From Terriglobales bacterium (GTDB lineage Bacteria; Acidobacteriota; Terriglobia; Terriglobales; Acidobacteriaceae): 64,000 bases of DNA. The position numbers and the translations under genes are program-made. Shown piece by piece: positions 1 through 64,000 of the stretch. How positions within the stretch are numbered: position 1 is the first letter of the stretch; each line of letters opens with the position of its first letter. The notes under the pieces are model-generated. The model saw only the letters and a list, made by a program, of their open reading frames with translations, was not told where the DNA came from and searched no databases. The stretch is taken from the NCBI GenBank assembly GCA_025934735.1, contig JAICWP010000022.1, positions 1-64,000 of the forward strand, read 5' to 3'.

Positions 1-561
1 ACGGTTTCGATCGCCCGCGCTGCCATGTCCCTCACCTTTCCGGCGCGCTTCATGCTGGCGGCAGCCATGAATCCCTGCCCCTGCGGGTTCTTCAATGACC
101 GCAGCCGCGAGTGCCACTGCACCCCGGCCATGATCCAGCGCTATATGTCGAAGATTTCAGGGCCTTTGCTGGACCGCATTGACATCCACATTGACGTTCC
201 CGCGGTTAACTATAAGGAGTTGCGCTCCGCCTCCGCCCCGGAGGGCTCGAAGGAGATTCGGGACCGTGTAATTCAGGCTCGGCAGCGGCAATTGCAGCGA
301 TTTTCCGGTCCGGGAGAGCGGATCTACTGCAACGCGCAGATGTCGCCGCGCCAGATCCGCAAGCACTGTGAGCTTTCCGCTGAGTGTGAGCGCCTGCTGG
401 AAAGGGCTATGACCCAGCAAGGTTTAACCGCCCGGGCGCACGACCGAATTTTGAAGGTGGCGCGAACGATTGCTGACCTGGAAGGCGGGGAAGTAATTGC
501 AGCCAAACACATTGCCGAGGCCATCCAGTATCGGACCCTGGACCGGACCTTCTGGGCCTGA
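1..561 (+). CDS. comM: ComM/YifB-type Mg-chelatase-like AAA+ ATPase, C-terminal part (5' end outside window)
   Basis: The frame is open from base 1, so the gene begins upstream and only about 186 C-terminal residues are present. Visible landmarks are the family's AAMNPCPCG segment directly after the [11 protein letters not shown] strand, the [14 protein letters not shown] arginine-finger/sensor region, and the C-terminal helical domain with [11 protein letters not shown] and [21 protein letters not shown]. All are typical of YifB/ComM, a hexameric AAA+ helicase that promotes branch migration during natural transformation. The Walker A and N-terminal Lon-protease-like fold lie outside the window. 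The protein ends RTLDRTFWA, a normal terminus for the family. The family is clear. A role in transformation in this organism is inferred from proteobacterial ComM. Confidence 0.93.
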
Positions 562-927
562 ACTCACTCCTAGAAGGTTTTGCACCGGAATTCGCGCGGG
601 TCCGAACATGACGCTTGACCCTGCTTAGCAGAGCGTGTATAGGCTTGGCTAAGCCGTTTTCAAGAACAGAATTGCTGGATTTGCCTGTGTATCTGTGCGG
701 TTAATAGCGCCAGGATGCGAATCGGGCTATAAAATTCATCCTAGAAAGAGCAACTTGGCAGCCTGTTAAGGCATCTATTAAGGTCGTCTGAGGTCGGTCA
801 TCCCAAGCAACTCCAGCATCCAGAATTAATGAGTAGGAAACAGTCTGGTTGTAAGCTGGGTGTCGTTGTCCGGCCGCTCAGTCTTAGGACGGCTGCTAAC
901 TTCATAAAAAGGAAAGGGAAAGACGCA
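562..927. other. Intergenic region upstream of rpoZ
   Basis: This 366-bp gap lies between the comM-like gene and rpoZ. No ORF with a credible ribosome site and no RNA gene was recognised. An AT-rich CTATAAAAT stretch near 728-736 could be a -10 region for the rpoZ-rho transcript, but I do not see a well-spaced -35 box. An upstream in-frame ATG at 829 precedes rpoZ without a good Shine-Dalgarno and was not used as the start. Confidence 0.4.
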
Positions 928-1146
928 ATGCGCTCTGATCTGGTATTTGACGCTGTACATAACATGAAGAATCGTTATATGCTTTGTCAGCTTGCTTCCA
1001 AGGCAACGCGTAAGTTCCACAAGCCTAATACCCGAATCCAGGAAACGACAAACGAAGTCCTGCATCGGATTGCAAGCTCGGAGAGGCAGGAGGCCTTAAC
1101 CGAGCGTGAAGGCGTTGCCGAGGCGCGGCGGCGGGTAGCTGCTTAA
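928..1146 (+). CDS. rpoZ: DNA-directed RNA polymerase omega subunit
   Basis: This is a 72-residue protein beginning MRSDLVFDAV, with NRYMLCQLASKATRKFH and TNEVLHRIA. It matches the small omega subunit, which chaperones assembly of the beta-prime subunit. The SKA.RK core is where omega carries its usual ASKRARQL-like motif. The ATG at 928 was chosen because AGGAAAGGG sits just upstream at suitable spacing. An in-frame ATG at 829 would add 33 residues with no family resemblance. It lies directly upstream of rho on the same strand, in keeping with a transcription-machinery operon. The C-terminus is Arg/Glu-rich and unremarkable. It is short and divergent, so the call rests on the core motif; moderate-to-high confidence. 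Confidence 0.8.
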   Translation: MRSDLVFDAVHNMKNRYMLCQLASKATRKFHKPNTRIQETTNEVLHRIASSERQEALTEREGVAEARRRVAA

Positions 1147-1224
1147 ACTCACCCGCTGCTCGCTCCCGAGCGGCGTTTTGCCTCCCGAATTACCCCCCTT
1201 TTGAAAATTCCCACGTAGGTGAAC

Positions 1225-2475
1225 ATGACTATCGCTGAATTGAAAGAAAAGAACATAACCGAGCTAACCCGCATAGCTCGTTCGCTGGACCTGCCAGGGG
1301 CCAGCGGCCTGCGCAAGCAGGACCTGATTTTCAAAATTCTGCAGGCCCAGAGTGAGAAAGAAGGCCACATTTTTGCCGAGGGCGTACTGGAGATCCTGCC
1401 CGACGGCTACGGCTTCCTGCGCTCGCCGGATTACAACTACCTGCCCGGGCCGGACGACATTTACGTGTCGCCCTCGCAGATCCGCAAATTCGACCTGAAG
1501 ACGGGCGACACCATCAGCGGACAGGTACGCCCGCCGCATGAGGGCGAGAAATACTTCGCGCTGGTCAAGATCGAGGCGGTCAACTTCGAGTCGCCGGAAG
1601 AGGCGCGCAACAAGATCCTGTTCGACAACCTGACGCCCCTCTATCCGCAGGAGCGCCTCAAGCTGGAGACCACGCGGGAGAACGTGAGTGCCCGCGTGAT
1701 GGACCTGCTGACGCCCCTGGGCAAAGGGCAGCGCGGCCTGATTGTTTCCCCGCCGCGCGCCGGCAAGACCATGCTGCTGCAGAACGTGGCCAATTCCATC
1801 ACCACCAACCATCCGGAAGTGGTGCTCATGGTGCTGCTGATTGATGAGCGCCCGGAAGAAGTCACCGATATGCAGCGCTCGGTGAAGGGCGAGGTCATTT
1901 CCTCCACCTTCGACGAGCCCGCCGCCCGCCACGTGCAAGTAGCGGAAATGGTGATCGAAAAGGCCAAGCGCCTGGTGGAGCACAAGCGCGACGTGGTGAT
2001 CCTGCTGGATTCCATCACCCGCCTGGCGCGCGCCTACAACACCATCGTGCCGCCTTCCGGCAAGGTGCTCTCCGGCGGCGTGGACTCCAATGCCCTGCAG
2101 CGCCCCAAGCGCTTCTTCGGTTCGGCCCGCAATATCGAAGAGGGCGGGTCGCTCACCATCATCGCCACCGCGCTGATTGATACCGGGTCGCGCATGGATG
2201 ACGTGATCTTTGAAGAATTCAAGGGCACGGGCAATTCGGAAATCATCCTGGAGCGCAAGTTGGTGGACAAGCGCGTGTTCCCGGCCATTGATATCCAGCG
2301 CTCCGGCACCCGCAAGGAAGAGCTGCTTATCCCCAGAGAAGACCTGGCGAGGATCTGGGTCTTGCGCAAGGTACTGAACCCGCTCTCGCCGGTGGAAGCC
2401 ATGGAGTTGCTGATTGACAAGCTGAGCAAGACCAAATCGAACGGCGAGTTCCTGTCGAATATGAGCTCGTTGTAA
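1225..2475 (+). CDS. rho: Transcription termination factor Rho
   Basis: This 416-residue protein has the full Rho architecture. An N-terminal helical Rho_N domain ([20 protein letters not shown]) is followed by the cold-shock-like RNA-binding domain ([35 protein letters not shown]) and a RecA-type ATPase core. The core contains the P-loop [12 protein letters not shown], the Q-loop region [12 protein letters not shown] and the R-loop segment [23 protein letters not shown]. Rho is the hexameric helicase that ends many transcripts and silences foreign DNA. The ATG at 1225 follows TAGGTG; an in-frame GTG at 1219 would add two residues. A Rho-independent hairpin lies about 35 bp after the stop. 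A fragment closely resembling codons 316-332 recurs downstream at 4383-4433, beyond the AbiE module. Confidence 0.98.
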
Positions 2476-2509
2476 AGCAGTTGCTAGCTTTTAGCTGGCT
2501 AGCTTGCAG

Positions 2510-2546
2510 CCAAAGGGCCCGCGCGAAGGCGAGGGCCTTTGGGTTT
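2510..2546 (+). terminator. Rho-independent terminator after rho
   Basis: A CCAAAGGGCCC / GGGCCTTTGG stem (one bulged base) surrounds a GC-rich loop and is followed by GGGTTTC. The U-tract is short, so efficiency is uncertain. It is well placed to end the rho transcript before the toxin-antitoxin pair. Confidence 0.6.
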
Positions 2547-2684
2547 CGACCAAGATTCGCCTTTGGCAGCATTTCGTGTCATAACCGGGAAGAACAGTAC
2601 TCAGTTCTCGAACAGCACTCTAGTCTACATTCTATGAGTAAGTCACTGCTAATTTAGCGGTTGCGTAATTTGTTGCTCGTCTTT

Positions 2685-2716
2685 ATGTAAGAAATCCTCT
2701 ATATTTTTTCTTACAT
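2685..2716. promoter_or_regulatory. Perfect 10-bp inverted repeat abutting the abiEi start codon (candidate AbiEi operator)
   Basis: ATGTAAGAAA at 2685-2694 and TTTCTTACAT at 2707-2716 are perfect inverted repeats separated by 12 bases that include TATATT. The right arm touches the ATG at 2717. AbiEi proteins are known to repress their own operon by binding inverted repeats in the promoter through an N-terminal winged-helix domain. This position fits such an operator, overlapping a likely -10 and the start codon. The regulatory role is inferred. Confidence 0.55.
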
Positions 2717-3319
2717 ATGCGGCCCAACTCGCTTCCAAGTACTATCCTCAGGCGAATCCGTGCCCGCGGGCGTGGTTCAGTGTTCACTCCGAAGGATTTT
2801 CTTGGTGTCGGCACACGAAGTGCCATTGACATCGCCTTGTGGCGATTGACCCGTCAAGGAAAAATTCGCCGGCTCGCACAAGGTCTGTACGACTACCCGC
2901 GCCTTCATGCAAAGCTCGGTATGTTATCTCCCAATCCGGACGAGGTGGCGGAGGCTTTGGCGGCAAAAACTGGAAGCAGAGTACAAATCTCAGGACAGCG
3001 AGCGGCGAACCTACTTGGCCTCAGTGAGCAGGTGCCGTCACAGCTGGTCTACCTGACTGACGGCCCACCCCAGAAAGTGAAGATCGGATTACAACTCATT
3101 AGGCTCACGCCTGCCCGGCCTTCCAAGTTTCCCGAAGAGAAAACACGTGCAGGGATGGCAATTCAGGCCATCACGGCAATGGGACCAAAAGCAAATAAGG
3201 AGTTCATTGCTCGTCGGTTGAGGAGTGTCCTTAACCAGGATGAGAGACGGAAACTCGTCAGTTTGATGAAGTTTGCTCCTACTTGGAGCCACGACATTAT
3301 TGAGGCTATTGGCAGATAA
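2717..3319 (+). CDS. abiEi: AbiEi-family type IV antitoxin / DUF6088 transcriptional regulator
   Basis: This is a 200-residue basic protein. The N-terminal winged-helix segment (LRRIRARGRGSVFTPKDFLGVGTRSAIDIALWRLTRQGKIRRLAQGLYDYP, roughly residues 10-60) is the pattern of AbiEi/DUF6088 antitoxins. The C-terminal half (about 70-190) carries VQISGQRAANLLGLSEQVPS, typical of the AbiEi domain. AbiEi binds and represses its promoter and neutralises the nucleotidyltransferase toxin AbiEii. The ATG at 2717 is the first in frame and directly follows the inverted repeat; no Shine-Dalgarno is evident, so the message may be leaderless or nearly so. The toxin gene starts 5 bp after the stop. Base composition is visibly less GC-rich than neighbouring genes, suggesting acquisition. 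Confidence 0.85.
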   Translation: MRPNSLPSTILRRIRARGRGSVFTPKDFLGVGTRSAIDIALWRLTRQGKIRRLAQGLYDYPRLHAKLGMLSPNPDEVAEALAAKTGSRVQISGQRAANLLGLSEQVPSQLVYLTDGPPQKVKIGLQLIRLTPARPSKFPEEKTRAGMAIQAITAMGPKANKEFIARRLRSVLNQDERRKLVSLMKFAPTWSHDIIEAIGR

Positions 3320-3324
3320 CCGAA

Positions 3325-4347
3325 ATGGATACATGGGCGAGAGCCACACAGGCAGATCGAAGTGCGCTGTTCAATCAAACGGCGAGCGTAAAGGGAATCT
3401 CACCAGAAATCATCGAAAAGGACTTTTGGGTCTGTTGGATGTTGCGGCAGGTATTCCAACTTCAAGGATTTCCTCGCATCATCTTTAAGGGTGGGACGTC
3501 TCTTTCGAAGGCGTTTGGCATCATCAGGCGCTTCTCGGAAGACATCGATCTTGTCATCAACCGGCACGAACTCGGATTCACTAACGAGAATGACCCAGCG
3601 AATCAGGAGCGAGCAAAACTACGCGACAGAACTGTCGAGAAACTGAAAGAAAGTTGTGTCGCCCTTATCAGAGATGCTTTCCTTCCGACTCTCAATAAGC
3701 AGATCCAATCTGTAATCGGCGATAATGGTTGGGTGCTACTTCCCGACCGGGATGCACCGGAAGCCGATACCCTCGAATTCACCTATCCGGTTGGTATTTC
3801 TGGTCCGATGGTTACCGGCTATGTAAAACGAGTCGTCCGCCTTGAGTTGGGGTGCCGCGGCGATCAGGTTCCTTCAGAAGAAGCGATGGTAACGCCCTAT
3901 GCTTCCGAGGCGTTCCCTCACCAGTTTGCAATTTCGAATGCACGAGTGAATGCGCTGAGCCCCGAGCGTACCTTTTGGGAAAAGGTGACAATGCTTCATC
4001 GCGAATACCATCGAGTAGAGGCGGGCAAACCAGCCAGTGAAAGAATTTTTCGACATTATCACGACGTTGTCGTTATCGCACGCCATGAACGCGGACGAAC
4101 TTCACTGAAAGATCCATCCTTGCTTGAACAAGTTGTCTCTCACAAGCAGCACTTCTTTCGTGAAGCCGGCGCTCATTACGAACTGGCAAAAAAAGGCAGC
4201 CTCCGTCTCGTTCCTGGTCCACGCCTCGAGGAAGAACTGCGCAGGGACCACGCCAAGATGCGTGAAATGTTCTTCGATGAACATCCCGACTTTGACGAGG
4301 TAATGGGCGAGATAAGTAATCTGGAGCGGGCTCTCAACGAGGGTTAA
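3325..4347 (+). CDS. abiEii: AbiEii/AbiGii-family nucleotidyltransferase toxin
   Basis: This 340-residue protein has the DNA-polymerase-beta-type nucleotidyltransferase signature of AbiEii: KGGTSLSK at about residues 55-62 followed by FSEDIDL at 70-76 (the GGTS...DID metal and nucleotide site). The central part shows RTFWEKVTMLHREYHR and FRHYHDVVVIA, conserved in this toxin family (pfam nucleotidyl_trans_AbiEii). Known members add pyrimidine nucleotides to tRNA acceptor ends or otherwise block growth, giving phage abortive infection or plasmid stabilisation. It is separated from abiEi by 5 bp and is clearly co-transcribed. It appears intact. The actual target and any phage defence here are unknown; the family assignment is firm. 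Confidence 0.9.
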   Translation: MDTWARATQADRSALFNQTASVKGISPEIIEKDFWVCWMLRQVFQLQGFPRIIFKGGTSLSKAFGIIRRFSEDIDLVINRHELGFTNENDPANQERAKLRDRTVEKLKESCVALIRDAFLPTLNKQIQSVIGDNGWVLLPDRDAPEADTLEFTYPVGISGPMVTGYVKRVVRLELGCRGDQVPSEEAMVTPYASEAFPHQFAISNARVNALSPERTFWEKVTMLHREYHRVEAGKPASERIFRHYHDVVVIARHERGRTSLKDPSLLEQVVSHKQHFFREAGAHYELAKKGSLRLVPGPRLEEELRRDHAKMREMFFDEHPDFDEVMGEISNLERALNEG

Positions 4348-4366
4348 TCCATAACGAAAGAGGCCG

Positions 4367-4436
4367 GATCACGATTGACACGGCGCTGATTGATTCCGGC
4401 TCGCGCATGGATGATGTGATCTTTGAAGAGTTCTGG
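4367..4436 (+). pseudogene. Fragment of a rho gene (ATPase-core remnant)
   Basis: Bases 4383-4433 match rho bases 2170-2220 at 47 of 51 positions and encode [17 protein letters not shown], against [17 protein letters not shown] in the intact Rho. Similarity extends weakly upstream (I-T-I-D-T versus L-T-I-I-A-T, one codon missing) and stops after the Phe codon. A 76-codon ORF beginning at the Met of this fragment has no other recognisable content. It is best read as a scar of partial rho duplication or of a degraded second rho, placed exactly beyond the abiE module. Confidence 0.8.
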
Positions 4437-4510
4437 GAAACCTGGGGACAGACGGAACGTTCCCCGCATTTTCCCGCTTCACTGGGTTGCGTCGGCCGCC
4501 GACCAACTAT

Positions 4511-4539
4511 CCCACTCAAGCAAAAAACGCTTGAGTGGG
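4511..4539. repeat. Perfect 11-bp palindrome (hairpin-forming element)
   Basis: CCCACTCAAGC (4511-4521) pairs perfectly with GCTTGAGTGGG (4529-4539) around an AAAAAAC loop, followed by GCACCCGC. No U-tract follows, so it is not a standard terminator. From memory, closely similar CCCACTC...GAGTGGGGCACCC elements recur between genes in soil acidobacteria, which would make it a dispersed repeat; this cannot be confirmed from one copy here. Confidence 0.65.
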
Positions 4540-4557
4540 GCACCCGCTCTAGCCTGA

Positions 4558-4592
4558 AGGCCCGAGGGCATGCTCGGGCCTTTGCGTTTTTG
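4558..4592 (+). terminator. Rho-independent terminator
   Basis: GGCCCGAG (4559-4566) and CTCGGGCC (4573-4580) form a perfect 8-bp stem with loop GGCATG, followed by TTTGCGTTTTT. The terminator ends the abiE/rho-fragment region. Its GGCC...GGGCCTTTG design resembles the hairpin after intact rho, so it may be the duplicated rho terminator. Confidence 0.8.
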
Positions 4593-4803
4593 CTAGCGAG
4601 CCTGTCGTTCTCCCCGCCCATTGGCAACCGCGTCTAGGAGTGGTTACTTCCGTCTAGCCCGTTATGCGACCACAATTCGGATGATCTGGTCCTTAACTAA
4701 AATGCCCGAAACAGAGCGTTTACCGCCAGTCGGCCTTGGCCGAGGAGAAACGCCAGTAGTTTCCTGGGAGCTATCATCGTCGTAGTCGTGAGAGGGCTGC
4801 CGG

Positions 4804-5421
4804 GTGAGAACACTCGAGAACATCTTCCTGCGATACACGGGTCTGATATGGGCGCTGCTTGCGCCGCTCGGATCCTGGGCAGTGTTTGCCATTGCAGCCA
4901 TTGACTCGGCCTTTTTCGGAATACCTCTTGATCCGGTAGTTGCCACCTATGTCTACCAAAAACCGCCGCGCTTTCTGCTTTATGCGGTGATGGCGGCCGC
5001 CGGCTCGGCCGCGGGCAGCGTTCTCCTTTATGTCATTGGGTACAAAGGCGGTGAAGCCCTGCTGGCAAAGCGGATTCCGAAAACCAAGTTTGACCAGATA
5101 CGAACGTCCTTCGACCGCCATGAGTTCTGGACCTTGATGTTTCCCTCGATGGTGCCTCCTCCCTTTCCGTTCAAGCTGTTCGCGCTGGCGGCCGCAGCCT
5201 TCGAAATGAAATTCGCACACTTTATACTCGCCATCTTTTTCGGCCGGTTTTTCCGATTCCTCATACTCGCGCTTCTGGTATTGAAGTTCGGGCCTGCGGT
5301 CGTCAGCATGACAACGGTTCTCGTTCACAAGCATGTGCTTGCGATCTCGGCCGCCCTGGTTGGGATACTGGCAGTATGGATCCTGATCTGGTACCGCCGC
5401 CGGCCGCGCACGGCCAGCTAG
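4804..5421 (+). CDS. DedA/VTT-domain (SNARE-associated) membrane protein
   Basis: This 205-residue integral membrane protein has about five hydrophobic segments. The N-terminal re-entrant-like segment (IDSAFFGIPLDPVVATYVY), the glycine-rich segment AAGSAAGSVLLYVIGYKGGE and FPSMVPPPFPFKLFALAAAAFEM are the hallmarks of the VTT/DedA fold, whose members act as lipid flippases or proton-dependent transporters needed for envelope integrity. A GTG start at 4804 was used, with GAGAGGG upstream. The phospholipase-D-type gene follows after 28 bp on the same strand, so the two may be co-transcribed and share a membrane-lipid role (inferred). The substrate is unknown. Confidence 0.85.
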   Translation: MRTLENIFLRYTGLIWALLAPLGSWAVFAIAAIDSAFFGIPLDPVVATYVYQKPPRFLLYAVMAAAGSAAGSVLLYVIGYKGGEALLAKRIPKTKFDQIRTSFDRHEFWTLMFPSMVPPPFPFKLFALAAAAFEMKFAHFILAIFFGRFFRFLILALLVLKFGPAVVSMTTVLVHKHVLAISAALVGILAVWILIWYRRRPRTAS

Positions 5422-5449
5422 CGCCCCTTTCGAATGTCTCGCCAGGCCT

Positions 5450-6862
5450 GTGCCACCTCACCAGCAACTGATTGCATCAGAGTTGGTGAACAGAGCCGTG
5501 CCGGCAGCTGTGGTGACCAAGGCTAAGACGAATAACAAATCCAGCAAGCGCCCTGATCAAGGACCACTTGCAACCGAGTTCAGACGCTCTCGCGCGCTAC
5601 GGATTGTCGCGATAATTGCGATCGTGGCTGTGGCGGGATGGATTCTCGCCGGCCTCTTCGCACCCGGGCCGCGTTACTCCCTTACATCACTCCCCGGAGT
5701 GCCCGCCGAATCGGAAGCTTTTCTGGAACAAGTAGCGCCGCTGGTGGACTCGGCAATCACTCGAAACAACCGCATTGAACCCTTGCGGAACGGCGAACAG
5801 TTCTACCAGGCGGAATTCACGGCGCTGCGCCAGGCGCAGCACAATATCGAAATTGAAGCATACATTTTGCATAAGGGTGAGATAACCCGCCGGTTGCTCG
5901 ACATTTTGACAGAGCGAGCCCGAGCCGGCGTCCAGGTCAGGCTTACCCTCGACTCTCTGGGCAGTGTTTCTACCCCTAAAAGCTATTTCAAGGCTCTGCG
6001 GCAGGCAGGAGGACGGGTGGAGTGGTATCACTCTTTGCGGTGGGACAACTGGTTCATGTCCAACAATCGCACCCATCGCGAGATGACGATAGTGGATGGC
6101 ACGACAGCTTTCGTCGGTGGAGCTGGGTACGCGGATTGGTGGCGCTACCCGAGCAAACATGACCCAAGCTGGCGGGATACCGTCTTCCGGGTTGAGGGTG
6201 AGGCGGTTACCAGGTTACAAGGCGTTTTTGTCGAGAACTGGCTGGAGTCTTCGGGACAGATCTTGAATGGAGAGCAATACTTTCCACGGGCTCCTCTCAA
6301 TAACGGCAGGACTGCGGCCCTTGTAGTCGCCAGTACGCCTTCATCCGGCGGCTCCACTCGCTCCCGTATTCTCTTTCAGATGTTGATCGGGGCTGCCCGC
6401 AAATCCATTGATATCACCACGCCGTATTTTGTGCCCGACAGCAGCATGCGCCAGGAAATGGTGCGTGCCCTGGGTCGAGGCGTGCGAGTCAGAATCATCG
6501 TTCCCGGCAATCACACCGACCATTACCTCACGCGAAGCACGGGGCGCAGGCTGTTCGGGGAGCTCCTGAAGGCAGGGGCCAAAATTTACGAATATGACCC
6601 CTCCATGATTCACGCCAAAATCATGATAGCGGATGGCGCCTGGGTGGTGTTCGGGTCCACCAACCTCGACAACCGTTCCTTCGGAATCAATGATGAAGTA
6701 AATGTCGCGGCGCTTGATTCGGAGTTGGGTGCTGTTCTGACCCATCAATTCGATGAGGACCTCTCTCATTCCAAAGAGATTACACTTCAGCACTGGAGCA
6801 AGCGTTCGGTGTTTGAGCGTTTGTTCGAATGGCTGGGAGATATTGTTGCACGTCAGCAGTAA
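5450..6862 (+). CDS. Phospholipase D / cardiolipin-synthase family membrane protein
   Basis: This 470-residue protein has a basic N-terminus and one transmembrane helix (about residues 50-70), then two phospholipase-D repeats. The second repeat has a canonical HKD motif: H388-x-K390-(x4)-D395, followed by G.AWVVFGSTNLDNRS. The first repeat reads H209-R-E211-(x4)-D216 in THREMTIVDGTTAFVGGAG, so the usual lysine is a glutamate. Related enzymes make cardiolipin from phosphatidylglycerol at the inner membrane. The GTG at 5450 is the first start in frame; internal GTGs before the membrane helix are possible. It sits 28 bp behind the DedA gene and converges with the FemAB-like gene. The altered first motif makes the exact reaction uncertain. 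Confidence 0.88.
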   Translation: MPPHQQLIASELVNRAVPAAVVTKAKTNNKSSKRPDQGPLATEFRRSRALRIVAIIAIVAVAGWILAGLFAPGPRYSLTSLPGVPAESEAFLEQVAPLVDSAITRNNRIEPLRNGEQFYQAEFTALRQAQHNIEIEAYILHKGEITRRLLDILTERARAGVQVRLTLDSLGSVSTPKSYFKALRQAGGRVEWYHSLRWDNWFMSNNRTHREMTIVDGTTAFVGGAGYADWWRYPSKHDPSWRDTVFRVEGEAVTRLQGVFVENWLESSGQILNGEQYFPRAPLNNGRTAALVVASTPSSGGSTRSRILFQMLIGAARKSIDITTPYFVPDSSMRQEMVRALGRGVRVRIIVPGNHTDHYLTRSTGRRLFGELLKAGAKIYEYDPSMIHAKIMIADGAWVVFGSTNLDNRSFGINDEVNVAALDSELGAVLTHQFDEDLSHSKEITLQHWSKRSVFERLFEWLGDIVARQQ

Positions 6863-6868
6863 GGAGAA

Positions 6869-8008
6869 TTATTTCGTCAGGTACCTGCGAATCCGTGCTC
6901 CCACCACCGGCGTGAGCCGCAGTGGGACCATGCGACTCCAGAGCTTTGCCATCATCTGCATGGAGGTAGACGATGTCTGCACCGTGCGGATCTTGGTGGT
7001 CGCTGAGGTGCCGGGCATGCCAATCAGGTAGTAGGCATATTCGCGCAGCTCCACGCCCCATTTTTTCTTGAACTGGATCTGTCCGTCATAGCGAGCGGAG
7101 CCGAAGTCAAACCAGCGCAAATCCTGCGCGGCAGCCCAGGCAATCAGCTGCCAATGGGCTAAGTCATTGGGGCGCAACGACAACATCGCGGGGGAGGAAG
7201 TGGTGATATAGATTTGCAACCGGGCGCCGCAAATGGCCCCCAGCAGCACAGCCACAGTCTGCTGCCCATGCGTGACCCATGAGGCGACCAAGCCCTCGCC
7301 CAAACCCGCCGCTAGGTCGTCAAAAAACTGTCGCGGGTGGGGAGGCACGCCGAGACGCTTCATGGATGCCAGATATAGAGCGTAAAACGGATCGGCCACA
7401 CTGAGCTTACCCCGCCGTACCTCGCTCTGCAGACCGGCTTTCTGCGCCTTGTTAACTCCCTTGCGCGCCTCATTGGTGAGGGACTTGCGCCATAGGAGGT
7501 CCGTCTCTCCCAACTTAAGTACGGCATACGAATAGAGCGGGCGCCGCACGCAATAGGGTGAAGTGGCCAGAAACTGGGCACCTAATGCGCCCCGGATTTC
7601 TAGCGATTGGCAACCGTGGTTGTGAGCGGCGCGGAGGAGCAGTTCGGCCAGCTGCGCCTTCTGTGCCTCCGAAACGCCTCGCAGCAGAGGCCCGCCATAT
7701 TCGATAAACGGCTGCGACACAAGACGGGAACCGCGGGCCACGATCGAGGGGAATACACCTACCAGCAGCCCCTCCGAACAGATCTTCAGGTAGACACAAC
7801 GATAACCATAAGTATTCTCGAGGATCCGCCGGAAGCCCCACAAGTGCGAAAAGCGTCCCTCAGGATTTTGGGCAACGAGCTGATCCCATGCAGGAGCGTC
7901 GGCTGCGGTGGCTGAAACTAATTCGAGTTCCGACGCCGGCCGGACTCCGGCAGAACTCGATAGGAGTGGAGGATCGGATAAGTCTCTACGAGCTTGTTGA
8001 AAATTCAT
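6869..8008 (-). CDS. FemAB/BioF2-like GNAT-fold acyltransferase
   Basis: About 379 residues. The pattern of the exosortase-associated FemAB-like family is visible: WDQLVAQNPEGRFSHLWGFRRILENTYGY near the N-terminus, NEARKGVNKAQKAGL in the middle and a C-terminal FDFGSARYDGQIQFKKKWG, the conserved FDFGRS..G...FKKxWG motif. Members transfer amino acids or acyl groups and are often linked to exopolysaccharide or cell-wall modification. The ATG at 8008 was chosen because GGAG elements lie just upstream; an in-frame upstream ATG at 8065 would add 19 residues. It converges with the phospholipase-D gene (6-bp gap). The substrate cannot be told, and no exosortase or polysaccharide genes are nearby. 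Confidence 0.75.
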   Translation of the reverse strand: MNFQQARRDLSDPPLLSSSAGVRPASELELVSATAADAPAWDQLVAQNPEGRFSHLWGFRRILENTYGYRCVYLKICSEGLLVGVFPSIVARGSRLVSQPFIEYGGPLLRGVSEAQKAQLAELLLRAAHNHGCQSLEIRGALGAQFLATSPYCVRRPLYSYAVLKLGETDLLWRKSLTNEARKGVNKAQKAGLQSEVRRGKLSVADPFYALYLASMKRLGVPPHPRQFFDDLAAGLGEGLVASWVTHGQQTVAVLLGAICGARLQIYITTSSPAMLSLRPNDLAHWQLIAWAAAQDLRWFDFGSARYDGQIQFKKKWGVELREYAYYLIGMPGTSATTKIRTVQTSSTSMQMMAKLWSRMVPLRLTPVVGARIRRYLTK

Positions 8009-8277
8009 CTTCTCCGGTACTCCTGAGAGCAAGGTGGGGCAGCCACGCAGTACATGGCGGAACACTCAGCTCGGCAGCTTCAAGCACGCTCTCTGCGAAG
8101 CAGGCGAAGGTCAAGCACAGCAGAGCAATGCCGAATATCGCTGCAGATTGGGGATAAAGGGTCAACCTGCGTGGCGGAATCCTGCATATGTTCTAACAAT
8201 CAGTCAACGAAAATAATGCGCAACATTCTGCAGTCGCAATCGATTGAACCTAAACGAGCTGTGAGGAGAATTGGCGG

Positions 8278-9201
8278 GTGCCCCGGCCGAATATTGACTT
8301 CGGCATGTCAGCGGCGGCCGCGTTTTGGCGCGCCGCTGTATCTACCTTTCCGCCGATTCCAAAGCGCAGGATTTCGTGTAAATTCAAGCTATTGGCTTCA
8401 CCGCCCAACTCGCTGCCTGAAATTCCCCCGCCGCAGCTTCCTCTCCCGCCGGGACGCAGGCCGACGGAAGACCCGCCGTGGACGGGGTGGGACGTGCTGC
8501 GCATCGTGGTGGTAGCAGTGGTGGTAATCGCCGTTTTCGGCATCGTCTCGCTGTGGATTGCCGCCGGCACGAGGGTGTTCCGCGGCATACCGCCGGCGCA
8601 ATTGGCACGCGACCCGCTGCTCATTATCCCTGCCCAGTTCGCTGCCTACATGGTGCTGGTGTTTTTCATGTATGCGGTGGTGAGGCGCGAGCGTGGTTAC
8701 AGATTCCTGCCAGCGGTGCGCTGGAGCTGGCCTCATGGAACGTGGATCGGCTTTCTGGCCTTGGGGGCTATTGTCGCCATCGCCGGACAGTTGCTCTCCG
8801 CCCTCCTGCCGGTTCCCAAGTCCCTGCCCATTGACCAGTTTTTTCATAGTTCGGCGGATGCCTGGATGATGGCCATCTTCGGCGTGACCGTGGCTCCCTT
8901 CGTGGAAGAGCTCTTCTTTCGCGGCTTTCTCTACCCTGTGCTGGCGCGCTCGCTCGGAGTGGGGTTGGGCATTGTGCTGACCGCCATCCCCTTCGCGCTT
9001 CTGCATTCCGCGCAACTGGGCAATGCCTGGGGACCGTTGGTCGTATTGTTCGTCGTGGGCGTTGTGCTCACCGCGGTGCGCGCCATCACCAAGTCGGTGG
9101 CTTCCAGCATGCTGGTGCACATGGGCTACAACCTGACCCTGTTCAGCCTGCTGTTTGTGGCCAGCGGCCATTTTCAGCACCTGGAGAGGCTGGGAGGCTA
9201 G
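8278..9201 (+). CDS. CPBP-family intramembrane (CAAX-type) glutamic protease
   Basis: The 307-residue ORF has a proline-rich N-terminus and about seven hydrophobic segments. The Abi/CPBP catalytic motifs are present: E210-E211-L-F-F-R215 (EExxxR), H243 in FALLHS, and a late HMGYN motif (SSMLVHMGYNLT). Such membrane-embedded proteases process prenylated proteins, bacteriocins or regulatory proteins. The GTG at 8278 follows GAGGAG, but the first 38 residues look unlike the family. A TTG at 8392, giving LASPPNSLPEIPPP as the start, is a credible alternative. The 3' end overlaps the convergent panE-like gene by 4 bp. The substrate is unknown. Confidence 0.85.
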   Translation: MPRPNIDFGMSAAAAFWRAAVSTFPPIPKRRISCKFKLLASPPNSLPEIPPPQLPLPPGRRPTEDPPWTGWDVLRIVVVAVVVIAVFGIVSLWIAAGTRVFRGIPPAQLARDPLLIIPAQFAAYMVLVFFMYAVVRRERGYRFLPAVRWSWPHGTWIGFLALGAIVAIAGQLLSALLPVPKSLPIDQFFHSSADAWMMAIFGVTVAPFVEELFFRGFLYPVLARSLGVGLGIVLTAIPFALLHSAQLGNAWGPLVVLFVVGVVLTAVRAITKSVASSMLVHMGYNLTLFSLLFVASGHFQHLERLGG

Positions 9202-10148
9202 CTGGCCTTCTGGCGCGCGTGCGCCACGGTGGTCTCTTCCAGTAATTTCACCAGCGCATGCAGGGTCTGATTCACGGGGGTAGGAACGCCCAGTTCCCGT
9301 CCCCGCCGGGCGATGTAGCCGTTGAGCGAGTTAATTTCCGTAGGCTTACCCCGGGCGATGTCCTGAGCGGTCGAGGAGGTCGCCTTGGCCATGGCGTCTC
9401 CCAGCTTCGAGCCCTCGGCCCGCATGTCCACGTCGTTCATGGGAATTCCGGCGGCGCGCGCCACCGCCACCGCCTCCGAAATGGCCTGCTCCATGACCGC
9501 GTGCACAACGGTGTTGTGGGCAATGGCGCCGTAGTTGGCCTGAGCCAGCGCGGAGATGGCGTTGTAGGCGCAATTCAGCACCATCTTGGTCCACTGCTCC
9601 ACTGCGATCTGATCGGAAATGCGGCATGGCACGCCCGAACGCTCAAACAGATGGACGATGGCCTGCAGATCAGCGAGGCGGTCTTTCTGCTTGTCTTCGC
9701 CCAGGATGAGATCGCCGCGCCCGGAGTGCTTCACTCGTGCCAGAGCCGTCATTTCCGCCGCTACATAGACGACCGCCGGGATGGCTTCAATGCCGCTGGC
9801 GGAGCGAATCCGTTCCACGTTGTCGACGCCGTTCTGCAGGCTGATGAGCAGCGTGCTCTTGCCCAGATAGGGGCGAAGAGCCTTGGCCGCACTCTCCGTG
9901 TCCACCGTCTTCACGCAGAAGAGAACCACGTCCGCGGTTTTGGCTGCGCTCACATCGGCCGAAGCCGCCACCTTCACGCGTCCCTGGAACTGCACGGCGT
10001 CCAAAAACAAGCCTTCGCGCTGGAGGACCTCGACGCGCGCCGGTCGCGCAATCAAGGTGACGGTGGTGCCCCCGCGTGCCAGCATGCCGCCAAAGTAACA
10101 GCCCACCGCTCCCGCTCCCAGCACTGCTACCCGTGGTTGCTCGTCCAT
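9198..10148 (-). CDS. panE: 2-dehydropantoate 2-reductase (ketopantoate reductase)
   Basis: A 316-residue protein with an N-terminal Rossmann nucleotide site AVLGAGAVGCYFGGMLA, then VVLFCVKTVDTESA and LISLQNGVDNVERI, which are the ApbA/PanE signatures. The C-terminal helical domain contains KMVLNCAYNAISAL (the catalytic lysine region) and ARGKPTEINSLNGYIARRG. The enzyme reduces 2-dehydropantoate to pantoate with NADPH in coenzyme A biosynthesis. The ATG at 10148 starts MDEQPRVAVLGAG. The gene is divergent from pyrE (72 bp between starts) and overlaps the CPBP gene tail to tail. No other pantothenate genes are nearby. Paralogues of this family act on other 2-keto acids, so the substrate is likely but not certain. 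Confidence 0.9.
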   Translation of the reverse strand: MDEQPRVAVLGAGAVGCYFGGMLARGGTTVTLIARPARVEVLQREGLFLDAVQFQGRVKVAASADVSAAKTADVVLFCVKTVDTESAAKALRPYLGKSTLLISLQNGVDNVERIRSASGIEAIPAVVYVAAEMTALARVKHSGRGDLILGEDKQKDRLADLQAIVHLFERSGVPCRISDQIAVEQWTKMVLNCAYNAISALAQANYGAIAHNTVVHAVMEQAISEAVAVARAAGIPMNDVDMRAEGSKLGDAMAKATSSTAQDIARGKPTEINSLNGYIARRGRELGVPTPVNQTLHALVKLLEETTVAHARQKAS

Positions 10149-10220
10149 GGCGTGCTTTCGCTCCTGGGTTTTCCCCGGCTGCTTTCCTGCAAAGTTTTTG
10201 CCGTGCTATGGTAAAGGTTT

Positions 10221-10817
10221 ATGTCCCCTGAACGCGCGAAACTTTTGCGGGTGCTGGCGGAAAAGTCCTTTCGCCTGGGCCAGTTCAAGCTGTCGTCCGG
10301 CGGCGCCAGCGACTACTACATAGACTGCCGAATCACCACTTTGGACGCGCAAGGCGCGCGGCTGACGGGCGAGGTGTTCTGGCAGGAGATTCAGGCCCGA
10401 AGCTGGCGTCCGCAGGCCATCGGTGGGTTAACCATGGGCGCCGACCCCGTGGTCAGCGCGGTGGCCGTGGTCAGCGGCCAGGTGCACGGATTTCTCGTCA
10501 GAAAAGCGGAAAAGCAGCACGGCACCGGGCAACGCATAGAGGGTTTCCGCGAGAAGGGCGCGCGCGTCATCATCGTGGATGACGTCTGCACCACCGGCGC
10601 TTCCACCATCCAGGCCATCGAGGCAGCCCGCGAGTTTGGCTTCGAAGTGGTGGGTGTAATGTGCCTGGTGGAGCGCGAAGAGGCGGGCGGCCGAAGCAAT
10701 GTGGAGAAGGCGGCGGCTCCGGCGCCTTTCGTGGCGCTGTTTACCGCGAACGATGTGCGCCGGGAGCACGTGAAGATAAAAGAAGTCAGCATTCAGCACT
10801 CAGCCATAAGCCGGTAA
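10221..10817 (+). CDS. pyrE: Orotate phosphoribosyltransferase
   Basis: A 198-residue type I phosphoribosyltransferase. The PRPP-binding motif [20 protein letters not shown] lies around residues 113-132, and the orotate-binding N-terminus has [18 protein letters not shown]. The enzyme joins orotate to PRPP to make OMP in pyrimidine biosynthesis. The ATG at 10221 gives the usual start; a lone pyrE separated from the rest of the pathway is common. The last residues ([10 protein letters not shown]) are encoded by GTCAGCATTCAGCACTCAGC, the kind of degenerate word tract found in the gaps of this window, so the C-terminus appears to have been extended into intergenic repeat sequence. Confidence 0.95.
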
Positions 10818-10930
10818 CCGAGTGCGTAGCGACAGCCGCCCTCGGCTGTCCGGCCGGGCAAACCCCGGCAGACTTTCAGGCGAGCTGCGCTCGCCCGCAC
10901 AGGCGAGGGCGCCTGTGGCCACAAAATCTG
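10818..10930. repeat. Cluster of three adjacent hairpin-forming palindromes between pyrE and mtnA
   Basis: GACAGCCG/CGGCTGTC (10831-10850, loop CCCT), GCGAG/CTCGC (10880-10894) and CACAGGCG/CGCCTGTG (10898-10917, loop AGGG) follow one another. None has a U-tract. The GTAGCGACAGCCG...CGGCTGTCCGGC type resembles intergenic palindromes I associate with acidobacterial genomes. This structure argues against using the upstream in-frame start of mtnA at 10822. Confidence 0.65.
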
Positions 10931-10959
10931 AGATCTGCGAACCGGGAACTGAGAACAGC

Positions 10960-12012
10960 ATGGTTAAGACTCTGGAATGGACCGACGAAGGCGTGCGCTT
11001 CATTGACCAGCGCAAGCTGCCTACGGAAGAAACCTACGTCACCTGCACCACCTACGAAGAGGTGGCGGATGCGATTCGCACTATGGTGGTGCGGGGCGCG
11101 CCGGCAATTGGAGTAGCCGCCGCCATGGGCATCGCCCTGGGAGCGCGCAACGCGGATGCGGGACACGTCTCCGAACTGCGCCGCGCCTTCGACCAGATCT
11201 GCGAGGCCATGGGCGAGACCCGGCCCACTGCCGTTAACCTGTTCTGGGCCATCCGCCGCATGCAGCAGAAATTTGAAGCCTGCTCCGAGCTGCCCGTGGA
11301 CCAAATTCGCCAGGCGCTGATCACCGAGGCGCAGCGCATGTACGTGGAAGACATCGCCGCCAACGAAGCCATGGGCCGCCACGGCGCCACGCTGATGCCC
11401 GCGAGCGGCGGCGTGCTCACCCACTGCAATGCCGGCGCGCTGGCCACTTGCGGCTACGGCACCGCGCTGGGCGTGATCCGCGCGGCGGTGGAGGCGGGCA
11501 AGAAGATCCAGGTGTATGCCGATGAGACCCGCCCCTTCCTGCAGGGCTCGCGGCTCACCGCGTGGGAACTGATGAAGGACGGAATTCCAACCACGGTTAT
11601 CTCCGACAACATGGCCGGTGCCATGATGAAGCAAGGCAAGATCGGAGCGGTGGTAGTGGGGGCCGACCGCATCGCCGCCAATGGCGACGTGGCCAATAAG
11701 ATTGGCACCTACACCGTGGCCGTGCTGGCGAAAGAGCACGGCATCCCTTTTTATGTGGCCGCTCCCTTTTCCACCGTGGACCTGGAGACGCCTGACGGCA
11801 GCAAGATCCCCATCGAGCAGCGTTCCACCCGCGAAGTGACCCACATTGCCGGCAAAGCCATCGCCCCCGAGGGCGTCAAGGTGGAGAATCCCGCTTTTGA
11901 CGTAACCCCGGCCAAGTATGTGGGCGCCATCATCACCGAGCGCGGCGTCGCTCGGGCTCCCTATGAGCAGTCGCTGCGCCGCCTGGCGGAGACGGTTGCC
12001 GCGGCCGACTAG
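10960..12012 (+). CDS. mtnA: S-methyl-5-thioribose-1-phosphate isomerase
   Basis: About 350 residues with the eIF2B-related MtnA signature: [20 protein letters not shown] near the N-terminus, [20 protein letters not shown] around the catalytic cysteine, and [20 protein letters not shown] containing the catalytic aspartate, then [12 protein letters not shown]. It converts methylthioribose-1-phosphate to methylthioribulose-1-phosphate in methionine salvage. The ATG at 10960 ([20 protein letters not shown]) matches the family start. The longer ORF from 10822 is encoded by a palindrome cluster and was rejected. No other salvage genes are adjacent. Confidence 0.95.
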
Positions 12013-12082
12013 CCAGTGTCGGAGCACGTTCGCGGAACTTTCCCTGCCCATCTTCCGTAACACTAGGCAGGAGAACACGGCC

Positions 12083-12280
12083 ATGCTGACCTTCCTTCTG
12101 TGGTGTTTGCTGTTCGTTCTGTGCTGGCCGCTGGCCCTGCTGGCACTGATCCTCTACCCCTTCGTCTGGCTGATTCTGCTGCCTTTCCGCATTTTGGGCA
12201 TAGCGGTGGAGGGCATCCTGGGATTCCTGTGGGCGCTGTTTACATTACCCATGCGGCTGCTCAGCCCGCGACGGGTGTAG
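12083..12280 (+). CDS. Small hydrophobic membrane protein, function unknown
   Basis: This 65-residue protein (MLTFLLWCLLFVLCWPLALL...) is almost entirely hydrophobic, with probably two membrane segments, and ends RLLSPRRV, a positively charged cytoplasmic tail. The ATG at 12083 has GGCAGGAGAACACGGCC upstream, a strong Shine-Dalgarno at good spacing, which supports translation. I do not recognise a family. It lies between mtnA and another small ORF on the same strand. Confidence 0.6.
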   Translation: MLTFLLWCLLFVLCWPLALLALILYPFVWLILLPFRILGIAVEGILGFLWALFTLPMRLLSPRRV

Positions 12281-12364
12281 ACGTCGTCCCGTTTTGGAAC
12301 CAAAGCGGCGCCTGCTGCATCCAATATTTCGGCCATTCAGAAAACCAGTACTTATTGGTGGAGG

Positions 12365-12643
12365 ATGAGTGTGTCTGTAACCAAAACAAAACAAGGCGTG
12401 AAGAGGTCTCAGCGCGGGAGGAAAGCAGCTCAGCCAGAGGCGCCGGCGCAAGCTCAGGCGCAGCCTCCTTGCCTGCGGCCCAGCCCCGATTTCGAGCGCG
12501 AGCTGCAGGACCATTTTGCGGCGGAAGAACGCAAGAAAGTGGAAGAAGCTACAGAAAACATTTTCGGCTCGGTCCTGGCCCGCCACGGTTGGGTGCGCAA
12601 CCAGCAGGGGCAGGTGGAATACGTGGGCGGCGAAGGCGCCTGA
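12365..12643 (+). CDS. Small charged protein of unknown function
   Basis: A 92-residue protein with a basic, Ala/Gln/Pro-rich N-terminal half (KTKQGVKRSQRGRKAAQPEA) that looks disordered. The more ordered C-terminal half, FERELQDHFAAEERKKVEEATENIFG..LARHGWVRNQQGQVEYVGGE, is predicted helical then beta. A GGAGG immediately precedes the ATG at 12365, close to it. It is followed by a good terminator, which supports a real transcript end here. No function can be assigned. Confidence 0.55.
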   Translation: MSVSVTKTKQGVKRSQRGRKAAQPEAPAQAQAQPPCLRPSPDFERELQDHFAAEERKKVEEATENIFGSVLARHGWVRNQQGQVEYVGGEGA

Positions 12644-12661
12644 CGGTTTCACCTTGCCCGC

Positions 12662-12688
12662 AAGCCCGGCATGACGCCGGGCTTTTTG
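12662..12688 (+). terminator. Rho-independent terminator
   Basis: AAGCCCGGC (12662-12670) and GCCGGGCTT form a perfect stem with loop ATGAC, ending in GCTTTTTG. It is placed just after the small ORF ending at 12643. Confidence 0.85.
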
Positions 12689-12838
12689 CATTTGGGGAGC
12701 CAGGAACGGCCCCGATGCCTCGAAAACCGGCAAGCTGGTTAATGCTGCCACCTGTGCTGGCGAACACTTATCCTATCCTCGCGTGCTCCGGCTCGAATAT
12801 TTTGTCCAGAGCACGGTTCAACACCCGAGGAGGTCGCC

Positions 12839-13669
12839 ATGGCATGCAATCCTGAAGTCCTGAAACAGGTATCTCTTTTTTCCCGCCTCGACGGGGATGA
12901 GGCTGCGGTCCTGGCCACGCAAGTAGAACTCAAGACATTCTCTCCTCGTCAACGAATCTACAAACGTGGCGACATGGGAGAACGGGGTTACGTCATGGTG
13001 TCCGGCAGGGTGCGGGTCACCACGGTGGATGAGGACCACCAGGAAGTAGTGGTGGACGAACCGGCGCCCGGAGAATTCTTCGGCTTTGCCTCCATGCTGG
13101 AGCAAAGCCCTCACCAGACCGAAGCGGTTTCTCTGGAGACAACGGAGTGCATCGAGGTGGACCGAAACGACATCCTGGTCCTGTTGCAGCGCAAGCCGCA
13201 CGCGGGCATGGACATGCTGGCCTCGCTCGGTCATCAGTTCCATGCCTCTCAGCAGCTGGTACGGGTTCGCGCCAACCGCCATCCCAACGAAATTATCGAA
13301 GAGAGAGCCACTCTAGGTGAGCGCGTTGCCGATACCGTGGCCGCCTTCGGCGGTTCCTGGACGTTCATCACTCTTTTTGGGCTTTTCATGGTGGTCTATA
13401 CCAGTGTGAACGTGACCCTCCGCAAAGCGGCCTGGGACCCGTATCCGTTCATTCTGCTGAATTTATTCCTCTCCATGCTGGCTGCCATCCAGGCGCCCGT
13501 AATCATGATGAGCCAAAACCGCCAGGACAAAAAGGACCGCCTCCGCGGCGAGCTCGATTACGACGTGAACCGACGCGCCCACGCCGAAATCCAAGGGCTC
13601 GCCCACAAGCTGAACCTGTTGGGCGATCGTTTCGGAGACATCGAAGAACTGCTTCGTTCCAAGGCGTAA
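12839..13669 (+). CDS. Cyclic-nucleotide-binding domain fused to a DUF1003 membrane domain
   Basis: This is a 276-residue protein in two parts. Residues about 8-130 form a Crp-type cNMP-binding barrel (LFSRLDGDEAAVLATQVE, RIYKRGDMGERGYVMVSGRVRV, GEFFGFASMLEQSPHQTEAVS). Residues about 155-270 are a DUF1003 module: ERVADTVAAFGGSWTFITLF, two membrane helices, then PVIMMSQNRQDKKDRLRGELDYDVNRRA, the family's conserved soluble tail. There is no DNA-binding helix-turn-helix. A ligand-sensing cytoplasmic domain attached to a two-helix membrane domain suggests a membrane sensor or channel-like regulator, but the role of DUF1003 is unknown. The start is supported by CGAGGAGG just upstream. The SulP gene follows on the same strand. 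Confidence 0.85.
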   Translation: MACNPEVLKQVSLFSRLDGDEAAVLATQVELKTFSPRQRIYKRGDMGERGYVMVSGRVRVTTVDEDHQEVVVDEPAPGEFFGFASMLEQSPHQTEAVSLETTECIEVDRNDILVLLQRKPHAGMDMLASLGHQFHASQQLVRVRANRHPNEIIEERATLGERVADTVAAFGGSWTFITLFGLFMVVYTSVNVTLRKAAWDPYPFILLNLFLSMLAAIQAPVIMMSQNRQDKKDRLRGELDYDVNRRAHAEIQGLAHKLNLLGDRFGDIEELLRSKA

Positions 13670-13762
13670 GCGAGCTGTTGGCCCGCATGGACATGTTCCT
13701 TCGGGCATTCCCCGTCTGCGGATTTCTCTCGCTAATTCCTTTGCGGGCCGCATAATGAAAAA

Positions 13763-15463
13763 ATGGCTTGTGTTTTCCCTGAAGAACGCTGGCTTCCGAA
13801 ATCCATCCTTTGCTTGCGCGACTATAACCGTGACAAGTTCCTGCGCGACCTGCTGGCCGGAATCACCGTCGGCCTGGTAGCCCTGCCTTTGGCCATGGCT
13901 TTTGCCATCGCCTCAGGATTAACGCCGCAGGCCGGCATTTACTGCGCCGTCGTCACCGGCTTCCTGATCTCCGCCGTGGGCGGATCCAAAACTCAAATCG
14001 GCGGGCCCACCGGCGCGTTCGTGGTGGTGGTGGCCGGCATAGTCGCCGCCCACGGCGTGGATGGACTGTTCATGTGCACGGTGATGGCCGGCGTCCTGCT
14101 GGTGATCATGGGCATCACCAAGCTGGGCTCCGCCATCAAGTTCATCCCGCGCCCGGTGGTGCTCGGCTTCACCAATGGCATTGCCATCCTGATTGCCAGC
14201 ACCCAGGCGAAGGACTTCTTCGGCTTGCACCTGGACAAAGTGCCGGGGGTGTTCTGGCTTCGCATGGAAGCCCTGGCCGCCAACTTCCAGACGGTTTCCT
14301 ACACGGCTACGGCACTGGCCGGAGGCACGCTGCTGGTAATGCTGGTGTGCCGCCTGATCTCCAACCGCATTCCCGGACCGATTGTGGCCCTGGTGCTGGG
14401 AACCGCGGCGGTGGTCATTTTCAAATTGCCGGTGGAAACCATCGGCACGCGTTTCGGCGGCATTCCCAGCGGACTGCCGCACTTGGCCCTACCCAAGTTC
14501 CGCGCCGACCTCATCCACGGACTCCTTGGTCCGGCCTTCACCGTGGCCATGCTTGGCGCCATCGAGTCGCTCATGTCGGCGGTGGTGTCCGACCGCATGA
14601 GCAACGACCACCACAATTCCAACATGGAGCTGATCGGCCAGGGCGTAGCCAATATTGCTTCTCCCATGTTTGGTGGATTGCCGGCCACGGGAGCGATTGC
14701 CCGCACCGCCACCAGCATCCGCTCCGGGGCGCAGTCGCCGGTGGCCGGGATGGTTCATTCGGCCACGCTGTTATGCATCCTGCTGTTTGCGGCGCCGCTG
14801 GTCAGCTATGTGCCTCTGGCCGTGCTGGCGGGAATTCTTATGATGGTCTGCTACAACATGGGCGAGTGGCGCGAGATCCCGCAACTGCTCAAGCTGACCA
14901 AGACGGACATCAGCGTGTGGCTGGTGACCTTCAGCCTCACCGTATTTGCCGACCTGACGGTGGCGGTGGAAGCGGGAATGATCCTGGCCGCCTTGCTCTT
15001 CATCAGCCGCGTCGCCAGCACCACAACCGTGTCGCAAGTCACCGAAGATTATGTGGAGGACGGGCGCGTCCACATCCTGCAGGACAAGGACATTCCCTAC
15101 TACGCCACCATCTTCCGCATCCACGGCCCATTTCTGTTTGGAGCGACGGACAAGATCTCCGTGGTGACGGAAAAAATCCATAATCTGCCGCCAGTGGTCA
15201 TCCTGCGCCTGCGCAACATGACCGCCCTCGACGCTACCGGTGTGTTCGCTCTGGAGGAAGTGGCCAAAGAACTGCACGCCAACGGGCGCACACTCATCCT
15301 GTGCGGCGCGCGCGAGCAGCCTTCCCGGCTGATTCACCAGGCGGAATTTGAGGACGTAGTGGGCGCTGACAACATCTGCGAAAACGTGCAGGCAGCCTTG
15401 CGCCGCGCTGAAGCCGTTTACCAGCGGCGGGAAGCCAAAGCCGCTGTCGCCTACAGAAATTAG
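13763..15463 (+). CDS. SulP-family anion transporter with STAS domain
   Basis: A 566-residue transporter. About 12 membrane segments begin with LLAGITVGLVALPLAMAFAIASGLTPQAGIY, the SulP signature, followed by GSKTQIGGPTGAFVVVVAGIV. The C-terminal STAS domain (about residues 445-550) contains VVILRLRNMTALDATGVFALEEV. Family members carry sulfate, bicarbonate or dicarboxylates across the inner membrane. No carbonic anhydrase or sulfur gene is adjacent, so the substrate is unclear. The ATG at 13763 lacks a clear Shine-Dalgarno. An ATG at 13754 is in another frame and gives only 41 codons. Confidence 0.93.
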   Translation: MACVFPEERWLPKSILCLRDYNRDKFLRDLLAGITVGLVALPLAMAFAIASGLTPQAGIYCAVVTGFLISAVGGSKTQIGGPTGAFVVVVAGIVAAHGVDGLFMCTVMAGVLLVIMGITKLGSAIKFIPRPVVLGFTNGIAILIASTQAKDFFGLHLDKVPGVFWLRMEALAANFQTVSYTATALAGGTLLVMLVCRLISNRIPGPIVALVLGTAAVVIFKLPVETIGTRFGGIPSGLPHLALPKFRADLIHGLLGPAFTVAMLGAIESLMSAVVSDRMSNDHHNSNMELIGQGVANIASPMFGGLPATGAIARTATSIRSGAQSPVAGMVHSATLLCILLFAAPLVSYVPLAVLAGILMMVCYNMGEWREIPQLLKLTKTDISVWLVTFSLTVFADLTVAVEAGMILAALLFISRVASTTTVSQVTEDYVEDGRVHILQDKDIPYYATIFRIHGPFLFGATDKISVVTEKIHNLPPVVILRLRNMTALDATGVFALEEVAKELHANGRTLILCGAREQPSRLIHQAEFEDVVGADNICENVQAALRRAEAVYQRREAKAAVAYRN

Positions 15464-15623
15464 AGGGACAAGGAGAGGGTCCAAGCGCCCTATTCGCGCA
15501 GCATTACCTCGCAGAAAGTATCGTGGGCGGTATGAAAACGGCTACGGCCTCGATTTTTGCTGGTTTCGGCGCGGCTCTTCACGTATAGTGCGGCGAGCTG
15601 GATCCTTCCGCAGGAGCTCTCGC

Positions 15624-16295
15624 ATGTCAACTCGGTCTCTTTCCTTGCCACGTTCTTCGTGGTCGCGCCCGAAGTATCTCGTGTTTGCCTTGGTTGGCCT
15701 GATGATCGTCTACGTCCTGGGCCACAACGAGTACTTTCTGGTCGAGCCCCACGCTCCGGTGTGGCAACATTATCAATCCTTCAAGTGGTGGCTGTTGCCC
15801 CACGGCATGGCGGGCGCTTGCGCGCTGCTACTCGGTCCCATGCAGTTCTCTGACCGCCTGCGCCAGCGCTTTGCCAAGCTCCACCGGGTGGTAGGACGTT
15901 TTTATGTTGCCGGAGTCTTCATCGCCGGACCGCTGGGTTTTTACATCCAGTTTTTCCAGGAGCGCATGGGTGGACCTCGCTCCTTCAGCATCGCCGCCCT
16001 CGCCGACGCCACGCTGTGGATGCTCACGACGGGAATTGCCTTCGCGTTCATTCTGAACGGCAAGGTCCAGCAGCACCGCCAGTGGATGACGCGCAGCTTT
16101 GCCATCGCTCTGGTCTTCCTGGAAGTGCGCGTTATCGCGGGTGTCACGGGATGGGAACGTATGGGCAACCGCGCTATTGAACCCATCGTGTGGACGTGCC
16201 TGGTCTTCTCCGTACTCCTGGGAGACATTGCCCTGCAGATCCAGGAGCTCCGCCGCACCCGAGTGCCAGCAAGAGCGCAAGCCGCCGCGCGTTAG
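15624..16295 (+). CDS. DUF2306 membrane protein
   Basis: About 223 residues with several membrane helices. The pattern LLPHGMAGACALLLGPMQF, then RLRQRFAKLHRVVGRFYVAGVF and QQHRQWMTRSFAIAL, is characteristic of DUF2306 proteins, in which conserved histidines (HG, LHR, QHRQWM) lie at membrane edges and may bind metal or heme. The function is unknown. The ATG at 15624 was preferred over a 12-codon longer ORF because the extension is out of character. It lies alone on the plus strand before a frameshifted minus-strand gene. Confidence 0.8.
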   Translation: MSTRSLSLPRSSWSRPKYLVFALVGLMIVYVLGHNEYFLVEPHAPVWQHYQSFKWWLLPHGMAGACALLLGPMQFSDRLRQRFAKLHRVVGRFYVAGVFIAGPLGFYIQFFQERMGGPRSFSIAALADATLWMLTTGIAFAFILNGKVQQHRQWMTRSFAIALVFLEVRVIAGVTGWERMGNRAIEPIVWTCLVFSVLLGDIALQIQELRRTRVPARAQAAAR

Positions 16296-16337
16296 AGTCG
16301 GCTTACTTAGTGGAGCTCGATGATTCAATGATTGTGG

Positions 16338-16555
16338 CTAGGTGGAGATAGAATCCTTGCGCTGAAGCCACCAAATTCCTGTGACGCCGATGGCCACAAA
16401 AAGCAGGCCAAAGTGCAAGTCCTCCGAGTGCCGGTGAAACGCCTCGCATAATTGGGAACAAATGTCTGCATGACCGTCTCATAAGTCTTGGCAAGTCCAA
16501 CCAGCATGACAAAAATTGCCAGGAACATCCCAATGACGCGGCGCAGGTGTCTCAT
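16338..16555 (-). pseudogene. Small two-helix membrane protein interrupted by a single-base frameshift
   Basis: Reading leftwards from the ATG at 16555 gives MRHLRRVIGMFLAIFVMLVG..KTYETVMQTFVPNYARR and then loses sense. From about 16440 a different frame reads FHRHSEDLHFGLLFVAIGVT..IWWLQRKDSIST and stops at 16338-16340. The two halves join into a plausible 72-residue protein with two membrane helices if one base is added near CGAGGCGTTTC. This may be a recent pseudogene, a sequencing deletion or programmed slippage. The family is not recognised. Confidence 0.6.
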
Positions 16556-16594
16556 AGTTGGTTGTTGTCTGCGATTTTTGGAGTGCCCTCCGCC

Positions 16595-19261
16595 TTACGC
16601 CCTCGCCGGATCCGGCTTGTCGCTCTTGACGCCTAGCTCCGCGAAGGCCTTCTCCGCCTTGCCCGCATCGAATTTCTTCTCCCGAGCTAAGGCAGCCAAG
16701 GCCGCGGCCACGATGGACTCGGCGTTGACTTCAAAGTGGCGCCGCAGATGCTCGCGGTTGTCGCTGCGCCCGAATCCGTCCGTGCCCAGCGAAACCAGCC
16801 GTCCGCCCAGCCAGGGCGCCAGCTGGTCGGGAACAATCTTCATGTAGTCGGTAGCCGCCACAATCGGGCCGTCATTTCCCTCCAGCGCGGTGGAAATATA
16901 CGGCCGCTTTGGCGGTTTAGCCGGATGCAGCCGGTTCCAGCGCTCCGTGGCCAGCGCTTCCCGCCGCAGTTCGTTGTAACTGGTGGCGCTCCACACGTTG
17001 GCGCGCACACCATATTTCTCCGCCAGAATGCCCTGAGCCCGAAGCGCCTCGTTCAGGATGGGGCCGCTGCCGAAGAGCTGCGCCACGGCCTTGCCGCCCT
17101 CCGCCTGCTTGTAGCGGTAAATGCCGCGCAGAATGCCTTCCCGGCAGCCTTCGGCCATTTCCGGCATGACATAGTCTTCGTTATATACGGTGATGTAGTA
17201 GAAGCGGTCTTCGTGCTCCTGGTACATGCGCCGCAAGCCATCCTGAATGATCACCGCGGTTTCATAGGCGAAGGCGGGGTCGTAAGCGGCGCAGGTCGGC
17301 ACCGCGCTCGCCAGCACATGGCTGTGTCCGTCCTGGTGCTGCAGGCCTTCGCCGGAAAGCGTGGTGCGCCCGGCCGTGCCGCCCATCAGGAAGCCCTTGC
17401 CGCGTGCGTCGGCAAATGCCCAGATCAGGTCGCCAATGCGCTGGAACCCAAACATGGAATAGTAGGTGAAGAACGGAACCATGGGCACACCGTAGTTCGA
17501 ATAGGAGGTCCCGGCGGCGGTGAATGACGCCATGGAACCGGCCTCGGTGATGCCCTCCTCCAGAATCTGGCCGTCCTTTTCTTCGCGATAGTAGAGGACC
17601 ATCTCCTGGTCGTGCGGGTTATAGAGCTGTCCCTGGCTGGCGTAAATGCCGACTTGGCGGATGATGGATTCCATGCCGAAGGTGCGGCCCTCATCCGGAA
17701 TAATGGGCACCACGAGCTTGCCAACCTTGGGGTGCTTCAGCAGGTGGCGCAGCAGGCTGACAAAAGCCATGGTGGTGGAAACGGCACGCCCACGCGAGCC
17801 CTCCAGCCATTCCGAAAAATACTCCAGCGGCGGTGCCTCAAATTCGAAATTCGGCTTGGCCTCGCGGCTGGGCATATAGCCGCCCAGAGCCTGCCGCCGC
17901 TCCTTCAGATACTGAATCTCCTCGCTGTCCTCGGGCGGCCGGTACAGTGAGCCTTCTTTCGCGGCCTTCTCCGGAATTGGAATCTCGAAGCGGGCGCGGA
18001 ATGCCGCCAGCGCCTGGTCGCTGAGCTTCTTCTCCTGATGGGTAGCGTTGCGGGCTTGCGCCGATCCCAAGCCGTAGCCTTTCACGGTCTTGGCCAGAAT
18101 CACGGTAGGCCTGCCTTCATGCCGCACCGCCTGGTAATAGGCGTTGAAGACCTTCTGCGGATCCAGGCCGCCGCGCGGCAGGCGGAAGATCTGCTCATCC
18201 GTCATGTCCTTGACCAATTCAAGCGTTTCCGGGTACTTACCGAAGAACTCCTTGCGAATGAAGTCTCCGCTTTTGGCTTTGAAATTCTGGTACTCGCCAT
18301 CCACGCACTCTTCCATGCGCTTAAGCAGGAGGCCGCTGCGGTCGCGGGCCAGCAACTGATCCCAAGGCGAGCCCCAGATCACCTTGATCACGTTCCAGCC
18401 GGCACCGCGGAAGGCGGCTTCCAGCTCATTGATGATTTTTCCGTTGCCGCGAACCGGGCCATCCAGGCGCTGCAGGTTGCAGTTGATAACAAAAATCAGG
18501 TTGTCGAGATGCTCCCGCGAACCCAGCGTGAGTGAGCCCATGGTTTCGGGCTCATCGGTTTCACCATCGCCTACAAACGCCCATACCTTGCGCGGCGTTT
18601 TGGGAATGATGCCGCGGTTCTCCAGGTAGCGCATGAAGCGCGCCTGGTAAATGGCATTGATAGGCCCAATGCCCATGGAAACCGTGGGGAAACGCCAGAA
18701 GTGGGGCATCAGCCAGGGATGCGGGTAAGAGGGAAGGCCTGGGGTGTCGCGCAATTCATGACGGAAGTTCTCCAAATCCTGCTGAGTAAGGCGGCCCTCC
18801 AGAAACGCGCGCGCGTAAACGCCGGGCGAGGCGTGCCCCTGAAAGTAAATCAGGTCACCGGGCTGGTCACCGTAGGTGGCCTGGAAAAAGTGGTTGAAGC
18901 CGACTTCCAGCAGGGTGGCCAGCGAGGAATAGGTGGAAATATGGCCGCCAATGCCAGGGTCCTTCTTGTTCTGGCGGTGCACCATGGCCATGGCGTTCCA
19001 GCGGATCAGGCTCTTGATGCGGCGCTCCAGCGCTCGGTCGCCAGGGTAGGGCACTTCGTCCTCTACCGGGATGGTGTTTACATAAGGCGTGTTCAGCTGC
19101 ACAGGCATGTTGACGCCCGCCTGCTGTGCCCGCCGGGTCAGCGCGTCCAGCAGCTGCGCCGCCTGGGATGGCCCTTCCTGGGCCAAAAGCTGCTCAAAAG
19201 CCTCTATCCATTCGCTTACTTCTTCGTTCTCCGCGTGTACTGGGACAGTTCTCGCATTCAT
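16595..19261 (-). CDS. aceE: Pyruvate dehydrogenase E1 component, homodimeric type
   Basis: This 888-residue protein has the length and sequence of AceE. The thiamine-diphosphate motif GDGETDEPETMGSLTLGSRE (about residues 231-250) continues to LIFVINCNLQ. Substrate-site segments include RWNAMAMVHRQNK, GGHISTYSSLATLLEVGFNHFF and DEGRTFGMESIIRQVGIYASQGQ. It decarboxylates pyruvate and passes the acetyl group to lipoyl E2. The ATG at 19261 gives MNARTVPVHAENEEVSEW, as in relatives. E2 and E3 genes are not adjacent. Its direction matches the helicase-nuclease gene upstream, 116 bp away. Confidence 0.97.
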   Translation of the reverse strand: MNARTVPVHAENEEVSEWIEAFEQLLAQEGPSQAAQLLDALTRRAQQAGVNMPVQLNTPYVNTIPVEDEVPYPGDRALERRIKSLIRWNAMAMVHRQNKKDPGIGGHISTYSSLATLLEVGFNHFFQATYGDQPGDLIYFQGHASPGVYARAFLEGRLTQQDLENFRHELRDTPGLPSYPHPWLMPHFWRFPTVSMGIGPINAIYQARFMRYLENRGIIPKTPRKVWAFVGDGETDEPETMGSLTLGSREHLDNLIFVINCNLQRLDGPVRGNGKIINELEAAFRGAGWNVIKVIWGSPWDQLLARDRSGLLLKRMEECVDGEYQNFKAKSGDFIRKEFFGKYPETLELVKDMTDEQIFRLPRGGLDPQKVFNAYYQAVRHEGRPTVILAKTVKGYGLGSAQARNATHQEKKLSDQALAAFRARFEIPIPEKAAKEGSLYRPPEDSEEIQYLKERRQALGGYMPSREAKPNFEFEAPPLEYFSEWLEGSRGRAVSTTMAFVSLLRHLLKHPKVGKLVVPIIPDEGRTFGMESIIRQVGIYASQGQLYNPHDQEMVLYYREEKDGQILEEGITEAGSMASFTAAGTSYSNYGVPMVPFFTYYSMFGFQRIGDLIWAFADARGKGFLMGGTAGRTTLSGEGLQHQDGHSHVLASAVPTCAAYDPAFAYETAVIIQDGLRRMYQEHEDRFYYITVYNEDYVMPEMAEGCREGILRGIYRYKQAEGGKAVAQLFGSGPILNEALRAQGILAEKYGVRANVWSATSYNELRREALATERWNRLHPAKPPKRPYISTALEGNDGPIVAATDYMKIVPDQLAPWLGGRLVSLGTDGFGRSDNREHLRRHFEVNAESIVAAALAALAREKKFDAGKAEKAFAELGVKSDKPDPARA

Positions 19262-19377
19262 ATATAAATAGTATGCCTGTTTTGCGCGGCGCTTGCCCAG
19301 TGCCCGAGGTCATCCCTGGAGAAAAGCTGCGAGGGATGGCTGTTGGCTTTTGGGCGATGTCCCGATGATTAAGCTGA

Positions 19378-22300
19378 TTAATCGGACGCAGCGGCTAACT
19401 CCAGGGTGTACAGCTGCTCCTCGGTGGCCGGACACAGGGCGCGGAACTGGCAGGAACGGCAGTGAAACCCGGGTGTGGGATCAAACTCCCCGGCGGCCAT
19501 TTTGCGCGCCACCTCGGCAATGCGCTCCTGCGCCGCCTGCAATTCCTTGTCAGTACGGGTGGCTGAAACCTCGTCGGCGGTTTCCAGGTTATAAAACACC
19601 AGGCGCTCGGGCAGGTAGTCCCAGAGCTGGCGCGCAGCCAGGGCGTAAATGGAGAGCTGCAAGCTGCGCCGGGCGTCGGCGTCGGTTTTGGGCGTACCCG
19701 TCTTGTAGTCCACTATGACCACGCGCTGGCCGTCAATACGGTCCACGCGGTCAACGCGGCCCTTTACAACGATGCCTTCCACCGGGAACTGAAAACTCTT
19801 TTCGGTGGAAAGCACCTGGGGCATGGGCGCGCCGGCAAAGGCTTCGCAGAAGGCGGCCAGCTGTAGCCTGCCTTGTTTCAGGTAAAGCTCGCGCTGGTGC
19901 TGGTCGTCAAAAGGCAGATCAGCCAGGGCGTTTTCGAAGACCTCGAGCAACTGCTCCGGGGTGCGCGGGCGGCCCACGCGGATGGCTTCAAAGTAGTTGC
20001 CCAAAGCCGAGTGCATGGCCGACCCGAACTGCAAGGCCGCGGAAATATCACCCGGGATGTTCCATTCGCGGTTAATTTTGAATTTCAGAGGACAGGTTTC
20101 ATACATCTCAATGGCGCTGGCGCTGAGGGGCCCGGCAAGCGCGCGTTGCGAGGGCGGCAGCAGCATCCAGGCGCCCAGTCCGGCAACGCCGTTGGCAGCA
20201 GCCTGCGCGGCGATGCGCAGTTCAGGCGGGCGCACCCGCCAGCCGGGTGGCTGCACATGGCCATCCATCAGTTCGCGTACAAATCCCGCGGGGCGCGAGT
20301 CCTTGCCTTTCCCCGGCTTGGCGTAGATGGCCAGCGAGTCGCGTGCCCGGGTCATGGCCACATAGAAGAGACGGCGCTCTTCTTCGCGGTGCAGTTCCTT
20401 GTTGTCGCCCTTGGCCAGGCAACTGGGATCGCGCATGGCGGGCGGCATCTCAAACAGCTTTTCGCGGTAGCTGGTGGGGAAAGAACTGTTGTTGGCGCGC
20501 ACCACGAAGACGTGATCGAACTCCAGTCCCTTGGCGGAGTGCACGGTCATCAGGGCCACGGTGTTGACCGGATCCTGGGGTGCGGGCTGCTGGAAAGCGA
20601 CCACGCCGCCGGCTTGCGGGAAGTACTCCATGTATTCCAGAAACTCTTCCAAGCGACCGGTGCTGGTAATGGGCTTCCTGCTCCACTTCTCCACGAACTC
20701 GCGAAAAGCGACGACGGGAGGAGCAGCGGAATCAATTCCGAAACGCTTGATGGCAATGGCCAGGGCGGCAGCGGCTTTCCAATCGGCAGCCGCGACTTCC
20801 GCGCGCGCGTTTTCCACCGCCTTCAGTACGGTTTTGCCGCCGGCGATGCCGGAGAGCACGGTGACCAGTTCCGGTTGCCTGCCGGCGGCGCGCAAGGCTT
20901 CACGCATGGCGCTGCCGTCCAGCCCGAAAACCGGCAGCGCGGCCACGCGAAACAGGGCCGTGTTGTCCGGCGGGGCAAGCAGAGCGCGGAGGCACGCGAG
21001 CAGGTCGCGCAGTTCGCGGGTTTCCAGGGCATCCAGGCCTTCCACGCGGAAAGGAACGCGGTGAGCAGCCAGTTCTTTCACTACCTCTTCGCGATGACCG
21101 TGCGAGCGATAGAGCACCGCGCATCGTGGCCGGGCCTTGCTTCCGGCCGCCGCCGGAGTGCGCAGGATTCTGCCGGTCTGCTCCGCAATATCACCGGCTT
21201 CGTCCTCATTATCCGCGGCCATGACCAGGCTCACCGGTTCGGGCGCAAGGAACTTCCCTTCCGTCTTGGCCCGGCGCTCGCGATCGGAGGAAAGCGGCTG
21301 GCGCTCGAACCGGTCCTTCTTCCCGATGCGGCAGCCGACCGCCGGATTCTGGCCAATGACAGCAGCGGCGCAATGGAGAATTGCGGAAGTGGAACGCTGA
21401 TTGCGGTCGAGCACCACCGCCTTGGTCTCTGGAAAACAGGCCACGAACTCTTCAAAAGCAGCGCTGGAAGCACCGCGGAAACGGTAGATTGCCTGGTCCG
21501 GGTCGCCGACGGCGAAGATGTTGCGTTCCTTACCAGCCAGCAACTGGGCCAGCCCGATCTGCGCGATGTTTGAATCCTGGAACTCGTCAATCAGCAGGAA
21601 GCGGGCACGCTCCTGTTCCCGGCGTAGTGTTTGAGGATCGCTTTTGAGCACCTGGGTGGCGCGCAGGATCATATGGGCGAAGGTGCCGAGGTTGTCGGAC
21701 GCCAGCATGTCTTCGACTATGCGGAAAACGCGGGCAATTTCGCGGCACCGGGCCAGGACATCTTCGCGGGTAAGCTTGTCCGCGTCCTTGCTGCGGGTAA
21801 CACGTGGCAGCGGGTGCTTACCGGCTTGCAATTCCTGAACATAGATTTCGTAGTCGGCGGCGGATTTGAGCTCGTCGTGACAGTTGTCGAAAAAGTCGAG
21901 CAGAGCATCGAGAAACTGCGCCGGACGGACCGCGCGCGTGTAGTACTTGAGCTGGAGTTCGGGCAGGCGGCGGCGCAGGTACACCCAGAGATCCTGCGGT
22001 TCAACGACCTGAAACGCTTTGCCGCAATCCTGAAGAATGCGGTAGCAGAAGGCGTGGAAGGTGGTGGCCTGCAGGCCGCAAGCGGCGCTTTCGCCCATCT
22101 CAGCGATGACGCGCTGCTTGAGTTCATCGGCGGCGTTGTCGGTGTAGGTGATGGCGAGGATCTCCCCCGGAAGGGCATGGCCCTCACGGATGAGGCGGGC
22201 GAGGCGCTGGGTTAATACCGTGGTTTTCCCAGTCCCGGCGCCGGCCACCACCAGCATGGGCCCGGTGACGTGCTCCACCGCTTCTCGCTGGCGTGGATTC

Positions 22301-22398
22301 AATTCCAGGGCTGGAGCGAGCGCCGGGGCGGGCGCTGGACCGGCGGAAAACAATCCCATTTGCGAAGATGGAACCGCGGATTTGCGGCCGGTGGGCAT
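19378..22398 (-). CDS. UvrD/Rep-type superfamily 1 helicase fused to a RecB-like Fe-S nuclease
   Basis: A 1006-residue fusion. The helicase part has VVAGAGTGKTTVLTQRLARL (Walker A, about 51-70), LAITYTDNAADELKQRV (Ia), FLLIDEFQDSN (II), FAVGDPDQAIYRFRGA (III) and MTVHSAKGLEFDHVFV (V/VI region). The C-terminal PD-(D/E)XK nuclease has VVIVDYKTG followed by SLQLSIYALAARQL (QxxxY). Cysteines in YETCPLKF and C-RSC-QFRALC match the four-cysteine Fe-S cluster of AddB-type nucleases. It thus combines AddA-like helicase and AddB-like nuclease features in one chain, probably for double-strand-end processing or repair. It starts at MPTGRKSAVPSSQ; the start at MGLFSAG is possible. No AddB/RecC partner is in the window. 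Confidence 0.9.
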   Translation of the reverse strand: MPTGRKSAVPSSQMGLFSAGPAPAPALAPALELNPRQREAVEHVTGPMLVVAGAGTGKTTVLTQRLARLIREGHALPGEILAITYTDNAADELKQRVIAEMGESAACGLQATTFHAFCYRILQDCGKAFQVVEPQDLWVYLRRRLPELQLKYYTRAVRPAQFLDALLDFFDNCHDELKSAADYEIYVQELQAGKHPLPRVTRSKDADKLTREDVLARCREIARVFRIVEDMLASDNLGTFAHMILRATQVLKSDPQTLRREQERARFLLIDEFQDSNIAQIGLAQLLAGKERNIFAVGDPDQAIYRFRGASSAAFEEFVACFPETKAVVLDRNQRSTSAILHCAAAVIGQNPAVGCRIGKKDRFERQPLSSDRERRAKTEGKFLAPEPVSLVMAADNEDEAGDIAEQTGRILRTPAAAGSKARPRCAVLYRSHGHREEVVKELAAHRVPFRVEGLDALETRELRDLLACLRALLAPPDNTALFRVAALPVFGLDGSAMREALRAAGRQPELVTVLSGIAGGKTVLKAVENARAEVAAADWKAAAALAIAIKRFGIDSAAPPVVAFREFVEKWSRKPITSTGRLEEFLEYMEYFPQAGGVVAFQQPAPQDPVNTVALMTVHSAKGLEFDHVFVVRANNSSFPTSYREKLFEMPPAMRDPSCLAKGDNKELHREEERRLFYVAMTRARDSLAIYAKPGKGKDSRPAGFVRELMDGHVQPPGWRVRPPELRIAAQAAANGVAGLGAWMLLPPSQRALAGPLSASAIEMYETCPLKFKINREWNIPGDISAALQFGSAMHSALGNYFEAIRVGRPRTPEQLLEVFENALADLPFDDQHQRELYLKQGRLQLAAFCEAFAGAPMPQVLSTEKSFQFPVEGIVVKGRVDRVDRIDGQRVVIVDYKTGTPKTDADARRSLQLSIYALAARQLWDYLPERLVFYNLETADEVSATRTDKELQAAQERIAEVARKMAAGEFDPTPGFHCRSCQFRALCPATEEQLYTLELAAASD

Positions 22399-22504
22399 GG
22401 GGATGAGAGGGAGGTCGGTTCACATTATGCGGGAGATGCAGGATGGGGGCAACGGGGAAATTGGGGGGCGCAGCCGTTCGAAGCGCAGTCCCAAGTGGTC
22501 AACA

Positions 22505-22552
22505 GGCAGACTCGCTGGCTGACTGCTGAGCGCTGACTGCTGACTGCTGCCC
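22505..22552. repeat. Degenerate GACTGCTGA-type word tract
   Basis: The gap between the helicase and mrp holds CTGGCTGACTGCTGAGCG, then CTGACTGCTGACTGCTGC: imperfect tandem copies of CTGACTG. The same kind of word occurs at 10785-10806 and 32968-33000. No gene explains it. Confidence 0.6.
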
Positions 22553-22627
22553 CATCACGACCACCTGTGATGGCGGCGTATAATCAAAGATTAACGTGCA
22601 GCGTTCGCCGCTGCTGGAGGGACTTCC

Positions 22628-23479
22628 GTGAGTTCGCACATGCCGCCTCGCCCCGGACAACAGGCTCCCGGGCCGCAACCCATTCCCGGAGTAGATTCCA
22701 TTGTGGCCGTGGGCTCGGGCAAAGGTGGCGTTGGCAAAACCACGCTGGCGGTGAACCTGGCAGTGGCACTGGCGAAAATCGGGCACAAGGTAGGACTGCT
22801 CGATGCCGATGTTTACGGTCCCAACGTGCCGCTGATGCTGGGGGCCAACGCAACCCCGCGTGTGATTGGCGAGAACCGCATCGAACCGCTGGAGCGCTAC
22901 GGCCTGAAGGTGATTTCGGTGGGCTTCCTCAATCCCGGGGACCGCCCACTGATCTGGCGCGGGCCCATGCTGCACTCTATTGTGCGGCAATTCCTGGGGC
23001 AAGTGGAGTGGGGACAACTCGACTATCTGGTGGTGGACCTTCCCCCCGGCACGGGCGACGTGGCGCTGTCGCTGATTCAAACCGTGCCCCTGACCGGCGC
23101 CATCGTGGTTTCCACGCCGTCCGATGTTTCCCTGCAGGACGCCAGAAAGGCCATCGAAATGTTCCGCCAGGTAAAGGTGGACATCGTCGGCCTGGTTGAG
23201 AACATGAGTTTCTTTGTGTGCCCGCATTGCCACGAGGAGATTGACATCTTCTCCAAAGGCGGCGGGGAGCGCACGGCTAAGCAGTTCGACATTCCTTTCC
23301 TGGGACGGGTGGAGCTCGATCCCGAAATCCGCAAGGCGGGCGACACCGGTCTGCCTGCGGTGCTGGCCGGAGAAGAAGGCCCGCACGCAAAATCGCTCTA
23401 CGAATTTGCCCGCAAGGTGGCCGGCCGCCTGGGCGAAATCAAGGCTGCCTCGCCGGAAAGCGTAATACAAATACAGTAG
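22628..23479 (+). CDS. mrp: Mrp/ApbC-type P-loop ATPase, iron-sulfur cluster carrier
   Basis: A 283-residue ParA/MinD-superfamily protein with the deviant Walker A GSGKGGVGKTTLAVNLA (about residues 29-45), GLLDADVYGPNVPLMLG (A') and VVDLPPGTGDVALSL (Walker B/switch II). The C-PHC motif in MSFFVCPHCHEEIDIFS is the bridging cluster-binding CXXC of Mrp/NBP35. These proteins bind and transfer Fe-S clusters. The short form without the N-terminal DUF59 domain is present. A GTG start at 22628 follows CTGGAGGGA; an ATG at 22640 is possible. The STAS protein follows after an 87-bp gap. Confidence 0.95.
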   Translation: MSSHMPPRPGQQAPGPQPIPGVDSIVAVGSGKGGVGKTTLAVNLAVALAKIGHKVGLLDADVYGPNVPLMLGANATPRVIGENRIEPLERYGLKVISVGFLNPGDRPLIWRGPMLHSIVRQFLGQVEWGQLDYLVVDLPPGTGDVALSLIQTVPLTGAIVVSTPSDVSLQDARKAIEMFRQVKVDIVGLVENMSFFVCPHCHEEIDIFSKGGGERTAKQFDIPFLGRVELDPEIRKAGDTGLPAVLAGEEGPHAKSLYEFARKVAGRLGEIKAASPESVIQIQ

Positions 23480-23566
23480 GCAATGGCCACTGCCCAGTTG
23501 ACAGCAGCACCCACAAAGGGCAAACTTCGTGCGCCTCGCAAGCGCTGCCGCACGAAAGGAAAGCCC

Positions 23567-23917
23567 ATGCTGGAGATCCATTCCAAACGAATTCCCCCGG
23601 ACGTGATTGTGCTGGAACTGGCGGGAAGAATCACGCTGGGGCGCGACTCCCAACATCTGGAGTGGCTGGGAACGGCGCTGGTGCGCGACAAGGAGAAGAA
23701 AGTGGTGCTCGACCTCACCAACGTCAGCCGCTTGGACAGCACCGGCGTAGGCATCATCGTGATGGTCTGCGGACTGCTGAAACAAAGCGGCGGAGAGCTC
23801 CGCCTGGCCGGCGCCAAAGGCCTGGTAGATGATGTGCTGAAGCTCACCAATATCCATAGCATGATCGCAGTACATCCGAGCGCCGAGGCCGCAGCGGCCA
23901 GCTTCGGTTCGGCATAA
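23567..23917 (+). CDS. STAS-domain anti-sigma factor antagonist-like protein
   Basis: About 116 residues forming a single STAS domain: VIVLELAGRITLGRDSQHL, then KKVVLDLTNVSRLDSTGVGIIVMV, where DST at the start of the second helix carries the usual phosphorylatable serine, followed by GGELRLAGAKG and VDDVLKLTNI. Such proteins take part in partner-switching with an anti-sigma kinase. The ATG at 23567 follows CGAAAGGAAAG and matches the family start; the longer ORF from 23483 adds an unlikely basic tail. No kinase or sigma-factor gene is adjacent, so the partner is unknown. Confidence 0.88.
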   Translation: MLEIHSKRIPPDVIVLELAGRITLGRDSQHLEWLGTALVRDKEKKVVLDLTNVSRLDSTGVGIIVMVCGLLKQSGGELRLAGAKGLVDDVLKLTNIHSMIAVHPSAEAAAASFGSA

Positions 23918-23979
23918 ATCGTTCCCCGACAGAATTCCCGGGGCGCAACGTGCCGAACGCGTGAATCGTCACAATTGAA

Positions 23980-25245
23980 CTACTTTAATCGCGATAAGGC
24001 GAACAGCGGGTTGGGAGCTTTTTCGGTCATCACCAGGTCAGCAACCATTTCGCCGACGGCGGGACCGTGCTTGAAGCCATGGCCGGAGCCGCCGCCCAGC
24101 AGCCAGACGTTGGCCGCGCGCGGGTGGCGATCCATGATGAAGTTCTGATCCGGCGAATTTTCGTACTGGCAGACGCGGGATTCCAGCAGCGGCGCATCCT
24201 TCAAAGCAGGAAACCTCAGGCCGAGATGCTGGCGGGCGCTGGCCAGCCCTTCGGCGCTGGCTTCGCGCTGGCCGTTGGTGGGATCGAACAGCGGCCCTCG
24301 AGTGTCGTCGGCGATCTTGAAGCCACGCCGCGCCACTACGGGAAAACCATAAAAGAAGCGTTCGCCGTGGTCCACCCAGATGGGCATCTTTTCGGGATTG
24401 AAGCGGACATCGCCGGCAGCGGTTCCAAAGAAAAAGACTTCCTGGCGCGTAGGCCGGATCTTGTCGCCGATCACGTCGGGGAAAACCTTCCCCAGCCAGG
24501 GACCGCAAGCGAACACATAGCGTTCCGCAGCCAGGTGAGAGCCGTCTTCCAGGGCGGCGTGCTTTAACTCTCCCCCGCCGACGTCGGGGGCGACCACCGC
24601 GCCCTGCACATACTTTCCACCTTCGGAGATGAAGGCATCGCGCACGGCGGCGCAGGCTTCACGGGCCATCAGGCCGCCGCTCTCCGGTTCGAAAATGGCC
24701 CAGCTCACGCCTTCGAAGCTGACCTGGGGATAGCGGCGGACCAGTTCGTCGTGGCGCAACTCAGCGAACGGAATCCCCGCCTCCTTCAGCATGGGCAGAG
24801 ACCCCTTTTCGTAGGAATCATCCTCCCGGGCCACCATCCACAACACTCCGGTGCGGCGGAACAGCACGCGATTCCAGCGCTTCTGGTTTTCCTGCCAGAG
24901 CTGGAGAGCCCGGGCCACCATCTTGGTGTAGGGCTGGTTGGGGCCGTAGGTGCCACGAATGATGCGGGTTTCGCCTCCAGAGCTGGCACGGGAATTGCCC
25001 GGGCCCCAGGCGTCCACCAACGTGACGTGCGCTCCGCGGCGCAGCAGGTAGAGGGCGGTCCAGCCGCCAAAGGCGCCTGCGCCGACCACGATGACGCTCG
25101 GCCTAGTTCCAGAATTGGCAGAGTTGCTTTGACGATTGCTGGCCATAGTGTTCAATACCGGCGTAGCGGCGAAAGCCGTCCAACCGCCCAGGGCGGCTGA
25201 CGCCTTCAAAAACCATCTGCGGGAGACTTTTAGCAGTTTTGACAC
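23980..25245 (-). CDS. Tat-exported FAD-dependent oxidase, sarcosine / N-methyltryptophan oxidase family
   Basis: A 421-residue protein that starts with a twin-arginine signal (VSRRWFLKASAALGG, residues about 7-21). The FAD-binding Rossmann motif VIVVGAGAFGGWTALYLLRRG and the second flavin segment SGGETRIIRGTYG follow. In the C-terminal part RVCQYENSPDQNFIMDRHP carries the cysteine that binds FAD covalently in monomeric sarcosine oxidases, then LLGGGSGHGFKHGPAVG. The family oxidises secondary amines or N-methyl amino acids and makes hydrogen peroxide. Periplasmic location is inferred from the signal. It stands alone, convergent with the STAS gene, and the substrate is unknown. Confidence 0.9.
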   Translation of the reverse strand: MSKLLKVSRRWFLKASAALGGWTAFAATPVLNTMASNRQSNSANSGTRPSVIVVGAGAFGGWTALYLLRRGAHVTLVDAWGPGNSRASSGGETRIIRGTYGPNQPYTKMVARALQLWQENQKRWNRVLFRRTGVLWMVAREDDSYEKGSLPMLKEAGIPFAELRHDELVRRYPQVSFEGVSWAIFEPESGGLMAREACAAVRDAFISEGGKYVQGAVVAPDVGGGELKHAALEDGSHLAAERYVFACGPWLGKVFPDVIGDKIRPTRQEVFFFGTAAGDVRFNPEKMPIWVDHGERFFYGFPVVARRGFKIADDTRGPLFDPTNGQREASAEGLASARQHLGLRFPALKDAPLLESRVCQYENSPDQNFIMDRHPRAANVWLLGGGSGHGFKHGPAVGEMVADLVMTEKAPNPLFALSRLK

Positions 25246-25419
25246 GAAGGGAATTAAGCTATCCTTGAGCCTGGGGCAAGGTCAAGCTGCCCGTAACCAG
25301 GTAGGACTGGCTCATGGAAAGTTCTGCCAGCCATGAATCCCAGGCTAAGCGGCAGCATCTAAAGTACTTAGGAGAAGTTGAGGGCGGTCCCCCAGAAGGG
25401 CCGTTCGGTTGAGATAACG

Positions 25420-26466
25420 ATGGTGCAACCAGGTTCCATGGGAGAGCGGGAACGCGAGATCCTGACCGCGGTCGTGGAGACGTTCATCTCAACGGGTGAG
25501 CCGGTGGGATCGCGCACTCTGGTACGGGCCAGCCGCGAGGGACTGAGCGCGGCCACCATTCGCAACGTCATGGCGGATTTGGCCGATGCTGGCTACCTGG
25601 AGCAGCCGCACACCTCCGCCGGACGCGTGCCCACCAGCGCCGCTTACCGGTATTACGTGGAGCAACTCACAGGCAAAGCGCAGATCGCGCCCGCCGATGC
25701 CAGCATGATCCAGGGAGCGCTGCAGGGCATCAGCAATCCAGACGAGTTCATGGAGCGCACCTCGCACGTGCTCTCGCTGATTTCGCACAGCGTGGGCGTG
25801 ACCATGACCACGGGTGGCTCGCGCAACGCGCTGGACCACGTATATTTTTCGCGATTGGCGGAGCAGAAGGTGCTGGCAGTGGTGGTGACGCGCGCCGGCG
25901 TGGTGCGCGACCGCGTGTTGCGGATGAGCCGGGACTTGGGTCAAGCCGAATTGGACTCGGCTGCGCGCTATATCAATGAAAATTTCCGGGGCTGGACGCT
26001 GGAGGCGCTGCGTACGGAACTGGCGCACCGCATCGAGCAGGAACGCAGCGAGTACGACCGTCTGATGCAGTCGGTGGAGGCGCTCTATCGCGAAGGCGCC
26101 CTGGAAAGCGAGCAGGGCAAGCAAACTGTGTGGGTGGAGGGCACCTCCAACCTGGTAGTCAGCGAAGAGGACCGGCAGCGGTTGCGCGAGCTGCTGAAGA
26201 CCCTGGAAGCGAAGGAGAAATTGGCAGACCTGCTCAGCGCCTACCTGAACACGAAAGAGGAGGCGGTGCGGGTCATCATCGGCCTGGATGAAAACCAGCC
26301 CCACATGCGCAACCTGGTGCTGATCGGGGCGCCGGCCAGGGTGGGCGGCGAGGTGATGGGATCGCTGGCCGTGATCGGACCAACCCGCATTGACTATGAG
26401 CACACCATCACGGCGGTGTCGTACATCGCACGCTTGTTTGATCGAATCCTGAACGAATCAGAGTGA
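25420..26466 (+). CDS. hrcA: Heat-inducible transcription repressor HrcA
   Basis: About 348 residues. The N-terminal winged helix (ILTAVVETFISTGEPVGSRTLVRA.. LSAATIRNVMADLADAGYLEQPHTSAGRVPT) is the HrcA signature; the C-terminal GAF-like part includes GLDENQPHMRNLVLIGAP. HrcA represses chaperone operons at CIRCE elements. The start was placed at ATG 25420; 25438 (MGEREREI) is an alternative and a longer TTG start at 25378 is unlikely. grpE begins 4 bp after the stop, so hrcA-grpE-dnaJ form an operon, but dnaK is not between grpE and dnaJ. I found no TTAGCACTC-N9-GAGTGCTAA element in the 170 bp upstream. Confidence 0.95.
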   Translation: MVQPGSMGEREREILTAVVETFISTGEPVGSRTLVRASREGLSAATIRNVMADLADAGYLEQPHTSAGRVPTSAAYRYYVEQLTGKAQIAPADASMIQGALQGISNPDEFMERTSHVLSLISHSVGVTMTTGGSRNALDHVYFSRLAEQKVLAVVVTRAGVVRDRVLRMSRDLGQAELDSAARYINENFRGWTLEALRTELAHRIEQERSEYDRLMQSVEALYREGALESEQGKQTVWVEGTSNLVVSEEDRQRLRELLKTLEAKEKLADLLSAYLNTKEEAVRVIIGLDENQPHMRNLVLIGAPARVGGEVMGSLAVIGPTRIDYEHTITAVSYIARLFDRILNESE

Positions 26467-26469
26467 ATC

Positions 26470-27051
26470 ATGGCAAGGAACGGTAAATCGGAAGTGGAAT
26501 CGAGAGATCTGGACCTGGAACACGAGCTGCCGCCGGCCGAGGAAACCGCGGAGGAGCAAGCAGCGAGAGGCGCGGGCGAAGATGTGGCTGCGCTGCGGGC
26601 GCAACTGGAGAAGCTGCAGGGCGAACGCAACGAACTGCTCGAACGGCTGGCGCGGCTGCAGGCGGAGTTTGAGAACGCGCGCAAACGCGCCGCACGCGAG
26701 CAGCAGGAATATAAAGACTTCGCGCTGGCCGATGCGCTCAAGAACCTGCTGCCGATTGTCGACAGCTTCGATCGCGCGCTACAGACCAAGGTGCAGAAAC
26801 CGGAAGACTTTCGCGCCGGGGTGGAGTTGATCCGCAAACAGTTCCACGATGCGCTGGAGAAGCTGGGCCTGCGTCCGATTCCGGCCAAGGGTGAGCCATT
26901 TGATCCTCGGCTGCACGAAGCCATTGAAATGGTGGACACGGATGCGGTGAAGGACCACCATATCGTGGATGAACTGCAGCGCGGCTATAAGCTCAAGGAT
27001 CGCCTGCTGCGCCCCGCTATGGTGCGGGTGGCGCGCAATTCCAAAAAGTAA
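26470..27051 (+). CDS. grpE: Nucleotide exchange factor GrpE
   Basis: A 193-residue protein with an acidic disordered N-terminus, a long coiled coil (about residues 38-85: LRAQLEKLQGERNELLERLARLQ..FENARKRA), and a beta-rich head with GEPFDPRLHEAIEMVDTD and HHIVDELQRGYKLKDRLLRPAMV, the family signature. GrpE is the ADP-release factor and thermosensor for DnaK. It begins 4 bp after hrcA. The spacing to dnaJ is 24 bp. DnaK itself must be encoded elsewhere. Confidence 0.97.
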   Translation: MARNGKSEVESRDLDLEHELPPAEETAEEQAARGAGEDVAALRAQLEKLQGERNELLERLARLQAEFENARKRAAREQQEYKDFALADALKNLLPIVDSFDRALQTKVQKPEDFRAGVELIRKQFHDALEKLGLRPIPAKGEPFDPRLHEAIEMVDTDAVKDHHIVDELQRGYKLKDRLLRPAMVRVARNSKK

Positions 27052-27075
27052 ATTCCATCGCCAAGAGGACTGATT

Positions 27076-28224
27076 ATTCCAACCAGTAACGGCAAACGCG
27101 ACTTTTACGAGGTGCTGGGGCTGGCCCGCACTTGCAGCGAGCAGGAGATCAAGAGCGCCTATCGCAAGCTGGCGCTGCAATTCCATCCTGACCGCAACCC
27201 CGGTAATCCGGAAGCGGAAGAGAAATTCAAGGAAGCGACCGAAGCCTACAGCGTGCTGGCGGATTCCAACAAGCGCGCCATGTATGACCGCTTTGGACAC
27301 GCCGGTGTGGGCGGGGCGGGAGGCGCGGGTGCCGGCGGCTTTGGCGGTTTTGACGCCACCATCTTCCAGGACTTCAGCGATATATTCGGCGACTTCTTCG
27401 GCTTCGGAGACCTGTTTGGCGGCGGCGGCCGGCGCGGCCGCACCCGGGCGCAGCGCGGCCCCGACCTGCGCGAAGACCTGGCCCTGGAATTCGATGAAGC
27501 GGTGTTCGGGATCACCTCCCAGGTCCGGGTACGCCGGCACGAAGCGTGCGAAGAGTGCAAAGGCTCGGGCGCAGCGCCGGGCAAAGCTCCGGTCACCTGT
27601 CGCACCTGCGGCGGGAGGGGCCAGGTGCGCTACCAGCAGGGCTTCTTCAGCATCGGCCGCACCTGCCCTACATGCCAGGGCGCAGGCAGTGTAATTACCG
27701 ATCCTTGCTCCAAGTGCAAAGGCCAGGGACGGGTGCTGCAGGAGCGCACAGTCGAGGTGAAGGTGCCTGCCGGGGTGGAAGACGGCACGCGCATCCGCTA
27801 TGGCGGACAGGGCGAGGCGGGAGCCAATGGCGGCCCTGCAGGCGATCTGTACATCGTGCTGCATGTCAAGGAGCACGCCTTCTTCGACCGCGAGGGCAAC
27901 GACCTGCACTGCGTGATTCCCATCTCGGTTTCGCAGGCGGCTCTGGGGGCGGAGATCATGGTGCCGACGATGGAAGGCGAGCACCAGCTGAAAATCCCCG
28001 AAGGCACGCAGTCAGGCTCGACCTTCCGCGTTCGCCACAAGGGCGTGCCGGTGGTCAACAGCCACGGCAAGGGCGACCTGTTTGTTGAGGTGAAAGTCCA
28101 AATACCTACGAAACTCAACAAACGGCAGCGCGAACTGTTGCAGGAGCTGGACGGCTTCGGAAAAGTGGAGAACAAGCCTCAGCGCAAAACGCTGCTCAGC
28201 AAAGTGAAAGACATCTTTGGCTAG
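27076..28224 (+). CDS. dnaJ: Chaperone protein DnaJ (apparent ATT start codon)
   Basis: The protein has the full type I DnaJ layout: J domain with the HPD motif (ALQFHPDRNPGN), a Gly/Phe-rich linker, four CXXCXGXG zinc repeats (CEECKGSG, CRTCGGRG, CPTCQGAG, CSKCKGQG) and the C-terminal substrate domain. It stimulates DnaK ATPase. The J domain needs helix I, KRDFYEVLGL, which is in frame upstream of the first standard start (GTG 27112). The reading frame contains no ATG, GTG or TTG before it after the grpE stop. ATT at 27076, with AGAGGA six bases upstream, gives IPTSNGKRDFYEVLG (read as Met), so an ATT start, or a miscalled ATG, is likely. About 382 residues. Confidence 0.92.
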   Translation: MPTSNGKRDFYEVLGLARTCSEQEIKSAYRKLALQFHPDRNPGNPEAEEKFKEATEAYSVLADSNKRAMYDRFGHAGVGGAGGAGAGGFGGFDATIFQDFSDIFGDFFGFGDLFGGGGRRGRTRAQRGPDLREDLALEFDEAVFGITSQVRVRRHEACEECKGSGAAPGKAPVTCRTCGGRGQVRYQQGFFSIGRTCPTCQGAGSVITDPCSKCKGQGRVLQERTVEVKVPAGVEDGTRIRYGGQGEAGANGGPAGDLYIVLHVKEHAFFDREGNDLHCVIPISVSQAALGAEIMVPTMEGEHQLKIPEGTQSGSTFRVRHKGVPVVNSHGKGDLFVEVKVQIPTKLNKRQRELLQELDGFGKVENKPQRKTLLSKVKDIFG

Positions 28225-28594
28225 GTTTGAACACTACTACGCTTATTTCCTGCTGTTCGTGACCGTTCTGCCGGCCGTGATGAGGCTGGCCATGCCGGAG
28301 CGCGTGGCCGCGCTGACCAGCGAACGCATGGCCGCTCCCCGCACCCGTTCCCGTTACCTCAAAATTGGCGCGGTCTCGGGCGGGACTTCCATTCTGGCTG
28401 CCGTTTTGTACGCCATTCTCTGGCGGAACCAGGCCTGGCTGGTGCTGGCCGCCGCCATCGGCCTGCTGAGCGGAGCAGAGATGGTAGGCAACACCCGCTG
28501 GTTCGAACCTTCCTGTTTGAAATCGCAGAACATCGTATTTGGTGTGCTCTACGCGGTGGCGGCCGTGGCCACCTGGCTGGTGTTGCTCCGGTGA
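28217..28594 (+). CDS. Small integral membrane protein of unknown function
   Basis: 125 residues with about four membrane helices (YYAYFLLFVTVLPAVMRLAM, IGAVSGGTSILAAVLYAILW, LVLAAAIGLLSGAEMVG, IVFGVLYAVAAVATWLVLLR). A TTG start at 28217 overlaps the last 8 bp of dnaJ, and its stop overlaps the GTG start of rsmE (GTGA), so translation is probably coupled on both sides. I do not recognise the family. Its fixed position between dnaJ and rsmE suggests cotranscription in a chaperone/ribosome-maintenance unit. Confidence 0.72.
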   Translation: MARFEHYYAYFLLFVTVLPAVMRLAMPERVAALTSERMAAPRTRSRYLKIGAVSGGTSILAAVLYAILWRNQAWLVLAAAIGLLSGAEMVGNTRWFEPSCLKSQNIVFGVLYAVAAVATWLVLLR

Positions 28595-29295
28595 CGCGGC
28601 GCCGCTGGATTGCGGACCAGATCAAGGGCAATCGCGCGATGTTGATCGGAGACCATGCCGCGCACCTGGCCCGAGTACTGCGCGCCCAGGCAGGTCAGGA
28701 ATTCGACATTGCCGCCGATGGTGTGGTTCGTCGTGGCCGGATCCTTTCCGTTTCCGAAAACCGGGTGGAGTTCCAGCTGGGTGAAGAGGTGGAATCAGCC
28801 CCGGTTGCGCAGGTCACGCTGGCGCTGGCGATTATCAAGTTCGACCGCATGGAATGGGCAATTGAGAAGTGCACCGAACTGGGGGTGGCGCGCATTGTGC
28901 CCTTTGTGGCACGGCGAACGGATGCTCACCTGGCCGCCGCTGCCGGAAAACGCGTGGAACGCTGGCGGCGCATTGCGCGCCAAGCTTCCGAGCAGGCGCG
29001 GCGGGTGGCTCCGCCCGAGATTGCAGATACCGTGAAGCTGCGCGATGTGCTGGCGCTGCCGGGCGAGCGCCGCATTGTGCTGTCGGAGGCTGAGACATCG
29101 GTTTCTTTGCGTGAAGTGTCTAGCGAGGGCAGTGCGCTGGTCCTGGCCATCGGGCCTGAAGGCGGCTGGACCAACGAGGAGTTGCAGGCGTTCGCGGAGG
29201 CGGGGTGGAAGGCGACGGCGCTGGGACCAACAATTCTGCGGGCCGAAACCGCGGCCATCGCGGCGATGGCGGTGGTCATGAGCCAAACGACATGA
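28591..29295 (+). CDS. rsmE: 16S rRNA (uracil-1498-N3)-methyltransferase RsmE
   Basis: A 234-residue SPOUT-fold methyltransferase. A PUA-like N-terminal domain (HAAHLARVLRAQAGQEFDIAADG) precedes the knotted domain with FDRMEWAIEKCTELGVARIVPF, ERWRRIARQASEQARR and the SAM-binding LVLAIGPEGGWTNEEL and ALGPTILRAETAAIAA. It methylates U1498 of 16S rRNA. The GTG start at 28591 overlaps the preceding membrane ORF by 4 bp. One copy of the CCTTCGCT...TCAGG repeat lies just after the stop, in the gap to convergent cydB. Confidence 0.96.
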   Translation: MTRRRWIADQIKGNRAMLIGDHAAHLARVLRAQAGQEFDIAADGVVRRGRILSVSENRVEFQLGEEVESAPVAQVTLALAIIKFDRMEWAIEKCTELGVARIVPFVARRTDAHLAAAAGKRVERWRRIARQASEQARRVAPPEIADTVKLRDVLALPGERRIVLSEAETSVSLREVSSEGSALVLAIGPEGGWTNEELQAFAEAGWKATALGPTILRAETAAIAAMAVVMSQTT

Positions 29296-29323
29296 ATCAC
29301 AAACGCCGAGAACGCCGGGAAAC

Positions 29324-29352
29324 AGCAGGTCCTTCGCTGCGGTCAGGATGAC
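29324..29352. repeat. Interspersed ~29-bp element, copy 1
   Basis: AGCAGGTCCTTCGCTGCGG followed by TCAGGATGAC lies in the convergent gap between rsmE and cydB. It matches the copy at 33954-33982 at 26 of 29 positions and more loosely the copy at 53841-53868. Not part of any gene. Confidence 0.7.
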
Positions 29353-29376
29353 CACGCGGGAGAGTATACGTACAGG

Positions 29377-30423
29377 TCAGTACCCTTCTCCCTCCGCTTC
29401 CAATTTCACCTTGCCGCGAAACATGCGGTAGACGAAGAAGAAGTATCCCAACGCCAATATCATTCCCAGAATCCACCATATGATTCCGATGGTCAGGCCG
29501 TAGTGTGCCGCGGCGGTGTTGTAGATGGTAAGGCTATAGGCAGCGTCGGTGCTCGCCGGCAACACGTTAGGATAAAGCGCGAAAGCGGCTCCCACCAGCA
29601 TGGCCGCCAGATAGAGCGTGGAACCGGCGAAGGCGAGGCGTTCCTTTTGCGCAAGAGCGCCGTGCAGGATCATGCCCAACGCGGCCGCCACAACGAACGG
29701 AACCAGCAAGCCAAGGGGATAGGCGTGATAGTTATCCAGCAGCTGGGGACGGGCATACATGGTGGCAGCCAGGCTAAGCAGCGTCACAACCAGCAGCACC
29801 GGCCAGATCACCAGCGTTACTCGGCGAGCACGGGTACTGATGGGCGGCTCGGTTTTGCGAATTACATAAAGCGCGCCATGCGTGGTGAGCGCCACCAGGG
29901 CCACGATTCCTGTGAGCACGGTGTACCAGTCGAGGATGCCGTTCTGCGCGCCCACCCGCCAGTTGGTCCATAAAGGCTCGAAGAAGTAGCCGTCGGCGGC
30001 CAGGGGCACGCCGCGAATCACATTCCCCAGCGCCGCGCCGAAGAAGATGGCCAGCAGCGCACTGGCCAGGCTGAAGACCACGTCGAAGAAGCCCTGCCAT
30101 ACCAGGCTGGGCACGTGGTTGCGCAGCTCAATGCCGATGGCGCGCAGCATGAGCAGCCAAAGCACCATCATCAGCGGCAAGTAAAAGCCGCTGAAGCTGG
30201 AGGCGTAGAGCAGAGGAAAGGCGAAGTAGAGCGTGCCGCCGGCGGCCAGCAGCCAGACTTCGTTGCCGTCCCAGACCGGCCCAATGGTGTGCAGCACCGC
30301 CTTGCGCTCGGCGGGCGTGCGGCCCACGATCAGGTAAATGATTCCGGCGCCGATGTCGAAGCCATCGAGCACCACATAGGTGGCAAGCATCAGGGCAACA
30401 ATGACGAACCAGAGTGTTTCCAT
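29377..30423 (-). CDS. cydB: Cytochrome bd-type ubiquinol oxidase subunit II
   Basis: A 348-residue membrane protein. The N-terminus METLWFVIVALMLATYVVLDGFDIGAGI and IGPVWDGNEVWLLAAGGTLYFAFP are the CydB signatures, and about eight further helices follow. It partners CydA in the bd oxidase, which reduces oxygen to water using quinol, without proton pumping. The start is 9 bp from the cydA stop. No small CydX-type ORF was recognised after it. Confidence 0.95.
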   Translation of the reverse strand: METLWFVIVALMLATYVVLDGFDIGAGIIYLIVGRTPAERKAVLHTIGPVWDGNEVWLLAAGGTLYFAFPLLYASSFSGFYLPLMMVLWLLMLRAIGIELRNHVPSLVWQGFFDVVFSLASALLAIFFGAALGNVIRGVPLAADGYFFEPLWTNWRVGAQNGILDWYTVLTGIVALVALTTHGALYVIRKTEPPISTRARRVTLVIWPVLLVVTLLSLAATMYARPQLLDNYHAYPLGLLVPFVVAAALGMILHGALAQKERLAFAGSTLYLAAMLVGAAFALYPNVLPASTDAAYSLTIYNTAAAHYGLTIGIIWWILGMILALGYFFFVYRMFRGKVKLEAEGEGY

Positions 30424-30432
30424 AGGATTCCT

Positions 30433-31797
30433 CTAATCAGCAGCGGCCACGCGCCGCAGGGGTTCAACTTTTTCGGCCAGCCACACCGGGCCTTGCTCAA
30501 TTTCGCGCCGCACCAGAAACAGGAACAAGATGCCCAGCACGGTGTACATGCCCATGAACCCCAACAGGGTGAAGAGGCCGTTGCCGGCGGAAACACGCGG
30601 CGAGTAGCCTTCGCGCGTCATCATGAGTCCGTAAATGAGCCACGGCTGGCGGCCAATTTCGGCGGTCATCCAGCCGGCGGTGTTGGCGATGTAGGGAAAG
30701 GGCAGGCTGAGCAGCAGCACCCAAAGCATGGCCCGTGAGTCATAAAGTTTGCGGCGCCAGAGCAGGAGCACGGAGATGACCATCACAGCGATGAAGATGG
30801 TCCCCAGTCCGACCATGATGTGGTAGCTGTAGTAGAGCAGCGGGATGTTTTCCGGCCACACCTCCTGCGGAAACTGGTCCAGGCCCTGCACGTTGGCGTT
30901 CCAGCGGCGGTAGGTGAGGAAGCTCAGCATTTTGGGCAGAATGATGGGATTATCGATCCTGCGCTCCTGCACGTTCGGCTGCCCGATGATGACCAGGGGC
31001 GCGCCAGGCTGGCCCTGGAAGAGCGCTTCCATGCCCGCCAGCGTGACTGGCTGATGGTTGGCGACCATTCTTCCCTGCTGATCGCCCGTGGGAAATAGCT
31101 GGAAGATGCACGCGATGCAGGCGGCAATTACGCCCACGCGCACGAACATGCGGCCGTGCTCCACGTGCTTGCGGCTGAGCAGGTAGAACGCGCCGATGGA
31201 AGCCATCACGAACGAGCCGGTCACCACGGCGCCGCTCATATTATGGGCGTACTGCCAGCCCGCCCAGGGATTCAGCACCAGTTGCCAGAAGCTGGTGAGC
31301 TGAAAACTTCCGTCCGCCGCGCGCATATAGCCGACCGGGTGCTGCATCCAGGCGTCGGTAGCAATAATGAAGTAGCCCGAGAGCCAGGAGCCGAGAAACA
31401 CCGCTACGGCCGTCGCCCAGTGGGCCCGCTGGCACAGCCGCTTTTCGCCGTACAGGAACAGGCCCAGGAATGCTGACTCCAGGAAGAAGGCAAACATGCC
31501 TTCCATGGCCAGCGTCTGGCCGATCACCCCGCCAGCCAGGCGCGAAAAATGTGACCAGTTGGTGCCGAACTGGAATTCCATGGGAATGCCGGTCACCACG
31601 CCCAGCACAAAGTTGATACCGAAAATTTTGGCCCAGAAGCGGGCGGCGGCGTTGTAGTTCTCGTCCTTCTTCCAGATGGCCAGCGACTTGAGCACCACAA
31701 TCAGCGGCGCCAGCCCCATGGTCAATTGCGGGAACAAGTAGTGGAAGGTGACGGTAAAGGCGAAATGCAACCGGTCAACCAGGAGTGCGCTGTCCAT
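30433..31797 (-). CDS. cydA: Cytochrome bd-type ubiquinol oxidase subunit I (short Q-loop, CioA-like)
   Basis: 454 residues. It begins MDSALLVDRLHFAFTVTFHYLFPQLTMGLAPL, where the FHYLFPQLT histidine is the heme b595 ligand. The conserved GRQPWLIYG segment near the quinol site reads IGRQPWLIYGLMMTREGYSP. The periplasmic loop between helices 6 and 7 lacks the long Q-loop insertion of the E. coli enzyme, so it belongs to the short-loop group that includes cyanide-insensitive CioAB. A perfect TGTGA-N6-TCACA palindrome lies 36 bp upstream, suggesting control by a Crp/Fnr-type regulator. Cotranscribed with cydB. Confidence 0.95.
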   Translation of the reverse strand: MDSALLVDRLHFAFTVTFHYLFPQLTMGLAPLIVVLKSLAIWKKDENYNAAARFWAKIFGINFVLGVVTGIPMEFQFGTNWSHFSRLAGGVIGQTLAMEGMFAFFLESAFLGLFLYGEKRLCQRAHWATAVAVFLGSWLSGYFIIATDAWMQHPVGYMRAADGSFQLTSFWQLVLNPWAGWQYAHNMSGAVVTGSFVMASIGAFYLLSRKHVEHGRMFVRVGVIAACIACIFQLFPTGDQQGRMVANHQPVTLAGMEALFQGQPGAPLVIIGQPNVQERRIDNPIILPKMLSFLTYRRWNANVQGLDQFPQEVWPENIPLLYYSYHIMVGLGTIFIAVMVISVLLLWRRKLYDSRAMLWVLLLSLPFPYIANTAGWMTAEIGRQPWLIYGLMMTREGYSPRVSAGNGLFTLLGFMGMYTVLGILFLFLVRREIEQGPVWLAEKVEPLRRVAAAD

Positions 31798-31833
31798 AAT
31801 CAGAAATTATCGGCAAGGGAGCGCCCGGAGGGA

Positions 31834-31849
31834 TGTGATGGGCGTCACA
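31834..31849. promoter_or_regulatory. Crp/Fnr-type operator upstream of cydAB
   Basis: TGTGATGGGCGTCACA is a perfect TGTGA-N6-TCACA palindrome, the consensus of the CRP family, centred about 44 bp upstream of the cydA start codon. bd oxidases are typically controlled by oxygen- or redox-responsive Crp/Fnr proteins. Binding is inferred; the cognate regulator is not in the window. Confidence 0.55.
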
Positions 31850-31870
31850 GGAAAGCGGGAGCCATAGTTG

Positions 31871-31921
31871 GCAGTCGCAGTTCGTAGGCAGGAGCTAATA
31901 GCTCGAGGCTAGCAGCTATTT
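31871..31921. repeat. Degenerate TAGC/AGCTA-type word tract
   Basis: GGAGCTAATAGCTCGAGGCT then AGCAGCTATT repeat imperfect AGCTA/TAGCT words, ending in the 3' end of the thioesterase gene. Similar tracts occur at 2476-2510 after rho and 35257-35286 between the AAA and VWA genes. Confidence 0.5.
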
Positions 31922-32415
31922 CGCCCGGCGCGGCGGCGCCGCTCGGACTCGCGCATTTGGCGACGCCGGCCGGCATCCTCGTAGCGGCGCTTCTCTTCCT
32001 CAGTTTCTGGAATCACCGGCGGCACGGGCTGGCGGCGGCCATGGCGATCAATGGCCACAAATGTCAGGAAAGCTGAACTTACGTGTTTCCGTGTGGCCTC
32101 AATGTAACTCTCCACGGAAACTTTCACGCCCACCTCCATCGAGGTATGGAACACGCGGTTCACCGACGACTGCAGAATTACTAAGTCCCCCACGTGCACG
32201 GGAACCAGGAAATCGAGGTGGTCAATGGAGGCAGTGACCACGTAGTTGCGGGAGTGGCGGTGGGCGGCGAGGGCGCCGGCCAAGTCAATCCAGTGCATCA
32301 AGCGGCCGCCCAGCAGGGCGTTGAGCGGGTTGGCATCGTTGGGCAGAACAATTTCCGCCATCTCCGACTGCGAGTCTTTAACTGGCCGGGGAGTGAGTTC
32401 CAGGTCTTTGCTCAT
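31909..32415 (-). CDS. Acyl-CoA thioesterase, hotdog fold (YciA/BACH-like)
   Basis: About 168 residues. A single hotdog domain with EIVLPNDANPLNALLGGRLMHWIDLAGALAAHRHSR at the start (the N-P-x-x-x-L-x-G-x-x-[LV]-x-W-x-D motif with catalytic Asp) and TASIDHLDFLVPVHVGDLVIL. It hydrolyses acyl-CoA thioesters. The C-terminus is unusually Arg-rich (RRRQMRESERRRRAGRN) and its last codons fall in a repeat-like tract. The ATG at 32415 overlaps the stop of the upstream Cys-rich gene (ATGA), so the two are coupled. Confidence 0.9.
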   Translation of the reverse strand: MSKDLELTPRPVKDSQSEMAEIVLPNDANPLNALLGGRLMHWIDLAGALAAHRHSRNYVVTASIDHLDFLVPVHVGDLVILQSSVNRVFHTSMEVGVKVSVESYIEATRKHVSSAFLTFVAIDRHGRRQPVPPVIPETEEEKRRYEDAGRRRQMRESERRRRAGRNSC

Positions 32416-32852
32416 GATCGGGTGGCGGGCTCCAGGGCGGATTTGTCGCGCCGCAGCAGGTAACACTCCAGGTAGCACTCGGCCATCCTCTGGAGGCGCG
32501 GATCGATATGAGCAACCCGCCAGCGGGCGAGCGCGGAATCGTAGTCAAGAGTGCCGTGCGCGGCGGGACGGTAGTCGCGTTCGCAAACGTAGAGGACCGT
32601 GACCAGGCCATCCTTGTCGCGGGCAACGGAGAAACGCACCGCGTCCCAGACGCGCTCCTCAGGAAGATGCGAACACGCCCGGGCGTAACCCAGATTGCAG
32701 AATTGCGCGAGTTCCTCCGGGCCGGGCAAAAAGTCCTCATGGCCGGGAGCGGTGCAGTGGCCCTGCCAGCCATCGCCCAGGGGTAACCGCGAACGGTGGG
32801 GCCAGGCGATGGCTTCGAACTTTTCGCTCGGCATGAAATAGGGACAAGCCAC
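32412..32852 (-). CDS. Conserved-looking four-cysteine protein, unknown function
   Basis: 146 residues with cysteines at 3, 33, 52 and 60 (C-x29-C-x18-C-x7-C) in ACPYFMPSEKF, GHCTAPGHE and CNLGYARACSHLP, followed by WDAVRFSVARD and LYVCERDYRPAAHGTLDYD. The spacing could bind zinc or an Fe-S cluster. A GTG start at 32852 puts the first Cys at position 3. The stop overlaps the thioesterase start by 4 bp, implying an operon. I do not recognise the family; function not inferred. Confidence 0.7.
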   Translation of the reverse strand: MACPYFMPSEKFEAIAWPHRSRLPLGDGWQGHCTAPGHEDFLPGPEELAQFCNLGYARACSHLPEERVWDAVRFSVARDKDGLVTVLYVCERDYRPAAHGTLDYDSALARWRVAHIDPRLQRMAECYLECYLLRRDKSALEPATRS

Positions 32853-32967
32853 GGGTAATCTCCAACGTGACCTATTCTATCGGCATACGGCTGTGAGTGG
32901 TAGAAAGTAGCGTAGGTCTTTGCCGGTCCCACCAATCCTGTAGTAATTTCATAGCGCAGCGGATTTT

Positions 32968-33000
32968 GCTGACTCCTGACTACCGACTCCCGAGTACTGA
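32968..33000. repeat. Degenerate GACTCCTGA-type word tract
   Basis: GCTGACTCCTGACTACCGAC then TCCCGAGTACTGA consists of imperfect GACTCC/TGACT words immediately before the TPR gene. It resembles tracts at 10785 and 22505. Confidence 0.55.
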
Positions 33001-33004
33001 TCTT

Positions 33005-33316
33005 ATGGACCGCGTTGCCATGCTGAAGGAAATATTGGCGCAGAATCCGACGGATACCTTTGCGCGCTACGGGCTGGCCATGGAGTACTCCAACTCCGGG
33101 CAAGTGGAAGATGCTCTAAGCGAGTTTGGCAGCCTTCTGGCCACCAATCCTGACTATGCCGCCGGGTATTTCATGGCGGCGCAGATGCTGGCCCGCGAAG
33201 GCCGCGAGGAGGAAGCCCGCAAAATGCTGCGCGACGGAATTGCCGCAGCCCAGCGCACCGGAAACCTGCATGCCCAATCGGAGATGGAGGGAATGCTGGG
33301 GGAGTTGGGAGCGTAA
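33005..33316 (+). CDS. Small TPR protein
   Basis: 103 residues made of about two and a half TPR units: VAMLKEILAQNPTDTFARYGLAMEYSNSG, QVEDALSEFGSLLATNPDYAAGYFMAAQMLAREG, then REEEARKMLRDGIAAAQRTGN. These helical repeats mediate protein contacts. The ATG at 33005 (MDRVAMLKEIL) fits the first helix. No Shine-Dalgarno is obvious. No partner is evident in the neighbourhood. Confidence 0.78.
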   Translation: MDRVAMLKEILAQNPTDTFARYGLAMEYSNSGQVEDALSEFGSLLATNPDYAAGYFMAAQMLAREGREEEARKMLRDGIAAAQRTGNLHAQSEMEGMLGELGA

Positions 33317-33411
33317 CCAAAGGTTTCAAGGTTTGAGGTTTTGAGTGTCCAGTTTCGAAGTCAACCCAATCCTAACGATTCTTAGGCAAACTGAAAACTG
33401 GGAGAGTTCTT

Positions 33412-33945
33412 GTGCCCAAGAAACGAACTCGTAAATCGGCCAGCTCAGTGCGGAAGGCACAGCCCGCCGCCAGCCGGCCGCATATGCCCGGCTATGGGAT
33501 CAAAGGTCCGGAAGAAGGCAAAGGGCTGCTGCCGTGGAAGTGGGCTGAGGAACGCCTGGAGAAGGCTCACAATTTCTGGGTGGCAAGCACACGTCCTGAT
33601 GGCCGGCCGCACGTGATGCCGGTGTGGGCGGTGTGGATGAACGACGCCCTTTATTTCAGCACCGGAGCCAAATCGCGCAAGTCACGCAACCTGCGGGCGA
33701 ATCCCTCCTGCGTGGTATGCGGCGAGCATGCCCGCGGGCAGATGGTGATCGAGGGCACCGCCAGGAGGCTCTCCGATTCCAAGCTGTGGAAACGCTTCGC
33801 CGCCGTGTATGAGAAGAAATACGATTTCGATATATCTGGCTACAGTTCCGACCCCTTCTACGTGGTGCATCCGCGAACCGTGTTTGGGCTATGGGAGAAG
33901 GATTTTGTAGGCAGCGCCACGCGCTGGAAATTCGGAAAGCAGTAG
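33412..33945 (+). CDS. Pyridoxamine 5'-phosphate oxidase-like flavin/F420-binding protein
   Basis: 177 residues with a basic N-terminal tail (about 1-30), then a split-barrel domain: AHNFWVASTRPDGRPHVMPVWAVWMNDALYFST, SRKSRNLRANPSCVVCGE and MVIEGTARRLSD. These match the PNPOx-like family that binds FMN, F420 or heme. The late segment VVHPRTVFGLWEKDFVGSATRWKF is typical. The substrate is unknown. A GTG start at 33412 follows GGGAGAG. The second copy of the CCTTCGCT..TCAGG element lies in the following convergent gap. Confidence 0.85.
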   Translation: MPKKRTRKSASSVRKAQPAASRPHMPGYGIKGPEEGKGLLPWKWAEERLEKAHNFWVASTRPDGRPHVMPVWAVWMNDALYFSTGAKSRKSRNLRANPSCVVCGEHARGQMVIEGTARRLSDSKLWKRFAAVYEKKYDFDISGYSSDPFYVVHPRTVFGLWEKDFVGSATRWKFGKQ

Positions 33946-33953
33946 TCAGGAAA

Positions 33954-33982
33954 AGCAGATCCTTCGCTGCGCTCAGGCTGAC
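33954..33982. repeat. Interspersed ~29-bp element, copy 2
   Basis: AGCAGATCCTTCGCTGCGC then TCAGGCTGAC, in the convergent gap between the PNPOx-like gene and the VWA gene. It matches copy 1 (29324-29352) at 26 of 29 positions. Confidence 0.7.
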
Positions 33983-33991
33983 AAAAACAGA

Positions 33992-35233
33992 TTAATGGAT
34001 GGTCCGCGTCTTGCGCGACATGTAGTCCATGAGCAGGTACTGGCCGAGAGTATAAGGAGTGGTGAAGTAGGCCTTGCCGCGGCACATTTCCGTGACCTTC
34101 TGCACGAACTGCACCAGGCCGTAGTCGGAAGCCAGCATGAAGGTGTTGATCAGCACCCCAGCTCGTTTACATTTTGAAACTTCTTCCAGGGTCTGGCTGA
34201 CCACCAGCGGATCGAGCCCAAAAGCATTCTTGTAGATGCGGCCGTCCTCGAGAGTAAGCGCCGAAGGCTTGCCGTCGGTGATCATGATGATCTGCTTCAT
34301 GTCCTTGCGCTGGCGCTGCAGGATGCGCTGGGCCAGCCGCAGGCCCTCGCGCGTGTTGGTGTAGTACGGACCCACTTTCACTCGTGCCAGTTGCGAGAGC
34401 GGCACTTCCTCGGCCGAGTCGTGAAACAGAATCAATGAGAGTGAATCGCCCGGGTACTGGGTCCGAATCAGGTGCGAAAGCGCCATAGCCACTTTCTTGG
34501 CCGGCGTAAAGCGGTCCTCGCCGTAAAGAATCATCGAGTGCGAGCAATCCAGCATCAGCACCGTGGCGCAGGAGGACTGGTACTCGCACTGGTGCACCTG
34601 CAGATCGGAATACTCCATGTTGAGCGGCAGCTTCAGGCCTTCGCGCTGGATGGCGCTGGAGAGCGTAGCCGTGATATCCAGGTTCAGCGTGTCGCCGAAT
34701 TCGTACTGCTTCGCGGCGCCGCTGGTCTCGATTCCGGTGGCCAGGTCGCGCGTGTCGTGGCGCCCGAAGCTGGACTTGCCCAGCGAACCCAGCAGGTCGC
34801 GCAGGGCGCGGAAGCCGAGGAAGTCCAAACTCTTGTCGGTAATCTCGAAGCGGGTCTGCGACTGGTTCTGGCCGACTTGCCCGCCCACGCTCGATTGCTT
34901 CGAGGGATCGTGCGGCTGGTCCACGCTGATGAAATCTTCCTGCTGCATACGCTCGATGAGCTTTTCGACCAATTCATCCAGCTTGCCTTCCATCTGCATC
35001 TGCTGCAGGCGCTCGCGCATCTCCTCGTTCATCAAGTCGCCTTCCAGCAGCGCCTGCTCAACCGCCCGGCGCAGTTCCTCCAGGGTCTGCTCGGCATCCT
35101 GCATGTCGTAGAACATGTACTGGTCCTGGAATCCGCTCTGCAGAAAATAGTCAGAGAGGGCGCTGAGCAGGTCCTCCATGCTCATTTCCGAGGCCGGGTC
35201 GGGGACATACTTTTTGTATTTGATGAATTTCAT
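33992..35233 (-). CDS. von Willebrand factor A (CoxE/ChlD-like) protein
   Basis: 413 residues. A helical N-terminal half (about 1-180, with long amphipathic stretches such as [28 protein letters not shown]) precedes a VWA domain whose MIDAS motif is DCSHS in [16 protein letters not shown], with later TNTREGL and [11 protein letters not shown] proteins of this type work with a MoxR/ChlI-like AAA+ partner to remodel proteins or insert metals. The gene follows the AAA gene by 86 bp in the same direction, behind a TAGCTAGTAGC word tract. The target is unknown. Confidence 0.88.
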
Positions 35234-35256
35234 AAGACAGCCGCCAGCTTCTGAAT

Positions 35257-35286
35257 GTAGCTAGTAGCTAGTAGTTGGTCGTTGGT
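35257..35286. repeat. TAGCTAGTAGC word tract between the AAA and VWA genes
   Basis: GTAGCTAGTAGCTAGTAGTT then GGTCGTTGGT is a near-perfect tandem of GTAGCTA words within the 86-bp gap of the operon. The words resemble those after rho and before the thioesterase. Confidence 0.6.
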
Positions 35287-35319
35287 AAAACCGCCAGAGC
35301 TACCTACCCGCTACCGCTT

Positions 35320-36813
35320 TCAGTTATACGGGCGCCTGCCCCGCGGGGGGAAAGGCTCGTCCCGTTCATACGATGGCTTCTCCGGGCGGCGCGGCTGCTT
35401 CTCGCCGGCGGTGAACACGCGCTCCTCGCTGCGGCCGATCTTCTTGTGCGCGTACAAGCCTTCCAGAATGAACTCGGCTCCCGACACCTGCACTTCGTCG
35501 GCATCTTTAGGCTTGATGCCAAGTGCCCCCAGTTTGTCGAGCAGGCCCTGAATGTTCTTCAGTTCCTGAGCAAGCTGCTTGGCATTATTCCCGTCGGTCA
35601 GCTTAATTTCACCGCCCAGGTCGAACCAGGTAACCACCTGCTGCAGGTTGACACCGCCGAAATACTCGTCGTAGGTCTTGGCGATGGCGGCGCGAATCAG
35701 CTCGCGGCCAACGTTATCGGCGCCGCGCATCTCGCCTTCATATTCCAGTTCCAGCTTGCCGGTAATGGCAGGCATGGCGGCATAGACATCGCCCACGCGG
35801 GGCACAACCAGGTCCTCGCGGTTGCGAATGGCGCGGCGCTCGGCATTGGAGATGACGTTCTCCATGCAGCTGATGGGCAGGCGCTGGCTGATCCCAGAGC
35901 GCTTGTCAATGCGCTTGTCCTCGCGGGCGGCGAAGGCCACGCGCTCGATCACTTCGCGCACGTACTTGGGAATCTGCAGCTTGTGCCCGTTGCGCTGCGT
36001 CCACGCTTCCTGCGCGGTAATGGCGATGCCTTCCTCGACGCTGGCGGGATAGTGGGTGCGAATCTCCGAACCAATGCGGTCCTTGAGCGGAGTAATGATC
36101 TTGCCGCGCGCGGTGTAATCCTCGGGGTTGGCGCTGAACACCAGGGCCACGTCGAGCGGCAGGCGCACAGGATAGCCTTTAATCTGCACATCGCCTTCCT
36201 GCATGATGTTGAAGAGGCCGACCTGAATTTTGCCCGCTAAGTCGGGCAGTTCGTTGATGGCGAAGATGCCGCGATTGGCGCGCGGCAGAAGCCCGTAATG
36301 CACGGTGAGTTCGCTGCTCAGCTCGTGCCCTCCCCGGGCCGCCTTGATGGGATCAATGTCGCCGATGAGATCGGCGATAGTCACGTCGGGCGTGGCCAGC
36401 TTCTCCACATAGCGCTGTTCGGGCGTCAAATAAGCGATGGGCGTAGCATCGCTCTTCTCGCGGATAAGTTCCTGGCAACGGCGGCAGATGGGAGCGTAGG
36501 GATTGTCGTGAATCTCGCAACCGGCAACGTAGGGGAGCTGGGGATCGAGCAGCGTGGCCAGGGCGCGCAGGATGCGGCTCTTGGCCTGCCCGCGCAATCC
36601 CAGCAAGATGAAGTTGTGCCGCGAAAGAATAGCGTTCACGATCTGCGGCACAACCGTATCGTCATAGCCCACAATGCCGGGAAATAGCGGACCCTCCTGC
36701 GGAAGCCGCACGACCAGGTTGTCCCGCATTTCATCCTTGACGCGCCGCGTGCTGAGCCGTTCTGCGGAAAAGGCGGTGTGGCGAAGTTCGCCTAAAGTGC
36801 GCGGCAGATTCAT
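35320..36813 (-). CDS. MoxR/ChlI-type AAA+ ATPase (Mg-chelatase subunit I-like)
   Basis: 497 residues. The P-loop GLRGQAKSRILRALATLL (about residues 73-90), Walker B region GIFAINELPDLAGKIQVGLFNIMQEGDVQI and VALVFSANPEDYTARGKIITPLKDRIGSE (sensor 1 and arginine-finger area) are those of the ChlI/MoxR clade. A Cys cluster C-EIHDNPYAPI-C-RR-C just after the P-loop helix could bind a metal. With the VWA protein behind it the pair resembles the D and I subunits of chelatase-like chaperones, but no tetrapyrrole genes are near, so metal chelation is unlikely. The third operon member is the LON-domain gene, 45 bp upstream. Confidence 0.9.
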   Translation of the reverse strand: MNLPRTLGELRHTAFSAERLSTRRVKDEMRDNLVVRLPQEGPLFPGIVGYDDTVVPQIVNAILSRHNFILLGLRGQAKSRILRALATLLDPQLPYVAGCEIHDNPYAPICRRCQELIREKSDATPIAYLTPEQRYVEKLATPDVTIADLIGDIDPIKAARGGHELSSELTVHYGLLPRANRGIFAINELPDLAGKIQVGLFNIMQEGDVQIKGYPVRLPLDVALVFSANPEDYTARGKIITPLKDRIGSEIRTHYPASVEEGIAITAQEAWTQRNGHKLQIPKYVREVIERVAFAAREDKRIDKRSGISQRLPISCMENVISNAERRAIRNREDLVVPRVGDVYAAMPAITGKLELEYEGEMRGADNVGRELIRAAIAKTYDEYFGGVNLQQVVTWFDLGGEIKLTDGNNAKQLAQELKNIQGLLDKLGALGIKPKDADEVQVSGAEFILEGLYAHKKIGRSEERVFTAGEKQPRRPEKPSYERDEPFPPRGRRPYN

Positions 36814-36858
36814 GAAAAGAGACCCCCACCGAAGAACAACATTGCCCCGATTATACGC

Positions 36859-37485
36859 TCAACCGGCGTGGCCATTGCCGCCCGCCTTGTCCCGCGCTTT
36901 GACCGCCCGGCGCAGGTTCGGCAGGATGGCCTCGTAGTATTCGATGAGGCCGATGACCCGTTCGGATTCCGAGCGCAGCCCCAAAAGAGTTTGCTTGAAA
37001 TCCAGATCGAGGGGCAGGGTGCCGGCAAGGTGAAAGGAGAGTTGCGGGTCTTCGGGATCAGGCGGACCGGCTTCGCCGGCGAGCAACTGCATAATCTGCC
37101 CATGCAGGTTGACGGCCCGCTGCACGTCGTCGGATTTCGGAGGTCCGGGCTCATCCTCGAAGAAGACCACCTCGCCCTGAAGGAACGAGCGCTCGTGGTT
37201 GACGTTGCGAACCTGGAAGCGGCGACGTCCTTCGGCCACAATATCGAGGCGGCCATCGTCATATTTCTTTGTGACGGCCACAATCTCCGCGGTGCAGCCA
37301 ATTTCCGCCAGCGCGTTTTCCTTGGCCCGCACCACGCCAAACATCAGCTTTTGCTCCAGGCACTCGCCGATCATTTCTTTGTAGCGTGGTTCGAAGATGT
37401 GCAGGGGCAGCGGCGTGTCCGGAAACAGGACTACGTCTAGAGGAAACAGGGGCAGCAGGGGACTTTCCAAAAACTCCTCCGCCAT
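36859..37485 (-). CDS. LON substrate-binding-domain protein (stand-alone, no protease)
   Basis: 208 residues equal to the Lon N-terminal domain: LLPLFPLDVVLFPDTPLPLHIFEPRYKEMIGECLE, FGVVRAKE.., AEIVAVTKKYDDGRLDIVAEGRRRFQVRNV. There is no ATPase or Ser-Lys protease part. Such short proteins probably bind unfolded clients. It heads a minus-strand unit with the MoxR-AAA and VWA genes and is divergent from the SDR gene (85 bp between starts). A client-delivery role for the AAA/VWA pair is an inference from gene order. Confidence 0.88.
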   Translation of the reverse strand: MAEEFLESPLLPLFPLDVVLFPDTPLPLHIFEPRYKEMIGECLEQKLMFGVVRAKENALAEIGCTAEIVAVTKKYDDGRLDIVAEGRRRFQVRNVNHERSFLQGEVVFFEDEPGPPKSDDVQRAVNLHGQIMQLLAGEAGPPDPEDPQLSFHLAGTLPLDLDFKQTLLGLRSESERVIGLIEYYEAILPNLRRAVKARDKAGGNGHAG

Positions 37486-37570
37486 CCCGCCGGCCAGGTA
37501 CGGGAGGACATTCCCGATTCTACTCCGCGGACACTTGACTTCCCCACGGGCTCCGGACTACAAGCAGCGC

Positions 37571-38404
37571 ATGGCTTCCACAAAAGATGTGGACTTGACG
37601 GGACGAGTGGTCGTAGTCAGCGGCGCCTCCATGGGAATTGGCGAAGCGCTGGCACAGATTTTTGCCAGGCGCGGCGCCAGCGTGGTGATGAGCTCACGGG
37701 ACGCCGGGCGCGCCGAGGCCGCCCGCCAGCGCATTGGCCACAGCGAGCGCACACTGGCCCTCTCTTGCGACGTGCGCAACCGCGAAGAAATTGACAAGGT
37801 GGTGAGCCTCACGTTGCACCACTTCGGGCGCATTGATGTGTGGATCAATAACGCCGGTTATGGGATGAGGGATTCGGTGGAAACGATGGACATGGCAGAG
37901 TGCCGCGCCATGTTCGATACCAACCTGTTCGGCGCCATCCAGGGCATGCAGGCGGTGATCCCGGTCATGAAGCAGCAGCGCTCCGGAACCATCATTAATA
38001 TCTCCAGCGTGGCCGGACACATTCCGTTGCCTTACTCCGCCGCCTATAGCGCCAGCAAGTTCGCCATGAATGCGATCGGGAAGGCGGCGCGCGGCGAGCT
38101 GCGCGGAACGGGAGTACACGTCCTCACCGTGTGCCCGGGATATGTGAAGACCAATTTTCAGAGCAACCGGGTGCCGGGGAAGTCAAGGATGGAACTGAAG
38201 CAGCCCGGACGAATCGGGATCACCGCGGATCGCGTGGCCCGGGCGACCCTGCGCGCTTACCTCAAAGGCAAGCGGGAAATCGTGGTGCCCTGGACGAACC
38301 ACATTTATGTGAAGTTCTATCAGCTCTTCCCGCGGCTGGTGGAGGACAGCATGGCGCGGCTGGCCGGCCCGGTGAAGAAGGAGGCGGCGGAGACAGCAAG
38401 GTGA
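37571..38404 (+). CDS. Short-chain dehydrogenase/reductase
   Basis: About 277 residues. The classical SDR motifs are present: VVVSGASMGIGEALAQIFARRGA (cofactor glycine-rich), VWINNAGYG (NAG), and the catalytic ISSVAGHIPLPYSAAYSASKFAM (Ser, Tyr-x3-Lys). The region after GTGVHVLTVCPGYVKTNF is normal, and the C-terminus HIYVKFYQLFPRLVEDSMARL is of the DltE/YqjQ type. The ATG at 37571 was chosen; the ORF is open 174 bp further upstream but overlaps the divergent LON gene. The substrate is unknown. Confidence 0.9.
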   Translation: MASTKDVDLTGRVVVVSGASMGIGEALAQIFARRGASVVMSSRDAGRAEAARQRIGHSERTLALSCDVRNREEIDKVVSLTLHHFGRIDVWINNAGYGMRDSVETMDMAECRAMFDTNLFGAIQGMQAVIPVMKQQRSGTIINISSVAGHIPLPYSAAYSASKFAMNAIGKAARGELRGTGVHVLTVCPGYVKTNFQSNRVPGKSRMELKQPGRIGITADRVARATLRAYLKGKREIVVPWTNHIYVKFYQLFPRLVEDSMARLAGPVKKEAAETAR

Positions 38405-38440
38405 TAAGAAAGTTTCAAGATTTGAAGTTGAGAACCCCTC

Positions 38441-40156
38441 CTATTTCACCCGCTCGGGAAATGAAAACACGGGATCCAAATCCACGGGGACGTCGGCAGC
38501 CTTCTGTAGCGAGGATTTCAGGTCCTCCGGCATCGCGTCGTACTTCTTGAACCAAGCCTCGGCCCGGGCGCGGTCGCCGGTGGCTTCTTGCTCCAGCAGT
38601 TCTTTTGCCAGCGCTTCCACGGCAGCCGGCATCTTGGCGTAATCGAGCGAGTAGCGGCCAGTGGCCGAATCGCGCGTCACCGCCTTCTGCTCGGTGAGAT
38701 AGTTGAATTCCATCATTTCAGCCCGGCCGTGAGCCTCGCCGGTACCGAACCGCACGGTGCGGAAGAGTCCGCCAACATACGAGGCGTAGTACTCCTGCAG
38801 GCGCGATTTGGGCAGGGCGCCATGATCCACCAGCCACTTCAGGCCGAACATGCCCACGGCATCAGCTTTGGCTTCCTCGAGTTCGCTGTAGGTGGGACCG
38901 ATGGCTTCGCGGATGTCCGCCTTACCCGTGGCAGTGCGCGCAAATGCCGGCCCCAAGCCGTGGGAAATTTCGTGGAGCAGTGTGCCCGCGAGATAGCCCT
39001 CCCCGGTCACCTTGGCCGCTTGATCGGGCCGCATGACGCGCTTGGCGACGGGAAGAATGACGTAGTTCACCCGCGCGTCCATGAAATTCTTGAAGAAGAT
39101 CTTCTTGGTGCCCTTGGCTTCGTGAATGCGGGCATCATTCGGCAGATTGTCGGCCACCGCCTGGTAACCGTGGCGCAAGTCGCCGCCGCGGAAAGGCGCG
39201 TCCATCACCTCCATGGGTGTGGCCAGGCCGCGCTTGGAAGGCCGGTCGTCGGCAGCCAGGGGCAAGGCATCCTGAATTTCCGGCACGTATTTTTCATATA
39301 GAGCCAGCTTGCGGCTCTCCGCCTGGTTGCGGATGAGCACGGCCGCGCCGTAGGAGGTCTTCACGCCCAGCAGGCTGTCGAGATAGGTCTCGTAAGAAGC
39401 AAAGATGACGTCAAACTTCGGATCCTTCAGGTCGAGCCACGCGAGGTCACTGGCATAGTAGTCGTCGGTGAAAAGGGCGTCGGCGCGCAGGCGCAGGAAC
39501 TTGGCGAAAGCAGGATCATCGCTGAGGGTGGCCGCTGCCCGCAGGTCGCGCGCCGCTGGGCCCAGCAAGGACCGGTACGCCACGTGATAAGGCACACCCA
39601 CCAACTCCTTGCCCTGCCAGCGCACGACCGTGTAGGGACTGTAAATTTCGGCTTTGCTGTCGGGATGCAGCTGCACGTATTGCTCAATCTGCTCGCGGGT
39701 GAGGCTCGGAGGATAGAAACCGCGCCCCGGCGGCATGGGCTGCGAGCCGACAAAGGGCTCATTGTTCCGCAGCAGGTCGAAGCGCGAGCCGTTGATCATC
39801 AACATGCGGCGCACCTCGGCATCAATGCGGTTGTTGTTGCCTTCCAGTTCGTGGAATAAGGTGAGGCCCTCGGGATCGCTCTGGCGCCAGTAGATGTCAT
39901 CCAGGTAGCGGCTGGCGTCCACTAGCTTTTCGACCATCTGGCGCTGACGTGGCGTCAGGCCAGCGGCCCGGAATGGCATTTTCACCACGCGCCACTTGGC
40001 TAACTGCTGCGGCAGGCCGGTGGCCAGACCGAGGCGCACGGAAACCGGCTTGTCGCCGCTGCTGCGGTAACTGCGGGAAGCCTTCTTCTTTTGCGCTGCG
40101 ATACTCATGGAGGATAGGGCCAAAGTGGTGACAGCAAGCCAGGGGAGAATTCTCAT
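38441..40156 (-). CDS. Exported peptidase M49-like (dipeptidyl-peptidase III homologue)
   Basis: 571 residues with a signal peptide (MRILPWLAVTTLALSSMSIAAQ). The zinc site is LLHEISHGLGPAF (HEXXH) with the downstream glutamates in YSELEEAKADAVGMF; DPP III proteins use HEXXGH and EECRAE, so this belongs to the bacterial M49-like branch with a standard HEXXH. A preceding region carries GDLRHGYQAVADNLPND. DPP III cleaves dipeptides from peptide N-termini; here periplasmic location is inferred from the signal. It converges with the SDR gene. Confidence 0.83.
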   Translation of the reverse strand: MRILPWLAVTTLALSSMSIAAQKKKASRSYRSSGDKPVSVRLGLATGLPQQLAKWRVVKMPFRAAGLTPRQRQMVEKLVDASRYLDDIYWRQSDPEGLTLFHELEGNNNRIDAEVRRMLMINGSRFDLLRNNEPFVGSQPMPPGRGFYPPSLTREQIEQYVQLHPDSKAEIYSPYTVVRWQGKELVGVPYHVAYRSLLGPAARDLRAAATLSDDPAFAKFLRLRADALFTDDYYASDLAWLDLKDPKFDVIFASYETYLDSLLGVKTSYGAAVLIRNQAESRKLALYEKYVPEIQDALPLAADDRPSKRGLATPMEVMDAPFRGGDLRHGYQAVADNLPNDARIHEAKGTKKIFFKNFMDARVNYVILPVAKRVMRPDQAAKVTGEGYLAGTLLHEISHGLGPAFARTATGKADIREAIGPTYSELEEAKADAVGMFGLKWLVDHGALPKSRLQEYYASYVGGLFRTVRFGTGEAHGRAEMMEFNYLTEQKAVTRDSATGRYSLDYAKMPAAVEALAKELLEQEATGDRARAEAWFKKYDAMPEDLKSSLQKAADVPVDLDPVFSFPERVK

Positions 40157-40241
40157 CAGGAGAATTCTAGCAAGTCAGGATGACAATCGTGGCGAGCACC
40201 GCCCTCGCTCATCGCAAGCTCGAACAGCTATCATAAAAGAA

Positions 40242-40955
40242 ATGGCTAATGGGGTGAACATTAACGGCGCGCAGGCGCTGCTGATAGACGCCGATGACAC
40301 GCTCTGGGAGAACAATATCTACTTCGAGCGGGCGATCGTGCACTTCATCTCCTTTCTCAATCATCAGACCTACACTCCGGAGAAGGTGCGCGGAATCCTC
40401 AATGAAGTGGAGCGGGAGTGCATTATAAAGCACGGATATGGCATGCACAGCTTCGCGCACGCGCTGGTGGACACCTTCGAGCGCATATCGCTTGAACCCA
40501 TCACCCCGGAACTGCACCAGAAAATCGTAGGATTCGCCCACAGCATCGCCGAGCACCCGGTGGAAATCCTGCCGGGAGTACCGGAAACACTGCAGTATCT
40601 TTCGCAGCGGCACCACTTGATCCTGCTGACCAAGGGCGCCATGGCGGAGCAATCGGGTAAGGTGGAGCGGTCAGGATTGAAAGAGTATTTCGCCGCGGTG
40701 GAGATAGTGGCGGAAAAGGACAGCGGCACCTACCGGGGGGTGGTCTCCAAGTATGGCTTGGGCCACGGCACCACCTGGATGGTGGGCAACAGCCCTAAGT
40801 CGGACATCAACCCGGCGCTGGCTGCCGGCCTGAATGCGGTGTTCGTGCCCCACGGCAACACCTGGATCCTCGAACACGAGGAACTGGCGCAGGCGAAACA
40901 GCCCTCGCGGTTGCTGGTGGTGGAGAGGTTTGCGGAACTGGAGGAGCACTTCTAG
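40242..40955 (+). CDS. HAD-superfamily hydrolase
   Basis: About 237 residues. Motif I is LLIDADDTLWENN (nucleophile DxD), motif II LILLTKGAMAEQSGK, motif III lysine in VEIVAEKDSGTYRGV, and motif IV reads TTWMVGNSPKSDINPALAAG, where GNSPKSD supplies the acidic residue. It has a four-helix cap after motif I, as in YjjG-type nucleotidases and phosphatases. The ATG at 40242 follows AAAAGAA; the longer ORF is unlikely. The substrate cannot be assigned. Confidence 0.87.
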   Translation: MANGVNINGAQALLIDADDTLWENNIYFERAIVHFISFLNHQTYTPEKVRGILNEVERECIIKHGYGMHSFAHALVDTFERISLEPITPELHQKIVGFAHSIAEHPVEILPGVPETLQYLSQRHHLILLTKGAMAEQSGKVERSGLKEYFAAVEIVAEKDSGTYRGVVSKYGLGHGTTWMVGNSPKSDINPALAAGLNAVFVPHGNTWILEHEELAQAKQPSRLLVVERFAELEEHF

Positions 40956-41058
40956 AAAGCCTGGTCCTTCTGCACCAAACTAACCACTAAGGGCGCTCTC
41001 CCTGGCGCTCCGGCGCGCATGGTAACCTGAGACTGCTCTGCATTCTCGCTACGCACGC

Positions 41059-42309
41059 GTGGCGGCGACCAACAATTTCCGGCGTTTGCTGTTGACGGTG
41101 GAGGCGCTCTCCGACCTCGGTCCTCAGATGACCGCGGAGCGCGACTTCACCCAAATTGCTCGCAGCGCGCTGGCGGCGATGCTGGAAGCCAGCGGCGCGC
41201 GGGAAGGCGCCCTCTTTACCTTCACCGATAAGCCGGCCCTCATCACCACCATTGCCGCGCAGGGCTTCACCCTGATGCCCGAGCCAGCGTTCATTCCCCT
41301 GCTGCCCCGGCAGGTGCACGCGCTGAGCACGACCCGCAGGCCGCAACTGCTGCCGGCGACGAATTACGACACTTTTCTCAGCTGCAATGGCAACGTCGCC
41401 CCGGAGCTTTTCAAATGCATTGCTCCGCTGACCGTGGGGGGCAAGCTGGTGGGAGTGACTGCGCTGGGACGCCGCCAGGGGGATACGGTCTACACGGACG
41501 AGGACCTGGACGCCCTGGCGCTGCTCTCCAGCTACGTGGCGCTGGCGGTGCACAACCATTCTCTGCAGCAGACGCTGGCGCAGCGGGTTTCGGAGAACCT
41601 GCGGCTGCTGGCTTCCATGCACGGCTTCTACGATAACGCCCTGGAAGCCTTCGCCACCGCCATTGACGTTAAGCACATCAACATTCATGGGCACTCGTTA
41701 CGCGTGGGCCGTTACGCCTCCGGGATTGGCGAGGCAATGGGCATGGAGCCAGGCGAAGTAGCGGCGCTGCGCTCGGCGGGTTATCTGCACGATATCGGCA
41801 AGGTGGCCGTGGACAAACACCTGTTTGCTAAACCGGGAGCGCTGGACCCGGAGGAATTCCAGGCCATGGCCGATCATACGGTGGTGGGACACCAGATCGT
41901 GAGCGGGGTGCAGTTCCCCTGGCCCCAGGTGCCGGAAGTGGTGCGCTGGCATCACGAGCGGGCGGACGGAACCGGGTATCCGGACGCGCTGCAACTGGAG
42001 GATGTTCCCTTGCCGGCGCGCATTGTTGCCCTGGCCGACGCGTTTGATGCCATGACCAGCGAACGTCCTTACCGGCAGCCGCTATCGCTGGGTGAGACGC
42101 TCAGCGAACTGGTGCATCTCTCGCCGCAGAAATTTGACCCCGCAGCCATGCAGGGCTTGCTCATCCAACTGCGCCGCGATGCCGTGGGCAGCAACCAGAA
42201 TTCGTTCCTCGACGAGCGCATCGCGTGCAACCTGGCGGCGGGCGACATTGACAACCTGGCCGCCAACCTGCAGCACAAGCTGAATCACGGCAAGCTATAC
42301 CTCACCTAG
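41059..42309 (+). CDS. GAF and HD-GYP domain protein (probable cyclic-di-GMP phosphodiesterase)
   Basis: 416 residues. The N-terminal two-fifths is a GAF-like sensor (ASGAREGALFTFTDKPALITTIA, then FKCIAPLTVGGKLVGVTALGRRQG and DLDALALLSSYVALAVHNH). The HD-GYP domain follows with HGHSLRVGRYASGIG, LHDIGKVAVDKHLF, HTVVGHQIV, WHHERADGTGYPDAL and DAFDAMTSERPYR, so all metal ligands and the GYP element are intact. It should hydrolyse cyclic di-GMP. A GTG start at 41059 was used; no Shine-Dalgarno is clear. The PilZ gene at 53.9 kb could respond to the same nucleotide. Confidence 0.93.
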   Translation: MAATNNFRRLLLTVEALSDLGPQMTAERDFTQIARSALAAMLEASGAREGALFTFTDKPALITTIAAQGFTLMPEPAFIPLLPRQVHALSTTRRPQLLPATNYDTFLSCNGNVAPELFKCIAPLTVGGKLVGVTALGRRQGDTVYTDEDLDALALLSSYVALAVHNHSLQQTLAQRVSENLRLLASMHGFYDNALEAFATAIDVKHINIHGHSLRVGRYASGIGEAMGMEPGEVAALRSAGYLHDIGKVAVDKHLFAKPGALDPEEFQAMADHTVVGHQIVSGVQFPWPQVPEVVRWHHERADGTGYPDALQLEDVPLPARIVALADAFDAMTSERPYRQPLSLGETLSELVHLSPQKFDPAAMQGLLIQLRRDAVGSNQNSFLDERIACNLAAGDIDNLAANLQHKLNHGKLYLT

Positions 42310-42489
42310 GATCACTGCAAACCTCTCCAGCCGATGAATTCGAAGGGCGCGAGAACCAGCAAGACAAGGAGCAGGCACAAGCATGTTGGTGCTGAGGGAT
42401 GCAGCCGGCCAGCTCTGAACAGAGATGCAAATTCTATTCTCCTCGAGAATGTCGTCCAAACTTAAGCGCGCGGCCCGCGTCCAATCATT

Positions 42490-42753
42490 ATGGGGATCAC
42501 AATTGCTTGTGATGGGTGCGGGAAGCTCCTGGAACCAGGAATGCTGCACGACCGCGACACCTTCCTGGCGGCCATTGCGGTGCGCGGGTTGGGGACAGGG
42601 GGAGCGCTGGCCGAAGGTCCTGACGGCGATGTTCTTGTGGCCTGCTGCGAGACCTGCCGGCACATGGTAACTGTGCAATACGCCCATGGGCGCCCAGCTG
42701 TATACGTGAGCCCGTCGGGTGTGAGCCGGGACAAACCAGGCAAGCCCGTTTAG
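42490..42753 (+). CDS. Small zinc-ribbon-like protein with two CXXC pairs
   Basis: 87 residues: C7-DG-C10 near the N-terminus and C52/C53..C56 (ACCETCRH) 41 residues on, with the hydrophobic middle FLAAIAVRGLGTGGALAEG. Two CXXC knuckles separated by a strand-rich middle suggest a metal-binding fold. The start at 42490 lacks a clear Shine-Dalgarno, so the existence of the gene is only moderately supported. A minus-strand ORF (42295-42834) overlaps it but shows no domain-like features. No function is assigned. Confidence 0.55.
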   Translation: MGITIACDGCGKLLEPGMLHDRDTFLAAIAVRGLGTGGALAEGPDGDVLVACCETCRHMVTVQYAHGRPAVYVSPSGVSRDKPGKPV

Positions 42754-43046
42754 GGATTCTTCGTAGAAGAAGGCGATGCCCCGCCCTTCCGCCACATGTT
42801 CAGGGACGATCTTTGTGCGCAGGGGCGACAGCAAGACTACAATTAACTCCGGCAGATTGCCGGCTGCGCAGCTCAGCGAATACAGGTTGACAAGCTGGCT
42901 GCGGTGCGAACTAATAGCCGGTCACGCAAAGTTCGAGATTTCCGTGGTCACATATGGCTGAGACATCGAAATAGGGTCCGCAGTATTCTCAGTTGTCAGA
43001 AGGTTTAGCAGTCCTGGTTCTCTGTTCCCGCAGCGTCGAAATAGCG

Positions 43047-44576
43047 ATGAATACTCTTTTGATTTATCCGGAATGGCCGGACACGTACTGGAGTTTCAAG
43101 CATGCCCTGCCGTTTGAGGGCAAGTGCTCAGCGTACCCGCCGCTGGGCTTACTGACCGTAGCCTCCATGTTGCCCGCGCATTGGAACAAGCGCCTGGTGG
43201 ACACCAACGTCCGCCGGCTGACGGATGCCGACCTGCGCTGGGCTGACGTGGCCATGCTGAGCGGGATGCTGGTGCACAAGCAGGATCTGCAAAACCTGCT
43301 GAAGCGCTGCCGGGCGCGCGGATTGCGCACCGTGCTGGGCGGTCCAATCACCAGCGGCGTGGCGGACATTCGAGAGCACGCTGACCACGTGGTGGTCGGC
43401 GAGGCCGAGGATCTGGTAGCGGAACTCGTACAGGACCTGGAAAACGGCACTGCAAAGCCTCTCTATACGGCCAGCAACCTGCCCGACCTGAGCCGCACCC
43501 CGTTGCCCGACCTTAGCCTGGTGGACCTGAAGAAATACAGTTCCACCGCCATCCAGTTTTCTCGCGGCTGCCCCTTCAATTGCGAATTCTGCGACATCAT
43601 TGAAATCTATGGCCGCCGGCCGCGTACCAAGCTGCCGGAGCAAGTAGTGGCGGAACTGGAGCAGTTGTACGAACGCAAGTGGCGCGGCTCGGTTTTTCTG
43701 GTGGACGACAATTTCATCGGCAACAAGAAAAAGGTAAAAGAACTCCTGCCGGTGCTGGCCGAGTGGAACGCCCGCCGAGGCCATCCCTTCACCTTCTTCA
43801 CCGAGGCCTCGCTCAATTTAGCGGACGACGATGAACTGCTGCGCATGATGAAGGCTGCCGGCTTTATTCGCGTCTTCCTGGGCATCGAAACGCCGGTGGA
43901 AGCCAGCCTGAAAGAAGCGCAAAAAATGCAGAACACCCGGCGCAGCCTGCTGGACAGTGTGCGCCGCATCCAGAACTACGGCATGGAAGTGATGGCGGGG
44001 TTCATCGTGGGCTTCGATAACGACCCGGAGGACATTTTCGAGCGCCAGGTGGCGTTTATCCAGGAAAGTGCCATCCCGCTGGCCATGGTGGGACTGCTGC
44101 AGGCGTTGCCGGGAACTCAGCTTTACCGGCGCCTGCTCAAAGAAGGCAGGTTGATTCAGGACGGGGACGGCGATAACTTCGATTGCAACCTGAATTTCGT
44201 TCCCAAGATGGATGCGCAGCGGCTGGTGGAAGGCTACCGCTCCATTCTGAAGCGCATTTACGACCAGGACAACTACTATGAGCGGGCGCGGAGTTTTCTG
44301 GCTCGTTACCGGCCGGAGTACCACCCTCAGCGAGTGTTCTCCGATTACCGGGCCCTCGTGCGCTCCTTCATCAAGCAGGGCGTGTTCAGCCGCGGGCGCT
44401 CCAGCTACTGGAAATTTATTTTTGACGCCGCTACCCGCTACCGGCACGCGTTCGGCACCGCCATCACTCTGGCGGTAATGGGTTACCATTTCCAGAAAAT
44501 CACCGAGCGGGTTTGCCAGTCCGACTACATTCCCCAGTTGCCGGTGAGCGAACTGGAGCCGCTGGCGGACTCGTAA
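43047..44576 (+). CDS. B12-binding radical SAM protein, DUF4070-type
   Basis: About 509 residues. A Rossmann-like B12-binding domain (TLLIYPEWPDTYWSFKHALP .. VVGEAEDLVAELV) precedes a radical-SAM barrel with RGCPFNCEFCDIIEIYGRR (CxxxCxxC, C-PFN-C-EF-C) and VFLVDDNFIGNKKKVKELLP, then FLGIETPVEASLKEAQK. The C-terminal part YDQDNYYERARSFLARY is of the DUF4070 type. Family members include hopanoid C-2 methylases (HpnP) and other C-methylases, so it may methylate a lipid or natural product, but no hopanoid genes are near. The ATG at 43047 (MNTLLIYPEWPD) fits the domain start. Confidence 0.86.
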   Translation: MNTLLIYPEWPDTYWSFKHALPFEGKCSAYPPLGLLTVASMLPAHWNKRLVDTNVRRLTDADLRWADVAMLSGMLVHKQDLQNLLKRCRARGLRTVLGGPITSGVADIREHADHVVVGEAEDLVAELVQDLENGTAKPLYTASNLPDLSRTPLPDLSLVDLKKYSSTAIQFSRGCPFNCEFCDIIEIYGRRPRTKLPEQVVAELEQLYERKWRGSVFLVDDNFIGNKKKVKELLPVLAEWNARRGHPFTFFTEASLNLADDDELLRMMKAAGFIRVFLGIETPVEASLKEAQKMQNTRRSLLDSVRRIQNYGMEVMAGFIVGFDNDPEDIFERQVAFIQESAIPLAMVGLLQALPGTQLYRRLLKEGRLIQDGDGDNFDCNLNFVPKMDAQRLVEGYRSILKRIYDQDNYYERARSFLARYRPEYHPQRVFSDYRALVRSFIKQGVFSRGRSSYWKFIFDAATRYRHAFGTAITLAVMGYHFQKITERVCQSDYIPQLPVSELEPLADS

Positions 44577-44595
44577 ATCGCTGAGGTGCCACGCA

Positions 44596-44880
44596 TCATT
44601 GCACGGCAGTGAAGGCCTGGTAGAACCATACCCCGGCGATCACCACAATCAGCACCCCGGAAGACGCGCCAAACACGCGGATAAAGGGCCACAGCCGGTC
44701 AGCGCGCTGCATGATTTCGGCCTGCTCTTTTTCCATGTGCGATTCAGCCGCATCAAGAAATAATTGGTCGTCTTCCTGCATGGTCAAGGTTCCGCGGTAG
44801 ATCATTAAAACAATCAGTACGGTGGTGAGAACGCCCCACACCACCAGCAGCCCTAAGAGAGCGGTCATGAGCCACCTCAT
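44596..44880 (-). CDS. Small two-helix membrane protein, unknown function
   Basis: 94 residues: helix 1 LMTALLGLLVVWGVLTTVLIVLMIY, a charged soluble stretch EDDQLFLDAAESHMEKEQAEIMQRADRL, and helix 2 FGASSGVLIVVIAGVWFYQAF. The start at 44880 follows CAGGAGAA, a good Shine-Dalgarno. It is convergent with the radical SAM gene and divergent from the alcohol dehydrogenase. I do not recognise the family. Confidence 0.72.
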   Translation of the reverse strand: MRWLMTALLGLLVVWGVLTTVLIVLMIYRGTLTMQEDDQLFLDAAESHMEKEQAEIMQRADRLWPFIRVFGASSGVLIVVIAGVWFYQAFTAVQ

Positions 44881-45076
44881 TTCTCCTGCTCATATTGTCA
44901 GGCTTCGGCACGGCAGCGCCCATGACTTTAATCACCAGGTCGTGTGACGCTGAACACACCCGAGCAGCCGGAAAGGAGATGGTTAACTCTCTCCCGCGCA
45001 GATGTTTGTGGCTTGGCTGGGGGCTAGCACATCTAAAAAGCAGGCATCCGTTATTTCTATAGAAGGCAGGTTCAAG

Positions 45077-46180
45077 ATGGGAGCACAAGCGGAAGAAGTA
45101 GTTGCTCGTCATCCACAGGGGGAGAGCCCCGGCAGCATGAAAGCGCTGGTTTTTCGGGGACCGAACCAGATTGGAATTGAAGACGTTCCCGTGCCGCGCG
45201 CCGGCTACGGCGAAGCGGTGATCCGCATAACGCTCACCACAATTTGCGGCACCGACCTGCATATTCTAAAAGGCGAGTACCCGGTACGGCCGGGCCTGGT
45301 GCTGGGTCACGAACCCGTAGGGACAATCCATGAACTTGGCCCGGGGGTGAACGGTTATGAGGTGGGGCAGCGCGTTCTGGTGGGCGCCATCACACCGTGC
45401 GGTCAGTGTCATTTTTGTTTGAGCGGCCACTGGTCGCAATGTGGCGGCCCCATCGGGGGCTGGAAATTCGGCAACACGATCAATGGAGCGCAAGCAGAAT
45501 ACCTGCTCGTGCCTAATGCCCAGGCCAACCTGGCCAAAATTCCCGATGACATTAGCGATGAGCAGGTAGTGCTGCTGGCCGATATTGCTTCCACCGGTTT
45601 CTCCGCGGCGGAGACCGCAGACCTGCAGCTGGGCGACAGCGTAGCCGTGTTCGCCCAGGGACCAATTGGCCTGTGCGCCACCTTGGGAGCCAGGCTCAAA
45701 GGAGCAGGGCTGATTATCGCGGTTGAATCCGATCCCAAACGCTCCGAAGCGGCTCGCCGCATGGGCGCGCACTTCGTAGTCAATCCGGAGAAATCGGATG
45801 TGGTCAGCGAGATCAAGCGGCTGACTGGAGGCCAAGGAGTAAACGTGGCCATCGAAGCGCTGGGAATTCAGCGCACGTTTGAAAATGCATTGCGCGTCCT
45901 GGAGCCCGCCGGCACGCTCTCCAGCCTTGGGGTTTATTCCGGAAAACTGGAAGTGCCGCTGGACGGTTTTGCGGCGGGATTAGGGGACCACAAGATCGTG
46001 ACCACCCTGTGTCCCGGGGGAAAGGAGAGAATGCGGCGCCTCATGGATCTAGTTCGCTATCGCGGCGTGGACCTCGCCCCCATGCTGACGCACAGCTTCT
46101 CCTTGCAGGACATTGTGAAGGCGTACCACTTCTTCGGAGAGCGCCGGGATGGAGTAATCAAAGTGGCCATCAGACCGTAA
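45077..46180 (+). CDS. Zinc-dependent alcohol dehydrogenase (MDR family)
   Basis: About 367 residues. Catalytic zinc ligands are in TICGTDLHILKGEYP and LVLGHEPVGTIHELG; the structural zinc cysteines are in TPCGQCHFCLSGHWSQC. NAD-binding segment: VAVFAQGPIGLCATLGARLKGAG. It resembles class-III-like and isopropanol/threonine-type alcohol dehydrogenases. ATG 45077 and ATG 45137 (MKALVFRGPN, the usual family start) are both possible; an ATG at 45002 is less likely. The substrate is not evident and the gene stands alone. Confidence 0.88.
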   Translation: MGAQAEEVVARHPQGESPGSMKALVFRGPNQIGIEDVPVPRAGYGEAVIRITLTTICGTDLHILKGEYPVRPGLVLGHEPVGTIHELGPGVNGYEVGQRVLVGAITPCGQCHFCLSGHWSQCGGPIGGWKFGNTINGAQAEYLLVPNAQANLAKIPDDISDEQVVLLADIASTGFSAAETADLQLGDSVAVFAQGPIGLCATLGARLKGAGLIIAVESDPKRSEAARRMGAHFVVNPEKSDVVSEIKRLTGGQGVNVAIEALGIQRTFENALRVLEPAGTLSSLGVYSGKLEVPLDGFAAGLGDHKIVTTLCPGGKERMRRLMDLVRYRGVDLAPMLTHSFSLQDIVKAYHFFGERRDGVIKVAIRP

Positions 46181-46245
46181 GATAAGAGAAGGTCTTGGCA
46201 GCTGGTACATTTTGAATCAGCAACTGCCGGCAGATGATCCCTGCC

Positions 46246-47346
46246 TCATTGTGCTTCCGGCTGCTGAGCCGAAAAGTGCTGCAGGCGCCAACCTGCGATG
46301 CGCGCTTCCGACAGCTCTAACTGCTGCCGCGTCATGATGATGCGGAGATTATTCCTGGCAGAAACCGCGCCCTTGGACCCTTGAGAGGCGGCCAAACTGA
46401 ACCACATATACCCTTCCACGTAATTCAGAGGGGCCCCCCGTCCGGTCGCGTAAAGAGATCCCAGGTTCAGCTCGGCTGCCGGCAAACCCTGTTCCGCAGC
46501 GCGGTTGAACCAGTTCCGAGCTTCCTTGTAATCCCGAGATGTACCCTGGCCGGTGGCGTAGAGATAACCAAGGTTGTTCTCCGCATCCGGAAACGACTGC
46601 TCGGCCGCGAGATGGAACCAGCGAAACGCCTCGCTGCAGTTGCGATCCACTCCTTCGCCGCTCAGATACATGGAACCGAGTTCGTTCTGCGCCTGGGGCA
46701 GGCCTTTGCTTGCAGCCTGAGCATAAAGTCTGAGCGCTTCCGGGAGGTTACGCGGGGTGCCTTTTCCGAAGCGATACATAAGCGCCAGTGCGTGCTGCGC
46801 GGTAGTCAAGCCCTGACGGGCGGCCTTTCCGACCCAATCGAAAGCGCTGCTGTAGCTGCGATGCACGCCTTTCCCGGCGAAATAAAGGTTACCCAGATTG
46901 TTCTCCGCGACAGCGTCTCCCTGCTCGGCAGCCATGCGGTACCATTTGGCGGCCTGAACATAATCACGAGCTACTCCTTCGCCAGTGTGATACATGTAGC
47001 CCAAGCCATTCTGAGCCTTCACATTGCCTTGCTCAGCTGCGTTCTGCCACCACTGCACCGTGGCAGCAGGCTTCTTTTCCAGTAGGGGACCACCTTTGCG
47101 ATAAGCGGCTCCGAGGACGTATTGAGCATTGGCTTCACCGGCCTGGGCGCGGGCCTCAAGAGCCTGCATCTGGGAAGCATTGAGGACCAGAACGTTAGGA
47201 TCGTGCTCGTTGCCAGCCTCAGCTACGGGACTGTCAGCCGGAAGCGAGAAAGCAGGAGCGGCAAGGATAAGGAGAAGGAGAACGGAAAAGCCAAGTACGA
47301 CTTTCACAACGTCACCAGGCAGGTCGGTTTGACCAATGGGCTCCAT
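46246..47346 (-). CDS. Exported Sel1-repeat protein
   Basis: About 366 residues. The signal peptide is VVKVVLGFSVLLLLILAAPAFSL after a short basic N-terminus. Seven or so Sel1-like repeats follow (A-xx-LG-xxY-xxGxG-x-xxx-x-A-xx-W-xx-AA-x-G), for example LGYMYHTGEGVARDYVQAAK and LGNLYFAGKGVHRSYSSAFD. Such helical solenoids mediate protein contacts. The start was placed at ATG 47346 for the signal peptide; the longer ORF to 47571 overlaps the leader peptide region of the threonine operon on the other strand and is rejected. Confidence 0.85.
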   Translation of the reverse strand: MEPIGQTDLPGDVVKVVLGFSVLLLLILAAPAFSLPADSPVAEAGNEHDPNVLVLNASQMQALEARAQAGEANAQYVLGAAYRKGGPLLEKKPAATVQWWQNAAEQGNVKAQNGLGYMYHTGEGVARDYVQAAKWYRMAAEQGDAVAENNLGNLYFAGKGVHRSYSSAFDWVGKAARQGLTTAQHALALMYRFGKGTPRNLPEALRLYAQAASKGLPQAQNELGSMYLSGEGVDRNCSEAFRWFHLAAEQSFPDAENNLGYLYATGQGTSRDYKEARNWFNRAAEQGLPAAELNLGSLYATGRGAPLNYVEGYMWFSLAASQGSKGAVSARNNLRIIMTRQQLELSEARIAGWRLQHFSAQQPEAQ

Positions 47347-47473
47347 TGTTAGGCGCACCGTCCTTGGGCTCAGTGACGGCGGCCACAGGGCTGTGTGACG
47401 CAGCTGGCGACTAGATAAGACTAATATCAGCAGGGCCGCCAAACACAGGACTGCGGGCCGGCACGGCTCGAAC

Positions 47474-47502
47474 TTGACCGAATGGGCTGCGTTGGATATA
47501 GT
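47474..47502 (+). promoter_or_regulatory. Sigma70-like promoter of the lysC-hom-thrC operon
   Basis: TTGACC (47474-47479) and TATAGT (47497-47502) are separated by exactly 17 bases. Transcription would start near 47509, about 40 bases upstream of the leader peptide. The match to TTGACA/TATAAT is 5 of 6 in each box. Confidence 0.7.
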
Positions 47503-47548
47503 GTGGTACGCATTTATGAGATCCCTCATCCAGAGCACAGGTCGCACA

Positions 47549-47608
47549 ATGACCATGACAACCATGGCCATGCGAATTACTGCGCTTCTGGAGGAGGGCG
47601 CCGGGTAA
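47549..47608 (+). CDS. thrL: Threonine/methionine-rich leader peptide (attenuator)
   Basis: A 19-codon ORF reading MTMTTMAMRITALLEEGAG and then TAA. Ten of the first twelve residues are Met, Thr, Ile or Ala: 5 Met, 4 Thr, 1 Ile. AGG lies seven bases before the ATG. It sits between a good promoter and a strong terminator upstream of the genes for Thr and Met precursors, the same layout as the E. coli thrL region. Ribosome stalling at the Thr/Met codons would release the antiterminator strand that overlaps codons 12-17. It is too short for gene-finding programs. Translation is inferred, not shown. On the other strand only an overlong extension of the Sel1 ORF overlaps it. Confidence 0.78.
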   Translation: MTMTTMAMRITALLEEGAG

Positions 47609-47651
47609 GCTAAAAAGCACTTCTAGATACCCAAACCCACCGCCAGAAGCG
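47583..47651 (+). promoter_or_regulatory. Antiterminator pairing region of the lysC-hom-thrC attenuator
   Basis: CGCTTCTGGAGGAGGG (47583-47598, within the leader-peptide coding region) can pair with CCCACCGCCAGAAGCG (47636-47651) at 14 of 16 positions, including a perfect 9-bp block. The partner strand contains 12 of the 14 bases of the terminator's left arm, so the two structures exclude each other. A ribosome stalled at the Thr/Met/Ile codons leaves 47583-47598 free; one that reaches the stop at 47606 covers it. Confidence 0.75.
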
Positions 47652-47675
47652 AATCTGGCGGTGGGTTTTTCTTTT
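47634..47675 (+). terminator. Attenuator terminator upstream of lysC
   Basis: AACCCACCGCCAGA (47634-47647) pairs perfectly with TCTGGCGGTGGGTT (47654-47667) around an AGCGAA loop, with a T-rich tract TTTTTCTTTT. It ends 26 bp before the lysC ATG, after the leader ORF, a placement that suits regulated premature termination and not a gene end. Confidence 0.9.
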
Positions 47676-47701
47676 GGGATCGAAAGGGAAGGACAGGAAC
47701 G

Positions 47702-49120
47702 ATGTCGCAGCCAGCAGGCAACAAACACGTGGAAGGCCGCGGGTGGGTGGTGCTGAAGTTCGGGGGAACCTCGGTGGAAAACGCGGCCGCCCTGCGCCGT
47801 GTCGCCGGTTTGGTGGCGCAGCAGGAAGGCGCGGTGGTGGTGGTGAGCGCGCTGGCCGGCGTGACAGATCAACTCCTGGCAGCCGGAGAAGATGCGGCGC
47901 GAGGACGGCTGACGGCAGCCCAGCAGAGCCTGCTGGTCATCTGTGATCGGCATAGCGTGATGGCGCGCGAGCTGTTGCCGGAAGCTTCTGCGGGTCCGTT
48001 CTTGACTTACCTGCAAAAAGAGTTCGAGGGATTGGCCAAACTGCTGCACGGCGTGGCCGCCTTGGGGGAGTTCAGCCCGCGAACCGCAGACCGGCTGGTG
48101 GGCTCCGGAGAAGTCGTTTCCAGCCGCTTGCTGGCGGAAGGCGTGTTCGCCGCCGGCCGAAACGCCGCCTGGGTGGATGCTCGGCAATGTCTCGTCACCG
48201 ACGATGCCTTCGGCCAAGCCAAGCCTCTGCGCGAAGCGACGAATAGCCGGCTGCGTGAACTGGTATTGCCGCTGCTGGAGAGCGGCCGGGTGCCGGTGCT
48301 GGGCGGGTTCATCGCGGCCACCGCGGATGGCACGCCTACCACTTTGGGCCGGGGAGGGTCGGATTTCTCCGCTGCCCTGGTCGCCGCCGGGCTGGGCGCA
48401 AGCCGTCTGGAAATTTGGACGGACGTGGACGGCATCATGACCGCTGACCCGCGCCTGTGTCCGGATGCGCGCCTGATTCCCAGTATCAGCTTTGCGGAAG
48501 CGGCAGAACTGGCGCAGGCGGGGGCCAAGGTCCTTCATCCCGCCACCCTGCTGCCGGCGACGGAAAAGAACATTCCCGTGTACGTGCGCAACTCGCGGCG
48601 GCCGCGAAGCCGGGGGACGCGCATTGTGGCGGAAGGCGCGGAGCCGGTGACGGTGCGAGCCATTACTTCCAAGCGAGGGGTAGTTATTGTGGAAGCACGG
48701 CTCCGCCGTCAGGCCGACGCCCATACTCTGGGCCAAATCCTCAAAGCGTGCGAGGGCTATACCCTCGACCTATGCTCGGTGTCGCAGCACAGCCTGGTCC
48801 TGCTGGCAGACTCCAAGCTGGCGGTTCGCGAATTGGAACGCACCTTACGCGACGTGGCCGAAGTCCAGGGCGAGAACCATAAAGCGATCGTGCGCGTATT
48901 CGGTGACCGCATCGGGCGCCACACCAGCGTCGTAGCCCAGATCTTCCACGCGCTGGCGGGAATCGAAGTCCGGCTGGCCGCGCCGGGTGAAGGTGAGCGC
49001 AACTTGACGTTGGTAGTAGATGAGGATCAGGCGGCCGAATCGGTACAGCGCTTGCACAACCTGTTTTTCCCGAGCAGCGACCAGCAGGCGAACGAAGTTT
49101 CCCCGGCAGGTGCACAATGA
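47702..49120 (+). CDS. lysC: Aspartate kinase
   Basis: 472 residues. The kinase domain starts VLKFGGTSVENAAALRRVAG and includes GVTDQLLAAGEDA and FIAATADGTPTTLGRGGSDFSAALVAAGLGA, then WTDVDGIMTADPRL. Two ACT domains fill the C-terminus (about 320-465; for example VTVRAITSKRGVVIVEARL and HTSVVAQIFHALAG). It phosphorylates aspartate, the first step to lysine, threonine and methionine. It ends in ATGA overlapping hom. It is led by a promoter, leader peptide and attenuator. RBS GAAAGGGAAGGACAGG precedes the ATG at 47702. Confidence 0.96.
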   Translation: MSQPAGNKHVEGRGWVVLKFGGTSVENAAALRRVAGLVAQQEGAVVVVSALAGVTDQLLAAGEDAARGRLTAAQQSLLVICDRHSVMARELLPEASAGPFLTYLQKEFEGLAKLLHGVAALGEFSPRTADRLVGSGEVVSSRLLAEGVFAAGRNAAWVDARQCLVTDDAFGQAKPLREATNSRLRELVLPLLESGRVPVLGGFIAATADGTPTTLGRGGSDFSAALVAAGLGASRLEIWTDVDGIMTADPRLCPDARLIPSISFAEAAELAQAGAKVLHPATLLPATEKNIPVYVRNSRRPRSRGTRIVAEGAEPVTVRAITSKRGVVIVEARLRRQADAHTLGQILKACEGYTLDLCSVSQHSLVLLADSKLAVRELERTLRDVAEVQGENHKAIVRVFGDRIGRHTSVVAQIFHALAGIEVRLAAPGEGERNLTLVVDEDQAAESVQRLHNLFFPSSDQQANEVSPAGAQ

Positions 49121-50427
49121 ACGCCAGTCCAGCTTTTGAATTTTCCCGATCCTCCCTGCAGCCGGTTCCAGCCCAGCGCGCGTGCCGCATCGCGCTTCTC
49201 GGATTCGGCACCGTCGGCCGCTCGGTCGCCACCATTCTGCAGGGCGGCTCCTTTCCGCAGCTGCGGCTGGACATGATTTATAACCGGCGGGTGGATCGCA
49301 AGCGGGTGCCCTGGGTTTCTCCGCAGGTTCGCTGGACCGACGATCTGGAAGAAGTGCTGGCTTCCGATGCCGATGTAGTCCTGGAGCTGGCTGGCGGCCT
49401 GGAGCCGGCGTATTCCTGGGTGAAGCGGGCGCTGCTGCTGGGCAAATCGGTGGTGACCGCCAACAAGAAGTTGATTGCGGCGCATGGCCCGGAGCTGCTG
49501 GACCTGGCGCGGCAGCAGGGCTGCCGGCTGGAGTTTGGCGCCGCCGTGGCCGGAGGCGTACCGGTGTTGTGCGGGGTAAGCCCGGGCCTGAGCGGGGATC
49601 GCCTGCTGAAGCTGTGCGGCATTCTCAACGGAACTTGCAACTACATCCTGCACGCCATGGAGAGCCGCGGCGTGACGCTGGATGCGGCCTTGCGGGAAGC
49701 GCAGCAGCGCGGCTACGCCGAGGCCGACCCCAGCGATGATGTGGACGGCCTGGACGCGCGCGCCAAGCTGGCCATCCTGGTGCGCACCGGATTCCACTTG
49801 CAGGCAGACCCGCAGCAGATTGCCACGCAAAGCATCTGGCCGGTACAGCCGGCTGATTTCCGCTATGCGCGGGAACTGGGCTGCACCATCCGTCAGGTGG
49901 CGCGGGCGGAACTGAAAGCAGGCACGCTGCTGGCGGAGGTCGCCCCCACGGTGGTCAGCGCCGGCTCGCCTCTGGGCTCCGCGCGCAACAATCAAAACGT
50001 GCTGGTGACCACCGGCAAGTACGGCGGGGAAACGGTGTTCGCGGGTGCCGGAGCTGGTGGCGCCCCCACCGCGGTGGCCGTGGTTTCTGACCTGCTGGCG
50101 GTAGCGGAATCGCGGGCAGCGGCGAATTGCGGGCCGGCGCTGGTGGCCGTACCGGTCAGCAACGATTTCCGTTGCCGCCACTACGTTCGGGTTACGCCGG
50201 CGCAGACCACGGATGCGGTTGCGGCGCTGCGGCGAACTTTGACTTCCGGCGGCATCAGCCTGCGCGGCCTGCTTCACCATCCCGACCCGCACGACCGCCG
50301 GCCCAGCCTGGCGCTGGTGGTGGAGGAGTGCTCCACCCACGCGCTGGAAAAAGCTTTGACCCAGGTCCAGGAGGCGGGACTGCTGGCCGAGCCCGCCGTA
50401 CGAATGCCCATGGTCACCACTTCTTAA
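49117..50427 (+). CDS. hom: Homoserine dehydrogenase
   Basis: 436 residues. NAD(P)-binding GFGTVGRSVATILQGG at the N-terminus; catalytic signature FGAAVAGGVPVLCGVSPGLSGDRL and LCGILNGTCNYILHAMES (the GTxNYxL region), ending with an ACT-like domain (RCRHYVRVTPAQTTDAVAAL). It reduces aspartate semialdehyde to homoserine, the branch to threonine and methionine. The start overlaps the lysC stop by 4 bp (ATGA) and thrC follows, so the three are one operon. Confidence 0.96.
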   Translation: MNASPAFEFSRSSLQPVPAQRACRIALLGFGTVGRSVATILQGGSFPQLRLDMIYNRRVDRKRVPWVSPQVRWTDDLEEVLASDADVVLELAGGLEPAYSWVKRALLLGKSVVTANKKLIAAHGPELLDLARQQGCRLEFGAAVAGGVPVLCGVSPGLSGDRLLKLCGILNGTCNYILHAMESRGVTLDAALREAQQRGYAEADPSDDVDGLDARAKLAILVRTGFHLQADPQQIATQSIWPVQPADFRYARELGCTIRQVARAELKAGTLLAEVAPTVVSAGSPLGSARNNQNVLVTTGKYGGETVFAGAGAGGAPTAVAVVSDLLAVAESRAAANCGPALVAVPVSNDFRCRHYVRVTPAQTTDAVAALRRTLTSGGISLRGLLHHPDPHDRRPSLALVVEECSTHALEKALTQVQEAGLLAEPAVRMPMVTTS

Positions 50428-50512
50428 TGTGAGGCGCGCCCCAGCACCCGACCCCATAACTTGCCGGTTCGACCGGCGGACGAGAATCCCAAGTGGTTGT
50501 AATGAGGAGCCA

Positions 50513-51760
50513 ATGACAGAGCGATACGAACTGCAGTGCCGGGAATGCCGAACAAGCGTCGGCAACCGGCCCTCGTCAGTCTGCGAAGAGTGTTTTTCTC
50601 CCCTGGAAGTGACCTATGACTATGATGACATCCGAACATGCCTGACCCGGGAAGCGATTGCGCAGCGGGCTCCGGGCATTTGGCGGTACCGGGAGCTGCT
50701 GCCGGTCGCCGATGAGTATGAGGCCACACTGCCCATCGGCTTCACCCCGCTGGTTCCCGCCCCGCAACTGGCCCGCCACTTCCGCTCCCGCCGGCTCTTC
50801 CTCAAGAACGATTGCTTCTGCTTCCCTACCCTGAGCTTTAAAGATCGCGTGGTGGCCATGGCCATGGCCCAGGCGCGCCGCTTCGGATTCGAAGTAGTGG
50901 GCTGTGCCTCCACCGGCAACCTGGCCAACGCGGTGGCGGCGCAAGCTGCCCGGGCCGGCTTGCGCGCCTGCGTGCTGATTCCCGCCGATCTGGAATCGGC
51001 CAAGGTCATCAATACCCAGGTCTATGGCGCGCGACTGGTGCGCGTCGCGGGCAACTACGACCAGGTAAACCGGCTGTGCTCGCAAATCGCCGACGCTTAC
51101 CACTGGGGCTTCGTGAACGTGAACCTGCGAGCTTACTACGCGGAGGGGTCGAAGACAGTTGGATACGAGATCGCCGAACAACTGGGCTGGCGGCTGCCGG
51201 ACAACGTGGTGGTGCCCATGGCCGGCGGTTCGCTGATCACCAAGATCAAGAAAGCGTTTGACGAGCTGGTGAAGCTCGGCCTGGTGGAGCCCAAGCCGGT
51301 AAAGATTTTTGGCGCGCAAGCCACCGGCTGCTCCCCCATCAGCACCGCGGTAAAGGGCGGCCAAACCGATATCGCTCCGCAAAAGCCGAGCACCGTGGCG
51401 CGTTCGCTGGCCATTGGCAATCCCGCCGACGGGCACTATGCCATCAAGGCCATCACCGGCAGCGGCGGCTGGGCGGAAGATGTTTCCGACAAGGAAGTGG
51501 TTGATGCCATGCAACTGCTGGCTGCCACCGAAGGCGTGTTCGCGGAAACCGCCGGCGGCGTTACCGTGGGCGTGGCCAGGAAGCTTTTCGCCCAGGGCCG
51601 CATTTCCCCCGAGGAGACGACCGTGCTATGCATCACCGGCAACGGGCTAAAAACCGTGGAAGCGCTGCAGGGGCGGCTCGAGCTGCCGGAGCCGATTCCG
51701 GCCAAGCTGGCCGCCTTTCAGGAACATATTGCCGATGAGGCCGAAGCGGTAGCTGTGTAA
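50513..51760 (+). CDS. thrC: Threonine synthase with N-terminal zinc ribbon
   Basis: 415 residues. A zinc ribbon at the N-terminus has C9-RE-C12 and C24-EE-C27. The PLP-dependent fold follows, with the Schiff-base lysine K110 in FPTLSFKDRVVAMAMAQAR, phosphate-binding ASTGNLANAVAAQAARAG and VVPMAGGSLITKIKKAF. It converts phosphohomoserine to threonine. The ATG at 50513 follows GAGGAGCC. It lies in the operon behind hom (85-bp gap). The ubiquitin-like sulfur carrier gene follows 77 bp on. No thrB is present in the window, so homoserine kinase lies elsewhere. Confidence 0.96.
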   Translation: MTERYELQCRECRTSVGNRPSSVCEECFSPLEVTYDYDDIRTCLTREAIAQRAPGIWRYRELLPVADEYEATLPIGFTPLVPAPQLARHFRSRRLFLKNDCFCFPTLSFKDRVVAMAMAQARRFGFEVVGCASTGNLANAVAAQAARAGLRACVLIPADLESAKVINTQVYGARLVRVAGNYDQVNRLCSQIADAYHWGFVNVNLRAYYAEGSKTVGYEIAEQLGWRLPDNVVVPMAGGSLITKIKKAFDELVKLGLVEPKPVKIFGAQATGCSPISTAVKGGQTDIAPQKPSTVARSLAIGNPADGHYAIKAITGSGGWAEDVSDKEVVDAMQLLAATEGVFAETAGGVTVGVARKLFAQGRISPEETTVLCITGNGLKTVEALQGRLELPEPIPAKLAAFQEHIADEAEAVAV

Positions 51761-51764
51761 AGAA

Positions 51765-51815
51765 ACAGCTTTTCAACTCGATGAAACATTGAAACCTGCG
51801 AAACATTGAAACGTT
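51765..51815. repeat. GAAACATTGAAAC word tract between thrC and moaD-like gene
   Basis: GATGAAACATTGAAACCTGC then GAAACATTGAAACG holds two copies of GAAACATTGAAAC about 19 bp apart. Related GTTTCAAG words occur at 33319-33346 and 38409-38430. Confidence 0.6.
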
Positions 51816-51837
51816 TATCTCATTACGGAGCACACTC

Positions 51838-52119
51838 ATGAGCATCCAGGTTCTTATTCCCACTCCGCTGCGCAAGCACACCAGCGGAGCCGGGCAAATT
51901 TCGTGCAACGCGGCCAGCCTCCCCGAACTGCTGGGAGTTCTGGGCCAGAGCTATCCCGAACTGCGGCGGCATATTTGCGACGAGCACGGAGAGCTGCGCC
52001 GCTTTCTGAATGTCTATGTGAATGAAGAAGACATTCGTTTCCTTGGGGGAAGCGACTACCGCTTTAGTGATGGCGACGAGGTGCTGCTGATTCCCTCCAT
52101 CGCCGGTGGCACGTCTTGA
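51838..52119 (+). CDS. ThiS/MoaD-family ubiquitin-like sulfur carrier with a GG-TS tail
   Basis: 93 residues with a beta-grasp fold: IQVLIPTPLRKHT, SLPELLGVLGQSYPEL, LRRFLNVYVNEEDIRFLGG, DEVLLIPSIAGGTS. The family ends in a di-glycine that is thiocarboxylated; here two residues (T92, S93) follow G90-G91, so the tail must be trimmed before use, as in CysO/Mec and HcyS/HcyD systems. The position behind thrC suggests a sulfur donor in a homocysteine- or cysteine-type pathway rather than molybdopterin synthesis. ACGGAG lies upstream of the ATG at 51838. The processing protease is not in the window. Confidence 0.85.
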   Translation: MSIQVLIPTPLRKHTSGAGQISCNAASLPELLGVLGQSYPELRRHICDEHGELRRFLNVYVNEEDIRFLGGSDYRFSDGDEVLLIPSIAGGTS

Positions 52120-52120
52120 A

Positions 52121-52519
52121 TTATGAGGAGTGCTGATGTCCCGCCACCTCGCACGTGCGATGGGGAACTGGCGGCGCGTGTGCCAGGAGATCGGCCACCT
52201 CGGCCAGCATTTCCTTGGGATTCTCCTGCAAGGGGATCAGGTAATGCGGGCAAGCCTCTTGGGGAATTTCTGTCCATCTGCCCCGAACAAAGGCTATCTT
52301 CTGCTCGGATCGTACCGACCGTAATTCCTGGCAGCCCCGCAGGGCTGCGTCGCCTGCATCCAGCAGGTTCAGGATAACCAGCTCGTAGCCGCTTTGCTGC
52401 AGCCGCCGTTTCGCTCCATCCAAATCGCGGCAGGCGTCCACCTCATGACCTTCTTCGCGGAGCAGATCACCCAATACCACTCGAAAAGACGGCTCATTGC
52501 ACACGAGTAAGACACTCAT
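52121..52519 (-). CDS. Degenerate receiver-domain (pseudo-receiver) protein
   Basis: 132 residues with a CheY-like fold: MSVLLVCNEPSFRVVLGDLLREEGHEVDACRD. The phospho-acceptor position is N51 in LVILNLLDAG where Asp is expected, and the acidic pair at the start reads N8-E9. It therefore cannot be phosphorylated in the usual way and may act as a constitutive docking or decoy protein. The ATG at 52519 follows GGGAGGG; upstream ORF extension is unlikely. It converges with the MoaD-like gene. Confidence 0.75.
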   Translation of the reverse strand: MSVLLVCNEPSFRVVLGDLLREEGHEVDACRDLDGAKRRLQQSGYELVILNLLDAGDAALRGCQELRSVRSEQKIAFVRGRWTEIPQEACPHYLIPLQENPKEMLAEVADLLAHAPPVPHRTCEVAGHQHSS

Positions 52520-52730
52520 GACAGCCCTCCCTCGCGGTAGGAATGTTTTTGATTGTGGCGCTAGAAGATTTCGATGCGCGGTAGGTACGAAACGTGCTTC
52601 CCCGAACCCAAGCGGCGCCTGCCCCGGAACTCTGGCGTGCAAGCAGCGTCTCTACCGTGGTTTCCACGGTTCCCGACAAAAAGAAAGCGGCGCCTGCCGA
52701 GGCGCCGCATGGTTCCAGTCCGCTGGCGTG

Positions 52731-53330
52731 CTACTTCTGGCTGATCATCGGGCCTGCTTCCGTGATGCTGCCCTTCACCAGTTCGGTTTCGATCTTCAGC
52801 TTCTGATTGGGACGAACCGTGACCTCGGTTTCAAATGTCTGGTACCCGGGCAAGGCTATGCGTACCCGGTGCGTGTCGGGGGTGACCAGGAGACCGCGTC
52901 CCATCCCATTGAATTCGTCGGCGTGCCCGAGGAAGCGGCCATCAATGAAAACAGCGGCTCGGCCCGGCTTCACGGAAATCTTCAGCTCAGCGGTTTCCTT
53001 GGGCATGGGCAGGGTCGCGTCCTTCACGAGCCTGACTTTGAGCATGACCACTTGGCCCGGTTCCAGCACGGATTCGTCGCTGAAATCTTTGTACCCAGCC
53101 TGGCGCACCGCAATCTCGTGCTTGCCGGGGAGAAGAAGGATTTGCTTGTCGCCTTTCAATTCATCCAGATAACCCACGTACTGCCCGTCCACCCACACCC
53201 CGGCGTTCCTCTCCACGCTGGTGGCGCCGGAGAACCTGACCTCGGCGAGGATCTGATTGTCAGCTGCCAGCGCGGTGCCCAGGCCTACAAAACACCAGAT
53301 TAGCGCTGTTACAAGAAGGGATTTCAACAC
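52731..53330 (-). CDS. Exported protein with two PEGA domains
   Basis: 199 residues. Signal peptide LLVTALIWCFVGLGTALA. Two PEGA-like units follow: NAGVWVDGQYVGYLDELKGD..LPGKHEIAVRQAGYKDF (about residues 42-85) and GRAAVFIDGRFLGHADEFNG..TPDTHRVRIALPGYQTF. PEGA repeats are small beta domains found in surface-layer and other cell-surface proteins. The GTG at 53330 follows GGAGGTAGT, a strong Shine-Dalgarno. The role is probably structural, outside the cytoplasm. Confidence 0.8.
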   Translation of the reverse strand: MLKSLLVTALIWCFVGLGTALAADNQILAEVRFSGATSVERNAGVWVDGQYVGYLDELKGDKQILLLPGKHEIAVRQAGYKDFSDESVLEPGQVVMLKVRLVKDATLPMPKETAELKISVKPGRAAVFIDGRFLGHADEFNGMGRGLLVTPDTHRVRIALPGYQTFETEVTVRPNQKLKIETELVKGSITEAGPMISQK

Positions 53331-53485
53331 ACTACCTCCGATCAGAATGTTCCTGGGGTATTCAGTTGAGTGGCGTAGTGAGAGCATGATACCACCCATC
53401 TCGCCAGACTAGTATCAATTTGAGTTCGTTTGTAGCTGACCTATTTGAGGATTCCCCTCATCTAACTGTTGACAAGGAGGCAGCA

Positions 53486-53710
53486 ATGGCGGATCAGTTG
53501 TGGTGGACGGATGAAGATGAGCTTGCGCAGGCTCTCGCGGACAAATATCCACAGATCAACCCTCGCGAGGTGCGTTTGCGCGATCTGTGCACGTTTGTAG
53601 CCGGGCTCCCCACTTTTGCCGACGATCCCAACGCCACCAATGAAGACCAACTGCAAGGGATTCAGGACGCCTGGTACGCGGAATACGAGGATCGCCGGCG
53701 GGTGGCGTAG
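53486..53710 (+). CDS. iscX: IscX (YfhJ)-like iron-sulfur assembly protein
   Basis: 74 residues: LWWTDEDELAQALADKYPQINPREVRLRDLCTFVAGLPTFADDPNATNEDQLQGIQDAWYAEYE, very close to IscX (WT-D-x-x-x-x-ALAD-x-x-P...D-DP-x-x-x-NE). IscX binds IscS and iron and modulates cluster assembly. AAGGAGG lies just before the ATG. It is isolated from any isc operon, which is unusual. Confidence 0.85.
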   Translation: MADQLWWTDEDELAQALADKYPQINPREVRLRDLCTFVAGLPTFADDPNATNEDQLQGIQDAWYAEYEDRRRVA

Positions 53711-53840
53711 CAGCCTGCGATTTACGAAACCAGCCGAAGCCCAGGCAGCGCCCGGTGTACTACTTCGCCCGCGCACTTAGTCCTTTCGTACACTCACGTT
53801 CAACGTATTGCGAGAGATAATTCTTAAAACTTGCAGCAAA

Positions 53841-53868
53841 AGCAGGGCCTTCGCTCCGCTCAGGCGGC
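53841..53868. repeat. Interspersed ~29-bp element, copy 3 (diverged)
   Basis: AGCAGGGCCTTCGCTCCGCT then CAGGCGGC shares AGCAG..CCTTCGCT.CGCTCAGG with the copies at 29324 and 33954. It lies 14 bp upstream of the PilZ start. Confidence 0.6.
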
Positions 53869-53882
53869 AGCACATAACTGCC

Positions 53883-54254
53883 ATGGAGAGGCACTTCCCA
53901 AGAGTTGCGGCCGACGTACCAATGGTGGCCACCGTCATTGGCGATCGCGATGTTTGCGCCCTGCAGGGACGCTGCACCGTCGTTTCTCAAAGCGGGCTGG
54001 GCGCCCTGCTCCCTGGAGACATCCCGCTGGGGGATGTTGTACTGCTGGAACTCCATTTCCCCAATTCCCCGGAAACGCTTCGCGTCCGAGCTACGGTGAG
54101 GCACAGCCAGCGCCCAAATTATGGGCTGGAATTTCTCACGCTAAGTGATGAGGGGCGCCGGGTCATCGCGCGTTATTGCGAACTGCGCGGCCGCCCAACC
54201 CGAGAGCTGCTGATTAACATTCTGCGCAAACACTTTCTGGGACGCGAAGGTTAA
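53883..54254 (+). CDS. PilZ-domain protein
   Basis: About 123 residues. The region from R7 onward (ERHFPRVAADVPM, then CTVVSQSGLGALLPGDIPLGDVVLLELHFP) has the PilZ order: an R-x-x-x-R-like start and a D/N-x-S-x-x-G motif here read as VSQSGLG. These are the residues that contact cyclic di-GMP, although the first motif is degenerate. It probably acts as a c-di-GMP effector alongside the HD-GYP protein at 41 kb. ATG 53883 was chosen. Confidence 0.72.
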   Translation: MERHFPRVAADVPMVATVIGDRDVCALQGRCTVVSQSGLGALLPGDIPLGDVVLLELHFPNSPETLRVRATVRHSQRPNYGLEFLTLSDEGRRVIARYCELRGRPTRELLINILRKHFLGREG

Positions 54255-54351
54255 AACCATCAGCCAGGCTGCCGAAGATATTTGCCGTCGTTCCGACATT
54301 CTTTCCAATAGTGCCTGGGCGGTAAATTCCATTTTTCCGGTGCGGTGAAAC

Positions 54352-55377
54352 CTATGGCACGAAGATAGCTTTCGGCAGCATCACATGTACGCCCACGCTG
54401 CCATCCACTAATTGGGTGACATCCACATCGCCGGCTACGCTGGTCAGCATGTAAGCATCATCCCGGCTCATGTGTTTTTCATTGACCAGAAACTCCACCA
54501 TCTGCCGCACCGCGATGCGGGTAGCCTCATACAGATTAGAGTGGAATCCCATGCTGATGTAGTGAGTTGGAGTTTCAGCGCGAGGATAGTTCTGGCCGGT
54601 ACTTTTGTGGAGGATGAACTGCAAGGTTCCTACCAGCGACGTTTCCAGAGCGGTGATATCCACCTCGCCATTGCCTTGGCCGGTGTGTCCATCTCCCACC
54701 TCAAACAGCGCGCCCGGCGCCCACACGGGCAAGTACAAAGTACTGCCCTCTACCAATTCTTTATTGTCCATGTTGCCGGCATGGATTCCTGGAGGAGCGC
54801 TGTCAACCCGGCCATATTCAGGCGGAGGAGCCACGCCCATGCTGCCGAAGAAGGGATGCAAAGGAATTTCGATACCCGGCGCAAACCTTGCCATCATGCG
54901 TTCACGGTCTAAGGGGATAATCTTTATCTTGTGGTATGGGAAATCCTCCGGCAAGAAACCTCGTGTCGGCCCAAAAGCGTTGTAGGCATATGGAATGGCC
55001 AACTCGATCTTCTGAATGCGGACCTCCAGGGTATCCCCAGGTTCTGCGCCTTCGACATACACCGGGCCATCCAGTATGTGTCCGCCGGGCCCTTTGTTCG
55101 TAACCTGTTTATATATGTTGCGAAGGCTCTGCTGAACCTGGTCTGCAGGCAGGCCCGCCTTCTCCAGTCCCGCGGGGCTGTTGGTGATTAAGGTTTCAAA
55201 TTCCACCGTATCGCCGGAATGGATATGCAGGACCGGAGCAGCAGCCGCATCGTAATAACCCCAGGCCACTGTTGTCGGCGTGGCTTTCAGATGATAAGTA
55301 TGTCCGCCACCATCTTGCTTTCCACTCTGCGCAAAGGTAAAGGCTGACATCAGACAAAGTATTGCCAGTTTGCGCAT
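54352..55377 (-). CDS. Exported acetamidase/formamidase family protein
   Basis: About 341 residues. Signal peptide MRKLAILCLMSAFTFAQ. The FmdA/AmdA fold is seen in HSGDTVEFETLITNSPAG, GPVYVEGAEPGDTLEVRIQKIE, PLHPFFGSMGVAPPPEYGRVDSAPPGIHAGNMDNKELV and LPVWAPGALFEVGDGHTGQGNGEVDITALE. Most relatives are cytoplasmic amidases releasing ammonia; this one is exported. The ATG at 55377 follows GGGAG. The substrate is uncertain. Confidence 0.85.
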   Translation of the reverse strand: MRKLAILCLMSAFTFAQSGKQDGGGHTYHLKATPTTVAWGYYDAAAAPVLHIHSGDTVEFETLITNSPAGLEKAGLPADQVQQSLRNIYKQVTNKGPGGHILDGPVYVEGAEPGDTLEVRIQKIELAIPYAYNAFGPTRGFLPEDFPYHKIKIIPLDRERMMARFAPGIEIPLHPFFGSMGVAPPPEYGRVDSAPPGIHAGNMDNKELVEGSTLYLPVWAPGALFEVGDGHTGQGNGEVDITALETSLVGTLQFILHKSTGQNYPRAETPTHYISMGFHSNLYEATRIAVRQMVEFLVNEKHMSRDDAYMLTSVAGDVDVTQLVDGSVGVHVMLPKAIFVP

Positions 55378-55568
55378 CTCTCTACTCCCTGCAATTCGAA
55401 ACAGCGCGCCAGTATATACAGTTCCAGATACAACGGTAAGCAGCATCGAATCTCGGGTGCAAACGTGATTAACTGTGAAGTACTCTCGCAGTGGTAATAA
55501 TCAGCACACAGCGCGTATGATAGCCGGGCGTTTATAGTGGGAACTCATTAAAGAGAGAGGATTGGAGA

Positions 55569-55814
55569 ATGGCTAATTTAACTGCGGTAATGAAGCAGCT
55601 TCGCAGTGAGCGCGATCGCGCAGCGCGAGAACTGGATCGCCTGGATGCCGCAATATCCGCACTCGACCGTGTTGCGGGCAGGAATGGGCGAAGGAGCGCA
55701 GGCGGAAGGAGGGGCCGCAGACCGCGGAGGACGATGTCCGCGGCGGCACGCGCCAGGATTGCGGCGGCGCAGCGGGCGCGCTGGGCAAAAGTGAAGCAGC
55801 AGAAAGCAAAGTAG
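55569..55814 (+). CDS. Small basic coiled-coil protein
   Basis: 81 residues. An N-terminal coiled coil (LTAVMKQLRSERDRAARELDRLDAAISAL) is followed by a very basic middle (GRRSAGGRRGRRPRRT) and MSAAARARIAAAQRARWAKVK, a motif that resembles the short tails of histone-like or other nucleic-acid-binding proteins. AGAGAGAGGATTGGAG precedes the ATG. It has its own terminator (55851-55888). Probably binds nucleic acid, by composition only. Confidence 0.68.
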   Translation: MANLTAVMKQLRSERDRAARELDRLDAAISALDRVAGRNGRRSAGGRRGRRPRRTMSAAARARIAAAQRARWAKVKQQKAK

Positions 55815-55850
55815 CCGCAGTCCATGGGCGCCTAATGGTGCGCAGAGTCA

Positions 55851-55888
55851 AAGCTGGCCGCTCGAACTATTGAGCGGCTTTGCTTTTG
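55851..55888 (+). terminator. Rho-independent terminator
   Basis: GCCGCTC (55857-55863) pairs with GAGCGGC (55872-55878) around GAACTATT, followed by TTTGCTTTTG. It is placed 37 bp after the small basic protein gene. Confidence 0.85.
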
Positions 55889-56076
55889 TAAATTCAACGT
55901 ACAGTAATACTTCCACTGTGTTGCAATCGAGAGCCGCTAGTGGGCGGCGAATAAAGGCTTGTTAGCTACTGGGTAGAACGCCGGAGCGTTGCCACTGGAC
56001 AGGTCGGCTCTGCATCGTCTGTTTCTTGAGTGCAAGCGCCGGAAGATTTGGTATAGTCTGCCTCCCGAGGTGTCTC

Positions 56077-56970
56077 ATGGCGCGAATTGTCCGCTGCGGC
56101 CTTATCCAGGCACATAACGTGCTCGATGCCAGCCACACGCTGCCGCAAATCAAGAAAGCGATGATCGAAAAGCACACAAAGTTCATCGAGAAGGCCGCGC
56201 AGAAGAAGGTGCAGATCCTTTGCCTGCAGGAGCTGTTCTACGGCCCGTACTTCTGTGCCGAGCAGAATGCACGCTGGTACGAGCTGGCCGAACCGGTTCC
56301 GGATGGCCCCACCACCAAGCTCATGCGCAAGCTGGCGGCCCGCCACCACATGACTTTGGTTGTCCCGGTATATGAACAGCCAATGCCGGGAGTGTACTTC
56401 AACACCGCCGCCGTGATTGATGCCGACGGAAGCTACCTGGGAAAGTACCGCAAACACCACATTCCCCACTGCCACCCAGGATTTTGGGAGAAGTTCTACT
56501 TCACTCCCGGCGACCTGGGGTATCCCGTCTTCCAGACCAAACACGCGCGGGTGGGCGTTTACATCTGTTACGACCGGCACTTCCCCGAAGGGGCGCGCAT
56601 CCTGGGCCTGAACGGAGCCGAAATTGTGTTCAACCCCTCGGCGACGGTGGCCGGTTTGTCGGAATATCTCTGGGAACTGGAGCAGCCGGCGCACGCGGTG
56701 GCCAATGGCTACTTTGTGGGCGCGATCAACCGCGTGGGCGAAGAAAAGCCGTGGAGCATCGGCGAGTTTTACGGCAAAAGCTACTTCTGCGATCCGCGGG
56801 GCAAAATCGTGGCCCAGGCCAGCCGCGATAAGGACGAACTGGTGACGGCGGACCTGGACCTCGACATGATCGCTAAGGTGCGGCAGACCTGGCAGTTCTT
56901 CCGTGATCGCCGTCCTGAAACCTATTCCCCGCTGACTTTGCAATCCGCATCGAGCGCGGCAGCAGACTGA
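56077..56970 (+). CDS. Beta-ureidopropionase / N-carbamoyl amino-acid hydrolase (nitrilase family)
   Basis: 297 residues. The Glu-Lys-Cys triad is visible: E52 in LCLQELFYGPYF, K125 in LGKYRKHHIP and C164 in VYICYDRHFPE. The sequence HCHPGFWEKFYFTPGDLGYPVF is typical of carbamoyl-amino-acid hydrolases. It hydrolyses N-carbamoyl-beta-alanine to beta-alanine, CO2 and ammonia, the last step of the reductive pyrimidine pathway. It lies immediately before the NCS1 permease (11-bp gap) and near dihydropyrimidinase and an aminotransferase. ATG 56077 fits the family start. Confidence 0.9.
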   Translation: MARIVRCGLIQAHNVLDASHTLPQIKKAMIEKHTKFIEKAAQKKVQILCLQELFYGPYFCAEQNARWYELAEPVPDGPTTKLMRKLAARHHMTLVVPVYEQPMPGVYFNTAAVIDADGSYLGKYRKHHIPHCHPGFWEKFYFTPGDLGYPVFQTKHARVGVYICYDRHFPEGARILGLNGAEIVFNPSATVAGLSEYLWELEQPAHAVANGYFVGAINRVGEEKPWSIGEFYGKSYFCDPRGKIVAQASRDKDELVTADLDLDMIAKVRQTWQFFRDRRPETYSPLTLQSASSAAAD

Positions 56971-56981
56971 GGCTTTCAGCC

Positions 56982-58415
56982 ATGGCTGCCACCCCGTCCT
57001 CAACGGCGCAATCGCGAGTAGCCGGGAGCTCGCTCTACAACCCTGACCTGGCGCCGGTTCCGGCAGAGCGACGTACCTGGACCACCTACAACTACGCTGC
57101 CCTATGGATCTCGATGTCGGTGAATATTCTCACCTACATGCTGGCCGCCAGCTTGATCCAGGGGGGCATGAATTGGAAGCAGGCGTTGGCCACAGTGTTC
57201 GTGGGCAACTGTATCGTTCTGGCGCCGATGCTGCTGAACTCGCACCCAGGCGCCCGCTACGGCATTCCCTTTCCGATTCTGGCGCGGGCTTCCTTCGGCG
57301 TGCTGGGAGCGAATCTGGCGGCGCTGCTGCGGGCCATTGTGGCCTGCGGGTGGTTCGGCATTCAAACCTGGATTGGCGGCGAAGCCATTAACACTCTGGT
57401 GGCTACACTCTGGCCGCATTGGAAACAGGTGCCGCTGGGGCCCTGGCTGTGCTTTTTCCTGTTCTGGCTAATTAATCTGGTCGTGATCATCAAAGGTGTG
57501 GACGGGATCCGTGCCTTGCAGGGAGTCAGCGCGCCGGTGCTGATCGGAGTTGGGCTTCTGCTCCTGGCCTGGGCTTATCGGGCGGCGCATGGTTTCGGAC
57601 CCATGCTGGCGGCGCCTTCAAAATTCGCGAACTTCCCTGACTTTCTCAAGTTCTTCGTTCCGGCGCTGAACGGAACCGTGGGCTTCTGGGCCACGCTTTC
57701 TCTGAACATCCCCGATTTCACCCGCTTTGCCCGCGGAGTGCGGCAGCAGGCCGTGGGGCAGGCGGTGGCGCTGCCCACCACCATGGCGCTCTACTCCTTC
57801 ATTGGCATCGCGGTTACTTCGGCGACCGTGGTGATCTATGGCAGCGCCATCTGGGACCCGGTGCAACTGCTCAGCCGCTTTCATTCCCGGCTGGCGGTGG
57901 TGGTGGCGTTGCTGGCCATTCTCCTGGCCACGCTGAATGTCAACATTGGAGCGAACGTGGTTTCGCCGGCCAATGATTTTTCCAACCTGCGCCCGCGGCT
58001 CATCAGCTTCCGCACCGGCGGCATCATCACCTGCTTCGCGGGCGTGGCTATGATGCCCTGGAAGCTCTTGGCCAACTACAAGACTTTTATTCTGGGCTGG
58101 CTGAGCGGGTACGCTGCGCTGCTGGGGCCTCTGGCCGGCATCATGATTTGCGATTATTACCTGGTTCGGCGGCGCTCGCTGCTGGTGGATGACCTGTATC
58201 TCCGCGGAGGAGCCTACGAATATGCCGGGGGCGTGAACTGGCGGGCGGTTGCTGCGCTGGCGATTGGCGCCGGGGTGGCGCTGGCCGGACTTGCCATTCC
58301 GACGTTCCGGTTTCTGTACGACTATTCCTGGTTCGTGGGCTTCGGGGTCGCGTTTACCGCCTACTACACGTTCATGTACTCAGCCCGTACTTCCGAATCT
58401 GTATCTGCCTCCTAA
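56982..58415 (+). CDS. NCS1-family nucleobase/hydantoin:cation symporter
   Basis: 477 residues with about 12 membrane helices. Signature segments are NPDLAPVPAERRTWTTYNYAALWISMSVN, GARYGIPFPILARASFGVLGAN, GWFGIQTWIGGEAIN and NIPDFTRFARGVRQQAVGQA, found in transporters of uracil, allantoin and hydantoins (Mhp1-type). It begins 11 bp after the ureidopropionase stop, so both are co-transcribed, supporting uptake of pyrimidines or hydantoins for degradation. Confidence 0.92.
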   Translation: MAATPSSTAQSRVAGSSLYNPDLAPVPAERRTWTTYNYAALWISMSVNILTYMLAASLIQGGMNWKQALATVFVGNCIVLAPMLLNSHPGARYGIPFPILARASFGVLGANLAALLRAIVACGWFGIQTWIGGEAINTLVATLWPHWKQVPLGPWLCFFLFWLINLVVIIKGVDGIRALQGVSAPVLIGVGLLLLAWAYRAAHGFGPMLAAPSKFANFPDFLKFFVPALNGTVGFWATLSLNIPDFTRFARGVRQQAVGQAVALPTTMALYSFIGIAVTSATVVIYGSAIWDPVQLLSRFHSRLAVVVALLAILLATLNVNIGANVVSPANDFSNLRPRLISFRTGGIITCFAGVAMMPWKLLANYKTFILGWLSGYAALLGPLAGIMICDYYLVRRRSLLVDDLYLRGGAYEYAGGVNWRAVAALAIGAGVALAGLAIPTFRFLYDYSWFVGFGVAFTAYYTFMYSARTSESVSAS

Positions 58416-58759
58416 GCAGCTCTGGAAGTCGCCGTACGTAATGTTTGGAGTTGCATGAACGCCCGCGGATCCTTATGTCAATTGTAAACAGTCAACTGAG
58501 GGAGCCCTCGGCTACAGTATGGGAGGTCATCTCATAAAACATCAGCTACTTACGTCTCCACAAACGATGACTGTCGATAAATCCCTTAGCACTCTTCATC
58601 GCCAAAAATGCAATCTTTTGCGCTTTATGGAAAAAACTTGGTGCACAGGCGATCGGTATTCGGTCGCGGGATGCTCAGCTCATCCGGGGTTCACGAAGTC
58701 GCTTGCCTCTGTGATGGACAGGGCCTAATCTTAATTAACAGTAGTGGGGTGTAATACCT
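58416..58759. other. Intergenic region between the NCS1 permease and inositol oxygenase genes
   Basis: This 344-bp gap is AT-richer than its surroundings. It contains a GAGGGAGCCCTC inverted repeat near 58498 and TACAGTAT as a possible -10. A 69-codon ORF at 58519 lacks a ribosome site and recognisable content. No gene or RNA was identified. Confidence 0.4.
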
Positions 58760-59614
58760 ATGGGTTTCCTACAAGGTTCCAAGCCGCTTCGCCATGTGGA
58801 TGAGTGGGACGAATTCGTGCAACGCCGCTACACGCCGGGCAGATCCGAAGCAGACTTCCGCCACTACGATGCTGAGGCAAACCCAAAGATAGCGGAGTTT
58901 TACCGCTTCAATCACGCAAACCAAACCTTGGATTATGTCCTCCGGAAAGAGAAGCAGTACTTCGGCCTCAAGCGTGGTCAAAAAAGCGTTTGGGAAGCGG
59001 CGGAATATCTCAACACATTGGTGGATGATAGCGATCCCGATACCGATGTGACGCAAATCGAACACCTGTTGCAAACATCCGAGGCGATCCGTAAAGATGG
59101 GCATCCGCGCTGGATGGTACTTGTCGGGTTCCTGCATGATCTCGGGAAATGCCTCTGCTTGTATGGCGAGCCGCAGTGGGGAGTGGTAGGAGATACGTTT
59201 CCGGTTGGTTGCGCCTGGTCAGATCAGGTTGTCTTTCCGCAGTACTTCCGCGAAAACCCCGACGCCGAAATTCCCAAATACCAGAGCCTGTGCGGGATTT
59301 ACGAGCCTAACTGTGGACTGGAAAACGTACACATGTCCTTCGGCCATGACGGCTATATTGCGCAGGTGGTGAAGCCCTATCTTTCGGACGAGGCGCTGTA
59401 CATGCTGCGGTTTCACTCTTTCTACGCATGGCACCACCATGGCGCTTATCAACATCTGGAAAACGAAAAGGACAAGGCAATGCTGGAGTGGGTCCGAAAA
59501 TTCAGTTCTTATGATCTTTATTCGAAGGGCCACAGCAAGCCAGATCTAGAGCAACTGAAACCGTACTACGACGATCTGTTTGCCGAGTTCCTGCCGGAGA
59601 AGATGGATTGGTAG
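58760..59614 (+). CDS. miox: myo-Inositol oxygenase
   Basis: 284 residues, close to the eukaryotic enzyme in length and order. The six iron ligands are all present: H102, H126-D127 in FLHDLGK, H196 in SFGHDGY, H219 in LRFHSFYAW and D252 in YDLYSK; K130 matches the substrate-contact lysine. Conserved GEPQWGVVGDTFPVGC is intact. The enzyme cleaves myo-inositol to D-glucuronate using a di-iron centre. Bacterial MIOX genes are uncommon, and no glucuronate or inositol-pathway gene is next to it. The upstream gap is AT-rich and the Shine-Dalgarno is weak. Confidence 0.93.
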   Translation: MGFLQGSKPLRHVDEWDEFVQRRYTPGRSEADFRHYDAEANPKIAEFYRFNHANQTLDYVLRKEKQYFGLKRGQKSVWEAAEYLNTLVDDSDPDTDVTQIEHLLQTSEAIRKDGHPRWMVLVGFLHDLGKCLCLYGEPQWGVVGDTFPVGCAWSDQVVFPQYFRENPDAEIPKYQSLCGIYEPNCGLENVHMSFGHDGYIAQVVKPYLSDEALYMLRFHSFYAWHHHGAYQHLENEKDKAMLEWVRKFSSYDLYSKGHSKPDLEQLKPYYDDLFAEFLPEKMDW

Positions 59615-59751
59615 CCCGGGCAGAGTAACGCCGGGCCGCCTCCAATGAGCTTTTTGGTTCCGATTGTGTTTAGCTTATTGCTATGAAATCCGCTTATCGC
59701 ATTTCATTCCCAGCGGCAGCCCCTCTTCAAGCTGGTCCAATTAGGTCTTTC

Positions 59752-60768
59752 TCAACCCTGCGGTAAAGCTGCCGTGTGATGTCCCACTTTGGGGACAACT
59801 TCCCGCGCGAACGCTTCCAGTTGCGAGTCCTCCTCTCCCGACATCAGATAAAGGTTGAACTGGGTGACCCCGGCGGCAGCAAGAGCGTGCAATTTCTCAA
59901 TCTGACGGCTGGCGGGGCCGAGCAGGCAGAAGCGGTCCACCACTTCATCCGAAACGAACTGCTTGTTATCGCTCTCCACTTCGCAATGGTGCCGGTAGTC
60001 ATAACCAGCGCGGTTGCGCACGTAGGACACCAGGGCCGCCGGCAACTCTTCAGGCTTATAACGCGCGATCAGGTCCACCACATGGTTGGAGACCAGCGCA
60101 GGAAACCAGCGCACGCGTTCGCGCGCGGCCTTTACATCGTCAGACACCCAGGCCGGGGCGGCCGCCATAATCTGAATCTCCGCCCGCTTGCGTCCGGCTT
60201 CCTTCGCGCCCTGCCACACAAATCCCAGGCACCACGAGATGAGATCCGGGTCCGCGAACTGAAGGATGATGCCATCAGCGATTCGCCCCGCCAGGGTCAG
60301 CACCTTGGGGCCGTAGCCCGCGATCCACACCGGCGGCGAACCTTGTGCCCAGGTAATCTGCGCTGGCTGGCCCTCGTACTGGATTTCGCCGCCAGCGGTC
60401 AGCGAGCGGAACGCGGAGATCGCCTCTTCCAGGTGCGAGGAGGTGACTGGCTTTTTCCCCAGCACGCGGCGGGAACTGTCGCCTCGCCCAATGCCCAGCT
60501 CCATGCGTCCGCCGGAAATCACATTGAGCGTGGCGTACAGGCTGGCGGTCACAGTAATGTCGCGCACCGCAGGATTGGTAACGCAAGTGCCGAGATGCAG
60601 CGCACGGGTGTTGGCCGCCATCAAGGCGAGCAGCGGGTACGGGTCCTTCCACAGAATATGCGAATCGAAGATCCAGCCGTACTGGAAGCCCAACTTTTCG
60701 GCTTGGCGGGTGAGTCCGAGGATGCGCTCCACGGATAGATCAGGTTTCAGGGTGAAGCCGAACTGCAT
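59752..60768 (-). CDS. LLM-class flavin/F420-dependent oxidoreductase
   Basis: About 338 residues. The luciferase-like barrel is seen in MQFGFTLKPDLSVERILGL, GWIFDSHILWKDPYPLLALMAANT, LHLGTCVTNPAVRDITVTAS, GGRMELGIGRGDSSRRVLGK and PPVWIAGYGPKVLTLAGRIADG. The ATG at 60768 follows GGGGGAGGTGGCT. It diverges from the aminotransferase. In my recollection related LLM proteins (TIGR03842-like) occur in hydantoinase gene clusters, so a role in pyrimidine or hydantoin breakdown is possible but unproven. Confidence 0.85.
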   Translation of the reverse strand: MQFGFTLKPDLSVERILGLTRQAEKLGFQYGWIFDSHILWKDPYPLLALMAANTRALHLGTCVTNPAVRDITVTASLYATLNVISGGRMELGIGRGDSSRRVLGKKPVTSSHLEEAISAFRSLTAGGEIQYEGQPAQITWAQGSPPVWIAGYGPKVLTLAGRIADGIILQFADPDLISWCLGFVWQGAKEAGRKRAEIQIMAAAPAWVSDDVKAARERVRWFPALVSNHVVDLIARYKPEELPAALVSYVRNRAGYDYRHHCEVESDNKQFVSDEVVDRFCLLGPASRQIEKLHALAAAGVTQFNLYLMSGEEDSQLEAFAREVVPKVGHHTAALPQG

Positions 60769-60910
60769 AGCCACCTCCCCCGGGGAGGGCGAGTTTAGCA
60801 CAGGTGTAGAATGCTCCACGGCTTCGAAACGCACCAGTTCTCGACTCGGCGAGCCACACGCGCGAACAAGCCTGAATTCCAGCTACTTCCCCCTTCTTGG
60901 GAGGTGTCAC

Positions 60911-62230
60911 TTGGCTTCTCGGACTATCGGCGCCAGCGAAAAAGCCGGACTTTCCCGGCAGGAGATTCTGCGCAAACAGAAGGAGTACATCTTTCCTTCG
61001 GTCACGAATTACTACGCTGATCCGCTGCCGCTCGACCACGGCTACATGCAACATGTCTGGGACGTGGAAGGGCGCAAGTATCTGGACTTCTTCGGCGGCA
61101 TCGTGACCGTGAGCGTGGGCCACTGCAACCCGCGGGTGACCGCGCCCATGAAGGCGCAGATAGACAAGCTGCAGCACGTTTCCACTTGCTTCCCCATGGA
61201 GCCGATGGTGGCGCTGGCGGAAAAGCTGGCGCAGATTACGCCAGGGGCGCTGAAGAAATCGTTTTTCACCAACAGCGGCACGGAGGCTAATGAAACCGCG
61301 GTGCAACTGGCGCGCATGCACACGGGCAATTTCGATGTGGTGGCGCTGCGCCACGGCTACAGCGGGCGCTCGTCGCTGGCCCGCGGCCTGACTGGGCTGA
61401 ACACCTGGCGGCGTGGGACCATCCAGGTGGGCGTGGTGCATGCCATGAATCCGTATTGCTACCGCTGCCCGCTGGGCCTGAAGTATCCCGATTGCGGCGT
61501 GGCCTGCGTGCGCGATCTGGAAGACGTGATCCAGACTTCGACTTCGGGGCGCCTCGCGGCCTTCCTGGCCGAGCCGATTCAGGGCGTGGCCGGGTTCATC
61601 ACTCCGCCGAAGGAATATTTCAAGCTGGCATTCAACATCGTGAAACAGTACGGCGGCGACTTCATTGCCGATGAAGTGCAGACCGGCTGGGGACGTACCG
61701 GCAACAAATGGTTCGGCATCGAGCATTGGGAGGTGGAGCCGGACATCATGACCGCAGCCAAGGGCCTGGGTAACGGCGTGCCGATCGGCCTGACGGTGGC
61801 CCGCCCGGACATCGCCGACGCCATGCAGGGTCTGACCATTTCCACCTTCGGCGGCAATCCCGTGACCTGCGTGGCCGCCAAGGCGGTGATTGACGTAGTG
61901 GAAGAAGATGACTTGCGCAGCAATGCCGCCAACGTAGGGGGCTATTTCCGGCAGAAGCTTGAGGAACTGCAGGAAAAGCACACGCTGATCGGCGATGTGC
62001 GCGGCATGGGCCTGATGCAGGCCATGGAACTGGTGGAGGACCGGCAAAGCAAAAAGCCGGCAACGGCAGCCACAGCCGCGATTATGGAGGAGGCGCGCAA
62101 ACGCGGGCTGCTGGTGGGCAAGGGCAGCCTGTGGGGGAATGTGATCCGCATGTCACCGCCGCTCAACATCGGCAAGTCCGACGTGGACGAGGCAGTCGGC
62201 ATCCTGGATGAAAGCTTCAGCGCGGTGTAA
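60911..62230 (+). CDS. Class-III PLP aminotransferase (beta-alanine:pyruvate / AGXT2-like)
   Basis: About 439 residues. PLP motifs: TNSGTEANETAVQLARMHTGN, FLAEPIQGVAGFITPP, FIADEVQTGWGRTGNKWFG and the lysine in MTAAKGLGNGVPIG. Its EYIFPSVTNYYADPLPLDHGYMQHVWDVEGRKYLDFFGG start matches AGXT2/Omega-amino-acid aminotransferases. A TTG start at 60911 has GGGAGGTG just before it; the open frame upstream is not coding-like. Downstream of ureidopropionase in the pathway it would convert beta-alanine to malonate semialdehyde. The dihydropyrimidinase follows by 16 bp. Confidence 0.92.
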   Translation: MASRTIGASEKAGLSRQEILRKQKEYIFPSVTNYYADPLPLDHGYMQHVWDVEGRKYLDFFGGIVTVSVGHCNPRVTAPMKAQIDKLQHVSTCFPMEPMVALAEKLAQITPGALKKSFFTNSGTEANETAVQLARMHTGNFDVVALRHGYSGRSSLARGLTGLNTWRRGTIQVGVVHAMNPYCYRCPLGLKYPDCGVACVRDLEDVIQTSTSGRLAAFLAEPIQGVAGFITPPKEYFKLAFNIVKQYGGDFIADEVQTGWGRTGNKWFGIEHWEVEPDIMTAAKGLGNGVPIGLTVARPDIADAMQGLTISTFGGNPVTCVAAKAVIDVVEEDDLRSNAANVGGYFRQKLEELQEKHTLIGDVRGMGLMQAMELVEDRQSKKPATAATAAIMEEARKRGLLVGKGSLWGNVIRMSPPLNIGKSDVDEAVGILDESFSAV

Positions 62231-62246
62231 AAACGGTAGAAGCGAA

Positions 62247-63635
62247 ATGGGCTTCGACACAATCATCACCAACGGCACGGTGGTCACCGCGACTGACACT
62301 TACGTGGCGGACGTGGCCATTGCCGGGGGCACGATCGTGGCCACCGGCAAGAGCCTTCCTCGCGACAACACGCGCCAGATCATTGATGCGGCGGGCAAGT
62401 ATGTAATGCCGGGCGGCATTGATGTGCATACTCACCTGGACATGCCGTTTGGCGGCACCACCAGCTCGGATGATTTTGAAACTGGGACGAAGGCGGCGGC
62501 CTTCGGCGGCACTACCACACTTATAGATTTCGCCATCCAGTACAAGGGACAAGCCCTGCGGCAGGCGTTCGACACCTGGATGCGAAAGGCGGAAAACAAG
62601 GCGGTGTGCGATTATGCCTTCCACTGCATCATCACCGATCTGCCAGACTCACGCATACCGGAGATCAAGTCGCTGGTCGGCGAGGGGGTGACCAGCTTCA
62701 AGCTGTTCATGGCCTATCCCGGCGTCTTCATGCTGGATGATGCCACCATCTTTAAGACGTTCCAGGCCGCGGCCAAGCAGGGCGCCATGGTGTGCATGCA
62801 CGCGGAAAACGGTGGCGCGATTGACGTCATTGTCAAACAGGCGCTGGCCGAAGGTAAGACGGCTCCCAAATACCACGCGCTCACACGCCCGACTACGGCA
62901 GAGGCAGAAGCCACTGCCCGCGCCATCGCGCTGGCCGAAATGGCGCAGGCCCCGGTTTACATCGTCCATTTGAGCTGCAACGATGCTCTGCAAAAAGTGC
63001 GCGAGGCGCGCGACCGGGGACTGCCGGTGCACGCGGAAACCTGCCCGCAATATTTGTATCTTTCGCTTGAGAATTTCGATGTGCCTGGCTTCGAAGGCGC
63101 GAAATACGTGTTTACGCCGCCACTCCGCGAAAAGTGGCACCAGCAGAAGTTGTGGCAAGGGCTGAAAAACGACCTGGAGGTGGTATCCACTGATCATTGC
63201 CCCTTCTGCTTCAAAGAACAGAAGGAACTGGGCCTGGACGATTTCACCAAGATCCCCAATGGCGGGCCGGGCATCGAGCACCGGCTGAGCCTGGTGTACA
63301 GCGGTGGAGTTGGCGGCGGGCACTTCAATGTCAATCGTTTCGTGGAACTGGTCTCCACCACACCGGCCAAGTTGTTCGGGCTGTACCCGCGCAAGGGGAC
63401 CATCGCCGCCGGAGCCGATGCCGACCTCGTGATCTTTGATTCCCATCGCAAGCACAGGATCAGCGCCACCACCCACCACATGCGCGTGGACTACTCGATG
63501 TTTGAAGGCATCGAGGTCACCGGCATGCCGGAGCTGGTGATGTCACGGGGAGAAGTCATCGTGCAGCATGACAAGTTCCTGGGCCGCCCCGGACGCGGAC
63601 AATTTCTGCGGCGTGTGCCCTACAACGGAGCGTGA
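62247..63635 (+). CDS. hydA: Dihydropyrimidinase / D-hydantoinase
   Basis: 462 residues of the amidohydrolase superfamily. Metal ligands: H61-x-H63 in GGIDVHTHLDMPFGG, the carboxylated lysine in TSFKLFMAYPG, a histidine in MVCMHAENGG and HLSCNDALQKVREA, and the aspartate in VVSTDHCPFCF. The SGGVGGGHFNVNRFVELVST segment is typical. It opens the ring of dihydrouracil or hydantoin to the N-carbamoyl compound, the substrate of the ureidopropionase. It lies directly after the aminotransferase. Start ATG 62247. Confidence 0.95.
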   Translation: MGFDTIITNGTVVTATDTYVADVAIAGGTIVATGKSLPRDNTRQIIDAAGKYVMPGGIDVHTHLDMPFGGTTSSDDFETGTKAAAFGGTTTLIDFAIQYKGQALRQAFDTWMRKAENKAVCDYAFHCIITDLPDSRIPEIKSLVGEGVTSFKLFMAYPGVFMLDDATIFKTFQAAAKQGAMVCMHAENGGAIDVIVKQALAEGKTAPKYHALTRPTTAEAEATARAIALAEMAQAPVYIVHLSCNDALQKVREARDRGLPVHAETCPQYLYLSLENFDVPGFEGAKYVFTPPLREKWHQQKLWQGLKNDLEVVSTDHCPFCFKEQKELGLDDFTKIPNGGPGIEHRLSLVYSGGVGGGHFNVNRFVELVSTTPAKLFGLYPRKGTIAAGADADLVIFDSHRKHRISATTHHMRVDYSMFEGIEVTGMPELVMSRGEVIVQHDKFLGRPGRGQFLRRVPYNGA

Positions 63636-63644
63636 CCGAGGACC

Positions 63645-64000
63645 TCAGGCGACTCGTTGTTGCCGCCCTCCGGCAGACTGGTGGCGATCCTCGTGATCTC
63701 CAGAATCACCTGAGGCAAGCCCGAACTCCCTGCTTTGCAATGCCCTCCTGAACGCAGCTGCGGTGCGGCTTGCGGACAACGCTCTTCTCCGGCGCTCCTT
63801 GGCCGCAGCTTTGTGTGCACACGACAGGCAATTGACCGCTGTCCTTCCTTCCTCCTTGGGAGTCCCGCACTTAATGCAAACGCCGTTGGCGGTTCTCCAG
63901 TCGTACTCCTGCTTGGATTTGGTCCTGGCTTTGGCCAGGTGCACAATGCAACACTTTTTGCCGGAAACGACCGCGCGCGTGCACTCCAGACAAATGCCGT
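63645..64000 (-). CDS. Cys-rich zinc-ribbon-like protein, 5' end outside window
   Basis: The frame is open to the right edge, so the N-terminus is missing. Visible sequence repeats a Cys pattern: GICLECTRAVVSGKKCC then GVCIKCGTPKEEGRTAVNCLSC, that is C-x2-C-x10-CC and C-x2-C-x15-C-x2-C. The C-terminal half is basic (AAAKERRRRALSASRTAAAFRR). The paired knuckles suggest zinc binding, possibly to nucleic acid. I do not recognise the family. It converges with the dihydropyrimidinase gene. Confidence 0.55.
   Translation of the reverse strand, partial: GICLECTRAVVSGKKCCIVHLAKARTKSKQEYDWRTANGVCIKCGTPKEEGRTAVNCLSCAHKAAAKERRRRALSASRTAAAFRRALQSREFGLASGDSGDHEDRHQSAGGRQQRVA

Follow-up and report, generated by a model that had tools for sequence, protein, structure and literature searches.

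In the thr operon of Escherichia coli, a run of Thr and Ile codons in a short leader ORF is combined with a terminator before the aspartate kinase gene and an alternative antiterminator. In the trp attenuator, the control codons lie between strands 1 and 2, and the stop codon lies in or near strand 2. Cys-rich leaderless upstream ORFs (uORFs) of mycobacteria were reportedly described by Canestrari in 2020. Leader-peptide attenuation was known from Proteobacteria and Actinobacteria when a new case was reported in Firmicutes (PMC2965389), and for the Cys-rich leaderless uORFs of mycobacteria translational control of the downstream gene has been discussed (PMC4633059). The Thr leader is among the Rfam leaders in PMC3766115, whose main text, in the portion available, does not contain "Acidobacteria"; the leader-gene distance statistics in PMC4833913 include Acidobacteria, and the available part of that paper makes no mention of "threonine" or "lysC". 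PMC13236596, also available in part, is a further paper cited. In the literature searched, partly as incomplete texts and with subscription journals thinly covered, no description of an amino-acid leader peptide of Acidobacteria was found, and an earlier prediction may exist.

The window analysed here is the whole stretch of 64,000 nucleotides from a Terriglobales bacterium. An earlier note had proposed a ribosome-mediated thr attenuator in this acidobacterium, and the proposal is strongly supported by conservation in relatives, by the codon match and by the spacing. With a probability of about 90%, we read the region upstream of lysC-hom-thrC as a ribosome-mediated transcription attenuator that would sense charged Thr-tRNA and probably Ile-tRNA. 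The element is real as a sequence element, and its parts and the genes behind it are as follows.

47474 to 47502, plus strand: sigma70-like promoter, TTGACC-17-TATAGT, with 10 of 12 consensus matches.
47516 to 47608, plus strand: leader ORF of 30 codons read from the sequence, MRSLIQSTGRTMTMTTMAMRITALLEEGAG; its ATG is invariant in ten aligned leaders.
About 47523 to 47540, plus strand: strand 1, inside the leader ORF, pairing with strand 2 in the leader fold (16 pairs).
47549 to 47608, plus strand: 19-codon ORF of the earlier note, probably internal to the leader, given the conserved ATG further upstream.
47552 to 47563, plus strand: main candidate control codons, Thr ACC 47552, ACA 47558 and ACC 47561, from masked folding and from Thr codon spacing in 35 leaders.
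47583 to 47598, plus strand: strand 2, the 5' strand of the antiterminator, overlapping the end of the leader ORF, from folding and duplex tests.
47633 to 47668, plus strand: intrinsic terminator hairpin (3:4) of 15 pairs with a 6-nt loop and a U-rich tail at 47669 to 47676.
47636 to 47651, plus strand: strand 3, the 3' strand of the antiterminator and also the 5' arm of the terminator, with ACCCACCGCCAGAAG invariant in ten leaders.
47702 to 49120, plus strand: lysC, aspartate kinase (TIGR00657, above its cut-off).
49117 to 50427, plus strand: hom, homoserine dehydrogenase (NF004976, above cut-off), overlapping lysC by 4 nt.
50429 to 51760, plus strand: thrC, threonine synthase (TIGR00260, above cut-off), with an in-frame ATG at 50513.

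The names of lysC, hom and thrC are those of NCBIfam profile matches. The likeness to E. coli thrL claimed in the earlier note holds for the design: a Thr/Ile codon run, a terminator before an aspartate kinase gene and an alternative antiterminator are common to both. It does not extend to the sequence: the Rfam family Thr_leader (RF00506) did not reach its gathering score anywhere in the window and was absent from the matches at E up to 5 in the leader region. E. coli has thrABC, while here a monofunctional lysC is followed by hom and thrC. The gene upstream of the leader encodes a Sel1-repeat protein on the minus strand, divergent from lysC; the terminator at 47633 to 47668 is therefore not the end of its transcript and is located between lysC and lysC's own promoter. 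That promoter had been announced in the earlier note and is present with its 10 matches, though one such pattern was found against 0.5 expected in shuffles, which is weak alone and near the chance level. The leader ORF stops at TAA 47606-47608, and 93 nt, including the U-tailed terminator, separate this stop from the lysC start. The sequence right after the hairpin is TTCTTTTG.

The 19-codon leader described before does exist as an ORF. As the leader start, 47549 is superseded by the in-frame ATG at 47516-47518, which is invariant across ten aligned lysC leaders, one of them the window's, and for this reason translation of the leader probably starts at 47516. The resulting peptide contains 6 Thr, 2 Ile and 4 internal Met among 30 codons.

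The stability of the leader RNA was compared with that of shuffled sequences. The leader at 47509-47701 was more stable than the shuffles (z -6.15, 0 of 200 as stable), and the antiterminator was the minimum-energy fold of 47583-47655 (z -4.4, 0 of 200 as stable). This fold reproduces the pairing of 47583-47598 with 47636-47651 given in the earlier note, with 14 pairs of which the first 9 are contiguous. The terminator hairpin with its U-tract was recovered as well, with 15 pairs and not the 14 bp reported, so that both alternative structures were found by folding. Strand 1, which had been missed, pairs with strand 2 in the ribosome-free fold. It completes the classic four-strand layout, in which 1:2, 2:3 and 3:4 are mutually exclusive. 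This logic is shared with the trp, his, leu, ilv and phe attenuators of Proteobacteria and Actinobacteria, while the phylum and the sequence family are different here.

To describe the effect of a stalled ribosome, masked folding was carried out with an assumed footprint that reaches back 18 nt from the first base of the A-site codon and forward 13 nt. With the transcript ending at 47655, a stall at Thr 47552, 47558 or 47561 left 14 antiterminator pairs, a stall at Thr 47579 left 5, and a ribosome at the stop codon left none. The last Ile-Thr codons do end one base before strand 2 as noted earlier, but with only 5 pairs left at Thr 47579 they are probably not the main sensor under this model. 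At equilibrium, the full leader preferred the terminator, with 15 pairs in every masked case. Antitermination must therefore be kinetic, chosen while strand 4 is still unmade; in trp attenuation the choice is likewise made before the synthesis of strand 4. In the ribosome-free case, the antiterminator had a short-lived advantage, at transcript ends 47650-47655. When a ribosome sat at Thr 47561 the antiterminator was already gone at 47660, and when the ribosome sat at Thr 47552 it was kept. The modelled outcome thus appears to depend on both the transcript end and the stall site.

From the sequence we infer transcription, translation, stalling, termination and a physiological response of the following kind. 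RNA polymerase would start a few nucleotides before the 30-codon leader ORF, with the ribosome trailing the polymerase. When Thr is scarce, the ribosome would stall at the Thr codons around 47552-47563 and cover strand 1, leaving strand 2 free to pair with strand 3 while strand 4 has yet to be transcribed; the terminator would then not form, and the operon would be read. When Thr is ample, the ribosome would reach the stop at 47606 and cover strand 2, 3:4 would form, and transcription would terminate before lysC. If no ribosome is present, 1:2 and 3:4 would form, which should lead to termination as well.

When 110 lysC-bearing records were scanned with a strict pattern, the leader turned up in 11, and these 11 gave ten distinct leaders. 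The named records that bear the leader are Acidobacteria, several of them labelled gp1, Acidobacteriaceae or Terriglobia. This comparison of lysC upstream regions, proposed in the earlier note, showed that the leader, strand 2 and the terminator are kept together in other genomes. Besides the window, hom adjoins lysC in two of nine distinct leader-bearing loci (L003 and L031), as read from ten records of which L002 and L032 are one contig and four reach only about 1.5 kb beyond lysC. Either the lysC-hom operon is not conserved in the leader-bearing relatives, or their records are too short past lysC. RNAalifold on the alignment A3 gave only 8 terminator pairs, probably because strand 4 slides between relatives.

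At E <= 0.01, the covariance model R1, built from the ten lysC leaders, matched 61 of the 150 family genomes, where the rough E-values predict about 1.5; 8 of the 61 had supplied training sequences, and the remaining 89 of the 150 genomes had no R1 match at this threshold. In an even draw of the phylum, a shallower first look, R1 matched 10 of 396 genomes. The second model, R2, which covers strand 2 to the terminator, matched 111 of 299 genomes of the class at E <= 0.001, across five families. In the window's own genome, R2 has two members, the lysC leader and a Cys leader, and it also matches the lysC hairpin on its opposite strand. The Cys leader, MPSRSHSRRMCPCACCCALVSSGLEGMLI (L129, G000:C1:36525-36676), stands with a terminator before a sulfite/nitrite reductase-like gene.

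The maintenance of the 2:3 pairing was evaluated across the loci. On average, the pairing of strand 2 with its own strand 3 beat 71% of its pairings with the strand 3 of other loci (92 loci, Wilcoxon 1e-10, a value that is too small since the loci are phylogenetically related). The duplex shuffle test (p <= 0.05) was passed by 28 of the 35 Thr leaders, but by only 22 of the 49 sulfur leaders and 4 of the 6 BCAA leaders. The loss of this pairing in relatives had been named beforehand as a point that would speak against the attenuator, and the Thr leaders show it maintained. With strand 2 positions taken from the duplex search itself, 112 of 189 Thr codons in the 35 Thr leaders lay 10-39 nt before strand 2, and the leader stops lay 12-31 nt after the strand 2 start in 34 of the 35, the remaining one being at 65. 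Two leaders, L131 and L133, end in a different frame across the conserved RNA.

Then, the genes downstream of 96 R1 loci were read, with the partial reverse-strand match G023:C142 + left out; removal of one duplicate gave 95 distinct loci. Labels came from BLAST clusters, one representative per cluster being checked against profile libraries. The next gene was lysC in 33 cases, a nitrite/sulfite reductase-like gene in 33, a family 2A encapsulin shell in 6, siroheme synthase or SUMT in 5, cysteine synthase in 4, hom in 3, ilvB in 3 and ilvD in 2. Single loci preceded ilvC, a class IV aminotransferase, a rhodanese, a solute-binding protein, a PAPS-reductase-type gene and proC, and one locus had no downstream ORF. 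The leader was chosen objectively as the ATG nearest model position 13, a rule by which 3 of the 95 loci had no leader. At least 3 Thr were present in 34 of 35 lysC/hom leaders and at least 4 Cys in 42 of 49 sulfur-gene leaders among the 95 distinct loci (Mann-Whitney 2e-11 for Thr and 4e-15 for Cys, again too small for related loci). As R1 was trained on Thr leaders, part of the Thr enrichment at lysC is circular, which does not apply to the Cys and BCAA cases. The six BCAA leaders averaged 39% Val+Leu+Ile. The enrichment was specific to the reading frame: in the sulfur leaders Cys made up 22%, compared with 7% and 4% in the alternative frames, and in the Thr leaders Thr made up 19%, compared with 2% and 3%.

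A second set consisted of 61 R2 loci chosen by hand among the matches listed, none of them in the training set and 6 from the window's family; it was labelled by BLAST against the first set. Forty preceded sulfur genes, of which 36 had at least 3 Cys, 2 had fewer and 2 had no ORF. All 6 before aspartate-kinase-like genes had at least 4 Thr. The one before ilvB carried a Val run and was counted as neither Cys nor Thr, and the 14 unlabelled loci comprised 12 with at least 3 Cys, 1 of neither type and 1 without an ORF. The leaders of the 96 R1 loci have a chassis in common, and their codon runs correspond to the pathway of the gene that follows. This chassis common to Thr, Cys and BCAA leaders is a further difference from E. 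coli thrL.

Several other loci in these sets were recorded. In genomes of family f7, very Thr-rich leaders, such as MSLSTKRITTPSSTSTMSISITTTSITTTSTTFASGAWRN in L272, precede genes that are 37-39% identical to first-set lysC (L264, L272, L273 and similar loci). Cys-rich leaders precede similar membrane proteins at L260, L261 and L262; Pfam places the L262 protein with the TauE/SafE sulfite exporters. The chassis also occurs, with Cys-containing leaders, before family 2A encapsulin shells (L121, L123, L124, L127, L128 and L204, also L284 and L286), a label that rests on NF041162 (E 5e-152) for L124 and on BLAST for the other loci. This suggests cysteine-controlled encapsulin 2A nanocompartments. 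The encapsulin SrpI is upregulated under sulfur starvation, according to the available part of PMC8049743. At L203, a short ORF, MASTYPRYALPLPPVPGAA, and a terminator precede proC; it was at first taken as a false match and was kept as a weak candidate because the ORF is proline-rich. At L263, in another family of the class, a Phe-rich frame and a terminator precede a DAHP synthase gene, with no ATG start found. In the window's own genome, a DAHP synthase gene (G000:C38:203032-203799, minus strand) is preceded by the promoter TTGACA-17-TATATT, the leader MHTARFSWRRFYRYYLESSGAGEPCARAA and a strong terminator as judged by eye (L291); with its aromatic codons and its own terminator, this is likely an aromatic amino-acid attenuator. 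By eye, no leader was seen at the second lysC (G000:C13) and no clear attenuator upstream of ilvD, ilvB, leuA and trpE of this genome, and hisG was not matched there with TIGR00070.

The start of the leaders was also compared. Among 149 leaders, a -10-like TANNNT box ended 6-11 nt before the leader ATG in 11-22 cases per position compared to 1.9 elsewhere, and Shine-Dalgarno 4-mers were not enriched (6 versus 15 in the control stretch). Given this box position and the lack of Shine-Dalgarno enrichment, the leader ORFs are probably near-leaderless as a group, unlike E. coli thrL. In the window, the gap from the -10 box to the ATG is 13 nt, just outside the family peak. The acidobacterial Cys leaders resemble the mycobacterial leaderless uORFs in having Cys-codon runs before sulfur genes, there for example cysA2 (PMC4633059, as far as available), and differ from them in preceding a terminator-like hairpin and in sharing their chassis with Thr and BCAA leaders.

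Thr is the clear candidate for the amino acid that the leader would sense, and Ile sensing is likely on residue shares, Ile making up 9.2% of Thr-class and 2.2% of sulfur-class leaders. The earlier note had proposed sensing of Thr plus Met. An attenuator that responds to Met as well as Thr, or to a general slowing of translation, through the four internal Met codons is unlikely: three internal Met also occur in the relative L139, and the lysC and hom products also feed Met synthesis, whereas Met shows no class difference like that of Ile (5.4% in Thr-class and 4.2% in sulfur-class leaders), so that the Met part is not supported family-wide. The peptide motif RI[TS] was present in 23 of 35 Thr, 2 of 6 BCAA and none of 49 sulfur-gene leaders. 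E. coli thrL also begins K-R-I-S, a likeness that may reflect either convergence or old kinship.

Three further explanations were weighed. With terminator-like sites at 3 against 1.8 expected by chance and the promoter count near expectation, the locus might hold no more than a common terminator, or an inverted repeat that arose by chance, beside a short ORF that is likewise accidental. This is highly improbable and is largely refuted by the joint conservation of leader, strand 2 and terminator in other genomes; moreover, the codon content follows the downstream pathway, and the divergent upstream gene has no transcript ended here. Many amino-acid operons use riboswitches or T-box elements with the same terminator logic, and such a small-molecule or tRNA sensor could control the terminator with the ORF being incidental. 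We consider this the least probable of all, as no Rfam family reached its gathering score within the window, and the residues encoded by the ORF vary with the pathway while the chassis stays the same. A search of the leader region against Rfam at E up to 5 gave 8 matches far below gathering scores, the best being NrrF on the minus strand (E 0.039), and none was a riboswitch, T-box or amino-acid leader. Finally, coupling, reinitiation or occlusion might let the leader ORF expose or hide the start of lysC, and the probably near-leaderless leader ORFs do resemble the mycobacterial leaderless uORFs (PMC4633059, in its available part). Translational control of this type is very unlikely here, because the U-tailed terminator, which takes part in the alternative pairings, lies within the 93 nt from the stop of the leader to the start of lysC. 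The attenuator reading is based on the sequence parts, their conservation, the codon-pathway match, the maintained 2:3 pairing and the spacing; the locus combines an ORF with pathway codons, a terminator before the first gene, a maintained antiterminator and codons and stop in the corresponding places.

The mechanism is known in kind, and the lineage-wide retuned family is the more interesting result. Neither Rfam nor the literature searched, part of which was available only as partial texts, yielded a lineage-wide, retuned and probably near-leaderless attenuator family of this kind. The lysC element appears to be one member of an attenuator family with differing sensor codons that occurs widely in the class, which is Terriglobia judging by the named relatives. 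We lean towards a broader proposal, held with less confidence than the reading of the lysC element itself: Terriglobia may possess a modular, lineage-specific chassis (the strand motif GTGTCTTCTGG plus the terminator ACCCACCGCCAGAAG...CTGGCGGTGGGTTTTT) that was copied or retuned by swapping codon runs in a near-leaderless ORF, that would sense Thr/Ile, Cys, Val/Leu/Ile and perhaps aromatics and Pro, and that would also place the family 2A encapsulin, a sulfur nanocompartment, under the control of cysteine supply.

In this class of soil bacteria, attenuation appears to be a frequent means of controlling Thr and sulfur metabolism, located in stretches overlooked by gene finders. A chassis that is kept while its codon runs are exchanged offers a direct route to studying how attenuators are copied and change their specificity. 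The probably near-leaderless leader ORFs raise the question of how ribosomes load fast enough behind RNA polymerase without a Shine-Dalgarno site, and the codon runs predict control signals for further genes, such as that of encapsulin 2A.
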